A stretch of 64,000 nucleotides of DNA from Pegea sp. RAD2-039. Its lineage: Eukaryota > Chordata > Thaliacea > Salpida > Salpidae. Numbering within the stretch: position 1 is the stretch's first letter; each line of letters opens with the position of its first letter. The notes beneath the pieces are model-generated. The model did no database searches and was not told where the DNA came from. It saw only the letters and a program-made list of their open reading frames with translations. The position numbers and the translations under genes are program-made. Where the stretch lies: positions 124,001 through 188,000 of the forward strand of contig JAQGEQ010000301.1 in assembly GCA_034620365.1 (NCBI GenBank). Reading direction: 5' to 3'. Positions 1 to 64,000 of the stretch are shown piece by piece.

Positions 1-3000
1 CAGATGATATCTGCAAATCTGAAAATATTTCTATAAAAAATCAGTAAAAATTTAGAATTCAAAAAAAGTAGATTTCTTTTTAACAAATCCAAACAACTTT
101 TTCTGTTTATTTTTCGTTTCAACAGAAACTTAATTAGAACATTACAGTTTTAAAACGTTAATTTTGATGTTAAAAAATTACTTTAAATATTTTATTGTTG
201 TTGTTGAAAGTAAAAAATGGAAACATTTATTTATACTGCTTGAATAAAAACATTGAAATTCTTGTTGGTAATTAAAAAACTTCTCAATAAAAAAACTAGA
301 TCACGAATTATAAATGCTAGAGTTGACAAAAATGGCTAAATACTTGTTTGGAGTACAAAGTTTAATAAAGTTTCAACCGATTAAATTGTTGAATAAATTT
401 CCACAAACAGTTATTTAGGATATCTTCAAATACTTTAGAAACTGTTGATGTTTAGTACATAGAAATGATAGATTGTCTTGTGAGTTGTAAAAATAAATTT
501 GATTTAAACAAAAACAAAAAGTTTTGAAAATATGTTCTTTCATTTCAACAAAATAAAAGAAATGAAAATGTAGAAACGTGGTACTATATCAGTTTAATCA
601 TTTTAATAAGTTCATGCTTTTTACACTAAATCTCTTGTATTTCTGTATTGTATACTTGTATCATTTAAAATCATGTAAATTTTCGTGTACATCAGTTTTA
701 CCAAACATTAAAATGTTAGAAATTTCTTACAAGTTAAAATTTGATTAAAGTTAAAAATATAAAATCAAAATTGAAATATTTGAATTTCAATTAATTTATT
801 TAAATGTTAATTACAGTTAAAATAAATAAAAATTTAATCAATTTTTTGAAACACAAATTTGTCTGTAAGGAGAATTGAAAGTAAAAAAGCTTTTGGCAAA
901 AAGTTTGATGTTTAAGATGATGTAATCACCAAATATAATTTTTATCGCTTAATATACTTTTGTTGGTAATCTTTTGAAAGAACAAAGTTTTTTTTAAATA
1001 TTAGAAGTCATCAACTTTTTTGAGGGCTGATTAATTAATAAAATATGTTTCAAATAAAAAGATATTTTTATAATATCTAATTTCTTTTCAACAATCTAAA
1101 AGTTAATATTTGAACTTTAAAAAAATTCTGTTTTTTTACTGATTTTAATAATTGTCAAAAATATTTAAAGCGCTTTAATATCTGTAAACGTTGACAGGTC
1201 GAATTTGTAATTACAAAATTTAGTAAAACCAATAAGATTATTTACTTTTAAATGCATATGTCTAGACGTTAGCTTAATTAAATAAAATTAAGAGGCAAGT
1301 TCCGTTTTCTATCTGTAAAAAAGGCAACAATTTCAGTTTTGTTTTTTAAAGTAAATTAAATAGGAATTGATTAAGTTGTCTGCTTTTGGCTTCAGATAAA
1401 ACGCTCGAGTTCGAGAAGCTTTTTAAACGCGATATTTTAAAATATTCATTGTGACATTAATAACTGATGATTATATTTGATAAAAAGTTTAAAAAAGTTG
1501 ACATTTTGTAAATATGAAATCTTGCATGCCTCTAATCACATCAACATTTCTAGCTGCAAATACTTCAATTTGTAGAAACAAACAAACCTAATTTACCTTT
1601 TTATATTCTAACTAAATCAGAATTGTAAATCACATTAACTAGTTAATAGCTGACTAGGTGTCTTGAATAATTATTTCTGTTTGGCACGAGTCTTTGTTTT
1701 AAGTATAAACTTAACATAAAGTCGCACCTGGGTTATAACATCTCAAAATTATTTTTCGTCAAATATTCTATCGTTGAATAGAAAGGTGGCTTGTCAGAAT
1801 TTAATATTTTGATAAAGTGATAGATAAATCTATTGATAAAAAGTGAACAAGCAAAATAAACAGATCTGCGAGATTGTAATACACTTGTAAATCGCGTTCA
1901 ACTTTTACTAGACGTCAATCAAAGTGAAAGTTGTTTAATTATGTTTGCAGACATTGTTGTATGTTGTAAGCTACTTCAGTTTTCGAATAAACTACTGAAC
2001 ATTCTGTACCCTAAAAATTGACGATGTTTTGTAAATAATTAAGGAGTCAAAAACCGCTTTATCGTCTCATTAATCACTTCGCGTTTCTGTTTATCGTGAA
2101 AGAGCTTCCTTAGACGAATCGGCGCCTTGTTTCAATGGTTTTAGGGTTTTTGCTTCTTATGCAACAGCTTGATTAGCTAATACTGCTAACTACTTCAAAA
2201 GTCTTTAAAGTTTATAAGAAATAAAATAAATAAGATATAAGAATAAATTAAATAATTTTTCTTTGAGAAGATAATATTATCAGTAAAAGTAGAAAGATTG
2301 CAAAAGTAGGCGACTGCTGGCGGCGCGGTTGTTGCTGTACATCTGACTGCGTTCCAGTAATTAGATTTAGTCTGATAGTTCGATTATAAACACATTGGGA
2401 TAAATTGTTTCAATGAAAAAGTCTTCAAAAGATGATAGATCAACTTCAATAAAACTTTAGTGTTAGAAAGAGCAGCTTTTATAAGTACTCAATGAAACAT
2501 ACCAGAAGAAAACAGCGAGGATTATCATGAAATTAAAACACCAAAAACTTACAGAGAAGTTCCGGTTTCAATTCAACGGATTTTGACTTTTGGATCTTTT
2601 AAAAGATTAAAAAACTTCAAATATTAATTATTAAAGTCGAAATCTTCACTAACTTGTAGAAAATTCGTATTTCTCGTCACATTTAGGATTGATTGCAGTT
2701 CAGCGTTTAATCTGAAAGAATTTTACTGAAGATTATAAAGAGAACATAATAAGTAATTTTGATGCTTGAATGTCGGCAAGCTTTCATATAAGTTGGGCGT
2801 GGCTTTTATAATAATGTTCAAACAAATAAACTCGTCTGCACGTTCTATGATTGTTCTTCTTTCACCAACTACTCAATTGTTCGTTCTAATCATCTTTCTG
2901 TGATCTTACAAATCATCTAACTTTTAGGATACTTGCAAAGTATTTACTCCTTGAAATAACAGATTTCTGTAATCCATCTCTTTGCTTTGATACAGTGGTA

Positions 3001-6000
3001 AGAAATTGCTGATCAGCGGCAAGTTTTTTGTTTTATGATCATCTTGAACAATTTTTAAAATAGAAAAACTTGTTTACACTTCACTAAAAGTCAAATACTC
3101 TGCAGTTGGATTCGATTTTTACAAAATAGATTCACAAACATTTCAGAATTATTTGCAAAAACTTTAGATGAAATCTATTTTAATTTTTCCAATCGCAACC
3201 TTATTTTTCAATTAAGGAACATCTTAATACTAAATTTGAAATCTTTTTAATTTCTTTAAAACAATTTTTTTATTTTTATGGAATTTCAAATATTATGTTT
3301 TTGAATGCATAAGTAAACTACAATTTCAATATGACAGCTTTTCCTGCAAACTTTTTGTCATTGCTTTTGTTTCAGCAGCTTACATTTACTTGATTCATTA
3401 TTCGATTTATTTTGATGATTTTATGACATAAAAAGGTCAAGATACGAAATAATGAAAACTATTTTTAAATTGCTCAACAATATTTGCAGATGTAGGTTGT
3501 TCAGATAAATATTTTCTTTTTGAGGTTATTTTAAAAGTGGAAATAAACGCAAGTTTAAAAATTCCATATTTCTATTTGTTTTGTAATTAAGCTGACATTT
3601 GCTCATTTACAAACATTCCATTTTCCAACAAAAATTTGAACTTTTGAAATTAATTATTAAAAACTTAAATTAGAAATTCAAATCTAATCTTTTGTTATTC
3701 AATTAAAGCTCCATAAATTTCTGATTTTCTAAACGGAGAAATTCTGAGTTGAATGTGACTTTGTAGCAAGAATGAGGATTATTTATTTGCTTTCTTCGCT
3801 TAGATACAAAATATTTACATTTTACCCTCACCAATGGAATGATCTATTTAAGAATGAAGCTTAAAAATTTATCAAAAACTTATTTCTGCCAACTTCATAT
3901 AAAACTTAATCAGAATATTTTTTTGTTTGAAGAAATCTATTTCCATTTCTACTGTGATTGGTGATGTTTAATTAGCAGTCTTCTTTGTGAAGCTGATAAT
4001 CAAAGATTAGATTTGATGATAATCTTTAGAATTTTATGCAATCAAATATTTTTAATGCAGAAATAGTTTATTTGAAAAATCTTAAACCACTCATATCACA
4101 GCTGTGTTTTCTTAAATAACAACAAAGAAGAAATCTCTCCTTATAATTAACTTCTTGTTGCTTTGTAATGAGCAAAATGAGATGAAAAAGACGTTGCCTT
4201 GATTTTATCTGAAAAAATTCGAAATCATTTGAAGTTAAAGTCTAATTGTTCATCAAAATAAACTAAAACAGAAAAATATCAATTAGTAGGTTGCCTGGTT
4301 GCTAAGCATCATCAGATCGCGTCACTTTACAAGCATCACTAGATAATGATCTTATAAGTCATGAATCAGAGTAAATGATGAAGATTAACAAACCCCGATT
4401 TGTGGTGAAGTTCAAATCAAACTAAAAAGTTGTTTTGAGAAACGAATAAATGTTCCAATCTCAAAAATTAACTTATCTACTAATCGTCAAACTTTACAAA
4501 TCACAAATTACTAATAACAGATCGAGTATTTTGTCAAAGTTTAGTGACGTCATCGTCATCTAATTACAGCTCGTCGGAGACTTGAAAGTTTTTGTTGAAT
4601 TTCTAAAAATATTTTCACTTCATCATCAACAGGCTTTTTGAAATTTCGTCTTTTAAACTTCTAGCTTCGATTTCATCAAAAGTAATTGAAACAAGGTGAA
4701 GTTGAAGCGACTGAAATAAAGTTTCCGTGAAATATGGATGAAAATATTTTTTAAATTTCTCATCTAATCATTAAAAGAATATTTTTATAGATTTTAACAA
4801 TTTTGTTAGATGAACTTGTTTTTGAATAAAAGTTGTTCTTCGATGGAAGTGAATGGTTTTTGAGACCTTACTGTGAGTGAAACCAATTTAAAGTTAGAAG
4901 ATTAAATACTTCTTATTACAAGAATAAGATTTGAAGTTTTGTTTTTTCAGATTTTACTACCAGAATGCAAATCTATTTTTGATGTAATTTTTGTGAAAAG
5001 AATTCGTAAAATTTGTTTTTTAAATTAATAGAATTTTAAATTTGATGAAAAGAAGACTTCAGCTCAACAAATGAAGATGAATTATAAGATGAAGAACAAA
5101 CTGTTGGATCTCAATCATGAAACAGTAAGACTTCAACATATAAATTTGAAACTTTTTAATTTGAACTTTTTTTATTACTTTAAAAGTGAATTTGTAAAAA
5201 TTGAGGTGAAAATAAAGATTTGAAAATTAATTTGAAGATAAATGACTCAAACATCTGTCGTTGACGTCAACTTGAGTGAATCACTACTTGACTCAAGTGA
5301 AAGTTGACTCTGGCACGTTCTTAGCGTCTCAATGAATAGATTGACGCCGATTTTGTAAATATTAAATACTTGACATCACAATCAAAAATGATTTTCAAAA
5401 AACTTTTCGTTTTTCTCGACAAGCAAAGGCGGCAATATACGTTTTCTGGTTAGATATATAAATCATCAAAACCAGAAAGTCAATAATCTGTTGCAAGTAA
5501 ATTTGCACCAAAATTTTATCAACTTTATACAGCTAAATGAAAACCAAAACAGGAAGAAAAAAATCTGATAAAACATGAAGAAAATTGAAATATAATTAAA
5601 ATTTAACTTCGAAAAGTTATGATATTTTAATACTTTTGAAATGACTGATGAAATAGTCATCAGAAAATATTACAAAAGTATTGATGCCAAAATCAGTTTC
5701 AACAAAACAACCGCTTTTCTTACACAGGTGTTTAAATATTTCATCAGAAACAAACGTGAAGTCATCAAATTGAAAATCTAACAATTGAAGCAACAAGACG
5801 ATTTTAGCTGAAGAATTGTTGATTTGCCACTAAGTCTTTAGAACTTTTAATTTTTTGTAATTTAAAATAAATCTGAAATTAGAAGTTTTTAAAGAAGAAA
5901 CTTCAAACTTTTTGAGATTATTTAATAATTTGTCAAAAATTCAACATTTTTTTAAAAGAAAATTCAACAATTTTTATCTAAATATCAGGATTATAGATCT

Positions 6001-8100
6001 TCACAAATTTCAAATTCTTATTCAATTAAAATCCCCCCAAAAAATAAAAACGTTTTTCCCGTTTATTTTTTGTGGCGTTAGACATCAAAAATTTGAAAAA
6101 AATTTCACCAAATTGTGAAGTTTTGAAACTCAGATAAGTTTTGTTTATAAAAATATTCGAAAAAAAAACTTTCATTTAATTGTTAAATTAATCGTAGAAA
6201 AAAATTCAAACTGATCTATAAATATTTATGTTAAAAATAAAACTGTCTTTTGACTAAAATAATTCATATTGATGTTTAAGTTAAACATTCATAGAAATAC
6301 TGATGTAGAAGTGATTGAAATTATAAATAAAAAAAGTTATAGACAAATTAATTTTATTTGATATTATCAAAAGACAGTTAACTGCCTTCACCTTTCCATT
6401 TTATAACAAATATAATTGAATAAAATTATTCAAATTTTTTTCTTTAATTTATTCAATACAAGCTGGTTTTGTTGTCTATCAAAACTATATTAAACTAAAC
6501 AAATAATTGTTAGTTTTATTTAAAATTTAGTTCTAAAATTGTTAAGCCATCTGCATTTGTGCCAGCAGCACTAAAAACATTTCATTTCTTTACAACAGAA
6601 CATTTGATTAACTTTCAAAATTTATAAAACATTTTTTTTCAACGGTTTTAATCTGAAATAAAAATAACTTTTCACTTTTCTTCAATCATTTGTAAATAAG
6701 CAAAAATACTTTTTGAAAAATTGTAGATTAAGTCATCAGCAACAGATTGCAGAAAATTTGATGAAAATTTATTCGGTTTGCAAACATTTTTTTTATATTT
6801 AATTAGGGAGCTTGTAGAATGGTGTGGTTTGAAAAAAACAAATAAATTTTGATGAAAACTCATCAAGCTTGTTGCTGGATGTTCGAACAAGGAATGAAAC
6901 ATGTTTTTTTGTAAGTTGGGTATTTCCACGAATTGATTATTTTAGACGGCAACAAAACGAATGTTATTGTTAATCGAACAATCAAATCGATATTTACACA
7001 AATCAGAGATCTTATGAAACCAAATCACCATCAAAAATCTTCTTCTAGTGAAGCACAACGTAACGCCGTCGGCAATTCTTCTCACTCCTTCAAGTTTTCG
7101 TCGTTTTTTGTAACCATTGAAAAAATTTGTTTCAAAATTTCACAAATAAATGTTGATGATTTGAAATAGTTGGTTTAATGAGTAGTTTTCACATGAAAAA
7201 GTAAAATAATAATCAATAAAATGATTGAACAGCTCTTGCAAGTCACAAAATTAAAAATTGAACAACTTAATGAGATTATTTTAGGAGGTATGCTTTATAT
7301 AATGACAGATTAATCTTCTTGTGTTTATTCTGATAACAAATTCTTTATATCTTTTGTTAGAAATCAAAATAAAATTTCTAAAAAACAAATATTTATAGAA
7401 AACTTTGAAAAGTTTTAGAGATAAATTGATGATAAATAACAGTCGAAGTTACTTTTGCTAATATTCGAAATATAGAAAGTTATGGTTTCAAGACCTTTAA
7501 AAACAAACTGAAAACAGATTGAAAAGATTAAGATAATCTACAATTGATCTTCTAAGTTCAATTTAAGTATTTGAAAATTTTCGAAACTTTTTAAATTGTT
7601 CATCTTTTCAGATAGCAGAAGACGATTCAGAAAGATTTGAAAATATTGAAATATGATAAGTTGAAAATTCATAGCTACAAAAATAAGTTATTTTTTACTT
7701 TTGGTATGTTAATTCAGGTCACTATTTTTCGCCCGCAAACAATTGCTCCATTTAAATCTAACCTTCAACATCAACCATTCATCAATCTCCGCATTTATTT
7801 GTTGCCACATAAGAAACAAAAAAACGAACGATGACGTAATTGCTTCTCGGTGTCCCAGGGTATTGATTACAAATCAATTTGAAAGTGATGTTTGAACTTT
7901 GAGATATTTTTAGCATAAGTGACTCCGTAATAGCGGAGAGTCAAATACTTTTCTAATTAATTTCAAATTATCTCATTTTCGAAAAAAAAATTTCTTGAGT
8001 CATGAAAAAGTCAACTGAAGTCAAGGAGACTAATCCCAATCAAGATTAATTAAAGAAGTTTTGAGGTCAAGTAAGATACTGACCACTCGCTTGCTGTCAG
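1..8100. other. AT-rich intergenic DNA, no confident gene
   Basis: Long A/T-rich sequence with many homopolymer runs and stop codons in all frames. I see no recognisable protein domain, tRNA or snRNA. A short GC-rich patch lies at about 2307-2355, but it has no coding support. One weak exon candidate, at 6946-7169, is listed separately. Part of this stretch lies downstream of SoxE (minus strand) and could hold long-range regulatory DNA; that is inference only. Confidence 0.6.
6946..7169 (+). CDS. possible orphan exon, unknown protein
   Basis: After an acceptor-like sequence (GATTATTTTAG, ending at 6945) the frame stays open for 74 codons to a TAG at 7167-7169. The middle (about 7020-7110) is visibly less AT-rich than its surroundings and encodes a Ser/His/Asn-rich stretch (KSSSSEAQRNAVGNSSHS). 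No start codon, upstream exon or family was recognised. It could be a terminal exon of a gene with distant exons, or simply a chance open frame. Confidence 0.17.
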
Positions 8101-8175
8101 ACCAACAATCCTCATCCTCATCTTTGAATCTTTGAATCTTCACTTGTCATCAAGAAAGAAAATGTTTTTTCTCAG

Positions 8176-8361
8176 TTTGAAATCGATCACGAAGATGAGG
8201 ATCACGAAGATGAAGATCACGAAGATGAAGATCACGAAGATGAAGATCACATTGATGAAGATCACAACAAGGAGGATCACGAAGATGAGGATCACGAAGA
8301 TGAAGATCACGAAGATGAAGATCACAACAAGGAAGATCACAAAGATGAAGATCAACTCTGA
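8176..8361 (+). CDS. possible His/Asp/Glu repeat exon
   Basis: A sequence that reads as a splice acceptor (TGTTTTTTCTCAG) ends at 8175. From 8176 one frame is open for 61 codons to TGA at 8359-8361. It reads FEIDH followed by repeats of the pentapeptide EDEDH, with variants IDEDH and NKEDH, and ends in DEDQL. A peptide of alternating acidic residues and histidines would be expected to bind divalent metal ions. The caveat is strong: the underlying 15-bp tandem repeat has no stop in most frames on either strand, so the open frame is not by itself evidence of coding. No upstream exon was identified. Confidence 0.18.
   Translation, partial: FEIDHEDEDHEDEDHEDEDHEDEDHIDEDHNKEDHEDEDHEDEDHEDEDHNKEDHKDEDQL
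8191..8355. repeat. 15-bp minisatellite, 11 copies (GAAGATGAAGATCAC)
   Basis: Eleven tandem copies of GAAGATGAAGATCAC, with variants in which GAA becomes GAG, CACGAAGAT becomes CACATTGAT, or CACGAAGAT becomes CACAACAAG. The unit length is a multiple of three and copies differ only by substitutions, so every frame is preserved. The core GATGAAGATCA recurs in the 17-bp array inside DNAJC1 near 46.2-46.7 kb. Confidence 0.95.
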
Positions 8362-8477
8362 CGGATTCTTCTCACTTCGGAGTCTTCACTTTTCCACTTT
8401 TTAAATACCTTCCGACACAAATTACTCAATAAGAAGATAGTCTTCAACCGAATATAACCAATTACAAGTTGAGGTGC

Positions 8478-8841
8478 GGTCCACCCTACTCTGGTCCACC
8501 CTACTCTGGTCCACCCTACTCTGGTCCACCCTATTCTGGTCCACCCTATTCTGGTCAGGTCATATTCTGGTCCCGTCCTATTCTGGTCCCGTCCTATTCT
8601 GGTCACGTTCTATTCTGGTCCCGTCCTATTCTGGTCCCGTCCTATTCTGGTCATGTCCTATTCTGGTCATGTCCTATTCTGGTCACGTCCTATTCTGGTC
8701 CCGTCCTATTCTGGTCATGTCCTATTCTGGTCCCGTCCTATTCTGGTCATGTCCTATTCTGGTCATGTCCTATTCTGGTCACGTCCTATTCTGGTCCCGT
8801 CCTATTCTGGTCATGTCCTATTCTGGTCACGTCCTATTTCT
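8478..8841. repeat. 15/16-bp GC-richer minisatellite
   Basis: Five 15-bp units (GGTCCACCCTACTCT, then GGTCCACCCTATTCT) run from 8478 to 8552. They are followed from 8553 by 18 units of 16 bp, consensus GGTCCCGTCCTATTCT. The 16-bp units vary mainly at two positions (CCCG, CACG, CATG). Some CATG units look like CpG decay of CACG. The one-base change of unit length makes the translated frame rotate in the second part, which argues against a coding role for the whole array. Plus-strand units are poor in A. Confidence 0.95.
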
Positions 8842-11781
8842 GAGAGTTCAAGACCACTTGACCACTTTCAACTAAAGAAGCGAAACTATTGACACAAATT
8901 TGTAAACTTCAAAGCTAGTTTGATTAATTCAAAACATCAAATCGAAGCTAGAACGCGAGAAACGCGTGATTCGTTGCTAGTCAACGAACGACTCGAGACG
9001 TATTTAGTCGCCTGCGGCATTGTAACTGATTAAATAAAATCCAAAGCTTAATGCTCTTTTCTGTCACTTGTCTGAAGACTTGAAAATTTAAAGAGTTTGG
9101 AGATTTAAATGTTGAAAAATGATTGATGAAGAAACTTCACATTTGAAGCATACGAAGTAATTGGTGTTTTAAGATCAGTATAAATTGTTTAAAGTATTTT
9201 TAAGCCCTGTATATTTTCATTTGTCAATCTACAGACGTAACCACTGCAAATTACTGCAAATTAACACTTCAAACTTCATTTCTTTATTATATAGAAGGCC
9301 GATCAATTGCAACTAAAGACCATGAAAAGAACAAACATTTAAGCCGCCACAAATTTGAGGGTTTCGAAAATTAGAAAGTTGTTGTGTTTCTGTAAAACAA
9401 AAAAATAAAAATTCAAATTTTTAGAAAAGAAATCAAACATTTATAATTTTTGGATCACTAAAGTCCAAGAAAGTCTTTCTTTAAAAGATATTTTCTCATC
9501 AAAAACGATTGAATTCATGAAATAAAAGTTTGGACGTTGAAAAAGGACATTGACATTCTGAAATTATTCGAGCGTTTACCTCAGCTACGCATCATCTGCT
9601 AGAGATGACTGCGTGACATTTTTTCTTTTCTTTTTACTCTTAATTCTGAGTTTTCAAACCTGTTTATGATTAGCTTGTAAATTACGCATCTATGATGATT
9701 CATATTCGGTGTTTTGTCACAAATTCAAAAGTTAATAAATTGATGTTTCTTTGTACTTTTTGCGATTTATATTTTCATATTAAGATGAAGAACTCTACTT
9801 TAGATTTGATGTTTGATTCAATGTGACATTATCAGATTTAGAAGCTCAAAACTGATAACTTGACATTACAAATTGGCGTTTTACTTGAATGGTTAACTAA
9901 AATGTTTGCTTTTCTATGAATATCATTTTCATTAAAAATAAAATTCAAACTTTTATATTTGCAGCTTCACGATTTCGTGTTTTTTATCTTCTATCAACTC
10001 TTTCAAACTGTTTCTTCTTCATCACAAAAATCCATCCAATTTTCATTTTGAAAAATATTAATATGACCGATTAGAATGTTTTTATTTCCAAGTGAATGAT
10101 TTTGAAGGGAAGGATTTGCTCCAAATTTCGAACATTTCAAATAGAAGTTGATTAATAGGTTATTCAAAATTAATTCATAAATCGATTTAATTGACGTTTT
10201 AACAAAAAAAGGCTTCACTACCAAAGAGCAAAAAAGCTTTTATTTGAAAACATTACAACATAATTGAACTTGCTTCTTTATCATTTACTAAAGTTATATA
10301 ATCGAAAGAAGAATATTTAATTTGAAAAGATGTAATTGACATACCGAAATAACTGCACAACTATTATCTCCGCTACTTTACTTTCCACTGGAAAATCCTT
10401 TCAACTTCTTCAAAAATATTCTTAACTTTGTGGAAAGATGTGAATTTCCGCCAAATTTCGTCGAAGATTTCAAATAGAAAAACAAAGATACGTTTACTAA
10501 TATATCTTTGATGAGCTCTTAAAAGATACAATTTCGTTTTAATACAACTGAAGCTATTATAGATGTTATTTGTTTATGGCAAGAAGCAAAAATGCCTGAG
10601 GAAGCTTAAGGGTGCATTAGAGATATTTATAAGTATGACTTCATCATTATTTCTTTTTATCTTTCTGCTTTCGTTTCTCTTTTTTTTCTTTTTTGAAGCG
10701 CTGCGTTTTTGTGAGCGTTTTTAGGGTAGAAAATCTTTGCAAAACTTTGATAGTATCATTCTTATATCAGCTGATAACTTATAAAGAGCTTGTTATGTTG
10801 AACTGAACATTTTTGAGGCTTACTCTATTTGCAAGCTTCACAGGAATTAAGGCGAAATAATTAACCAAAGTCGAACTTCTGCTAGATAATGAACATCAAA
10901 ACCACTTCTGCTATTTAACTTTTACCAAACTACAAAATTTTTTGCTCAAATATTTTCTGCTAATAACTTTAAATGTTTTTCTTCAACTGATGCTTTAAAT
11001 GTTGAGTTAAAAATCTGTCTTTTATGTTATAAACTGACTAATTTAAAAACGGAATCACATCATGTAAAGAATTCATGGCTAAGGCCACAGTTTCAGGTCA
11101 TGTTGTTATAAAAATGAAAAATACAAGTAAAACGCTTTACCAAACAACAACATAAATATCAGCTGTTGACAATAAAACACAACAGCAAATAGAAAGTTGG
11201 TGAAAAGAATCAGATGAGGATTTCAATCAAAGATTCCAATTTCATATAAAGAGTTCGTTTGTGTTTGTCGCTCTTCACCAAATAAAAACAATATAAATAA
11301 GCGGAGAAAAACAAAACCTTCTCGCGTTGTGTTCAACATTCATCTAATTGTGTCTCAATCAACAACTAGTTTTGGCATTTTGAAAGTGTTTTTTAAAGCG
11401 TGCGGCCTGTACATGAATCGTGCTGAGTTTTATGCTACACAAAGTAAATCTTTAGATTCGAATGAGATAAGAACGAATCAAGTGAATTAGAAGCATGCAG
11501 GCATTCAAGCTAGAAAGTGTGTCTTGCTCATCAGATGAGTTGCAAATAAAGAAAAAGAATACTGGATAAGAAACTAATTAGTAATGAGATATCAGAAAGA
11601 CACAAAATAAAGAAAAGTAAAGAAAATTGAAAAACGGAACATTTGAATGTTGTTTCGTTGAAGTTCTCCTTCGAATGTGTCATCCGATTGAAGAGAAACA
11701 CGAGATGTAGTCCCCTTTATTCAGTTGATATTGACTTTTTCACAAATCTCAACCTGACAAGTTACGTTGAACTGTCACTGA
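8842..11781. other. AT-rich DNA downstream of SoxE
   Basis: No gene was recognised. The part next to 11782 probably contains the SoxE 3' UTR, but I could not fix a poly(A) site. A slightly GC-richer patch at about 8945-9020 and short non-AT-rich pieces around 11.33-11.45 kb have no coding support. Confidence 0.5.
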
Positions 11782-14700
11782 TTATGAGTTGACATTAGGC
11801 CAGGCAACATGATGATAACCAACAGTAGAGACAGGCGCCGGGCTGTAGGTAGGTTGAGAATATGGTGAGTTAACAAGAGGCAAAGTCTGAAATCGAGTTG
11901 ATGGTATCGTACAGTTAGGATATCCGTGAGAATTTACTGTTGGACGTATATAAGGTTGATAACGTGTTTGATAATGACCAGCATGCACTGGTGAATATCG
12001 CCGTTCACTACCAGATGCAGGATTATGGTTTCCATCGAAGGTATTTCCTCCTTCTAGATGATAAATGCTTTGAGCTTGCACCTGACAAGCAAGGCTAGTA
12101 GACGAGCAAGACCGTGACATGCTATGTTCTGAGTTACTAGTAACTGTTGGAGTGTTTAGGTGGGTTGTTGAACTAAGGTTATGAGCTTCATATGTTTGCG
12201 GCGATTTATAATAAGTTGGATGTTTGTTAGAATTTTGAGTTGATATGTTATCTGGTAGAAAAACATTAGGAGAACGATAATTCATACTAATATCAGTTGT
12301 TGAATGTTGTTGATTAGGAGGTGAAGCACTATTCGGATACATTTGATGTTTTAATGGTGATGCTTGTTCTGTTTTCACGTTATTAAACGCTGTTGCAGTT
12401 GAACAAGTCGAAGGTGAGTACGTCTCTGTAGCTTGAGATGGACTTGCTTTACTCGTTGAACTTGACGAACTCGAACGTAGTGGTAAATGTAACTTTGAGG
12501 TTACTTGTTGTCGGTTACTTGATGGAACATTTTGTGGAACTCGATAACCTTGTTGACGTGAATAAAACATCTGATCGTCACGTTGGCAACCACCAGCTGT
12601 CATTACTACTTCATTTCCGATAGCTTGTGTTGGATGTGTAACGTTACATTGTTGTAACCAAGATGTCACATTACATGAAGCAGCTAAACTTTCATTAAAT
12701 GTTCCACCACTTGAAAACTGTCGTGTTTGTGAAATGAAACGATTAATTGAGTCTCCATCTTTACCACTGTAGTTAGTAGCTGCTGTATACGCATCTATAT
12801 TTTCACTTGAAGCTGCAAACGGATATGATGGTTGTATATGTCCTTCTGATAATAGATTGATACTATTTGTATCCGATCTCATTATAAATCTTTCGAATTC
12901 ATCCATGTTTCCTGATGATGTAACCACAGCACAAGATTTTGAAGAATCAGATCTAACACTAGGATCGGAAATTAAACTTTCACTTGGCGAGCAATTACGC
13001 ATCGTAGTCCCGCCGTAACTAGCATCAGCTGCCATTGTGTTGATCTGTTCACCTTCAGATGATAACGGAGTCTCATTTGAACAAACTCTCATTCGATCTG
13101 AAGATGTAGCATCTGAATAAACCCGATTTGATCTTGTCTTCATCTTATTATCATTGTCACGTGACATCATTTTTAAACATAAATTCGAAGGAGAATCTGA
13201 ATCAAGATTTCGATGATGAATTGACTTCATCCCGTTCTCGAGGACTTCTCCATCGATAGAAATTGAAGGTTTCACTTCTAACTTTCGACTTTTATTCGAA
13301 GTGATTAAATGTCGTTTGTCGGAAATGGAATTTTCACTTTGTTCGTTTGCTTCATTCCCTGTTCCAGGTTTACTTGTCTTCCTACGTCGTGGTTGATACT
13401 TGTAATCAGGATGATCTCTTTTGTGTTTTACTCTCAATCGCTCTGCTTCATCGACGAATGGTTTCTTTTCCGCATCGCTGAGCAAACTGAAACAAAATCA
13501 ATTAATTATTAAAAATTGTTTCAAAATTGTCGTCAACTCAGAAACGTTTCAATTTCTTCTGATGATGTAGATGTCAGTTTTCTCAAATATCGGTTGAAGC
13601 GAATAAATGTGGCAAAAAGAAAATTAATCCGAAAATGACTTTTACTAATTATTTTGTCAACTTTTTAAGGATCAGTTGAAGCAACCAACTTTTTAAGTGT
13701 AACTCTCAATTAAGCATCTTTAATTTGAATAGAATTAACTAAACTTGCTGTCAAATACAAATAGAAAATTAAAACGAAAATGGCCGCATAAATACTCGTT
13801 TATTTAGTTTCGTAACATACTTACAGCTCAACAAACAACTTAAAATCAACTCAGATGCATTAGCAAGTCTCATTTATTTAGACGTAATCATGACGTCGTC
13901 ACGTGATCTTTTAGTGCTTAAAAAGTCTAAATGAGAAAACCAAACAGACAGATATCCCGAACTTTATATGTCTTGGAAGAAATCCTAAATTTACTTTTAT
14001 AATTAAGAGACGGTTCGAAAGTTTTTAGCTCAAATCTGTTTTTGTCCATTAGGAGATATCATCTCAAGTTTTCTATGACAGAAACAGAAATGCTCGAACC
14101 GGAAGTCCGGATAATATTGTGGTTGCCTGAAGGTAAATACTAGAACTCAACAATTCTTTTCAAAACAAACTAACGATGAACGACCTTACGTCATATCAAG
14201 AGGCTGCCTCCAGCATCTTTTCTTAATAAGATCTTCAAATTGTTCTTAATTATTAGCAACTTTTTCATCAAAAACTCACCGCCAAAGTTTGCCGAGGGTT
14301 TTGCTCAGTTCAGCATTGTGTAAATGTGGGTATTGGTCGGCCAACTTTCGTCTCGCAGCCTACAAATAAATCAAATAGAATTTCTTTATCTACAAACAAT
14401 ATGGTTTTGCATTCAATACTAATTCGCGCTGCTTACCATTTTCGAATGACATAATGTTCAATTCAAACCCACATTGTATATATAAACTTCAATTGAGTCG
14501 CTTAGATTAAATGTCAGGACATATTTGTTGATATCTTGGCTTTTACTTAATACTTTAATAACTTTTGGAATAATTACAATTGAAGATTTAGAGAAGTTAT
14601 CAGATAAAATACCCGATTATTGTATTTAGTCCCAAGCTAGAAACAAATGCTTGCTACCAAATCATTTAATGCCTTTGAGCTATTTTAGATGAAAACTCAG

Positions 14701-15560
14701 TAATAAGTTGATATTAACCAACAAATTTATTGCTTACAAACTCAATGTGATGAATTTGAAAAAGATTTGAAATAAATCAGAAGTTCAATTAGAAAAGTTG
14801 TTAGCGTCGGCGACGATTAAAAGCTGAACAATTAATTCGTGACAAGAAATCGATTTTTCAATTTATTTATTCGATTACAAGTTAATAAAAGAAAAATTCG
14901 TACCTGAGCCCAAACCATAAAAGCATTCATCGGGCGCTTGACATGAGGCTTCGATTTCTGTCCACTATTCATCTTCATCGGCATCGGAACTAACGTCCAA
15001 TCATAACCTTTCAATACCTGACTGACGGCTTCTTTGATATCATTTGATCCTTCGTTATTAATTTCTTCATTTTCTATTCTTGATTCTTCACATTTTCTAC
15101 TCAAATCTGAACTAAGCTTTTTGGCTGACTTGTAAGGAACAGTGGCGTACAACTCCACCTCTTTTGGTTTTGGTAATTCTTTTGATTGGTTCTTACCTCC
15201 TGTTAAAACTGTATCAACATCTTCAATCTTAGGGAGATGATCATTTTGAAAAGGATAGATTAGAAGATTAGTTTGACTAGCCATTGAAGATTCTGTATCT
15301 AGAACTTCAGCTGCTGCTTCTACTCCATTGCAGTTGTTTATATTACTATTGTTATTGTTGTTGTTATTCGAAAAAGGACTAGCACTGTCACTGGTCGGAT
15401 TTTGCATGCAACTATCTGTCCATTGACGATGACCTATATGTTCGATATCTGATGTAATTGGCGACACAGAGGCGGGCCAACTACCAACATTGGACACTTG
15501 ACTTGTAAGGCCGTACACATTCGGCAGTTTACATTCACCAATCAACATCTCTTTGTTCAT
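11782..15560 (-). CDS. SoxE: SoxE (Sox8/9/10-type) HMG-box transcription factor
   Basis: Sequence-specific DNA-binding transcription factor acting in the nucleus. Three coding exons, all in frame: 14904-15560, 14280-14359 and 11782-13486, giving 813 aa. The ATG is at 15558-15560. Residues 174-196 ([19 protein letters not shown]) are the SoxE-specific dimerisation domain. The HMG box starts at about residue 206 ([14 protein letters not shown]), continues through [18 protein letters not shown] and GKLWR, and ends near 282 with the basic motif RRRK. The two introns (544 and 793 bp) split the box after VWAQ and inside the R of LWR, as in vertebrate SOX9. EFERF at about 441-445 resembles the K2 core, and VKTEQASP at about 616 matches the conserved SoxE SUMO site. 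An Asn run lies at 65-74. The protein is much longer than vertebrate SOX9/10 (roughly 470-510 aa) because of a Ser/Thr-rich region after the box. Identity as SoxE is very secure; assignment to 8, 9 or 10 is not meaningful here. Confidence 0.97.
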
Positions 15561-15824
15561 TATCGGTAGAACAACTGTTGGACTAAAATACTGTCTCTTT
15601 CATCAAAAGACAACAAACTTCTCTCTAGTAGTACTTCTACCCAGCAATATTTAGCTGGTTCTGAAATTAGCTTTATCTAATTTATTAAATACAAACTTCA
15701 CTTCAATAAAAACTTCTTTTTTCTTCTTTGCGATGCTTCGTAGCTCTCTAGCGCCCGACGTTTCTCGCTGATTAGTGATAAAGTTTAAGAGTAGTTTATC
15801 TATCTGTTCAACTCTAGTTAGACA

Positions 15825-15870
15825 AGTGCGAACAAACAGAGTCGTACTTGAAGCTTATAAATCCGTCACG
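15825..15870 (-). promoter_or_regulatory. possible SoxE core promoter
   Basis: On the minus strand, TTTATAAG at about 15855-15862 resembles a TATA box and would place a transcription start about 270 nt upstream of the SoxE ATG. The surrounding 15.72-16.02 kb is GC-richer than the neighbouring DNA and contains CG-rich bits, a TG run and a polypurine stretch (about 15935-15970). A different possibility is a spliced 5' leader: GACAGTATTTTAG, ending about 22 nt upstream of the ATG, looks like an acceptor. Confidence 0.2.
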
Positions 15871-18800
15871 CACTGTTGATGACGAGCGCGCGTCTACTGT
15901 AGTGTGTGTGTAATACTTGAAGCTATATCGAAGTCGAAAAAAGAAAAAAAGAAAAAAAGGAAAAAAAGCGATGATGACGAAGACTCAATCGAACTCACTT
16001 TCACGTCATCGCGTTTCGGCGATTGAATATTTCCTTGTAAATCTCAAATCGCTTTTTCACGATTTTCTATCAAATCTTTAGAAGTATTTGACTCTAAAAC
16101 GGTCAACTTGATATCAATTCTATACTTAAAACAGCTGATTCGGATTGAGGCGACTCGAAATTCTATCTGAGGATTATTTTCAGATATTTCGGTTCAAATT
16201 CGAATCAGAAAAACAATTTTTCGGAAATTGACGAAGTTCAAAGAGACGGTTTTGTAGAAGGAGGAGGTTTGTTGATTTATTCATGACATGAACAGCTGCA
16301 GGTATCGCAATTGAATCCATCGCTAGATAAAGGAGACATTACATAAAAGTTGCAAAAAAAACTCACAAAACATCCCCACACAATGCCGACAACGGAAATG
16401 GTAATTCCTTCGTTTCTACTTCAAATATTAACATCAAAAAAACTTCTGTGTTGAATCTTACATCTCATTATCTTGTTTATTGGTTACAAATGAAAAGATT
16501 GAATTGATTTTCATTCTTTTTACTTTTCATCATGAACAGATCTTCATAATTTTCTTTGTATCTGTTTCGAACACAGCGAGAAATATATCAATTCAACCCT
16601 ATAAGCAAATTGTGAGAAAATGGAGATATCGTCTTTGATATTTCTTAATTATTTTTATGTTGTTTACAAGTTTATATCTTTAAGAATAATTTCAATATTT
16701 TTAAATAATAATTCATCTTTACGTTTGAAGATAGATATTTCATGAAAGGATTTTTCTTCAAAATCATTACCATAATGTTCATTGTATCATTTTAAATGTG
16801 AATTTAATCTCATATAAGTTTATGAAAAAGTTTTTTTAAATTTTTCGAGTTCTGTTTGAGACCTATACTTAAAATTTAAGTTCTTTTTTCCGATTTTGTT
16901 TTTCTTTATGGAACAATTCATTTCAAACTGATATTTAAACTCCTAAAAAGATTTCAGCTTCTCATTTTTACGTTGATATTAAACCAGTATTTTGGTTTTT
17001 ATTTTCCGGATAAAATTTTAAAGTTGAAATTAAAGAAAAATAATTAATTAAAAGTTGAGAGTGTCGACTTCAGTTCCATTCAAATCGAATTTCAATTTAA
17101 CTTTATCTTCTAATCACAATTTCATGTTTGATATAAATAGCTACAAAATACCAATCAATGATTTCTTAATCTGATTATTTTCAGAATTTCACTGAAACCT
17201 TTCCTATTTGCTCAACTAATTAAAAACATTTTTTACAAATTTGTAGCTTAATAAAAGAAAAACATGAAATTTTGTGAATAATTCAAATCTACGGATCAGA
17301 AGAATTGAATTCTATAAACAGATATTCTGAAGACAAGGCGTGCATTGAAAAGATGACTCCAAGAAAAACAGAAAGTTTTTCAAAAATATTTTTTTTTGAA
17401 TATTTACAAAATTCAGTGAAAATAAATTGATGAAAATAAAATCATTTTTTTTTAAATCATTTTCTGTTTAACTAAATAAAAAAATGAAATTAGTAAGTTA
17501 GATAGATCTTAAAAAATCTTTCTTGTTTCAGAAAAGTCTTCAAATATTTTCTTCTTCTCCATTTTATTAAAAACATCAGAAGATTTTTTTGGATAAAATT
17601 CCAATTTATCAAACCATCGACTTAATTCAAACATTTTTTGAAAATTATTTGATTTTATTTAAGTTTTTTTTAATTATAATTGTTACAGTAAAGAAACTGT
17701 TTTAAACTTAATCATCAGCCACCACATGAATGACAAAACCTTCAGAAAACAAAGAAGCCCTTTCAAAGATTTCATCATTCAAGGCTTTGTGGGTTAAATG
17801 TTTCTTTCTTAAACTTGTTTATCAGCTTTCTTTGCAAGAGATTTATATTTAAATGTAACCGTTTCGATTACCTAACATATCTAAAGCTTTCGTTTATATT
17901 TCTAATACCAAATTTAATCTGTAATTTGTTAAAAACAAACTGAAAATACGAATTAAAAGCAATATTGTAAATCTAACACGAAATTTCGATTGTTCAATTT
18001 ATTCACGAATAAAAATTCTGAAATATAATTGATTTTTGTTAACAAGTGAAAAAGATGATTAAATAAAAGTTTATAAAATTTTCAGCAGCTGCTTGTAGGA
18101 TTGAATATTTAGATTAATTGAGTTTCCAGGAAGAAATTTAGTTTATCACAAATAGAGTGATTGATGAATATTTTGAAATATAATTGAGTCTTATAGAAAA
18201 GAGTTCTTGAAAAAATATTGATGTAAAGCTTGTAGGTAATCAAATATTTGAATAAGTTTTAATTATTTCAGATATTAAGCAAAATTAGCAAAAAGAAAAT
18301 GTTTAAAGAAATGAATTTATCAAAATAAAGTTTTCTTTCGATTTGGTTTTTAATTACTTTTAAAATTTTATATTTTTTATCAAAGTGTAATTTCACTACA
18401 AAGTCATGTTGGATGTTGATGAACGGTTTCCTACTTCTGATCTGATCTGACTTTTTTATTTATCTTTCAAATTAGAGCACAAAGATCAACTATTTGTTTT
18501 CAGTTATTTTTAGCAAATTAATACTTTCTTAACAGAATTAAATATCTTAAAAACTAGACAAAAAGTTGTTCAACAAATTGTAAAAGACAAATATAAAGTT
18601 GTAAAGATTTCTACAAAGTAAACCATAATCACACTAATTTGTCAATTAAATTTGAGATTTGTTAATCTTGATATCACAAATTTCATGCTTTCTTACATAA
18701 TATTCGTTCTGTGGTTTTAAAAATCAACTTTCAGCCAATTCCTAGTCGTTTACGAGGTCGATGACTACCTGGGTAAAGTATGACGTCAAATAGTTAACCA

Positions 18801-21800
18801 CAATTCTTTGATTTAAGTAAATACTTACAAAACACTGTTTCTTTGTATTTCATATCTTTGGCTTGCTACATATGCAAAAATATCTTCCAAAAATAAACTT
18901 GTAAGACAACTACAAACGTCGCACCCTTTATCAGGATAACCGAAACACTTCACTGTCATAATCTAATGTCTACGGTTTTTAGAAATCATTTTTCGTCTAT
19001 TTGTGTATGGAGATTATGGTCTTTAAAATATAAGCTTTGAAAATGATAATTTCAAGCAAACTTATTTACTTTGGAAGCTGTACTTGAAGAAAGTTCAAAC
19101 TTTTCTTGTTTTTAACTAAATTGTGGGACTGAAGGTCCATTAAACATTTTTTTGTAAGATACATTCAGATATTTTCTAAATTGAAATTATATTTCAGTCA
19201 AATCATCAATGGTTTTATATTTCTAAATATTTTTTTAATTTAAATAATCAATTATTAAAAGGAAATTATTGTAGATGCGATTTAGTTACAGATTTTACTT
19301 CAATTTACATCTTACAAACAATTAAATAAAGCTTATGGTTTCATAAAGAAAATTATCTATAAATTTTTTAATGAGATTTATCAGAATAGAAATAAAATTT
19401 TGATTTGGTTTCATTTATTGTGAAATTGAAAAACTTTTAAAAAATCTGCAAAAAATATTTACATCAAAAAATTGATGGAAAAAAATTTAAAAATTTTTAT
19501 TGAAATTTGATTATTTAGTTTTAATTTTTATATATTTTGGTTGAAACAAGTTTTTGTACATCAACATTTAGATCAAAAATAGTAGCTTTGACCTTGAGAA
19601 TTATGAATTATGTTGAGATAATGAACATCTTTGTAATTTCAAATATCATTTCTTTGAAGGTAAACAATTTTTATATTTTTCATTGCGGGCATCCTGAAAA
19701 AATTTTAAATATAAGTTAATCGTTTAGAAGTAAATTTTCGACAAGTTTATTTGTAAAGAAAATAAAAGTTTCAACTTTTTATCTATAATTGATTTAAAAT
19801 TTAATCTTTGAAATTATTTACTAACTTTTATATTATTTCTATTTTTATGTAAAAAACTTAGAAATGAATTTGAAACAATTAAGTTAAAAATAAATGATCA
19901 ACAGAAGCTTGTTGTTAGTTTAATTCAACAAGAAATTTGATATCCATTAAGTGACGGTAATTTATTTTAACTGAAAATTTGCCGTAAAACTTCAGAAAGA
20001 TCAAACGAAGATGCAAACAGATCTTATTTATACTTTAGTTAAAAATAACTTTAGAATTTGCTGTAAAAAGCCTTGCATCCGCTTCTTGTAATAATTCTTA
20101 TTATTTTATTTAAATTATTTCCTATTTATTATTATGGTTATAACTGTTATTGAATAATTTTATTTTCAAATCTATTTTAAAAATTCTTAATTTCTCAACT
20201 GAAAGATGAAATTGAAGTTATAATTAAAATATTTCGAAGAGGTGAACATTTGTTTGTTTTTCCTTTTTAATCAAAATTAAGTTTTCAAAGATTTTAAGAT
20301 TAAAAAATTCTAACTTTGAGATCTTGAAATAATCAAAAGTTGTTTTCAGTTTTTGTGAAAAAGTCATTTTTTTAATTGATTTGAATTCAGTTTGGAAAGA
20401 AAATGGCGGAAATGGTAAAGAAATCTGATTTATTGGAATTTAGTGAAGATTTGATAAGATTTGATTAACTACAAAATATTCAATTTTATGTGATAAATTT
20501 CTAGATTGTTTCTTGATAAGTAAAAAATGAAATATTTTCAAAATAGTTTGCTTCAAAACCAAAATATTACAAATAGTGTGACGTTATCGTTACTAAAATA
20601 AATGCAATTAAAAAGTTCAGTTGTAGCAACAGTAGAACAATAGGGCATCTTAGGTTGACGTATCTGTAGCTTTACAGGTAAGCTAAGCCGCTGTAGCTGT
20701 TGCAAGGAAATATTTTAATGTTCAATTTAATAATAGATTTGACTAAATGCTCAAATTCTATCTTTAAACAAAAAATCTGAGATTAAAAGAAATTTGAAAA
20801 CTAAAGCAAGTAAAGAAATAGAAAATTTTGATGATGATGAAAACGTAAAGATCACATATAAGATAGTTTCTTGTTGTTGATATATACACAAAAAAGTTCT
20901 TTGTAGTTCAACAATAAAATTTGCAACTAAAACTACTTTTTTATTTCATGTAGTCACGCACCAACAACAATTTTGCGTCAAATTGAATCTAATAAAGAGT
21001 TTCTTGTAGCTGAGTCAGATCTATTCAGAGATAAAAAAATATGATTTTTATTCAGAATATTCATTTGTTGTAAATTTATGATTTTCATTACCAGTTTATA
21101 AAGATCGGTTTTTGGTTGTCAGTAATAAAAGTAAATTTTGTGTCTTCAACAGTTTTAAAGAGCTTGTGAAGATTCATCGTATGCTTGCATCTTTCATAGT
21201 TTTATTTGATCATAACAACTCCTGATTAAAGATGATTCAATTATCCATGTTGTCGACCAACAAACATTTATTTAAGAATTTTTTAAAACTCAATTTTCAG
21301 GTCTTAACTCCCAAACTTTTCAATGAGTCACAATTTAATAGAATTTGAAATAGAGTTACGTTTACAACTTCAAACTTTTTCTATTCAGAAAAATGTATCT
21401 AACAATACAATTGGTTGTTTCTTTTGATATGTTGTTCAGAGTTATCGGTTTTATTAATAATTCAAACTTTTATGAAAAAAAATAGCAACTTATCCGAATT
21501 AGAAGTATTTTTTGTTGAAAAGAAAACTTCTCATTGTAGTTTAATTACATGCTATTAATTATAATCACTAAAATCCTTCAAAATTTCAGCTTGTTTGAAA
21601 CAATAACCGTTTTTATCTTTCTGCAGTTTTATTTCTGTCTTGAAAAAGATGAGGCTTCAACTTTCAACTTCTTCTATTTCTAGAAAATCTCTGAAAGTTG
21701 AGAAAAATTTTAATGGAAATTTTGTAATTTAGAAATAAAAATAGAAAATGATTAATTCAATCAGTAATTATGTGATTAAAACCAACAATTTTCTATCCTA

Positions 21801-24800
21801 AGAGTCAAATTAAGACTTTTAAAGACAAGATATTGACAAGATTTTGTTGTTTTTCAGGGTTTCTAAATAAAAAACTTTCATTTTTTACGATTTGAACAAA
21901 TTTCAATAATTACTCAAAAAAATTTCAAATTGAAATAAATAAATTATTTGAAGTAAACTAAACTTAATAATAAAAATCTTTTTTATAAGACTCCTTTATA
22001 AGGGAGATACTGACAACAAATAAGGAACAATTTTGTAAATTCAACGATGTTGTAAGTTTGAAGGATTAATATTCATCCGCCGATAAACTCAATAAAAAAT
22101 CATTATAAAAACTTGATCAAGTTTTTACATTTGAAAGTTTTTAGTAAATGTTGATTTATTCACTTCAAATCTAAAAAGGATTTATTGCTGATAATTAAAT
22201 AGATGTTTCCAGGTAAGAAGTGAGATAAACGAAGTTTTCAGCAAAAGTTCTTCAGATTCGTGAAGATTCTGATGAAGAACAACAAATTGTTGTGAAATTG
22301 AATCACAAAAATCATTTTCGAATTCATATTTGTGTCTTTTTCTCAAAACAAAAATCTTTTACTAATTATTCTAGATATGAAAGAAATTTTTGTTATTTTT
22401 AAAAGACTTCAGTTGTGATGATTGAGACGCGCGGTTATCGGTTAGTTTACTGCAAACGGAAATTGACTTCTAAATATCTGAAATTTACAAAATAAATAAT
22501 CTCTCAGAATTTAATATTTTTATTTTTGTAGAAATTAACACCAGAAAACTTCGTGGAGAAAATATAAGATGAGATCATGGCAAAGTTCTTTTTATTTTTA
22601 GAGTAACAAACAACTATCTTTGAAATATCTTCGACGAAAGTCAGAGTTTAAAAAGCTTTGAAATTAAAACTGACTAAATTATTAGCGTTTAATTTCAATG
22701 AAATTTTTGCTTGACAGTTTCATTACTTTATTAAAAGTATTTAACAAAACTTCTTTCTAATAGTTTTTCAAGATTAAAATCTTTAAGAAAATTAATTTAG
22801 TTGATGAAGAAAATGTTTGCAAAAGTCAACGAATGATTCATTTGTAGATTGAAGATTACTTCTGATGTATTCTCAGATTATTAAGAGAAATTATTTTATG
22901 TAAATTTATGAATAATTTAAATTTATTCAAAATGTTTTTAAAACATCAAAAAAAATATTGAAAATTTAAGAAGAAAAATAAAATGAATAAATTCAATTTT
23001 GATCTAAAAGAGATTTCCATCGATGAAGTTATGTTTAGATGAAGATGTTTATAAAAATTAAACATTTATATTATGAACATAAATTGGTAGAAGAAGACCC
23101 GTTTTCAATTTGTCGTTTGATTGATTAATTGAAAATCTGTCCTCAGGGGTTGTACTCAGTCATGACTTTAGTAAAGAAACTCGCTTGATGGTTTGTATCA
23201 GTGGTTTTCAATCACTTCTCAAATAGATATTTCTCGCTCCTGTTTATCTAACTTGAAGTTGGTTTTGAGTGAATCACACACAAATATGAATCATTTTTAT
23301 TTTATTCGAATCATTTTTTTTCAACAATTGAATCTTTCAGTTATTCGTTGAGTCCTAAGTTTTATATCCAATAAACAAATTTTGAAAATTAATCAAAATA
23401 CTTTTCAAACTTCGAACTTAAAACCATTTGAACAATAAAAGCTTTACAAGCTGGAAGCTTAAAAGTAATAAAGGTTATTAACAGTAAACTGAAATAATCA
23501 AATAATTAAAATATCTTTTTAAGAAATGATTCATTACTTGAATATTAAGTTTTGTTTTCTTTACTTCAAATAAGTTCTTTTTCGAATTTAGACATTGAAA
23601 AAGTTAGAAATAAATCAGAAATTTTTTGAACAAGTAACTAAAACAATTAATCACAAAAAAAAATGTTAAAAAACTTTTGAATCAACAACAGAATCATTTT
23701 TCTAAAAAAGTTTTAAAGTTAAAATACTTAAGATCAAAGAACGAAGATAAAAAGTAGTTTTCAAAAAACTTCCTAAATGTTAAAATAAATTTATTAAAAT
23801 TATAAATTCTGAAATTTTAAGTAAAAATACTTGATACTTATATCTTCAAAAGTAAGTTGAAAGGTTAGAAAATACATTAGCATAAAAAAACCATTACAAA
23901 TTTCTCAGATAAAAAGATATATTGTGTTTAAAGATTTGTAAAACTTTTTAAACATGTAATGATGTATATTAAGATCTGTTTGAAAATAAATTGTTGCAAC
24001 TCAAGGCTAAAAATATTCTTATCAAAAAATTTTGTGGATGTATAAGCAGTCTATCAAATTAGCAGCCACCTGTATTAAAAAGTTCTCTAAAAATAAGTCT
24101 TCATCAATTCATTGACGCTCACATTCTTCTGATCGATTTAAGATCGAATTTTGTAGATAAGTGTTTGATAAGAATTGCAAAAGCGTCAATATATGGACAA
24201 ACCTGTTGAGATAAAGTATCTGATTAATTCAGAGGATGTTTTATTTGTGGCTGTTATACTTGTTTATCTAGATGTAAATCTTAAAACACTGCATTCATTC
24301 ATTACATCCTTAGCTACCCGTAGAGAAATCGCGATCATGACGTCATTAAACATCTTTTTCAATTATTTACTGGAAAATTAGATGAAGATTATAATATTTT
24401 TACTTCTTAAATTGAAACATTTGAGCTTAAATATTCTTTAAAACAGAAATTTGACGTAATTTCCCATTTTTACAAGAATTTAAATGTAAGAAAGTTTGAA
24501 GATAATTGCGATTATTAAGCTACTATCATTTCTGCTTCAGTTATAAATATAGTTTTCTTGAAATATATTTTTGAGTAGTTTGAAAATTTCTAATTAAATT
24601 TTCTTGTAGAAATTATTTCTTTGACACATATAATTTTTACAAAAATACTAGGTTTGTTTCTATAGCATTAAACAATCAATTTTCTTATTATCAGAAAACT
24701 ATAGTATGTGTTTATATAAAAATTATACATAAATATATTTTATAAGAAATTCTCTGGTCAATTTTTTAATTTTTTATTTATCAAAATCGATTACTGACTT

Positions 24801-26907
24801 CAGTTGAAACACGTCAACAGCGACATCTTGCGGAAATTTACAATTTCAACTGATTTTCTATAAATACGAAATTTTCATCGTCATTTTTTATGTTAATAAA
24901 TACTTTCACTTCTTATTTATCAGATTGAAACTAATTTATTTACAAAATTAAAACTGAAACAATTAAACTAAAAACATCTTACAACCAAATTAGAGATTTG
25001 ATATTTAAATTTTTATTAATTATCTTTAGATGTTATAAATTTTATAAAATTGAAATTTTTAATTTCAGTTTCTTTCTGTCTAAAAGTAAATTTGATAAAA
25101 AATATTTTTTCAATTTAATATCAGAAAATTTTTTTATAAAATTTTTACAATTTCTAATTTATTCTGAATTCAACAAATTCAAGATAAAAACTTTTATAAA
25201 AAGTATTATAAGTATTAAAAAATAAATTTATTAAAACATCTAAAGTTGTAAAAGTAACTTTTTATATCTTTTAATCAAATAAATGATTTAAAATTGGTTT
25301 TAAAAAAACTTTGATAAAAACAAAAGAAAATTTTGTTAAAAACTTTAAATAAATTCTTTATTTTTTGAATTTATATTTTATTTGCTACAAAATAAAATTT
25401 AGATAAATAAGTTGACAGATTTGAAAAAAAAACTTAGAAAATAAGATTTTCAAAATCAATTGTTATTTTAATCAGATATATAAATATAATTTGAATAAAA
25501 ATTATCTTCATAATTACAAATTTGATTTAATTACAAAATTATAAATATCCAATTTATGTGAAATTCAAAATATTAATTTTATTATTAAAACAAATAACTT
25601 TACTGCAGTTACTAGTAAATTATTATTACTCAGTAATATTTATATTTATAATGAATTGCTTAAATAATGTAAAAAGTAACAACATTGTAATAATCGTTCT
25701 ATAAGCTTGAATTATCAACATTTTTATTAGTTTTTGAACGCTTATATATATTACAAATTATAATATTGATGTTTTAGATAAAACAATTTATGATTTACAC
25801 AGATATTTTGTTGTTTAATTGAAGCAATTATTTAGCTTTTTAGAGTTATTTGCATTTAACAGAAATTTTCAAAACATTTTTTGTACTTGTTTGATTTCAA
25901 ATAATCAAATATTTCCAAAAAATTTCTAAATTATTCGATTCCAACCAAGTTACTTGTAACTAAAGCTACTTAAAGGTTTTAAAGAACTAATCAAACTTAA
26001 AACCTTGAAAAATAATTGATATAAAAGCCTCTAAATACATTTATTAAAAATCTTTTTTGTAAAATCTTCGTTTTTGCTTCTTGTAAAAATTAATATAAAT
26101 AAATTTTATAAATTTTGTTTATTTCTATATTCAGTAAAAACATATTTTTGTCAGAATCAGAAATTATTTTTCTATTTGATAATTTTGTGACATTTAAAAA
26201 TAAAATTTGATTTTGACATAATTTATCTATTAGCTAAAAGTAAAAAGTTATTTGGATTTGAAATTATATTTTCAACTTTCAACAATTTTCTGAATTACTT
26301 TTGAAATAAAACATCCGCTAGACGGCAGCCTTGAGACGAACTTTTCTTAAAAACATTTTTTATTTTTTTAAAGTTGAGAAGAAAACTTCTGAACTTTTAA
26401 AACTTTTTTTTATATTTTGATTTAATTACTGAAAATTGTGGAAAAGTTTTCATGAATAAAAAAAACAAGAAAAAATATTATTCGCTTGAAATAATTTTTA
26501 TAAATCAAAACTTTTTAACTTTTTAATTAACTTCTTTTTTCCACACAATTAAATGAAGAAAGTTTTTTTATTCAAATATTTGAGTCTCTAAGAAAATTGA
26601 TTTCAAATAATTTCTTCTGTAAACTAAAATTGAAAATTTTTGGAATCATTTTTGATCAAATTTTTTAATTTTAAACTTTAAAATTACAAACAAAAAAGTT
26701 TTGTAAGTTTAGATATTTTTATTAAAAAAAAACTTTTATCAATTTCTAAAATTATCAATTTTTTTGTTTCTGAAAACTTTTTCTAAAATTATTTATAAAT
26801 CTTATTCTACTTTAACTTGAAAAATTTACAAATTTTAAATTATTTTTGAATAAAAATTTTCTCTTATTCTATTTTCTGAGATAAAATTTATAATTAAAAA
26901 CTACAAA
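15871..26907. other. 11-kb AT-rich gene desert upstream of SoxE
   Basis: No confident gene. The DNA is dense in A/T homopolymers with stops in all frames. The only exon-like item is a 38-nt interval at 18735-18772 with an acceptor and a donor (see findings). A 68-codon frame at 24175-24381 has no recognisable similarity. Position next to a developmental regulator makes cis-regulatory content plausible, but nothing in the sequence proves it. Confidence 0.6.
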
Positions 26908-26910
26908 ATG

Positions 26911-29900
26911 TGCCAACAACTACATCAACAACAACATCAACAACTACATCAACAACTACATCAACAACTACATCAACAACTACATCAACAACTACATCAA
27001 CAACTACTTCAACATCTACATCAACAACTACATCAACAACTACATCAACAACTACATCATCAACTACTTCAACAACTGCATCAACAACTACATCAACAAC
27101 TACATCAACAACTACATCAACAACTACATCAACAACTACTTCAACAACTACATCAACAACTACATCAACAACTACATCATCAACAACTACATCAACAACT
27201 ACATCAACAACTACATCAACAACTACTTCATCAACTACTTCAACAACTACATCATCAACTACATCAACAACTACATCAACAACTACATCAACAACTACAT
27301 CAACAACTACATCAACAACTACATCAACAACTACATCAACAACTACATCAACAACTACATCAACAACTACATCAACAACTACATCAACAACTACATCAAC
27401 AACTACATCATCAACTACATCAACAACTACATCAACAACTACATCAACAACTACATCAACAACTACATCAACAACTACATCAACAACTACATCAACAACT
27501 ACATCAACAACTACATCAACAACTACATCATCAACTACATCATCAACTACATCGTCAACAACATCAACAACTACATCAACAACTACATCAACAACTACAT
27601 CATCAAGTACATCAACAACAACATCATCAACTACTTCAACAACTACATCAACAACTACATCATCAACTACATCAACAACTACATCAACAACTACATCAAC
27701 AACTACATCAACAACTACTTCAACAACTACAGCATCAACTACATCAACAACTACATCAACAACTACATCATCAACTACATCAACAACTACATCAACAACT
27801 ACATCAACAACTACATCAACAACTACATCAACAACTACATCAACAACTACATCAACAACTACATCAACAACTACATCAACAACTACATCAACAACTACAT
27901 CAACAATCAACAACTACATCATCAACTACATCATCAACTACATCAACAACTACATCATCAACAACTACATCATCAACAACTACATCATCAACAACTACAT
28001 CAACAACTACATCAACAACAACATCAACAACTACATCAACAACTACATCAACAACAACATCAACAACTACATCAACAACTACATCAACAACTACATCATC
28101 AACTACATCATCAACTACATCAACAACTACATCAACAACTACATCAACAAGTACATCATCAACTACATCATCAACTACATCAACAAATACATCAAAAACT
28201 ACATCAACAACTACATCATCAACTACATCAACAACTACATCAACAACTACTTCAACAACAACATCATCAACTACATCAACAACTACATCAACAACTACAT
28301 CAACAACTACATCAACAACTACATCAACAACTACATCAACAAATACATCAACAACTACATCAACAACTACATCAACAACTACATCAACAACTACATCAAC
28401 AACTACATCAACAAATACATCAACAACTACATCAACAACTACATCAACAACTACATCAACAACTACATCAACAACAACATCATCAACTACATCACCAATT
28501 ACATCATCAACTACATCAACAACAACATCAACAACTACATCAACAACTACATCAACAACTACATCAACAACTACATCAACAACTACATCAACAACTACAT
28601 CAACAACTACATCAACAACTACATCAACAACTACATCAACAACTACATCAACAACTACATCAACAACTACATCAACAACTACATCAACAACTACATCAAC
28701 AAATACATCAACAACTACATCAACAACTACATCAACAACTACATCAACAACTACATCAACAACTACATCAACAATTATATCAACAACTACATCATCAACT
28801 ACATCATCAACTACATCAACAACTACATCATCAACAACTACATCAACAACTACATCAACAACAACATCATCAACTACATCATCAACTACATCAACAACTA
28901 CATCAACAACTACATCAACAAGTACATCATCAACTACATCATCAACTACATCAACAAATACATCAACAACTACATCAACAACTACATCATCAACTACATC
29001 AACAACTACATCAACAAGTACATCATCAACTACATCATCAACTACATCAACAAATACATCAACAACTACATCAACAACTACATCATCAACTACATCAACA
29101 ACTACATCAACAACCACATCATCAACTACATCAACAACTACATCAACAACTACATCAACAACTACATCAACAACTACATCAACAACTACATCAACAACTA
29201 CATCAACAACTACATCAACAACTACATCATCAACTACATCAACAATTACACCAACAACTACATCAACAACTACATCAACAACTACATCATCAACTACTTC
29301 AACAACTACTTACATCAACTACATCAACAACTACATCAACAACTACATCATCAACTACATCAACAATCAACAACTACACAACAACTACATCAACATACAA
29401 CAACTACATCAACAACTACATCAACAACTACATCATCAACTACATCAACAACTACATCAACAACCACATACATCAACTACATCAACAACTACATCAACAA
29501 CATCACAACTACATCACAACTACATCAACAACTACATCAACAACTCACATACATCAACAACTACATCAACAACTACATCAACAACTACAACTACATCAAC
29601 AACTACATCAACAACTACATCAACAACTACATCAACAACTACATCAACAACTACATCATCAACTACATCATCAACTACATCAACAAATACATCAACAACT
29701 ACATCAACAACTACATCATCAACTACATCATCAACTACATCAACAACTACATCATCAACTACATCAACAACTACATCAACAACATACAACTACATCAACA
29801 ACTACATCAACAACTACATCATCAACTACTTCAACAACTACTTCATCAACTACATCATCAACTACATCAACAACTACATCATCAACTACATCAACAATTA

Positions 29901-29946
29901 CACCAACAACAACATCAACAACTACATCAACAACTACATCATCAAC
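26911..29946. repeat. 3-kb satellite of 12-bp unit ACATCAACAACT
   Basis: About 250 tandem copies of ACATCAACAACT. Common variants are ACATCATCAACT, ACTTCAACAACT and ACATCAACAAAT, with a few partial units near 29.3-29.6 kb and 29.78 kb. The plus strand is almost free of G: only scattered AAGTACATC, ACTGCATC, ACAGCATC and CATCGTC units contain one. All three plus-strand frames of the unit lack stops (TSTT, HQQL and INNY), so long open frames are automatic. Nothing resembling a signal peptide or flanking coding sequence is present, and the frames shift at indels, so I treat this as a non-coding satellite. Confidence 0.93.
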
Positions 29947-31411
29947 CTAAACTTTCAAGTCCACTAAAGTCAATTAAATTTTGGAAGATTTAAATATATA
30001 ATTATTCTAAAATTCAATAGTTTATTGTTATCTGTAAGAAGTTTTCTGTATTTTTCACAATTTGTTTTTCACTATTGTTTTTTTCTCACAATTATTTTGG
30101 TTATTTCTGTGAAATTATCAAAAGCCCTTAGTTTGATTTTGTAGATTTATTATGAAAAATGACTTCAAAAAAGATTTTACTAAAAAAACAAATTGACATT
30201 TTTATAAAGCAAAAAACAAAAAAAAGGAAATAGAGGAAGTTGTTTTTCGGTAATTCAATTTCTGCCAAAAAAATGTTTTGTTGCAAAACCACAAGAAGTG
30301 AAACTTCAACAAGAAGATAAAATGAATGATTTTCTGATTTGTAGAAACTCTAATTTTTAATAATCAACTTTTTGAAATTGTAAGAATTTATCAATTTATA
30401 AAAAATTGAGTTAAAAAACTATAATTTTATTTCCTGCTGTAAATGAAGATTTTTAAATTTCTTTTAGTAAATAAAATGAAAAAAATTTGAACCTAAAAAG
30501 ATAAAAATAAACTTTTGATGAATATTTAGATAACTTCTGATTATTTGATGAATATTTAGATTAACTTACAAATCACTTAAACGTTTTTAAACCATGTTAA
30601 TTTTCATGTTTTATCAATTCTTTTACTAAATATCGCTTTTCTAACTTCTTTTTAGCCTTTCTTGCATCAAATCTGATAATTTTAAACAAATCTTTTTGTT
30701 ACTTCTCTAAATTTCTGATAATTTCAATTTTTTTCCAATCTTTAATCTTATATTTATTTCCGGAGACAAAAAATAATATAAATTTTTCGAATGTTTCATA
30801 AAAAGTAAAATCAGAAATCAGAAAGTTAAAAATATTTCCAGTAACTTTTGAAACTAACAAATTATTACAAATATTAATTAGTTAACATCTTTATCAAACT
30901 TAAGATACAAAAACGAAAGTTAAAAAGCCACAAATATTCACTGAACTTTCAAAGAAATGGAAGTTGATATTTTTAGTGACTTCATCATCAAAAGTTAATT
31001 TGAAAAAGATTTGAGATTTTCAATTAAATTTTATTAAATTGAAGAATATTTTTAATAAAAGAAGAAAATTATTTAAAAGGCAAAAAAATTAAAATAGAAA
31101 TTAATTAAAAGATAAATTTTAAAGATTGAAACATAAAAGTCGAAAATTTATCAAAATGTATTTTCAGTGATTTACGAAAACTTATTAAATTCTGTTTCAG
31201 TAGATTGTTCTGTAAATTAGAAAATGTTTCATGCAGAAAATTTGATAAATAGTTTTAAGTTTTTCAGTAATTCACTCTTTTTCGACAAATAAAGAAATTC
31301 TGAAAAATTTTCAAAATCAAATTTTCATTGAAAATCGTCCAAAACGGTTTTTGAATTAAAAACAGTTTCTTGTTCCATTTCTGAAAAAAGACATTTTGTT
31401 CGAAATCTTTT
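29947..31411. other. AT-rich intergenic DNA
   Basis: Nothing recognisable lies between the 12-bp satellite and the stop codon of the two-membrane-segment gene. The part nearest 31411 may be that gene's 3' UTR. Confidence 0.6.
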
Positions 31412-32286
31412 TCACGCTTCAGATTCTTCTACAAGTCCATCTTCACTGATTCGTAAGATCCCATCTGTGTACTGCATCTTAGAAACCTCTGAAATAGTCT
31501 CTAACTCATCAACATTTGAAGATGAAGATGACTTCAGATCAATCTCAGCTTGATGATTCACTGGAAACTCAAATTTGCAATTTTGAATGATAATAGTCGG
31601 TGTCCGAAGAACAAGAGGGTCTTGAAAACGAAGAAAGATCTTATAAGCTTGAGTGATGTAGTTCGAATCAATCTTATTCTTCAGATCCATGCCGTTGTCA
31701 TGACAACTGAATGAAGGTCCGTTGTGATGGAAACTTGGATCAAATTTACTGGATGTTGCAAGAGCAATTGTATCAGATCTTTGATCTTCTCTTCCGTTTT
31801 CCATCCGAATGATCTGATGACGTTTCTCGTTGACGTTATGAAAATAGAGAAATAGTTGAAAGGAACCAACAAAAGTAACGATCAGACCAATTACAACAAA
31901 GGATAAAGAAGCCCAGTTAGGATGAATCGCTCCTAATAAAGTGAGGACAAGTCCAAATGTGAATAAGGTCAGTCCGACCAGTATCGTACAAATTCCTGGT
32001 CTTGCTTGTGGTTGATTTTCTAGGAATCTTTGAAAGGTTTTGATTCTAGCCATAAGACATCCTCCTTCTCCAGGATCTATCAGAGTCGATTTATTTATCG
32101 GAGTTTTCGGTACAAATTTGATTCCAGGTTTTCTAGAAAACAATTAAAAGTTTTGAAAAGATTCGAAACGAATCCAACTTCTTACTGTTTTATCTTTTGT
32201 CCTAAAGACCTTAAAGCAAGATTTGTGGATGGAGTCGGAGCCAAAGATTGCTCTCCAGAAACCTTCAAAAGATGAAAAAATTTCAT
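31412..32286 (-). CDS. unrecognised protein with two membrane segments
   Basis: I do not recognise the family. Two exons can be joined in frame: 32186-32286 (ATG at 32284-32286, donor ACA|GTAAGA) and 31412-32132 (acceptor TTGTTTTCTAG), separated by a 53-bp intron typical of this genome. The product is 273 aa. Two hydrophobic segments lie close together, at about residues 80-102 (ICTILVGLTLFTFGLVLTLL) and 110-132 (LSFVVIGLIVTFVGSFQLFL), joined by a short loop GAIHPNWAS. This looks like a helical hairpin in a membrane. A basic stretch before the first segment (ARIKTFQRF) would favour a cytosolic N-terminus. The C-terminal 140 residues are hydrophilic, with a Ser run and acidic end (EDGLVEESEA). 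No signal peptide was seen. The frame stays open some 50 nt upstream of the chosen ATG, so the first exon could instead begin at an acceptor there. The second exon is very likely real; the exact start is less sure. Confidence 0.68.
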
Positions 32287-34518
32287 TTGAAGAAAAAAGT
32301 CATCAGAAGCTGTTTTCAGGACTTCAAGATTTACTCTTTAAAAATCATCTATTTCATTGAGTATCTTTTGAAAGATTTCGTAAATTATATATTTAAAGAT
32401 GAGCAGAAAAGAAGTCATGCAGAGATTGAAGAAAGCAGAAGAAGGTAATTGTTTGTCAGAAGAAAGAAAATAGAAATTATTGAGAGATCTTCCCGAGGAT
32501 TCAAGGATCTCTCGTTTAAGATCAGTTTAAGATCAGTTTAAGATCAATTTCTTTTAATTCGTTGTTTTAAACTTCACAGTTTTTGATTCGAATTATTTTT
32601 TGTGAATTTCAAAATTTCATTTTCAAACTGAGACTCTAAAATTGAAAATCTTGAAAATCTGAATCTGAGATACTAGCTGAAGAAAATCATTTATTTATCT
32701 ACAATTTAAACTGTCTCACAAGACATCAAATTTCATAAAAAAGATAAAAAACTTAGAAAGTTGCTTCTATTTAATCTTTGTACTCGTGGTAGAGACAACA
32801 TCAATTATTAATAAGATCTCTCGTGATATTTCATATCAAAACTCTCATACTATCAAAAAATTTCATACTTTTTCATTCGTTCAAAATTCTTTCAAATTTC
32901 AAACTGATATTTAAATTTGTTAAATTTCAAAAAATTTGATTTTAGTAAAAAACGAGAAAACGTAGTTTCAAATTCATCAAAATTAAAGCTGTTTACCTTA
33001 AAAGATTAAATCAGATTTGAATTTATCAAATTAATTTGGATTAATGAGGAAAAACTCCTGTAGATAATAAAAGTGAAAATTCAGTTGATATTTCACATAA
33101 ATCAAAAACTATAAAAATTTCTTCTTTTCGAGAAAGTTTTGAATATTTCAGAAAAAATTTGATTTTTAAAAGAATTTTGATATAAAATTTTGTCGTTAGT
33201 AAATGTAAGAAGACATTTATTTGTACTTAACTTCTGTTTGTGAATAAATCATTGTTTTATTGATAGAAAACAGATAAAAACAAACTGATATTTACTCTTA
33301 TTGATTTAAGCTTTTAAAAGAAACTATAAAACAACAAATTTTTACATTTCAAATAAAATCAATGAATTTTCAACAAAATACAAATTTTCATCTTAAATTA
33401 TTTTCAGTCAATCTCTATAAAGAGTCATCAGTAAAAGCATCTTGCTAAACTGAAAAGTTTCTGCAGCAAGTGTTTGTTGACAACAACTACACTAAACAAA
33501 CTTCTTAACATTTTAATTCATTGTAGAGTTTGAAATCAATCCATAAAATCTGACAAAAACAACTTCTTAGATTAAAATAGTTTTTAAATCTGTGTAGATT
33601 GTCAGCTTGACTTTATATAAGCTAATTCCTTCTACAGCTTATTCTATTATTTTGCTTTTGTTGTTGATCTTATAGTGATGAGTTAAGTTTTCTGATTAGG
33701 ATTAACTGAAACTCAGCTAACATTTCAACTCACTGTTGGTTTATTTTTGAGTTTGTTTATTTATAGAAGTTGTAAATAGTTTAATACGCTCGCAAAAAAA
33801 CGATGTTTCTGTTGATAATGTCATCTTTATAATATCTTTTTCAATTGAATTGGTTTCAAATCTTTTAATTTTTATAACAATCAAAAAGCGAGCTGAAAAA
33901 ATTATTAATTTAATGAAATAAAAGAATTTTATAAAAAAATGATTTTCAATTAGAGAAAGACTTTTTCAACTTCGTCATTCGACAATTAGAAGATATTTGA
34001 ATATTACAAGAGCAGCTAGCTTGGCAAGCTCGTGAGAACTCAAAGTTTATCTAATATTTAATTACTTCAATAATTGAATTAAATTTATTCTCAAATTTCA
34101 ATTTAATAAATTCTCAATTCGATATTTCAAATGAAGCAGTATTTGATAATTATTATTATTAATATTTGATAATTATTTACAAAATATCTGATAATAAAAT
34201 TTAACGATAGAATATTTGATCTTCAAAAAAACCCCAAAAACATTTTCAAGTTTTGAGAGTATCTCTCAGAATGTCTTTCAAATCTTCACTTTCATCATTA
34301 AATATTCTAAACTAAATAATTTCACTTTTAAATAATTTTTACGAGAAATTCCAGAATATTAAATTACCTTTAAACTGAAAATTGATTTCTTCAAATATTT
34401 TCAAAAACTTCAAAAAAATTCTTTTCAAAAAACTTCAAAAAACTTCTGTTTCTACGATCAAAAAAATTTGTTCGTTTTCCTCATCCAACTAATCCATAAC
34501 TTTCTCCTTTTCGGTCAG
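32287..34518. other. AT-rich intergenic DNA
   Basis: No recognisable gene. A short direct repeat of about 12 bp (TTTAAGATCAG, three copies) lies near 32515-32550. Upstream exons of the two-membrane-segment gene could lie here but were not identified. Confidence 0.5.
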
Positions 34519-34810
34519 CAGATCTTACTTGCAAACCCTGATGTACAGCGACAAAAGTGGTCGTAAAAATAAATGGCCTGACTCATCTGAACTGCCTTGT
34601 TTGTTGAAACTTCAAGAAGACCTTCTTACCGTTCTTCCCATTAAGTTTCTTAGATCAATTGTTGACATGATGATCGAATATTCTTACTTCTTAATCAAGT
34701 TTCAAATGTATAAATCGAATCTGGTTAAAAAAGCAACCTTACAAGGACTTCGACTTTTTTCTTTCTCTCGCTTATTGCGGTTACTTGAAGCTTCAAATAA
34801 TTTCGGATAA
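34519..34810 (+). CDS. possible terminal exon, unknown protein
   Basis: The acceptor-like sequence CTCCTTTTCGGTCAG ends at 34518. The following frame is open for 96 codons to TAA at 34808-34810. The interval is clearly less AT-rich than both flanks, which is the main argument that it is an exon. It encodes a piece containing SDKSGRKNKWPDSSELP and then a leucine- and arginine-rich, probably helical segment. If the exon stands alone, the first ATG is at 34541. No family was recognised and no preceding exon was found, so it may also be a fragment of a decayed gene. Confidence 0.3.
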
Positions 34811-37800
34811 AAAGAATTATTTGAAAAGAAATAAGAATGCTTGATTTGGTGACAAAAACCTTCTAGAAATATCATCAACATCTTCTAATTTTTATTTTAT
34901 GATTTTATTTTTCAGTTTTTTAATATTTTCTGATTTTATTTTCTGATTTTCTTGACAAATGAAAAAATTAATTTTAATTTTTAAGTTGTTTGTTTACATC
35001 TCACCACTTTTCGAATAAATTCACAAATCTATAAACAAAATCACTTTTATCAAAATTAGAAGATTAAAACAAAACACTAAAAGATGAATAAACAAAAATT
35101 CAAAAATATAATTTCATTTTTAACAAATTTATTTTCTTAATGTAGATTAATAAATTTCAAATTTAAGCTTTTTGGTTTCAAGTAATTTTTCTTCAATAAT
35201 TTCTGTAACTTTTGCCGACGATTTACTTTCATAAAAGGTCTTTTGTCTTTTGTACTTCAAAAAAGCTTTTTGAAATTATGAAAGAATTTTGAGAATATCA
35301 AAACCAACAACAAATTCTGTTTCCAAATCATCAATTGTAGCTAATTGGAAAATGAATAACAAAAATTTAATTTTTAGAATGAATTGTTGTTCTGCTGATT
35401 ATTTGAAAGTAAATTTGATATATTTTACTGAAAAAGCAACTTTTGTGGTTAAACTCATAATATAAAAGATTTTAGAAACAAAGTCAATAAGAACAAGTTT
35501 GAAAAAATTGTCTGAAAAACTGAACAGCATTTTTCTAAATGTCTTGAAATAAATCAAACTTTATTCTGAAATAAATAAAATTCTGTGGATTTCAATTTAA
35601 TTTTAATATTTAAAAATCATTTTACAATTAATATTTTGTCCAACAAACTGAGTATTTCGTAATCCGGCCCCTAAAAGTGGAGGTTTTTGTGGGAGATTCT
35701 GTCTTCTAATTACATTTCTCAGATCAAAAAAGCTCTCACTCAAACAGCTTGAAGTATTTTAGGGTAATATGCAACGAGATGGTTGTCGAAATGTCAATGT
35801 TAATGTCATAATCATATATTTAGTGTCATTTCTACAACAGACTTCACCTTAATATAAAAAAAATCGAAGTAAAAACGATATCCACCAGGAAAAAAGGGAA
35901 ATATTTTCCCAATCGAAGTTTAGCTGCAGTAAATTCACCAACAAGCATTTTCATGCAGATTAAATGCTTGTGAAGAAAATGCAAAAAAGACTGTTAATCA
36001 GTAATTCATGCTGTGATTAAAACAATTTCGAATCCTAATCATAAAGCAAATTGAATCATATCGTGCTGGAACCATGCTGATTGCTGCATTTTGATTTGTC
36101 TGTTTGTGTTTACCATTCCGTTTCCAGCCTGTTGCTTCCGTGCAAGAAACATCTTGAATTTGTTGTTGATTCTTCAGAAAAATTCCAACATCAAATGCTA
36201 CTTGCATCAAGAAACAGAACTCAGCCAAACGTTGAAATAAATATCAAAAAATTTTAAAAACTTTTGAAGATTTTTGTTATCAAGAAATGCTGTTGTTTCA
36301 CAATCGGTTTTTATAAATTATTTTTAGCTTATTTTGAATTTATAAAAATTTCTTGAAAAGTTTTTAGATCAAATTAAAAAGAAGTTCTTTTATAAGATGG
36401 TCTGATAATTTTATTTTGAAAAACTTTTCATCTTAACAACATTTTTGATTTTCAAAAAGAACATTTTTAGCTTTTTATAAATCTACTCATTTCAACAATT
36501 TCAGAAATTTTCACTGAAAGTTTGTTAAAATATAATAAATGAAAAATTAGAACTATTTACCATAATAGTTCGTCTCCCTGGATTCGAGGTCTTCAGTTGG
36601 ATATGAAAGATTAGCAACTTTCAACAAACTTAAAAAGTTAAAAAATAATTTCCTGAAAATGTAAATTGAAATTTTAAAACTGAATAAAAGATTAAAAAAT
36701 AGAAGATTTCAGAAAAGAAACCTTATTTAGTAATTTGTTGTCGTGTTAGGAAGTTTTAAATTATTCATAAAACAACTTCTGTCTTCATTTAGATTTTTAA
36801 TAATTGCTCAAATTTTAAAGAAGCAGCAACATAAAGAAACTTTCAATTTGGTGTTGTTGAGTTTCAACTAAAAAATTTCAGTTTATTCGAAGTGAACTTA
36901 GTTTAGTTGAATAAAATAAGTGATGATTAATTGAAGTAAATATATTTATTTGGAAACAGTTTTATCGTTCAATTATTTTTTGCAAACTTATCTCTTTCAA
37001 ATCAGTAAATTTTGAAAATCGCCAAAATTTTGTATTTCTTTTAAACTTTTTGTTTGAAGAGATTTGAAACAAAAGTTGATAGAAAAAGTTCTTGTTGTCA
37101 CATGACATGTTATGAAAGATGACATGTTATGAAAAATGACATGTTATGAAAGATGACATGTTATGAAAGAATTGAAATATATGGAAAGCTGGAAAGATCT
37201 ATTTACAAATCTTAATCAGCTTTCTACTTAATAAAAGTTTTCTGCAAATAATAATTTAGATGATTTTTAAAAATAGGAATTTTGAGAATTATCTTGAAAA
37301 GTGTTTAGAATTCCTATTTGTAGAATAAACAAATTTAGTTTTTGTCGTTTTAAATATGAATTATTTTATGAAATATTCATTTAAATATTCACTATCGATA
37401 AATTTAAAGGTTTATTTTTTGTTTCAAACCATTTTTTACTAGGAATAAACGTTTCAAGAACAAATGATTTAGAAAAACATCTCTTATTACACTTGGTGTG
37501 AAATATCTGATGATCAAATATTTTCACTTTTTCATCTACAGCAAGAGATAAAACAGTTTCTTTTAGTTTTATTTTAATGACAAAAAATTAAGAAGATGAA
37601 AAGATAAATTAATTAAGATTCAAATAAATAATTCAGTTTTTTCGTTTGTACCATAAATTCTGAGTTACGTCTTTAAATAATTAAATATTTAAGTTTTTAA
37701 ATTTTCTTTCTGTATTTCCGCTTGATGGTGCTACTGAGCGTTTGTCAAAAAAAAAGTTCATATACTCAAAATAAGATTTCACTGAAAAGGTTTTTTGAAA

Positions 37801-40800
37801 AGTAATTTGTTGAACTGAACAACTACATCTTCAACAACTTACTAAATTTTATTAATACTTTTTTATAATTACCGAAAAATGTATCAAAAATTTGATTATT
37901 AACTTATTTAAATTCTATCTAAATTTTAAAACACAATTTTGATTATTTTGAAATCATAAAGTTTGAAAGTATACTAAAAGGTATAAAACAAAAAAAACGA
38001 TATTTTAATAAAGATTTTCTAAACATAATTGATTTATTTCTAATAAAATAGAAAAACTCATCTGTTTTCAAACTTCAAAGTTATCTTATAAGTTTCTAAA
38101 GTTTTTCAATTAATCTTAAGATAGATCAGAAACTCATATTTCATTTTAATATTTCCATTTATTCTCTTTTAAAAAAATATGTCAAAAAAAAACAGTTTTG
38201 AAAATAAAAGAAAATTTATTTGTAGAAAATTTAACCAAAAACTTCGACTGAAATTTGACTTTTTAGAAGTAAGTTTTGAAGATGTTGGCATCTTTTACAA
38301 GAATCTTCAAGTTTAAAGATATATCTGAGGTTTTAAAAGGTTTCAAACAAATTTTATGAGAAAAATTAAATTAAAAAAAGTTTTGAAGAAATTAAATTGA
38401 AATAAATTGTTGAGATTCCAAAGATTTGGAGATTCAAATTTCAAGATTGAATCTTTTAAAGAATCGATGATAATTTTGTGATCTGATGTCTTTTACACTG
38501 ATGATAGCAACTAATAAATTTTCATTTGAAGAATTATTAATTAAATTTCAACTTAAAAACAAAAATCTTCCTCAAGTTTTATCATCAAGTTTTTCAACAT
38601 ATTCCGCAAACTAAACAACTTTCTCTATTTATCGATCTTTCTCACTGACAAACGTATCTTCTGCCAAACGCTAACAGCCTTTAGTTTCATGTCTTACATA
38701 ATAAACTGAACATTAATATTTCAATGTGAAAAATCTACTTCTAAAATTAAACCAAAATTCAACAAAAAAAATTATTTAAGTCAAAAAGAAGATATGAGAT
38801 TTTTATAAAGTAGAAAAAGTTCAACAAACTATCTGTGGTGGTTTCTGATGTTTTATACAAATTATATTGCAACAATGCATCTGTTTCTGGCTTTCTAAAA
38901 ACATTTTATATTTAAAAAGGAAAAATGTTGAAAGAAAAAAAAATGATTTTCTATGTAATAAAAACTTCTGTTTAGACATTAAATCAATTCTTTTGTCAAT
39001 TCAGTCAACATGTTTCATATAATTGATTATTTGATACAACAAAGTTATTACTTCTTGTTGACCTGTGTAAGAAAATGATTTTAAAACATCAAAAAAAACT
39101 TTTTCAAATTCACAAAAATATTTTATTAATTCAAACCAAGCTCACAATTTTGAAAAATATAAAAAATTAAACTGAAATTTTATCGGAATTAAAAACAAGC
39201 TGCTAGATCAAATAAAAAAAAAACACTTCAAAAAGTTAATTAATTTCAAAAAAGAAACTAATTTATTTTCTTAAATTTTATTTTTTCAAAAATTGTTAAA
39301 ATGTTGAAACTGATCTCTTAAAAATGTCTCTGTGAAGATTTTTGCAAAAATTTCATTCTAGAGATTTAGAAAAATAGAAAAGTTAGAAATAAAAGTTCAA
39401 ATTCTTCTTCTTCATCTGAACTGAATTTTGATGAAATTTTTTCAACATGAATTTTTTCTGATGCAAAAAACAAAAAAACTTGAAATTTTAATAAATTTAT
39501 TATTTTAAAACTGAAATATTTAAATTGATTGAAATTTCTGCGAAATTTTTATTACAAATTTAGTTTTTAATTTAAGAAATTTCTATTTAAAAGCTTTGAA
39601 AGTAAAATATCTGATTTTTAAAATTCTATTTCTTTGATTTTCTAAAAATGAAAACGAAGTTAAAGAAAGTTCAAAAAATTAATAAAAAATTCATTATCAT
39701 TAAAAATTGCATTTTTTTAAAATTACTAATTTTCAAATTTTATCATTTAGAAGAAATTTGAAAACTTTAAAAAAGTTTTATTGATTTTTTAACAGATATC
39801 TAAAAGTAATTATTTAATGTTGATAAAAAATTAGTTGTTTCCAAATTTAAAAAATTTCAAATAAAATATTTTTGATTTGAAACAAATTTTTAGGAATTTT
39901 TTTGAAATTCTAAAAAAGTTTGAAAAATTCAAAGAAAAAAAATTGACAAAAAAATTTATTCAATTTTTAAAAAGTCTAATTTACAGTGAAGCTAATCTTA
40001 CAAAATATTAAAAACTTTTTGAGTCTTTCTCCTCAAAGTTAAATTTCCAGATGAATTCAATCTTTTGAAGAAATCTTAAATAACTAAAACATTTTTAAAA
40101 ATTGATTTGTTTAGTAAAGGTATCCTTCGGGAAACTAAATAAGGAAACAGCTGAAGGAAGAGACATTTGCTTCTCACAATATTTTCAAAACATATCTACC
40201 ATTACTTCTGATTTTAACAAAAGTTTTAGAAATTTTATAAAACGAAGAAATTTCTCTTCTGTTGACATTTAAACTGATTTTTCATCAGTAAAAATCGTCC
40301 AATAGGAAACCTTCAAATTATTGATACAAATAATTTCTTGAAAATTTGTTTATTTTGTAAATAAATCAGTTTCTTGTCCAATTATTCTTATTTTAAAAAT
40401 TCTTAGTTAAAAAATTTATTTTTTTTCAATCTTAAAAAGAAATTTTCAAAAATCAAATTTGTTCAACGATAAATTTTAAGTATTGAAAAGTTAGTGAAAC
40501 GTGACAACAATTTTGTAATTTGATACAATCAAATAAATCAGAAAAAGCTTTCAAAGATGATTTTTATAGCTCAAAAACGATCTTAAATTTATAAATTGTA
40601 AAAAATTCTACATTTTCAACTCAATTAAAAAGTTATCAAAAGAAAATTGATTTCAAGAAATTAGGAAATATTTTGAGAAATTGCTTAGAAATTCACTGAA
40701 AAAATTCTTTGCAGAAAAACATAAATTTCACTTTTTAAACATTCAAGACACAAATAATATTTATCAATTTATACTTTAAAAATTTTTATTAAAAAGTCCT

Positions 40801-43800
40801 GAAAAGTTATTTCATTTCTAATATATAAACCAGAAAATAAAAAGTTGAATTGATATAAAACAATAAGAAAGAATAATTTATTCATATTGTGATTGATAAT
40901 AATATTTAAACTGAATTTAGTTTAAGGAATATTTCTACTTTACAAAAGACATCTTTTCAAAACTCCAAATAAAAAATTTTTCTAAAATTTGTCAAATATT
41001 TTCTTTTTAGTGTTACCAGATAAGACTTTGACAGATTCAACTTCAATTTATTAATTAAGTTTTAATTTGCTGCTTCTTCAGATGAAGAAATTTATTGAAA
41101 ATTTATGAAATAATTTGGTTCAAATTTTCATCTAAATTGAGTTTCAACAAACTTCTTATGCAAGAACATCTTTTCATTTAGCAAAAATGATTTACATAAC
41201 ACCTCTCTAAGGTAAAACTAATTTCTTTGTTTAAAGGTTAATTTAATATGAGTGTTTTTGTAAGTCCTTTATAAAATGAATTAAAACAAATGAAGTTTTC
41301 CATGAAGTAATGGATACAGTCAATCTTAACTTTCTTAAGTTTAAACAATTTGTTAGATAATCTGTCAGTTTAAATTTAGAAATATCTTAAATAAATTCAA
41401 TTGAAAAAAATAAACTTTTACTTGTAGCTATTTACATGCTATTAAATTAGTTTAATTATTTCCATTCATTATTCATGATGATATGGTCACTGTAACCAGC
41501 TAATTCAGCTTAGCATGGTTAATTTAGAAATTATATTAAAACCCTCAAAACTAGTAGCGAAATGAATTACATAATTTTGTTCAAATTATTAGCAAGCATC
41601 TATTTCTATGAAATGATTTTAATTAAAAGTTTATCTTCAATATTTACTGAATTAATCTATTTGTGTAGAAATTGCTTTTTCCAACTATATTGGCAGAACA
41701 GATTAAACGTCAATCAATTTATTGATTATACGACAATCAATTTTGAATTGACAATTTTGACAATTAATTTTCCTTGATGTTTTCAAAACCAACATTCATT
41801 TAAATTTGAACAGAAAAATTGAATTATGTTAGCAAGAAAGCAAAAGTATTTTTAAAGCAAAGATAATTTTATAAACTTTACAAAATCTTATTACAGCTAA
41901 TTAACCATTTTGAAATTTAAAAACAAAATAATCGATAATGATAAAGAAAGTTTATTAAAATTTAGAATAAGTTCAAACATATGATGGGTTTTTTACTAAA
42001 AATAAATAATCTGGTGAACTTTCTGATCTTCAACTTTTAATAACATCTCAAAAAACAACTTCTTTTGCCAAAGATTTTCATTCACTTCTAAAACTTTAAA
42101 AGATTTGAAAGATTTGTTCATTGATCGAATTATATAAAAAGTCTTCAAATTTATGAATGAAATTCTGAATAAATATCTTTCGAAATTACTTTCTAACAAC
42201 TTTATCTAAACAAACAAATTAAAATTTTCTATTTTTTTCCAAATATTAAAAATTGATTTCTTTTCGAAACTAAAAAATAATTTTGAAAGAAAATTGAAAA
42301 AAACTTTTTTATGTTTCAAGTTATTCAAATTTTGTATATTTTGTTAAATTCAATAAATTTCTAAGATTGAAACAAAACCAAAAGACTCAAAATGATTTCG
42401 TAGCAATTTTCCTTAAGTTTAAAAGCTTTTTTTCTGATGCAAAAAAAAACATCTAATGTTTTATATAAGAAAATATTAAATAAACTGAAAACCATTTCGT
42501 GAATTCTACAATTTGATGAAATTAAATTCTTAAAAAGAAATGATAGATTATTTTATAAAAAAATCTTTTAATTTAAATGAAAAAGTTACTTTATCAGATC
42601 CTGAAGTAGATTAATACTAGAAGCAAGTTGTCACAAACTTTTACTTCAAACTGTAAACTTGCTTTAATTACAAGTTAAAATATTGATGATAAACAAAACT
42701 GAACATTTCATTAATTAATTTCAAGACTTGTTGTTTCCAGCAGATGTTTTTTGTCGTCTGATAAAATCAACTAAAAATTTATTTTCAAATTTTCAAGAAT
42801 TTTATGAAATTGTTTCAAAAAGTTTTCAATTTTCTCAAAACTTTTAATTTAAACAATTTTTCTTATAAAATCAAACAAACTGCTAAAAATGGTTTTAATT
42901 AATTATTTCTATTCTTATTTTTTGTGAAAATGATAAAAAATCTCTTTTTAAAGATTATTCTCCACAAAATTTATCGCTTAAAGCTTTTTAAGTAAATTAA
43001 AATTGAACTAAACTAAAGTAACAAGTGTGTTATAACCTCTATAAAAGTTACAAGTAGGAAAGTACGCCAACAATTTAGTAATAAGATTAAACTAGCTTAC
43101 ATAAGATGTTTAATTATTGCAATTTACTTTACAAACAATTTTGTTGACTTTTAAGCAGAAACTGAAATAGTTTTTTTTTAATCAGAATTGAATTTTAATT
43201 TATTTCAAACCAAACTTAAAAACAAATGTCTTCATAAATTTGTAATTGGATTACAAAAAGGTCTTAGACTTTCAACATTATTTATTCATCTAGTAAACAA
43301 GTAAATAAAAGTTAAGTAAGACAAGCTTTTTGTAGCTGAGTTCCATGCAGAAACTAATTTTGTGACTAGTCGAATAAATTGAATGAAATATCCATTTGTA
43401 GAAAGCTTGTCTCGGTGAAAATCGGTTCAACGGATTATGTAAACATTCAGATATTTACATTTGATATTTCCATTTGAGATTTCAAAGAATTATAATTACT
43501 TTATGGGATTTTATGTTTTAAAATTCATGTTTACATACAAGTTGATGAAAATTAAAGTTTAAAAAAACTGAACAATTATTTCTACAAATTTTTACAAATT
43601 AAGTTGAATTTTAAGGAATCTGGAAATTTCAATATTTAACTTCTTAACTTTGAAACTTTCACAAATTTTTTAATAAATATTTTTTAATAGAAACTTTTAT
43701 AGAAAATTGAAAGTTGAACATCAAAAAGAACAAAACTTCAAAAAAATTTATTTTTAAATAAAAAATTTCATAAATTCTAAAAACTTAAAATAAATGAAAA

Positions 43801-45770
43801 AATCTTTAAAAACTTCAAATGTTTTTATGAGGAAATCTACTTTTCAAATATCACTACGTTTATTCCTCTATTTTCTGAAAACTCTTCTTGCTTTAAATCG
43901 ATCAGTACTAAACCTTCAACAAATCTATAATGATATAAAATTCTTAGAAACAGCAATCATTCATCGTTCGAATTCATCGTCGAGCATATTTTCTTCAAAA
44001 GCTTCTTACACAACAATTTGGCTTTTTTCTTAACAGGCCAAATCATTTTAGATGACGTCACAAACTAATTTCTAGATTTTATCTAAATAAATTTGCTTCT
44101 AACAACTTAAATTTAATTAATAATACATTAAAAAAACTTTTTCTTATTTTAGGTAAATATTAATGAATAAAATCAATAGATTTAGATTTAAAGAACTCAA
44201 TAAAAAAGCAATTTGTTAATTTCAGAAAATTATTAAAAATTTGATGTTTCCATAAAGTTCTTAAAAACGGATTTTCAGCAAAAATACTTTTAAAATAAAC
44301 TTAAAAAAATTGCAAAAAAATAGAAAACAGTTGAACAAAAGCAATATGAACAAAAAAGTTGCTACTTTTAAGATTGTATCTGCTGATATAAAAAAGCCCT
44401 GAAAGTTTTCTAATAAAAACAAGTATTTCTTGACCTTACAGTTTACCTACAAGTCACGTGACAAACAACAGGTGCTTTCCCTGCTAACATTTTCTGTGAA
44501 GTCTAACCTAAAAACAAGATTTGATTCAATTATAGACCATTTTGTAGGTTGAAAATCACTAGTTAAGTTTGAAATATATTCTAGTTTGTTTACACTGCTT
44601 CTGCGCAAGTAGTATTGCTTTAAATTTTCAAAAAAGCACTTTCTACTGCTGGAAAATATAGAAAGAAAACAGAAAGCAATTTACTTATCTCACAAACATC
44701 TCATTTGAAGCTAAACAAAACTGAAGTAGGTTTTTTTCTCTGAAATAATCTTAATTGTCACTGAATTTATCAACTTTTAGTTTTAAACAAAATACTTTGA
44801 AATTGAAAACTTTTGACGATTAGTTTGTTGTTATGTATTTGCCTAGCAACGAACCACTTCGATCTTAAACTATTAGTCTGTGATGTACGTCATCAAAGAC
44901 GTCACTAATTTCTATCAAATAAATGATTTTTAAATCTTTTTTTTCAGCTTCATCTAGTTCTAGCTTCATTAATGAATTTTAAAATCCAACTTTTTGTTAG
45001 AAGATTTGAAGAAAACGAATTATTAGCAAAAAATAAAATCTTTTTTTTTCTGAATATTTATTTCGTGTAATTTCAGATGAAAATATTTTAATTATTAATT
45101 TTTAGCAAAAAAATTTACAACTTTTTTCCAAATTATAATTTTTTAATAATAAATTCTTGAAATTTAAAAACTTTATTTTTAAGTTTTTCAAATTAAATCG
45201 ATTCAAATTTTTTTTATAATTTTCTAAAAATTTAAAAGTTTTATTTTTTCAAACTATTTCTCAAAACTTCAATTTTCTAAAAACTGAAAATCTGATTCCA
45301 AATGAAAATGTGAAAATTTATTCATTTAAATGACACAAAAAACTCTTCAAACCAAAAAAAACACCTTCAAAAAAAGCAAAAAGTTTTCACAAAACATGAA
45401 TATCTCGGCGATTACATAAACACAACACTAGATGAAGTCCCAAGAGGCGGAAGTTTTACATAAAAGGTGTCAGAAGAAAGAAGATGTAAGATAAGGAAGA
45501 ATTTTTGTGTTAAATATTCGACTAGAGATTTTCATTAATCGATTTTTAGTGTTTCATTTTTTACTTTTTGTAAATTCAGAGTTAATATCAGAAGGAGTCA
45601 TCATGTGATCTGGAAGTAGTTTAAAGATGTGGAAAAGGTCTTTGAGATGAGAGTCAGTGGAAAAAGTCTTTGAAAACATCAATAGAATTAAACGAGAAGT
45701 TTTCTTATTTCAAATTGAAAAATGGAATAAATAGATAAGCAAAAAATGAAACAAGCCCAGATCTTTGTGT
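34811..45770. other. 11-kb AT-rich gene-poor interval
   Basis: No confident gene. A less AT-rich block at 35.64-36.24 kb contains an open minus-strand stretch (35998-36228) with no recognised similarity and a compact motif (CCGGCCCCTAAAAGTGGAGG) of unknown nature. A short 17-bp tandem repeat lies at 37104-37171. The rest is homopolymer-rich DNA. Confidence 0.55.
37104..37171. repeat. 17-bp tandem repeat, 4 copies
   Basis: Four copies of GACATGTTATGAAAGAT, nearly identical (one AAAAAT and one AAAGAA variant). ACATGT inside the unit is palindromic. Too short to say more. Confidence 0.9.
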
Positions 45771-45773
45771 AAA

Positions 45774-45836
45774 GTCCTTCAGATCCTGAGGAAGTCCTTC
45801 AGATCCGGATGAAGTCCTGTGAATCCTGGTTAATCA
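45774..45836. repeat. degenerate ~21-bp direct repeat, 3 copies
   Basis: Three imperfect copies of a unit beginning AAGTCCTTCAGATCCTGAGG lie just beyond the DNAJC1 stop codon, probably within its 3' UTR. Copies differ at several positions. Confidence 0.7.
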
Positions 45837-45854
45837 AACAACTCCTAAATCTTC

Positions 45855-48800
45855 TTAAAGATCAGCTGAAACTTTAGATTTGCGTTTTTGCAAAATCATT
45901 TCAGATAAGTAACGATAACGAGCAATACACTCTTCCTATAAAAAATCATTTTTAAGAAAAGCGATGAAAAGACTTCATCTTCACCTTGCTCTTCCCAGGA
46001 ACACAATCCGAGATCTTCTGCCATCTATCTTCTTCAACCTTCGGATATGTGATCAAAGCTTGTTCCAGTATCTTCTGTAACTTGTTGTCCCAACAATCAG
46101 CTGAAAGAAGAAGAGATAAAGATGAAGTTTCAGTTGAAATGATCACCATTAGTTGGTTTTGGATCAGAATCATTCGGATTTGATGAAGTTGTAAATGAAG
46201 TGGTGAGATTCCTTCGTTGCTTCACAAGACCTAAAAAAGATCAACAGATGATGAAGATCAACAGATGATGAAGATCAACAGATGATGAAGATCAACAGAT
46301 GATGAAGATCAACAGAAGATCAACAGAAGATGAAGATCAACAGATGATGAAGATCAACAGATGATGAAGATCAACAGAAGATGAAGATCAACAGATGATG
46401 AAGATCAACAGATGATGAAGATCAACAGAAGATGAAGATCAACAGATGATGAAGATCAACAGATGATGAAGATCAACAGAAGATGAAGATCAACAGATGA
46501 TGAAGATCAACAGATGATGAAGATCAACAGATGATGAAGATCAACAGATGATGAAGATCAACAGATGATGAATATCAACAGATGATGAAGATCAACAGAT
46601 GATGAAGATCAACAGAAGATGAAGATCAACAAAAGATGAAGATCAACAAATGATGAAGATCAACAGATGATGAAGATCAACAGAAGATGAAGATCAACAA
46701 AAGACTACTCACCAGTTTCATGTGAAGAAGAAGATTTAGTTTTCTGAATTTTTCCTGAAAATTATTTTCATTAGAAATGAAGAAATGGAATTTTTGGACT
46801 TCTACCTAGCCCTTGCTTGGCCAATTTCGCTTTTGTGGTAATAGTTGCTATCGGGTGGTCCATTTCTCTTCCTATAACTGCCCAACGGTCCAATGTACCT
46901 CCTGGATATTTGACCATCAACTCACAAAGTTGTTGTTGATCTTCATCAGTCCAAGGACGTTGACTTGACTTCTACAATCATGATGTCGTCAGCGAGAAGA
47001 CGTTGATGACGTCATCACCTTTTTACGCCGCCTAGTGTTGTATTCTTCTTCTTCTTCATCTTCATCATACATTGCTTCTAGTTCCTCGATGGATTGTGTC
47101 TTTACATCATTTTGAGATTGCCAATTGAGCATCACTTCGACTGGAGCTTCCGTCTTCGCGACTCGATTCGTCAACGACTACAAAAACATTGTCATTTATT
47201 GACAACAAAATCGCCTCTCTAGCTCCACCACGTGGTTGAAACCACCAACAGCGAGCTTCGAGACTTCTTCGAGTCTTCAGATGAAGATCAAACTGACTTC
47301 TTCATGACGTTTTCGGACGTTATCTTTTCGCGCCTGCTTCGTTTTTTCGCGTTTTTCTTTCAGCGCTTTTTGATATTCTTCTAACTCTTCTTTTTCTCTG
47401 CATCACAAAAGATGTCATCTTCATCTTTTAAAGACTTCTTCAACTACTTCTGTTTCTTCTCTTCTTTTTCGCGTTTTCGTTTTGCGATCAGTTTGGCATC
47501 TTTGTAAATCCGAGGGATCATCATACAGAGATGGAAGATGCCTCTGGGAAGAGCGATTAGAAGAAGATCACTCCATCTGGGCCACGGAGCGATTTGATTA
47601 CTAGAAAGATGTAGAAATTAGAAGACTTCGGATGTAAAAGTAGAAGACTTCGGATGTAAAAGTAGAAGATTTCGGATGTAAAAGTAGAAGACTTCAGATG
47701 TAAAAGTAGAAGATTTCGGATGTAAAAGTAGAGGACTTCGGATGTAAAAGTAGAAGACTTCGGATGTAAAAGTAGAAGACTTCGGATGTAAAAGTAGAAG
47801 ATTTCGGATGTAAAAGTAGAAGACTTCGGATGTAAAAGTAGAAGATTTCGGATGTAAAAGTAGAAGACTTCGGATGTAAAAGTAGAAGACTTCGGATGTA
47901 AAAGTAGAAGACTTCGGATGTAAAAGTAGAAGACTTCGGATGTAAAAGTAGAAGACTTCGGATGTAAAAGTAGAAGATTTCGGATGTAAAAGTAGAAGAT
48001 TTCGGATGTAAAAGTAGAAGACTTCGGATGTAAAAGTAGAAGATTTCGGATGTAAAAGTAGAAGACTTCGGATGTAAAAGTAGAAGATTTCGGATGTAAA
48101 AGTAGAAGATTTCGGATGTAAAAGTAGAAGACTTCGGATGTAAAAGTAGAAGACTTCGGATGTAAAAGTAGAAGACTTCGGATGTAAAAGTAGAAGACTT
48201 CGGATGTAAAAGTAGAAGATTTCGGATGTAAAAGTAGAAGACTTCGGATGTAAAAGTAGAAGACTTCGGATGTAAAAGTAGAAGATTTCGGATGTAAAAG
48301 TAGAAGATTTCGGATGTAAAAGTAGAAGACTTCGGATGTAAAAGTAGAAGATTTCGGATGTAAAAGTAGAAGACTTCGGATGTAAAAGTAGAAGATTTCG
48401 GATGTAAAAGTAGAAGACTTCGGATGTAAAAGTAGAAGACTTCGGATGTAAAAGTAGAAGACTTCGGATGTAAAAGTAGAAGATTTCGGATGTAAAAGTA
48501 GAAGACGGATGTAAAAGTAGAAGATTTCGGATGTAAAAGTAGAAGACTTCGGATGTAAAAGTAGAAGACTTCGGATGTAAAAGTAGAAGATTTCGGATGT
48601 AAAAGTAGAAGATTTCGGATGTAAAAGTAGAAGATTTCGGATGTAAAAGTAGAAGATTTCGGATGTAAAAGTAGAAGATTTCGGATGTAAAAGTAGAAGA
48701 CTTCGGATGTAAAAGTAGAAGATTTCGGATGTAAAAGTAGAAGATTTCGGATGTAAAAGTAGAAGACTTCGGATGTAAAAGTAGAAGATTTCGGATGTAA

Positions 48801-51780
48801 AAGTAGAAGACTTCGGATGTAAAAGTAGAAGATTTCGGATGTAAAAGTAGAAGATTTCGGATGTAAAAGTAGAAGATTTCGGATGTAAAAGTAGAAGATT
48901 TCGGATGTAAAAGTAGAAGATTTCGGATGTAAAAGTAGAAGATTTCGGATGTAAAAGTAGAAGATTTCGGATGTAAAAGTAGAAGATTTCGGATGTAAAA
49001 GTAGAAGACTTCGGATGTAAAAGTAGAAGACTTCGGATGTAAAAGTAGAAGACTTCGGATGTAAAAGTAGAAGATTTCGGATGTAAAAGTAGAAGACTTC
49101 GGATGTAAAAGTAGAAGACTTCAGATGTAAAAGTAGAAGACTTCGGATGTAAAAGTAGAAGATTTCGGATGTAAAAGTAGAAGATTTCGGATGTAAAAGT
49201 AGAAGATTTCGGATGTAAAAGTAGAAGATTTCGGATGTAAAAGTAGAAGACTTCGGATGTAAAATTAGAAGACTTCGGATGTAAAAGTAGAAGATTTCGG
49301 ATGTAAAAGTAGAAGACTTCGGATGTAAAAGTAGAAGATTTCGGATGTAAAAGTAGAAGATTTCGGATGTAAAAGTAGAAGACTTCGGATGTAAAAGTAG
49401 AAGACTTCGGATGTAAAAGTAGAAGATTTCGGATGTAAAAGTAGAAGACTTCGGATGTAAAAGTAGAAGATTTCGGATGTAAAAGTAGAAGATTTCGGAT
49501 GTAAAAGTAGAAGATTTCGGATGTAAAAGTAGAAGACTTCGGATGTAAAAGTAGAAGACTTCGGATGTAAAAGTAGAAGATTTCGGATGTAAAAGTAGAA
49601 GATTTCGGATGTAAAAGTAGAAGATTTCGGATGTAAAAGTAGAAGATTTCGGATGTAAAAGTAGAAGACTTCGGATGTAAAAGTAGAAGATTTCGGATGT
49701 AAAAGTAGAAGACTTCGGATGTAAAAGTAGAAGATTTCGGATGTAAAAGTAGAAGATTTCGGATGTAAAAGTAGAAGACTTCGGATGTAAAAGTAGAAGA
49801 CTTTCGGATGTAAAAGTAGAAGACTTCGGATGTAAAAGTAGAAGACTTCGGATGTAAAAGTAGAAGACTTCGGATGTAAAAGTAGAAGACTTCGGATGTA
49901 AAAGTAGAAGATTTCGGATGTAAAAGTAGAAGATTTCGGATGTAAAAGTAGAAGATTTCGGATGTAAAAGTAGAAGATTTCGGATGTAAAAGTAGAAGAC
50001 TTCGGATGTAAAAGTAGAAGATTTCGGATGTAAAAGTAGAAGACTTCGGATGTAAAAGTAGAAGACTTCAGATGTAAAAGTAGAAGATTTCGGATGTAAA
50101 AGTAGAAGACTTTGGATGTAAAAGTAGAAGATTTCGGATGTAAAAGTAGAAGATTTCGGATGTAAAAGTAGAAGATTTCGGATGTAAAAGTAGAAGATTT
50201 CGGATGTAAAAGTAGAAGATTTCGGATGTAAAAGTAGAAGACTTCGGATGTAAAAGTAGAAGACTTCGGATGTAAAAGTAGAAGATTTCGGATGTAAAAG
50301 TAGAAGATTTCGGATGTAAAAGTAGAAGACTTCGGATGTAAAAGTAGAGATTTCGGATGTAAAAGTAGAAGATTTCGGATGTAAAAGTAGAAGACTTCGG
50401 ATGTAAAAGTAGAAGACTTCGGATGTAAAAGTAGAAGACTTCGGATGTAAAAGTAGAAGATTTCGGATGTAAAAGTAGAAGATTTCGGATGTAAAAGTAG
50501 AAGATTTCGGATGTAAAAGTAGAAGACTTCGGATGTAAAAGTAGAAGACTTTCGGATGTAAAAGTAGAAGACTTCGGATGTAAAAGTAGAAGACTTCGGA
50601 TGTAAAAGTAGAAGACTTCGGATGTAAAAGTAGAAGATTTCGGATGTAAAAGTAGAAGATTTCGGATGTAAAAGTAGAAGACTTCGAATGTAAAAGTAGA
50701 AGACTTCGGATGTAAAAGTAGAAGACTTCGGATGTAAAAGTAGAAGACTTCGGATGTAAAAGTAGAAGACTTCGGATGTAAAAGTAGAAGACTTCGGATG
50801 TAAAAGTAGAAGACTTCGGATGTAAAAGTAGAAGATTTCGGATGTAAAAGTAGAAGACTTCGGATGTAAAAGTAGAAGACTTCGGATGTAAAAGTAGAAG
50901 ATTTCGGATGTAAAAGTAGAAGACTTCGGATGTAAAAGTAGAAGATTTCGGATGTAAAAGTAGAAGACTTCGGATGTAAAAGTAGAAAATTTCGGATGTA
51001 AAAGTAGAAGATTTCGGATGTAAAAGTAGAAGACCTGAAAAGGCGGATCTCTTCATCAACTTCTTCTTCACTTTTGTTCATTTTTTTCTGTTTTTTTCGG
51101 AACTGAGGGATCCTCTCTTCCTACAATAGAAGTTTCAGATGAAGATTTGAAAGATTGAAGATACTAACCAGAGCAAGACGTCGTTCAAAATAAGAAGCAA
51201 TCATCCAAAGGTAGTGGGCGATTGTTGCTACAAGTGAAGTGAATGAAACAAATTCAAAGACACTCATCTTCCTCATCCGTCTGAAAACAGGATCATATGA
51301 AGATGTTGATCTTTTGAAATCCCATCTTACTTTGGAATATATCGAAATGATTTCGGTAATCCATTCACTAAAACTTCATCATATATATCACGTTTTTCTT
51401 TCACTTTCAAAATCTTGAAAAATAGAAACTTTAGAATTGAAAAACAAGAAGAACCTTTCGATGATTACCTCATAAATAGCGACTAACAATCTGAAGTTCT
51501 CTTCAGCACCTTCTGTCTGGTTTTTATCAGGATGCATTGTAAGAGAGAGTTTTCTGTAACTCCGTCTGATATCAGATGTACTTGCATCCTAAAAAAACTC
51601 TCTAATCTTCTGTGCTGAACAAACCAATCTCACCTGAGATATCCCTAAAAACTCATAAAAATTGCCTTTAAAATCATCAACAATTTCATAAACTTCGCCC
51701 TGCTCCTTCGTATAAGACCAATGACAAGACACAGATGTGATTAACACAGATATGATCACTAAGATGAAGATTCTGTGCAT
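45855..51780 (-). CDS. DNAJC1: DNAJC1-type ER membrane J-domain/SANT protein
   Basis: ER membrane co-chaperone: the lumenal J domain stimulates Hsp70 (BiP) and the SANT domains face the cytosol (known for the family). I assembled 13 exons that stay in frame, 482 aa: 51634-51780, 51469-51588, 51331-51413, 51169-51280, 51035-51120, 47448-47600, 47298-47397, 47019-47177, 46806-46971, 46713-46754, 46147-46230, 45985-46100, 45855-45935. Residues 1-20 are a signal peptide. The J domain follows, with HPD at 68-70 (SLTMHPDKN). RMRKMSVFEFVS leads into a membrane segment at about 124-148. A second hydrophobic patch (LLLIALPRGIFHLCMMIP) follows a WPRW motif. Then come a Lys/Glu-rich coil, an acidic stretch, SANT 1 (about 324-372, RPWTDEDQQQLCELM) and SANT 2 (about 419-475, DRWQKISDCVPGKSK, ending EECIARYRYL). 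Order and length match human DNAJC1 (554 aa). Most introns are 45-55 bp; intron 7 is 120 bp, and introns 10 and 5 are enlarged to 482 bp and 3,434 bp by tandem repeats. Weakest call: the exon 7 donor GTCAGT. Confidence 0.94.
46238..46701. repeat. 17-bp array filling DNAJC1 intron 10
   Basis: About 27 tandem copies of GATCAACAGATGATGAA (plus strand), with AGAAGATGAA and AACAAAAGATG variants and one partial unit. It occupies nearly all of the 482-bp intron 46231-46712, whose acceptor (ATCTTTTTTAG) and donor (GTGAGT) lie at the array edges. Neighbouring introns are 46-51 bp, so the array accounts for the whole enlargement. Confidence 0.95.
47627..51034. repeat. 22-bp array (155 copies) forming DNAJC1 intron 5
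   Basis: In gene orientation each unit is GTCTTCTACTT followed by TTACATCCGAA. The first unit begins with the intron's own 5' splice site: exon 5 ends CTTTTCAG and the next bases are GTCTTC. The array length of 3,408 bp equals 155 units minus 2 bp, which matches the four indels I can see (3-bp loss near 48506, 1-bp loss near 50348, 1-bp gains near 49802 and 50549). Units fall into two classes that start GTCTTC or ATCTTC. The remaining 26 nt of the intron (47601-47626) resemble one more diverged unit that ends in the acceptor TTTCTAG. The unit has no stop codon in any frame of the transcribed strand, so reading frames over 1,000 codons appear there without being genes. Confidence 0.97.
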
Positions 51781-52288
51781 GATATCAGTTGTGCTGAAAT
51801 TTAAACAAATTTTTTGGGTTTTTTGAAAAATTTAAACAAAATTTTTGATAAATTGAAAATTATTTAAATGATAAAAACAAGAATAAGATCATATTTGGAT
51901 TGAAATTTGTTTAATTAGATAATATAAAAATGATTTTGGAAACATTTGAGACTAAAGTAATAACAAGTTAACAATTTGTAGATATTTTAAAACAATAAAA
52001 AAAACTTTTTAAAAATGTTCACAAAAGTAAAAGGCTAAAAAGTAAATGAAAAAGACTTCATTGTCTGATATTTCAAATAAATTATTTTGAATAAATCAGA
52101 ACAAAAAGTGCATAGAAAAAAAATAATAATAAATATAAAAGTTATAAAATCAAATTTATCAGAAAATTTGTTAAAATATTAAAAGTTAGAAATTCATTCT
52201 CTTCAATAAAATCAGCAACTATTTTGGGAAATAATAAACTCGATGAGTTAATCTCAGATAAACAGAAGTGAAAGAATAAAAATCTTTT
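51781..52288. other. DNAJC1 / ZDHHC6 intergenic spacer
   Basis: AT-rich 508-bp spacer. On the minus strand GTTTAAATTTCAG ends 13 nt before the DNAJC1 ATG and looks like a splice acceptor, either for a 5' UTR intron or for a trans-spliced leader. Otherwise nothing is recognisable. Confidence 0.5.
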
Positions 52289-53470
52289 TCATTTATCTTT
52301 TTTCTTCTCATCACTTTGATGATTTAATTCGATTATTTTACCAACTCGTTTACCACATTTCCTTGGAAACCAACCCTTAAATGGTTTTGTTTCTGTTTCA
52401 TCAACTTGTTTTTCACCATATAACCAATAAGTTGAAGCTCTTGTCACATGGAGACAGTCTCCTTTTTTGATAGGAATTCTTGGGTCATCAGAACATGGAA
52501 TACAACAAGCAGTTTTCAAACCTTTTGAGCAAGGAAGTAATCTTCCACTATAATCTTCTGCTCCATGATACAACACAACTCTTTTCTTCTTCTTTTCCTT
52601 CTGTTTTAATTGTTCTATACTAAGTGAATACTTATGACAACCATCAACAACAACCCAATCATATCCATCTGATTTTGGTTTACAATTCCAATTAATCACT
52701 TGCTTCATATTTTCTTTCCAACCATAATCATATGGATACTGAAAGATGTCTTCATCTTCATCTTCAGACCTATCTTCAGCTTTTTCAGCAATCCATTGTT
52801 CAATTCCAGTTTGGTTGATGATAACACTTTTAACTTGATAATAAAACAACAAACCAACAGCAACTGTGGTACCAAATGCTAATCCAATTACCATAATATT
52901 CATCAAAAGTGCATTTGCAGAAAAAGGGATGTGATTTAGAGGGTGGTAGAACGTAAATGAGGCTTCTATGATGTACTTGTAGATGGTGACACAATAAATT
53001 ATCATTGCATGTAAACAACCAATTGGTACAAAGAATAAAAAACTTAAGAAATATCCATGGTTTAAATGTCCACAGCAATTATTTATCCAAGGGCAATGAT
53101 GGTCCATTTTTAAAACACATCTTTCACATTTACGACAGTGATGAGCTCTTAAAGGTTTGAAACCATCACAAATGTTACAAAATTGCATAAATTTTTCATC
53201 TTCAATATTATCAGGTCTCCATCTAAAAGGAACAAGACCAGGACCAACAAATACAGCAAGAAAAAAGTTTCTTAAAATCAATGAGACCCATAAAATAAAC
53301 AAAGCTAATTGAAGTTTTCCAAACCAACTTTCATCTGGTCTCCAAGTCCATAAAATACAATCAATGATTGCTACAATTGAACAAGAAAAAATCACCATGA
53401 GTGCCAATATTGGACCAAAATGGAGAAGCCTTTTTAACATAAATAATGTCCTTAAAAGTTTTTCAAACAT
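52289..53470 (-). CDS. ZDHHC6: ZDHHC6-type palmitoyltransferase
   Basis: ER-resident protein S-acyltransferase that attaches palmitate to cysteines of client proteins (calnexin and others in mammals; family knowledge). A single 393-codon exon. Hydrophobic segments lie at about 17-40 and 52-76. The zinc-binding cysteine-rich domain (about 96-140) carries CNICDGFKP, HHCRKCERCVLKM and the catalytic DHHC at 123-126 (MDHHCPWINNCCGH). Two more membrane segments follow at about 141-167 and 186-212. The C-terminal part matches the SH3-like extension typical of ZDHHC6. It includes an adjacent cysteine pair (KTACCIPC) where the mammalian protein is regulated by palmitoylation, and GWFPRKCG at the end of the SH3 fold. 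The protein ends KKDK, a KKxx ER-retrieval signal like the KKNR of human ZDHHC6. Start: ATG at 53468-53470, 27 nt after an acceptor-like CTTCTTTTTCAG. It lies only 134 bp downstream of PNPO on the same strand. The CDS has no intron, unlike DNAJC1. Confidence 0.97.
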   Translation of the reverse strand: MFEKLLRTLFMLKRLLHFGPILALMVIFSCSIVAIIDCILWTWRPDESWFGKLQLALFILWVSLILRNFFLAVFVGPGLVPFRWRPDNIEDEKFMQFCNICDGFKPLRAHHCRKCERCVLKMDHHCPWINNCCGHLNHGYFLSFLFFVPIGCLHAMIIYCVTIYKYIIEASFTFYHPLNHIPFSANALLMNIMVIGLAFGTTVAVGLLFYYQVKSVIINQTGIEQWIAEKAEDRSEDEDEDIFQYPYDYGWKENMKQVINWNCKPKSDGYDWVVVDGCHKYSLSIEQLKQKEKKKKRVVLYHGAEDYSGRLLPCSKGLKTACCIPCSDDPRIPIKKGDCLHVTRASTYWLYGEKQVDETETKPFKGWFPRKCGKRVGKIIELNHQSDEKKKDK

Positions 53471-53604
53471 TTTTTTATAAATTTATTTAACTTGCCTGAA
53501 AAAGAAGTAACTTTTATCAACAGATTAATTATCATTTATAAAAATAAAGTTGATTTGATAAATATTTGAATTTATAATGATTAATTATGAAGTTTAAATT
53601 TAAT

Positions 53605-54282
53605 TTAAGGTTCCAATCGTTGATAAAACCAACCATCTTCACCAGAAATCCAACCATCTTGTTGTTTCTTTGAAAACACAATCCGATCATGCATTCTTGT
53701 ACTCTGTCCTTGCCAAAATTCAATTCTTTCTGGTCTAACTAAATAACCATTCCAAAACTCAGGTCTTGGTATACTTTCAATATCTTTAAACTTCTCCTCC
53801 AAACTTTTAAACCGATCAATCAAAACATCTCTACCAGTGATAGGTGAACTTTGATGCTCGCTGACATGAGCTGCAATTTGACTTGCTCTAGGTCTTTGAG
53901 CGTAATATGCATCTACATCACTTGAAGATAACTTTTCAGCAACTCCTTCAACTCTAACAGATCTATTTAATTTATTCCAATAAAACACTAAAGCAACATT
54001 TGGGTTATTTTCAATATTTGTTCCTTTCGAACTTCTGGAATTAGTAAAGAATCTGAAACCGTCTTTACCATAACCTTTAAGTAAAATCATTCTAGCAGTT
54101 GGGTTGCCTTTTTCATTAACAGTAGCAATTGTCATTGCATTAGGTTCTTCAATACCAGATGTAGCACATGCTACATTAATCCATTCATCAAAAATTACAT
54201 GAGGTTCTTTTCGAGGTATTTTTTCTTCTAATAGAACATCTGTATCACTATTATATGGTTTCCTCAAGTTAGCAATATCCAT
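53605..54282 (-). CDS. PNPO: pyridoxamine/pyridoxine 5'-phosphate oxidase
   Basis: FMN-dependent cytosolic oxidase that converts pyridoxine 5'-phosphate or pyridoxamine 5'-phosphate to pyridoxal 5'-phosphate, the last step of vitamin B6 salvage. A single 225-codon exon covers the full family domain. ARMILLKGYG (about 63-72) and FFTNSRSSKG (about 78-87) form the FMN phosphate-binding region. VALVFYW follows, then the substrate-binding region RPRASQIAAHVS. The C-terminal signature is EFWNGYLVRPERIEFWQG, then RMHDRIVF, ending in RLEP as other family members end in RLxP. The human protein is 261 aa; the missing length is at the variable N-terminus. The ATG at 54280-54282 fits the family alignment (MDIANLRKPY). 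On the minus strand, TTTTTTTGGTTTAG about 50 nt upstream could be a leader acceptor. It is the first gene of the closely spaced series PNPO, ZDHHC6, DNAJC1. Confidence 0.98.
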   Translation of the reverse strand: MDIANLRKPYNSDTDVLLEEKIPRKEPHVIFDEWINVACATSGIEEPNAMTIATVNEKGNPTARMILLKGYGKDGFRFFTNSRSSKGTNIENNPNVALVFYWNKLNRSVRVEGVAEKLSSSDVDAYYAQRPRASQIAAHVSEHQSSPITGRDVLIDRFKSLEEKFKDIESIPRPEFWNGYLVRPERIEFWQGQSTRMHDRIVFSKKQQDGWISGEDGWFYQRLEP

Positions 54283-55030
54283 TTCTTCTACTTGAAATTA
54301 GTTTTGTTGTCTCAGTTTTAAAAATCTAAACCAAAAAAATGTTAAATTTATGAATTATAAAATAATAATTAGTTAAATTTGTAAAAAGTAATATTTTGAT
54401 AATATCAAATAATTTAAATTCAGGAAAGTTAAAATTGATTAAAAATAATTGAAAATAATTTAGTTAAAATTTACAAAAAAAAAAAAGTTAAAATTAACAA
54501 ATTTTAAAAATAAAAAAAGAAACAGAAAAGAAATAAAAAAGTTAAAAAAAATTAAATTTTAGTAAAATTTAAAAAGAAAAATATTTTAGATCGATATGAA
54601 TGAAAAATTATTTTATTTATTAATAAATTTAAAAAACGAAATTAAACTTCAAAATATTCATCTACGTCAACAAATTTCATGAATTTTATTTAGAACTGAA
54701 ATAATGTCATAAATGCGATGTTAACTTAACTATTCTGGTAGAATTATAAATTATCATATATAATTTTAGGTGAAACTTCATAAATAAAGTAATCTTGTTA
54801 AAATATAAATAAATAAATGTTTTAAAAATATAAAAAGGCTTTATAAATTTATTCAAATAATTGAGTTAGATGAGTTAACTCATCCAAATTGATATTTTCT
54901 TCAATTTTAGCAAAACTATTTTCTACAAAACGTTCAGTTTATTCTATTAGTAAACGTAAATTTATAAGTTTTTCTAGATTTAGTTATAATAAGAAGAACT
55001 TTAATAATTTTCAACTTAGTATTTCATGTT
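54283..55030. other. AT-rich DNA upstream of PNPO
   Basis: Very AT-rich with A-runs; presumably contains the PNPO promoter. No specific element recognised. Confidence 0.5.
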
Positions 55031-55033
55031 GGT

Positions 55034-55422
55034 TATTATCTGTCTTTGTCGCGGTTATTACGCCCGCCTGACACGTGGAACTTTTCGGTTTCCAACGAAT
55101 ACATATTTGCGACCAAAAAAATCTATCAAACCCTAGATACAAGTACCTTGTTAGTCTGGTTAATGACAAAACTTCTAGAAAACTCCAAATTTAAAGCCGG
55201 AGTTGGAGCCTCGTAGACAGCTTGTCACTGTACTCAGTGTCGTTCTGACAACTCCTGCGACGCCAGCTGGGTGCAGCTGCATCAGTCCTTCTGTTCCGCT
55301 GCATACTTTGTTGGCGTGGAATCCTGCTGTATGGGCAACAACTGGATCTTCATAACTTCTGCCCTGACTTATATAATGGCCGTTCTCGGAAGGAGCAGGC
55401 CATTTCTTTTCTATTATCTGTC
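55034..55422. mobile_element. GC-richer island bounded by an 11-bp direct repeat
   Basis: TATTATCTGTC occurs at 55034-55044 and again at 55412-55422. The 367 bp between them are much less AT-rich than everything around. It contains TATATAA at about 55372 and a hairpin-forming ATGGCC..GGCCAT just before the right repeat. The direct repeat could be a target-site duplication of a short inserted element (SINE, solo LTR or retroposed transcript). No poly(A) tail, tRNA-like head or LTR ends were recognised, so the nature of the insert is unknown. It overlaps the cysteine-rich frame described next, which is an alternative explanation of the base composition. Confidence 0.35.
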
Positions 55423-55453
55423 CTTAGAAACACGGCTTAAAAATAAAATATAG
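55217..55453 (+). CDS. possible Cys-rich plus membrane-segment exon
   Basis: A frame open for 78 codons after an in-frame TAG (55214-55216), which could itself be part of an acceptor (CCTCGTAG). It begins TACHCTQCRSDNSC and has seven cysteines, including a CC pair. A hydrophobic stretch (WIFITSALTYIMAVLG) and a short basic tail follow, ending at TAG 55451-55453. Spaced cysteines, CC and then a membrane helix loosely resemble the end of a small extracellular domain of the three-finger/receptor type, but spacing is not convincing and no start or upstream exon was found. It may be a fragment or a chance frame within an inserted element. Confidence 0.22.
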   Translation, partial: TACHCTQCRSDNSCDASWVQLHQSFCSAAYFVGVESCCMGNNWIFITSALTYIMAVLGRSRPFLFYYLSLETRLKNKI

Positions 55454-56566
55454 TTGTTATATAAGTTGTTATAATAAAGTAGAATTTATTTTGTTAGTTG
55501 AGGTAGCCTTTAGATATTTATTTTTAAATATAATGTCATGTAAGTTTATTATATCATCTTATAATGAAAATCATCAAAATAAGTAAATTATGAATGCTTT
55601 TAGCAAAAAACAATAAACTTTACTACTCGTAAAATGCTTTTTGTAGATTTTTAGTTTATCTTATTTGTACAAAAAAGGTTTCGTAAACTTCAAACTAGTT
55701 TTTCGAGGTATCAATAATAATATTACTAAATAATAACAAAAATAATATTTTGGTTGTTTAGTAATACAACGTGAGCTTTTAACTACAAAAAAAATCACAC
55801 TATATAAAAAAAGGAATTAAAATTAGTTAAGTTGATATACTACAACTAATTTTAACGTTGATTTTCTAAGTTATATAATTAACTTAAAAACTTGAATCTT
55901 TTTTAAGCACTGAAAAGGCAAAAATTGCACATTTTGAAATTTTGTCATTTTTGGTGGTTTTTTGAATTCACGAAATTTAAAATAGTAACTTAGATGTTTT
56001 ATGAAAGTTTCTTAAATAAATAAAGTTATATAGTTTATTTTGCAATAAAGAATAAGTGAAAATTTTAATTTTATTTTAAAAATGAATAAATAATATATAA
56101 AACAGAAATGATTGAGTACAGAAAAGTCAAATTGTGTAACACAACTAAGAAAGTTTTTAAGTTTAAATGAAATTGTTTCTTATTAATCAAATTTATTATA
56201 AAATATATTTTTAACTTTTTAAGATCTAATAATTTTCAAGAAACTCACTTGTAAACATTTCCTGGTAAATAAACTTTTTTATATTCTTAATATTTTCATC
56301 TAAATATTTAATAAGTTTAATTTTTTTTATCAAAATGCTTTTTTAGTCTTTTATTAGAAAAATTCAACTTTATTCTCAGAATTATTCTCGAAAAATTTAT
56401 TTCTATTATTTTTTTGGCTTAATGTTATTTTTCCAAATAATCTTTAATTTATTTTCATATTTAAATTATAAGAAAATTTATATTTTTAAAACTTTGATAT
56501 TTCCATTTAAATCTAATTTTGTTTATTTTTATACAAAGATTTTTTTATATTCAATTAATTTTCAAA
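55454..56566. other. AT-rich intergenic DNA
   Basis: No gene recognised. The end nearest 56566 should hold the promoter and 5' UTR of the C9orf78-like gene, but no TATA box or acceptor stands out. Confidence 0.5.
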
Positions 56567-57996
56567 ATGCCGAAAAAACAATATAGAAGAAGAAAAGATG
56601 ATTCAGATGAAGAAGACACAGAAGAATCTTCCATTAGGTTTTTGATGCTAATTTTTTATGAAAAATATTTTTTAATTTAATTAAAATTTGTCAGAATTTT
56701 GTTTTTTATTTATTTGATTCATAAAAAGAATTATTTGATGATTTGAGTAACAAATTAACATTTTTTTCCAAGAAATTTATAAAATAATTTCATTAAAATA
56801 AAATTTTATAAATTTTCAATAAAACTTTTTTATTCTTTTTTGTGAAATAAACTTTTTTTTTTATGATTTACTATTTTCAGTGAAACCTTATCATCTTCTA
56901 AAGAATTGATTAACATTCGTAAAAGACCGAATGGTATCAACGCCGCATCGCTTGCACTTGGTGCAAAAGTTTCAAAAGTTGATGAACTCACATTAGAGGT
57001 TTTCTTCAATTCTTTCAACAATTTTCAACAATGATTTTTCATCAAAATTTTACAGAAAGATCCTTTTAAATTAAAAACTGGAGGACTTTTGAATCTTCAA
57101 GGAGTTAAAGATCGAAACAGAGATCGTTCTTATGAAGATGTTGATAGAGATGTCACAAATCTGGGGTCAACTTTCTCACAAGAGACTAATAGAAGAGATG
57201 AAGACACACAATTGTATGTTTGATTCTATTTCAACTTTTCATGTTTCCAAATAAATTTTTTAGAAAAGCTTATATCGAAAAGGAGATGAAGAAATTGGTT
57301 CAAAATAATGATGATCTGAATGATTCGGCATCTTCACAAAGATTTGTTTCTGCTGAGGACAAGCTGTATCAACTTCCAGATCATCTTAAAGTGATCTCTG
57401 ATCTTCTAAATCTTCTTTTATTCAAAATATTTTTTATAGATTGAAACAGCGAATGGTTCTGAAGAAATGTTATCGAATCAAATGCTGAGTGGAATTCCAG
57501 AAGTGGATCTTGGCATCGAGTAAACTGCTTCAAAATATTTGTAAAAACGAAAAAATTTTGTTTTATTTGATTTAAGAACAAAGATAAAGAATATTGAAAG
57601 AACTGAAGAGGCAAAATTCAAACTGATTACTGAAATGAGGAAAAAGAAAGAGAAGAAGACTTCATTTGTTGCTGTGAATATGGCAGTGGATTATGTTCAA
57701 CATAAAAGATGTAAATAAAGATTTTTGTGAAATTATTCTAATCTTTTGATCTTATAGATTTCCATCATAGTGGAACAAATCACAAGAAGTCAAAACCTGA
57801 AGATGAAGACATTCCACCATTAGTTGTTGGAGATAACAGTTAGTTTCAACAAATTCAAAATACTTTCATGAAATTAACCTCAAATCTTCTGTTTTTAGAA
57901 CAAAGGTCACCAGAAACTAACTTGAAACCGAAAAGTAATAAATCTACGGACAACTATCACTATGAAAAATTTCGTAAAAACGCCAGACACAGATGA
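56567..57996 (+). CDS. C9orf78: C9orf78/TLS1-family splicing factor
   Basis: Nuclear spliceosome-associated protein (Tls1/C9orf78 family; the human protein binds the Brr2 helicase SNRNP200 and influences splice-site choice). Eight exons join without frame loss: 56567-56637, 56881-56998, 57056-57213, 57264-57390, 57440-57519, 57577-57710, 57758-57838, 57899-57996. The product is 288 aa, against 289 aa in human. Conserved blocks in order are the basic/acidic N-terminus (MPKKQYRRRKDDSDEEDTEE), IRKRPNGINAASLALG, DPFKLKTGGLLNLQG, TFSQETNRRDEDT, YIEKEM, DKLYQLPDHL, the strongly conserved EMLSNQMLSGIPEVDLGI, KKTSFVAVNMAVDYVQHKR, YFHH and, at the C-terminus, DNYHYEKFRK. Introns after the first (243 bp) are 47-60 bp with GT..AG ends. 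ATG choice: the first Met fits the family N-terminus. The gene is transcribed away from the PNPO group. Intron positions are sequence inference; the identity is secure. Confidence 0.95.
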
Positions 57997-59160
57997 AGAT
58001 AATCTTCCAATTTTTTGTGTCTCAATTTGATTTTACATCAAAATTTTTTACCATCTTTTAGATAAATGAGTTTTTCTGGTTGTCTTTGAATTTGGAAATA
58101 TTTGCATTTAGCAAATTTGTTGACTCTTTAGTTAGTTTGAAGTCAAAATTTCACTTTTTACGAAAACTGAAAAATTTATAAGTTTTGATTCAATTGAATT
58201 TGAAAAAAATCTTCTCAAAATAGCAGATCTTTATATAAAGTCTTTATAAGTAAACAACAATTTCTTTTATGATACTAACAAAATTAAAATTAAAAAAAGA
58301 AATTACTTTTTCCCTAAATATGAAAATCACTGAAATTAGAAGTTGAGCTGTTAGTTGAATCCTACAACAGATCACAAGTTCTAATTCTACAATCTTGTCG
58401 ATTTTATAAACTTCAAAATGAGTTTAATAGAGACCTTCTATAGTGACATATATGATGTGATGTTAAAGTGAAATTAAAAAGCTAAAAGTCTTTAATAAAA
58501 CCTCTCATGTGTTCCACAGAGATTTTTGAGAAGTTTGTAGTGCTTATCAACAGTTATTTGAGATTTGATAATAGCAATAAATGATTTAATAAATAAATGA
58601 TATTTGTAGTTAGTTGTTGACAAGCAAAATTCTGTTTTGTTAATTTAAATAAAATCGCATGATTTCAACGTACAAAGTTCATTTAATGTTTGTGTTTGAC
58701 AAAAAACATAAGTTCAAGTAATGTTTGTAAAAAATAAATCAAATTTAAACTAATCTCTTTATTTTTAGCTCATTTTTCATTTGTTTGGTCAGCAACAAAA
58801 TATTTGTTGTTTTGATTTTCCGACTTTTGGACCCTTTTACACCAGTATAAATACTTGAGAATTTCAGAAAACCTTTAGTATACGAGAGGATGAATAACAA
58901 GTTCGCTGGAAGAGGTAGTTCTCTTCAAAGAGATTAAAGTTTAGAGATTAAACAGCTTGATTGAAAAACTGGTATCTGAGCTACAAAGACATCAGATATT
59001 TTATCTTTAAATTTTTTAATTTCATGAATAAAAGTAAACTTACTTTTTGTTAGATTTAAAATAATCAATTACTTTTACAAGCAAAAGATTCGTTGAGAGA
59101 TTTTTATTTAATAATTTAAAAGTCAAAACTTTAATTTCTATGATTTAGATTTTAATCAAA
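57997..59160. other. AT-rich intergenic DNA
   Basis: Contains the 3' UTR of the C9orf78-like gene and the upstream region of the small secreted-protein gene. No further gene was recognised. Confidence 0.5.
58846..58853 (+). promoter_or_regulatory. TATA box of the small secreted-protein gene
   Basis: TATAAATA lies about 310 nt upstream of the ATG. A start about 30 nt downstream would give a short first non-coding exon ending GCTGGAAGAG|GTAGTT near 58911, spliced to TTCTATGATTTAG, which ends about 13 nt before the ATG. This is a model, not proven. Confidence 0.35.
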
Positions 59161-59584
59161 ATGAAAGTTGAAATTTTCTGTCTTTTGTTGGTGGTGGTCG
59201 CAGTTTGTATTGAAGCAGTTCCGGTTGAATGTAAGTCACAAAGATTTCCTATTTCTAAACTAATTTGACTCAAAATAAAAGTTTTAAAAATTTCATGAAT
59301 TTGAAATAAATTAAAGAAATTTCAAATTTAGCCGCAGAAGCTTCTCAAGAAGTGGAATCGAACTTTTGGCAAAGCTTTAGCTTCAATAATATCCTAGAAA
59401 AGTCCCAAGATATTGTGTAAGTGAAAAAATACAAAATATTTTGTAACAATGATTTGAAATATGAACTTTTTTAAGAGCGAAAGTTCGTGACGTTGCTGAC
59501 AAGTATGGACCTGGATTGAAAGATAAGGCTGCAGACGCCTTTCTTTATTTAAAAGATATTTACAACGAATTTAGATCTGATTAA
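59161..59584 (+). CDS. small secreted helical protein, unknown family
   Basis: Three exons join in frame (59161-59230, 59332-59416, 59476-59584) with clean GTAAGT/GTAAGTG donors and AAATTTAG/TTTTTTAAG acceptors, giving 87 aa. Residues 1-19 are an obvious signal peptide (MKVEIFCLLLVVVAVCIEA), probably cleaved near VCIEA/VPVE. The mature part of about 68 residues has no cysteine. It starts acidic and continues FWQSFSFNNILEKSQDIV and KVRDVADKYGPGLKDKAADA, a pattern expected for amphipathic helices, and ends FRSD. I do not recognise the family. Size and build would fit a secreted antimicrobial, lipid-binding or gland peptide, but that is guesswork. A poly(A) signal AATAAA lies at 59588-59593, 4 nt after the stop, so the 3' UTR should be very short. 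Confidence 0.77.
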
Positions 59585-59587
59585 TTA

Positions 59588-59593
59588 AATAAA
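59588..59593 (+). terminator. poly(A) signal AATAAA
   Basis: Canonical AATAAA just after the TAA of the small secreted-protein gene. It is the only such hexamer immediately after the stop. Confidence 0.5.
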
Positions 59594-59853
59594 ATATCAA
59601 TAATTTCACCTTCTGTGTATTGTTTGCAGTTGATGATAAAGTTATCAACTATTTTTAATGATAAATTTAGAAACTTTGGTCTCCATCAAGATAATCAAAT
59701 AATATTTCAAAATAATTTATTTGTTTTTATCCTAAATCAAATTATTAGTTGCTTTTGCCATTTTTACAAAATGTTTTTTGACAAGTTGCATTTGTTAGAG
59801 GCAGTTCTACAACAATATTTATTTATTTATTTATTACAATAAATGTGAAGGAG

Positions 59854-59872
59854 GGTGCCTAAAAAGAGCACC
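59854..59872 (-). other. LINE 3'-end stem-loop
   Basis: In element orientation GGTGC pairs with GCACC around the loop TCTTTTTAG; the flanking GAG and CTC extend the stem past one bulged A. It sits just before the TAAA-repeat tail, the place expected of an RT recognition hairpin. Confidence 0.5.
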
Positions 59873-59979
59873 TCTCGCTAACACACACTCTCACAAATTA
59901 GATCTATTTGACGTGTAAACGAAAAAGCATATGACAATGAAGAATTGCACAGAATCATAGTATTGTAAAAGAGAAAAAT

Positions 59980-62919
59980 TCACAGTCTAGAAATGGCAAT
60001 GTTGGCGATATTATAGCAATTCAGCTTTTTCTTGAACAGCATAAGTGATTTTGACATGACAATCTCTGATGGCAGATTGTTCCATGTACTGATTGTGCGG
60101 TATGAGAAAAAACTTAATCTGGTTAACGTAGCTGGTGGAGTGGGCTTATTAAGATGTAATTTATGTCTTCTAAGTTGATATAACTTGAGGGAGGGACTAA
60201 TGGAGAAAAAGTCATCAAACTGAAGATCAATTAGGTTGTGAATAATTTTAAAAATCAGAATAAGGTCGTATTTAATTCTTCGGATTTCCAAAGTATCTAG
60301 ATTGAAGAAGCTGAGACGATGCTTATAACTCTCGTATTTGATATTACGTTTCCTGCAAACCAATCTCGTAAATGTTGCCTGAACAGATTCGATTTTTCTG
60401 ATATCACCAACTTGATATGGCATCCATGCACTGATATTGTATTCAAGAATAGGGCGTATGTACAGTTTGAAAAGGTTGACGAAAAACCATGGATCTTTAG
60501 AATTAAAAGTCTTTATGATGAGGTGGACAAGCTTGATAGATTTTCCAAAGATTCTGGAAACATAACTGTGCCATTTGAAGTCAGATGTCAGAGTAATGCC
60601 GAGGTCTATGACTGAGGATACTCGTTCAAGAATAGATCCATTGATGTAGTATTGGTTGCTGAAGTTGGCAGCTGGCTTACGGGAGAATATTATAACTTCA
60701 GACTTTGTTGGCTGGATTTTAAGTTGCCAATTCGCAGACCAGTTTTCTACAATGTTTAGTGCAGTTTGGAGTTTTGAGTGAGAACCAGATAATAGCTTGA
60801 TGTCATCTGCATACACAAACACACTGACATTGTCTACTGTTATTAGTCTTCTGATGAGGTCTTCAATGAAAATCAAAAAGAGAAGTGGACCCAGAACGGA
60901 ACCCTGAGGAACACCGCTGGTGACTTTACTAGGAGTAGATAAAGATCTTTCTACACGGGTTCGTTGGGTTCTACCTGATAAGAAATCTTCAATCCATTTT
61001 AAGATAGAGTTGCTGATTTTTATGTTTTTCAATACAGTAATGAGCTTGTTGTGTGGAACAGAATCAAACGCTTTAGCAAAATCAAGGCATATGATGTCAC
61101 ATGGAGTATTACTTTCGTAATGAGCTGTAAGCTCATTGAAAAAAGTGAGATGTTGAGTCAAAGAAGATCTTTGCTTAACAAAGCCATGCTGGACATCAGA
61201 TATTAGATGATGCTCCGTCAAATGGCTAGTTATATGGTTGTGAATGATATGTTCTTGAGTTCTGCAAATAACCGAAGTCAGCGAAACTGGTCTGTAGTTA
61301 AGTGCAGTGTTTCTGGGACCCTTCTTATAAATTGGAGTAATAATAGCATTCTTCCAAATTTTTGGAAGTCTTCCCCGCTTAAGAGTCATGTTAAAGAGTA
61401 GCGATAAGGGTAGCGCTAAAGAAGAAGTACTTTTTCTTAAAAACAAAGCTGGGATTTGATCTGGGGTGTTGGAAACTGTTGATTTTAGAGAAGAAATAGC
61501 CTTAGATACTATATCAACTGTTATGTCTAGATCTACCATCTCAGAGATATTTGAAAGGATATTGGAGTAGGAAATAGTAGGAGTATTGCCATCATCGGTT
61601 ATAAAAACCTTTTCAAATTGTTTGTTTAGCAATTCAGCTTTATTCTTTGGTTCCATCACCAGCTGATTGGCGTTATCAAGCAAGGGAGGTAGATGAGATC
61701 TCGCCTTAAGCTTGTGATTAATGAAGCCAAAAAACGTTTTCTTGCTAGGTGAAGATAAGATTGCACTTTCTTTTCCTAAATAGAGGCTATAAACTGATTT
61801 CTTGTAGACTAGACAAAGATCTTTGTATAGAGGTTTGATGGAAGGATCTGCTTTAGTTTGTTTGTATAAGAGGTTTTTCAAATGCTGTAAATTCCTTAAA
61901 TATCTTGGCAAGTGTGGTTTTTTGTTGACTCTATATAAAGGTATGAACTTTTTAATTGACTCATTAACAATGTTAGTAAACCTTGAGTAGATATCATTGA
62001 TGTCTTCGGAAGAGTTGAAAACAGAAGTCCAGTCAACACCTGATAAAAACTTGTTTATACTATTATAATTTCCACGATAAAAGTTCCGTATGCTTGGAGT
62101 TTTAACGTTCATAGAAAAAGTTTGTTGGAGCTTGAATTCAATCATGTTGTGATCGCATGTCAGAGCAAAAGGTTCATTTTGACCAACGTAGATAACGTTA
62201 TCAGGTTTTGATGTGATGAGAAGATCCAAAGTATTACCACTAACTTGGGTTGGAAAAGTAACCATCTGAGATAGATTATTGGCATCAAGGAAGTTTACAA
62301 AGACATGACTCAGATTAGCTAAATTAGTTTTGTCTCTATTCAAATTAAACATTTTTCCATTGAATGCTAAATTTGGGTTATTCCAATCAATTCTACTAAA
62401 ATTAAAATCCCCGAGAATATACATCTCAGGACAAACAAGGCTTTTCAGAACCTTCAATAAGGCCTTAATAGTAACCTCATCGTTAACTTTAGACGGTGGT
62501 AGGTAGGTACATATAAAGCGGGAAAACTTAGACTTTGAGTAATGAAAATTGAAAGCAATAATCTCAAATCCTGGGCAATCAATGGTATTTATCTTAATTC
62601 TTGAAATCATGGGTGCCAGTGATGTTTTATAGATTACACAAACACCGCCGCCTCTATCAAACAGTCTATCACAGCGCAAAGCACGAAAAAGATCACTGTC
62701 ATCCAGAAAGGAGTCAGGATAAAAGGGTTTCAACCAAGTTTCGGTAATGAAAACAAATGTAAAATCTTGAGAAAGCAAAAGAGCTTTCAATTCGAAAATT
62801 TTGTTGACAATTGACCGTGCGTTGAAAAACATACCTAATATAAAAGAAAAATTGTCTTTTTGACACTTGTAAGATTTGGTGGTAGGTTTCTGTGTACTGT
62901 TATCTTGGGCTGGAAGCAT
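59980..62919 (-). CDS. LINE ORF2: APE-type endonuclease + reverse transcriptase
   Basis: Encodes the nicking endonuclease and the reverse transcriptase for target-primed reverse transcription. From the ATG at 62919 the protein has 979 aa; the frame is open for 34 further codons upstream without another ATG. Endonuclease motifs: NARS at 33-36, ITETWL at 58-63, GDFN at 170-173, LDLLITS near 231 and the catalytic DH pair (CDHNMIEF) at 256-257. RT motifs: LNYRPVSLTSV near 540, QHGFVKQRSS near 577, LDFAKAFDSVPH near 612, SGVPQGSVLGP near 668 and the active-site FVYADD at 701-706. A C-terminal region with LRRHKLHL follows, and no RNase H domain is visible. Domain order and motif style fit the CR1/L2/Jockey group; I cannot choose the clade from sequence alone. 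No stop or frameshift interrupts it, so the copy is young or still functional. Confidence 0.96.
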   Translation of the reverse strand: MLPAQDNSTQKPTTKSYKCQKDNFSFILGMFFNARSIVNKIFELKALLLSQDFTFVFITETWLKPFYPDSFLDDSDLFRALRCDRLFDRGGGVCVIYKTSLAPMISRIKINTIDCPGFEIIAFNFHYSKSKFSRFICTYLPPSKVNDEVTIKALLKVLKSLVCPEMYILGDFNFSRIDWNNPNLAFNGKMFNLNRDKTNLANLSHVFVNFLDANNLSQMVTFPTQVSGNTLDLLITSKPDNVIYVGQNEPFALTCDHNMIEFKLQQTFSMNVKTPSIRNFYRGNYNSINKFLSGVDWTSVFNSSEDINDIYSRFTNIVNESIKKFIPLYRVNKKPHLPRYLRNLQHLKNLLYKQTKADPSIKPLYKDLCLVYKKSVYSLYLGKESAILSSPSKKTFFGFINHKLKARSHLPPLLDNANQLVMEPKNKAELLNKQFEKVFITDDGNTPTISYSNILSNISEMVDLDITVDIVSKAISSLKSTVSNTPDQIPALFLRKSTSSLALPLSLLFNMTLKRGRLPKIWKNAIITPIYKKGPRNTALNYRPVSLTSVICRTQEHIIHNHITSHLTEHHLISDVQHGFVKQRSSLTQHLTFFNELTAHYESNTPCDIICLDFAKAFDSVPHNKLITVLKNIKISNSILKWIEDFLSGRTQRTRVERSLSTPSKVTSGVPQGSVLGPLLFLIFIEDLIRRLITVDNVSVFVYADDIKLLSGSHSKLQTALNIVENWSANWQLKIQPTKSEVIIFSRKPAANFSNQYYINGSILERVSSVIDLGITLTSDFKWHSYVSRIFGKSIKLVHLIIKTFNSKDPWFFVNLFKLYIRPILEYNISAWMPYQVGDIRKIESVQATFTRLVCRKRNIKYESYKHRLSFFNLDTLEIRRIKYDLILIFKIIHNLIDLQFDDFFSISPSLKLYQLRRHKLHLNKPTPPATLTRLSFFSYRTISTWNNLPSEIVMSKSLMLFKKKLNCYNIANIAISRL

Positions 62920-63021
62920 AGTATTAATAATTTTGTGCGAAGAGAGGTTGAATAAGGGTGATGTGGGTCCAGTGGTTATTTTGCACTTCCATTTTTTGAA
63001 ATATAAACACTTTAATAACAA

Positions 63022-63788
63022 GTAAGTAAATTTAAAACGTTATTAGACGAACTACAAACTCTATAATAAAACTAATAATTTGCTAGAAGTCAAATTCAAA
63101 GTGAAGTTTATTAACAGTTTAAGCGACATTTTGAATTTATTACAAACGTTTTTAGATAGTTTGATTTTGTAGTTTATATGAATACAAATTTGGCTTTTAA
63201 GTCTACTAAATAACTTAAAAAATTTCAATATTTTCACAAAAAGTTAGAATAACAATTTTCAAATGATTGACAAGATTGGGTTGTATTTAAACTATTCAAG
63301 CTAAAAAAAAACATTTCTGTTTCAAGAGCGTTTCCTGTATTGCTTGAAAATTTTCTAAACCACATGATAAATTTAATAGAGCAATTCAACTAGCTTGAAA
63401 ACTTGACAAATATCTGCAGAAAGCAGTTTTTCTAACAACATAATGTCTTATCTTATCTAGAATATCTTTGTTTTACGACAAACTATGTTTATGATCGATT
63501 AAACTATCAACTAGTATTCTGCACTCCTATTTTAGATAATACTTTTTCACAGAAGCAACGATTTCTTTTGTCAATTGTAAACTTCTGATAAATAGATGTT
63601 AAAATAACAAACCATATTTTCATTACAATTACTGCTGGTTTATTATACAATGTAAGCTACTGCCTCAGTGGTTTAAAAATATGAAAAAAAACTTTTTTAT
63701 TAAAAGTATTTTAAAGAATGTACAAAACTGAAATGGTTTGAAATATGCTATTTAAGTAATTACATTAAAATGGTAATTTGATGAATCA
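63022..63788. other. AT-rich DNA between LINE and PLAC8-family gene
   Basis: Nothing recognised apart from the expected 3' UTR of the gene to the right. No ORF1-like coding sequence is present next to the LINE. Confidence 0.5.
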
Positions 63789-64000
63789 TTAGCAGCAAGT
63801 ATTTGAAGGATATCCGAGATTATCCATCTCACGTGACATCTGACAAATAGTACACCAGAAGCAACAGGTCAAGTCACAACAATCTCCCATAATAGAACCC
63901 TACAGACACAAATCATTTACTAATTACCAGATTTATGATAAAAGCTTCCTAAGAAAGATTAATTTTAATAAGAAGCAACTTACTAGGCACAGCTGAATTT
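63789..64000 (-). CDS. PLAC8-family Cys-rich protein, last exons (partial)
   Basis: Only the 3' end is in the window. The last exon, 63789-63899 (acceptor TTTGTGTCTGTAG), encodes GSIMGDCCDLTCCFWCTICQ followed by MSREMDNLGY and ends in CC before TAA at 63789-63791. The preceding exon is cut by the window edge (63984-64000, donor CTA|GTAAGT); the 84-bp intron between keeps frame and adds IQLCL. The spacing GS..GD-CC....CC..C.ICQM.RE is the C-terminal half of the PLAC8/FCR domain (compare CC..C.LCQ..R in PLAC8 proteins). The family comprises small cysteine-rich proteins, often membrane-associated, linked to cell-size control and metal tolerance. The N-terminal half with the CLACQ-type motif should lie to the right of the window. 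Domain match is by eye over about 35 residues, so moderately sure. Confidence 0.72.

Follow-up and report, generated by a model that had tools for sequence, protein, structure and literature searches.

The closest described counterpart of the locus that we report here is the intron-18 VNTR of human ABCA7, which has a 25-bp unit, abuts the exon, and provides the splice donor with its own first two bases (De Roeck et al. 2018, PMC5954066). The ABCA7 array is reported to range from about 12 to about 427 copies; one unit is retained through a later donor at about 2%, independent of VNTR length, and skipping of exon 19 rises with VNTR length (PMC5954066). Three further systems bear on how such arrays are built and what they may do. 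First, human minisatellites mapped by MVR-PCR, such as D7S21, contain two similar unit types that are randomly interspersed (PMC2363947). Second, the Caenorhabditis elegans minisatellite CeRep25B has a 24-bp unit, with 75% of its repeats in introns and clusters along chromosomes III and II, and an effect on splicing or expression has been suggested for it (PMC4039745). Third, tandem genomic duplication of AGGT can create a new intron from exon sequence (reviewed in PMC3443670). Other intronic repeats are described in PMC3045353 and PMC12783039, the examined parts of which mention no donor inside the unit. Among the literature matches listed, as judged by titles and the beginnings of abstracts, ABCA7 was the only donor-including array, and the matches listed for the gene name included no DNAJC1.

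We analyzed a 64,000-nt stretch of DNA from Pegea sp. RAD2-039 (positions 124,001 to 188,000 of contig JAQGEQ010000301.1, assembly GCA_034620365.1; henceforth the window), in which intron 5 of a DNAJC1-type gene consists almost entirely of a 22-bp tandem repeat. We consider it quite probable that this repeat is a private minisatellite that grew in place within a short (about 48-nt) GT-AG intron of the gene and now makes up nearly the whole intron, most likely being spliced out whole via the first donor and close to neutral. The gene was rebuilt by hand from the sequence and checked by translation, with one terminal stop, and comprises the following features.

45855..51780, minus strand: DNAJC1-type gene, 13 exons and 12 introns, 482 aa (hand-built model without internal stop; Pfam; PDB sequence matches).
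51035..51120, minus strand: exon 5, 86 nt, ending CTTTTCAG and giving the donor its -3 to -1 CAG (coding log-odds +5.81 in frame).
47448..47600, minus strand: exon 6, 153 nt, starting TAATCAAATCG (coding log-odds of the first 56 nt +5.81, the best of three frames).

The predicted product has a hydrophobic start that by eye resembles a signal peptide, followed by a J domain and two SANT/Myb regions. Pfam analysis of the 482-aa product returned DnaJ (3.2e-20) and Myb_DNA-binding (7.3e-11), with the first Myb stretch (327-353) scoring 23.1 bits, under the curated cut-off of 27. Sequence matches in the PDB with E up to 0.001 numbered 64, and the best 60 of the 64 were mostly J domains; both human DNAJC1 SANT domains were among the matches (2cqr, 2.6e-11; 2cqq, 3e-9), and for the second SANT region the DNAJC2 entry 2m2e (2.4e-12) was slightly better than the DNAJC1 entries. 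We take the order of hydrophobic start, J domain, and two SANT regions to be that of DNAJC1, and exon 6, which follows the array, presumably resembles human DNAJC1. The hydrophobic start, the early J domain, and the two SANT regions thus point to a gene of DNAJC1 type, and the preliminary description, which had placed the array in DNAJC1 intron 5, is to that extent supported by Pfam, PDB, and translation. The 12 introns measure 45, 55, 50, 48, 3434, 50, 120, 47, 51, 482, 46, and 49 nt in order. The sister introns of intron 5 had been described as mostly 45-55 bp, which holds for 9 of the 11, but the others are 120 and 482 nt long, and the latter is itself an array. Just upstream of the gene, a stop-to-stop ORF of 397 codons (52289-53482, minus strand) looks by eye like a DHHC palmitoyltransferase (HHCRKC...DHHCPW).

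Intron 5 itself is made up as follows.

47601..51034, minus strand: intron 5, 3,434 nt, phase 2, CAG/GTCTTC ... TTTCTAG/TA (top of 56 in-frame donor/acceptor pairs).
47627..51034, minus strand: array of 155 units, consensus RTCTTCTACTTTTACATCCGAA, where R is G in 79 and A in 76 (TRF and unit splitting; genome-wide unit search).
47601..47626, minus strand: last unit, diverged and running into the acceptor, GTCTTCTAATTTCTACATC-TTTCTAG (aligned to the unit with score 14; shuffling p 0.0004).

TRF placed the repeat at 47608-51034 (period 22, 155.8 copies, 96% matches, score 6204), and the minus strand from 51034 to 47601 splits into 156 pieces, i.e. 155 units and a last piece of 26 nt. In the earlier description the intron was 3,434 bp long, comprised 155 copies of a 22-bp repeat and then a diverged tail of 26 nt, and had the first base of the repeat as its donor; the rebuilt gene model gives the same length, TRF and unit splitting confirm the composition, and the intron does start at base 1 of unit 1 (CAG/GTCTTC). 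With head-to-tail units that fall in the range of about 10-60 bp, the array is a minisatellite. Nearly all units (151) are 22 nt long, the others being 23 nt (two), 21 nt (one), and 19 nt (one), and only 12 of the 155 depart from the consensus when base 1 is ignored. Base 1 is G in 80 of the 156 pieces (79 GTCTTC and 1 GTCCTC) and A in 76; read on the plus strand, this column holds C and T in even proportion and without pattern, and the other columns are nearly uniform. The earlier claim that many units copy the real donor is not supported as stated: 80 pieces share the GT, but the 76 with AT, about half, have no GT, and the exonic CAG to which the first donor owes its U1 pairing precedes only that one. 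In the last piece, the first 19 nt match the unit with one mismatch and one inserted base; its local score of 14 was reached by 0.04% of 5,000 shuffles, and the corresponding 26-nt ends of 44 other introns scored 10 at most.

The openness of the unit raises the possibility that the array is exonic and codes for a long repeat domain. The consensus unit is free of stops in all three minus-strand frames, only 6 stops occur in all three minus-strand frames over the 3,434 nt, tail included, and reading on in the frame of exon 5 meets no stop within the first 321 array codons. However, that frame then hits a TGA and both SANT regions are lost, with reading through a retained intron 5 ending after 504 codons; further, units of 19, 21, and 23 nt and a total that is not a multiple of 3 mean that no frame is kept, and an unconstrained pyrimidine-rich unit can be equally open. 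We reject a coding array, which we regard as scarcely credible, because of the in-frame stop before the SANT regions and the lack of a kept frame. With intron 5 removed, the exon 5/6 junction lies within an open 482-aa reading, between the J domain and the SANT regions. The earlier proposal that the array grew without touching an exon is supported.

The ends of the intron were assessed against 44 reference introns (median length 52 nt), each flanked by coding-like exons and taken from a self-trained gene model of 238 kb, window included. Splice matrices were self-trained on these 44 introns after seeding with general consensus weights. Up to four of the 44 come from the DNAJC1-type gene, one being a merged model of introns 9 and 10 that was counted among the 44 donors and excluded from the matrix for its length. 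For the ranking of donor/acceptor pairs, the coding model was retrained without the DNAJC1-type gene and array bases were scored neutral; under this model the last 37 nt of exon 5 have a coding log-odds of +4.46. The pair 51034/47601 was the best of 56 in-frame pairs (14.93), followed by pairs with an array donor (13.25), acceptor 47577 (12.72), and acceptor 47544 (11.27); with the array bases neutral, the lead of the best pair over those with array donors is only 1.7-2.1 log units. At -1.19 bits the intron 5 acceptor is weak, and just 2 of the 44 sampled acceptors score lower. Automatic gene models, forced runs included, did not join exons across intron 5, and the exon 5-exon 6 join rests on the hand-built model and the pair ranking.

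The donor was examined at the following site.

51029..51037, minus strand: 5' splice site (-3 to +6); no other GTCTTC of the array follows a CAG.

By the weight matrix, the first donor (CAG/GTCTTC) scores 0.16 bits, which is above 6 of the 44 sampled donors and is reached by 11.7% of 3,162 other GTs on the minus strand of the window. The 74 GAA/GTCTTC copies score -2.93 bits and the three AAA/GTCTTC copies -2.27 bits, in both cases below every one of the 44 sampled donors, and two further GT copies in the array read GAA/GTCCTC and TCC/GTCTTC. Duplex energies were predicted with a U1 5' end taken from the same genome (ATACTTACCTG), in which a single contig (C40) carries 11 of the 19 U1 snRNA matches, several in close proximity. 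The first donor is predicted to pair with U1 at -5.6 kcal/mol, the GAA copies at -1.3, and the AAA copies at -1.2, compared with a median of -5.4 for the 44 sampled donors, 3 of which pair no more strongly than -1.3. Five positions of the first donor match U1 (-3 to +2) and span the boundary, three of them in the exon; beyond +2 the donor is weak. AGs within the array score from -6.4 to -4.3, mostly -5.5, under all 44 sampled acceptors (lowest -3.1). Since the predicted U1 pairing of the array copies is weak, yet equally weak in 3 of 44 sampled donors, use of these copies is unlikely rather than impossible. The splicing machinery had been described as having to choose the first of many donor copies. 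The copies are not equal donors, however (predicted -5.6 versus -1.3 kcal/mol): with CAG before the first copy only and weak sites in the array, the spliceosome need not count copies, and the exon end can mark the first. A recursive-splicing motif (AG/GT inside the intron) was absent, the unit junctions reading GAAGTC or GAAATC and in one case CCGTC.

We also considered that the intron is real but that other sites are used, namely the acceptors at 47577 or 47544 or GTs in the array, giving variant proteins. Both acceptors are in frame, and 47544, which lies 57 nt downstream, has the best acceptor score (+1.83) and is better on motif alone; use of unit 4 as donor would add 66 nt in frame, 9 of the 80 GT units (first included) leave the full reading frame, and the one-unit retention in human ABCA7, via the donor of the second unit, is seen in about 2% of transcripts (PMC5954066). 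Use of 47544, however, would cost the coding-like segment 47600-47545 (+5.81); within the array, AT replaces GT in units 2 and 3, and the predicted U1 pairing of the usual later copy is just -1.3 kcal/mol. We therefore judge such variant splicing unlikely and favor removal of the whole intron via the first donor.

The gene contains a second array, which, like the ABCA7 precedent, the preliminary description had missed.

46231..46712, minus strand: intron 10, 482 nt, CTG/GTGAGT ... TTTTTTAG/GT (14 nt, 27 units of about 17 bp, and 15 nt).

The 17-bp unit of intron 10 is unrelated to that of intron 5 and occurs mainly as two types that differ by A or T, and the donor GTGAGT is canonical and lies outside the array. 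Among the sampled gene models, a small sample, the merged intron 10 region of the DNAJC1-type gene was the one intron that overlapped an array, and none in the other sampled genes did. Across the 238 kb, window included, TRF returned 14 rows of minisatellites with at least 4 copies and a score of at least 100, alternative periods of one array being counted. Adjacent 15-bp and 15/16-bp arrays lie at 8185-8354 and 8478-8838. A 12-bp array (CAACAACTACAT x 254; 26914-29946, plus strand) lies within stop-to-stop ORFs in each of the three plus-strand frames (1018-1037 codons); its translation is Thr/Ser-rich in one frame and would be mucin-like if coding.

Since minisatellites are common in this genome, the intron 5 array might represent a dispersed satellite or a transposon inserted in the intron. 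However, the 22-bp unit pattern (at most 1 mismatch) has 152 matches in the 105.7-Mb genome, and the array in the window alone accounts for 152; likewise, the two-unit 17-mer pattern (at most 2 mismatches) has 23 matches, all in intron 10. Genome counts of repeats are lower bounds, and the unit search counted all matches and placed the first 100. Further, the end of each array intron is itself a partial unit (p 0.0004 for intron 5 and 0.005 for intron 10, by shuffling). An inserted satellite or transposon is thus unsupported by the genome-wide searches, which match each unit's own intron only (within these lower bounds), and we regard it as very improbable. An introner or introner-like element is likewise unsupported by the same counts (152 genome matches, 152 in one array), and intron gain by AGGT tandem duplication is rejected because the donor is AG/GT but the acceptor is TAG/TA. 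Because the unit is found nowhere else in the genome, the array most likely grew in place. If one unit is kept, intron 5 shrinks to 48 nt and intron 10 to 46 nt, as normal introns in the sampled genes, of which 32 of 44 are 44-61 nt long. The preliminary description had made this same point for intron 5; the fit to normal size holds, but the match alone is weak evidence, because a length of 26 + 22k lands in any 11-nt range at about even chance. The ancestor of intron 5 was probably about 48 nt long and appears to have swollen some seventy-fold since.

The order of the two unit types along the array (80 G and 76 A in 77 runs) shows no departure in the number of runs, no lag correlation, and no repeated block or higher-order structure beyond chance; the longest repeated block, 12, is reached by 71% of shuffles. 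Such an order, two unit types randomly interspersed, is that of two-type arrays in MVR mapping. In simulations, growth by block duplication, with a maximum block of 1, 2, 3, 5, 10, 20, or 50 units, was jointly compatible with the observed order in 1% of runs or fewer, compared with 24% for independent draws of unit type. Much of the fit returned (9-24%) when templates switched over one to two units, when single units were converted, or when the variable base toggled once the array had grown by blocks of at most 5 or 20 units. It did not return with long template switching (mean 5), nor with toggling that followed growth by single units. The simple tandem-duplication history proposed earlier thus fares worse than independent draws in the models tried, which simulated growth without deletions. 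The even, patternless C/T column beside nearly uniform ones is also what a hard-to-call base could give, and the copy number or the G/A pattern might partly be an assembly or base-calling artefact. Assembly loops, however, would leave repeated blocks, and those present do not exceed the length expected by chance; moreover, other arrays in the genome have A/T two-allele columns, not C/T alone. A single dominant two-allele column, of C/T or A/T type, is found at 3615-4273 of locus L048 and in the window arrays at 26914, 46237, and 47608. The 12-bp and 17-bp arrays have no significant structure in variant order, the 15-bp array of L048 has some (p 0.02), and the 16-bp array of the adjacent pair noted above, with several variable columns, has more, with block structure in its variants, unlike the 22-bp array. 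We consider an artefact improbable and read the near-random G/A order as a point on array growth, where it is the least explained part, and not as evidence of function.

Overall, we propose that a minisatellite arose in an ordinary short GT-AG intron of about 48 nt and expanded until it was nearly the whole intron. The left edge of the array would coincide with the exon/intron boundary because further spread of copies would disturb coding sequence. The whole 3.4 kb would most likely be removed in one piece: the CAG at the end of the exon, absent in front of every later copy, would pair with U1 and position it, and the GTs within the array are weak and its AGs very weak. An array whose unit creates no splice sites able to compete would be tolerated, and this one is probably close to neutral. 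By analogy with the ABCA7 VNTR or CeRep25B, the array may instead act on splicing or expression; these are precedents for acting arrays (PMC5954066, PMC4039745), and one gene carries two arrays. The intron 5 array, however, looks tolerated by its sequence and has no strong sites, and we give such a role a low probability. More speculatively, and doubtful in our view, the genome may copy short intron segments unit by unit from two parental types, by template switching or unit-sized conversion and not by block duplication, with arrays in two introns of one gene as products, and pairing of U1 with the exon may let the spliceosome ignore dozens of GT copies. If this were general, a defined repair process would repeatedly yield arrays that start at a donor, and such arrays would offer a natural test of 5' splice-site selection by the exon end alone. 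The locus amounts to a natural experiment on how splice sites are chosen: GT occurs 80 times (79 of them as GTCTTC) at the same place in the unit, with nearly identical sequence downstream and CAG before the first only. This suggests that 5' splice-site identity can lie in the exon end and not in the intron hexamer.

We conclude by comparing the locus with the known systems, as far as the accounts of these cited above extend. Like AGGT-type gain, the intron 5 array involves tandem duplication next to a splice junction; unlike it, the growth seems to have been that of an intron already present, and the acceptor does not read AG/GT. Like CeRep25B, it is an intronic minisatellite, but with a 22-bp unit at one locus. 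Compared with D7S21, it is one assembled sequence, is intronic, and has its variable base at the would-be donor position. The likeness to ABCA7 is closest, in that the array directly adjoins the exon and the donor, here as predicted from sequence, is the first base of unit 1 (51034). The ABCA7 intron, by contrast, is C-rich, and copy-number polymorphism, unit retention, and exon skipping have been shown in human; conversely, the gene described here is short-introned, about half of its intron 5 units have no GT, and a second array intron lies in the same gene. Because units 2 and 3 lack GT, one-unit retention in the style of ABCA7 is not possible in intron 5. As the architecture has been published for human ABCA7, the intron 5 array extends a known kind and opens no new one, adding a putative ABCA7-like donor-including VNTR in an animal with mostly ~50-nt introns and with a second array intron alongside for comparison.
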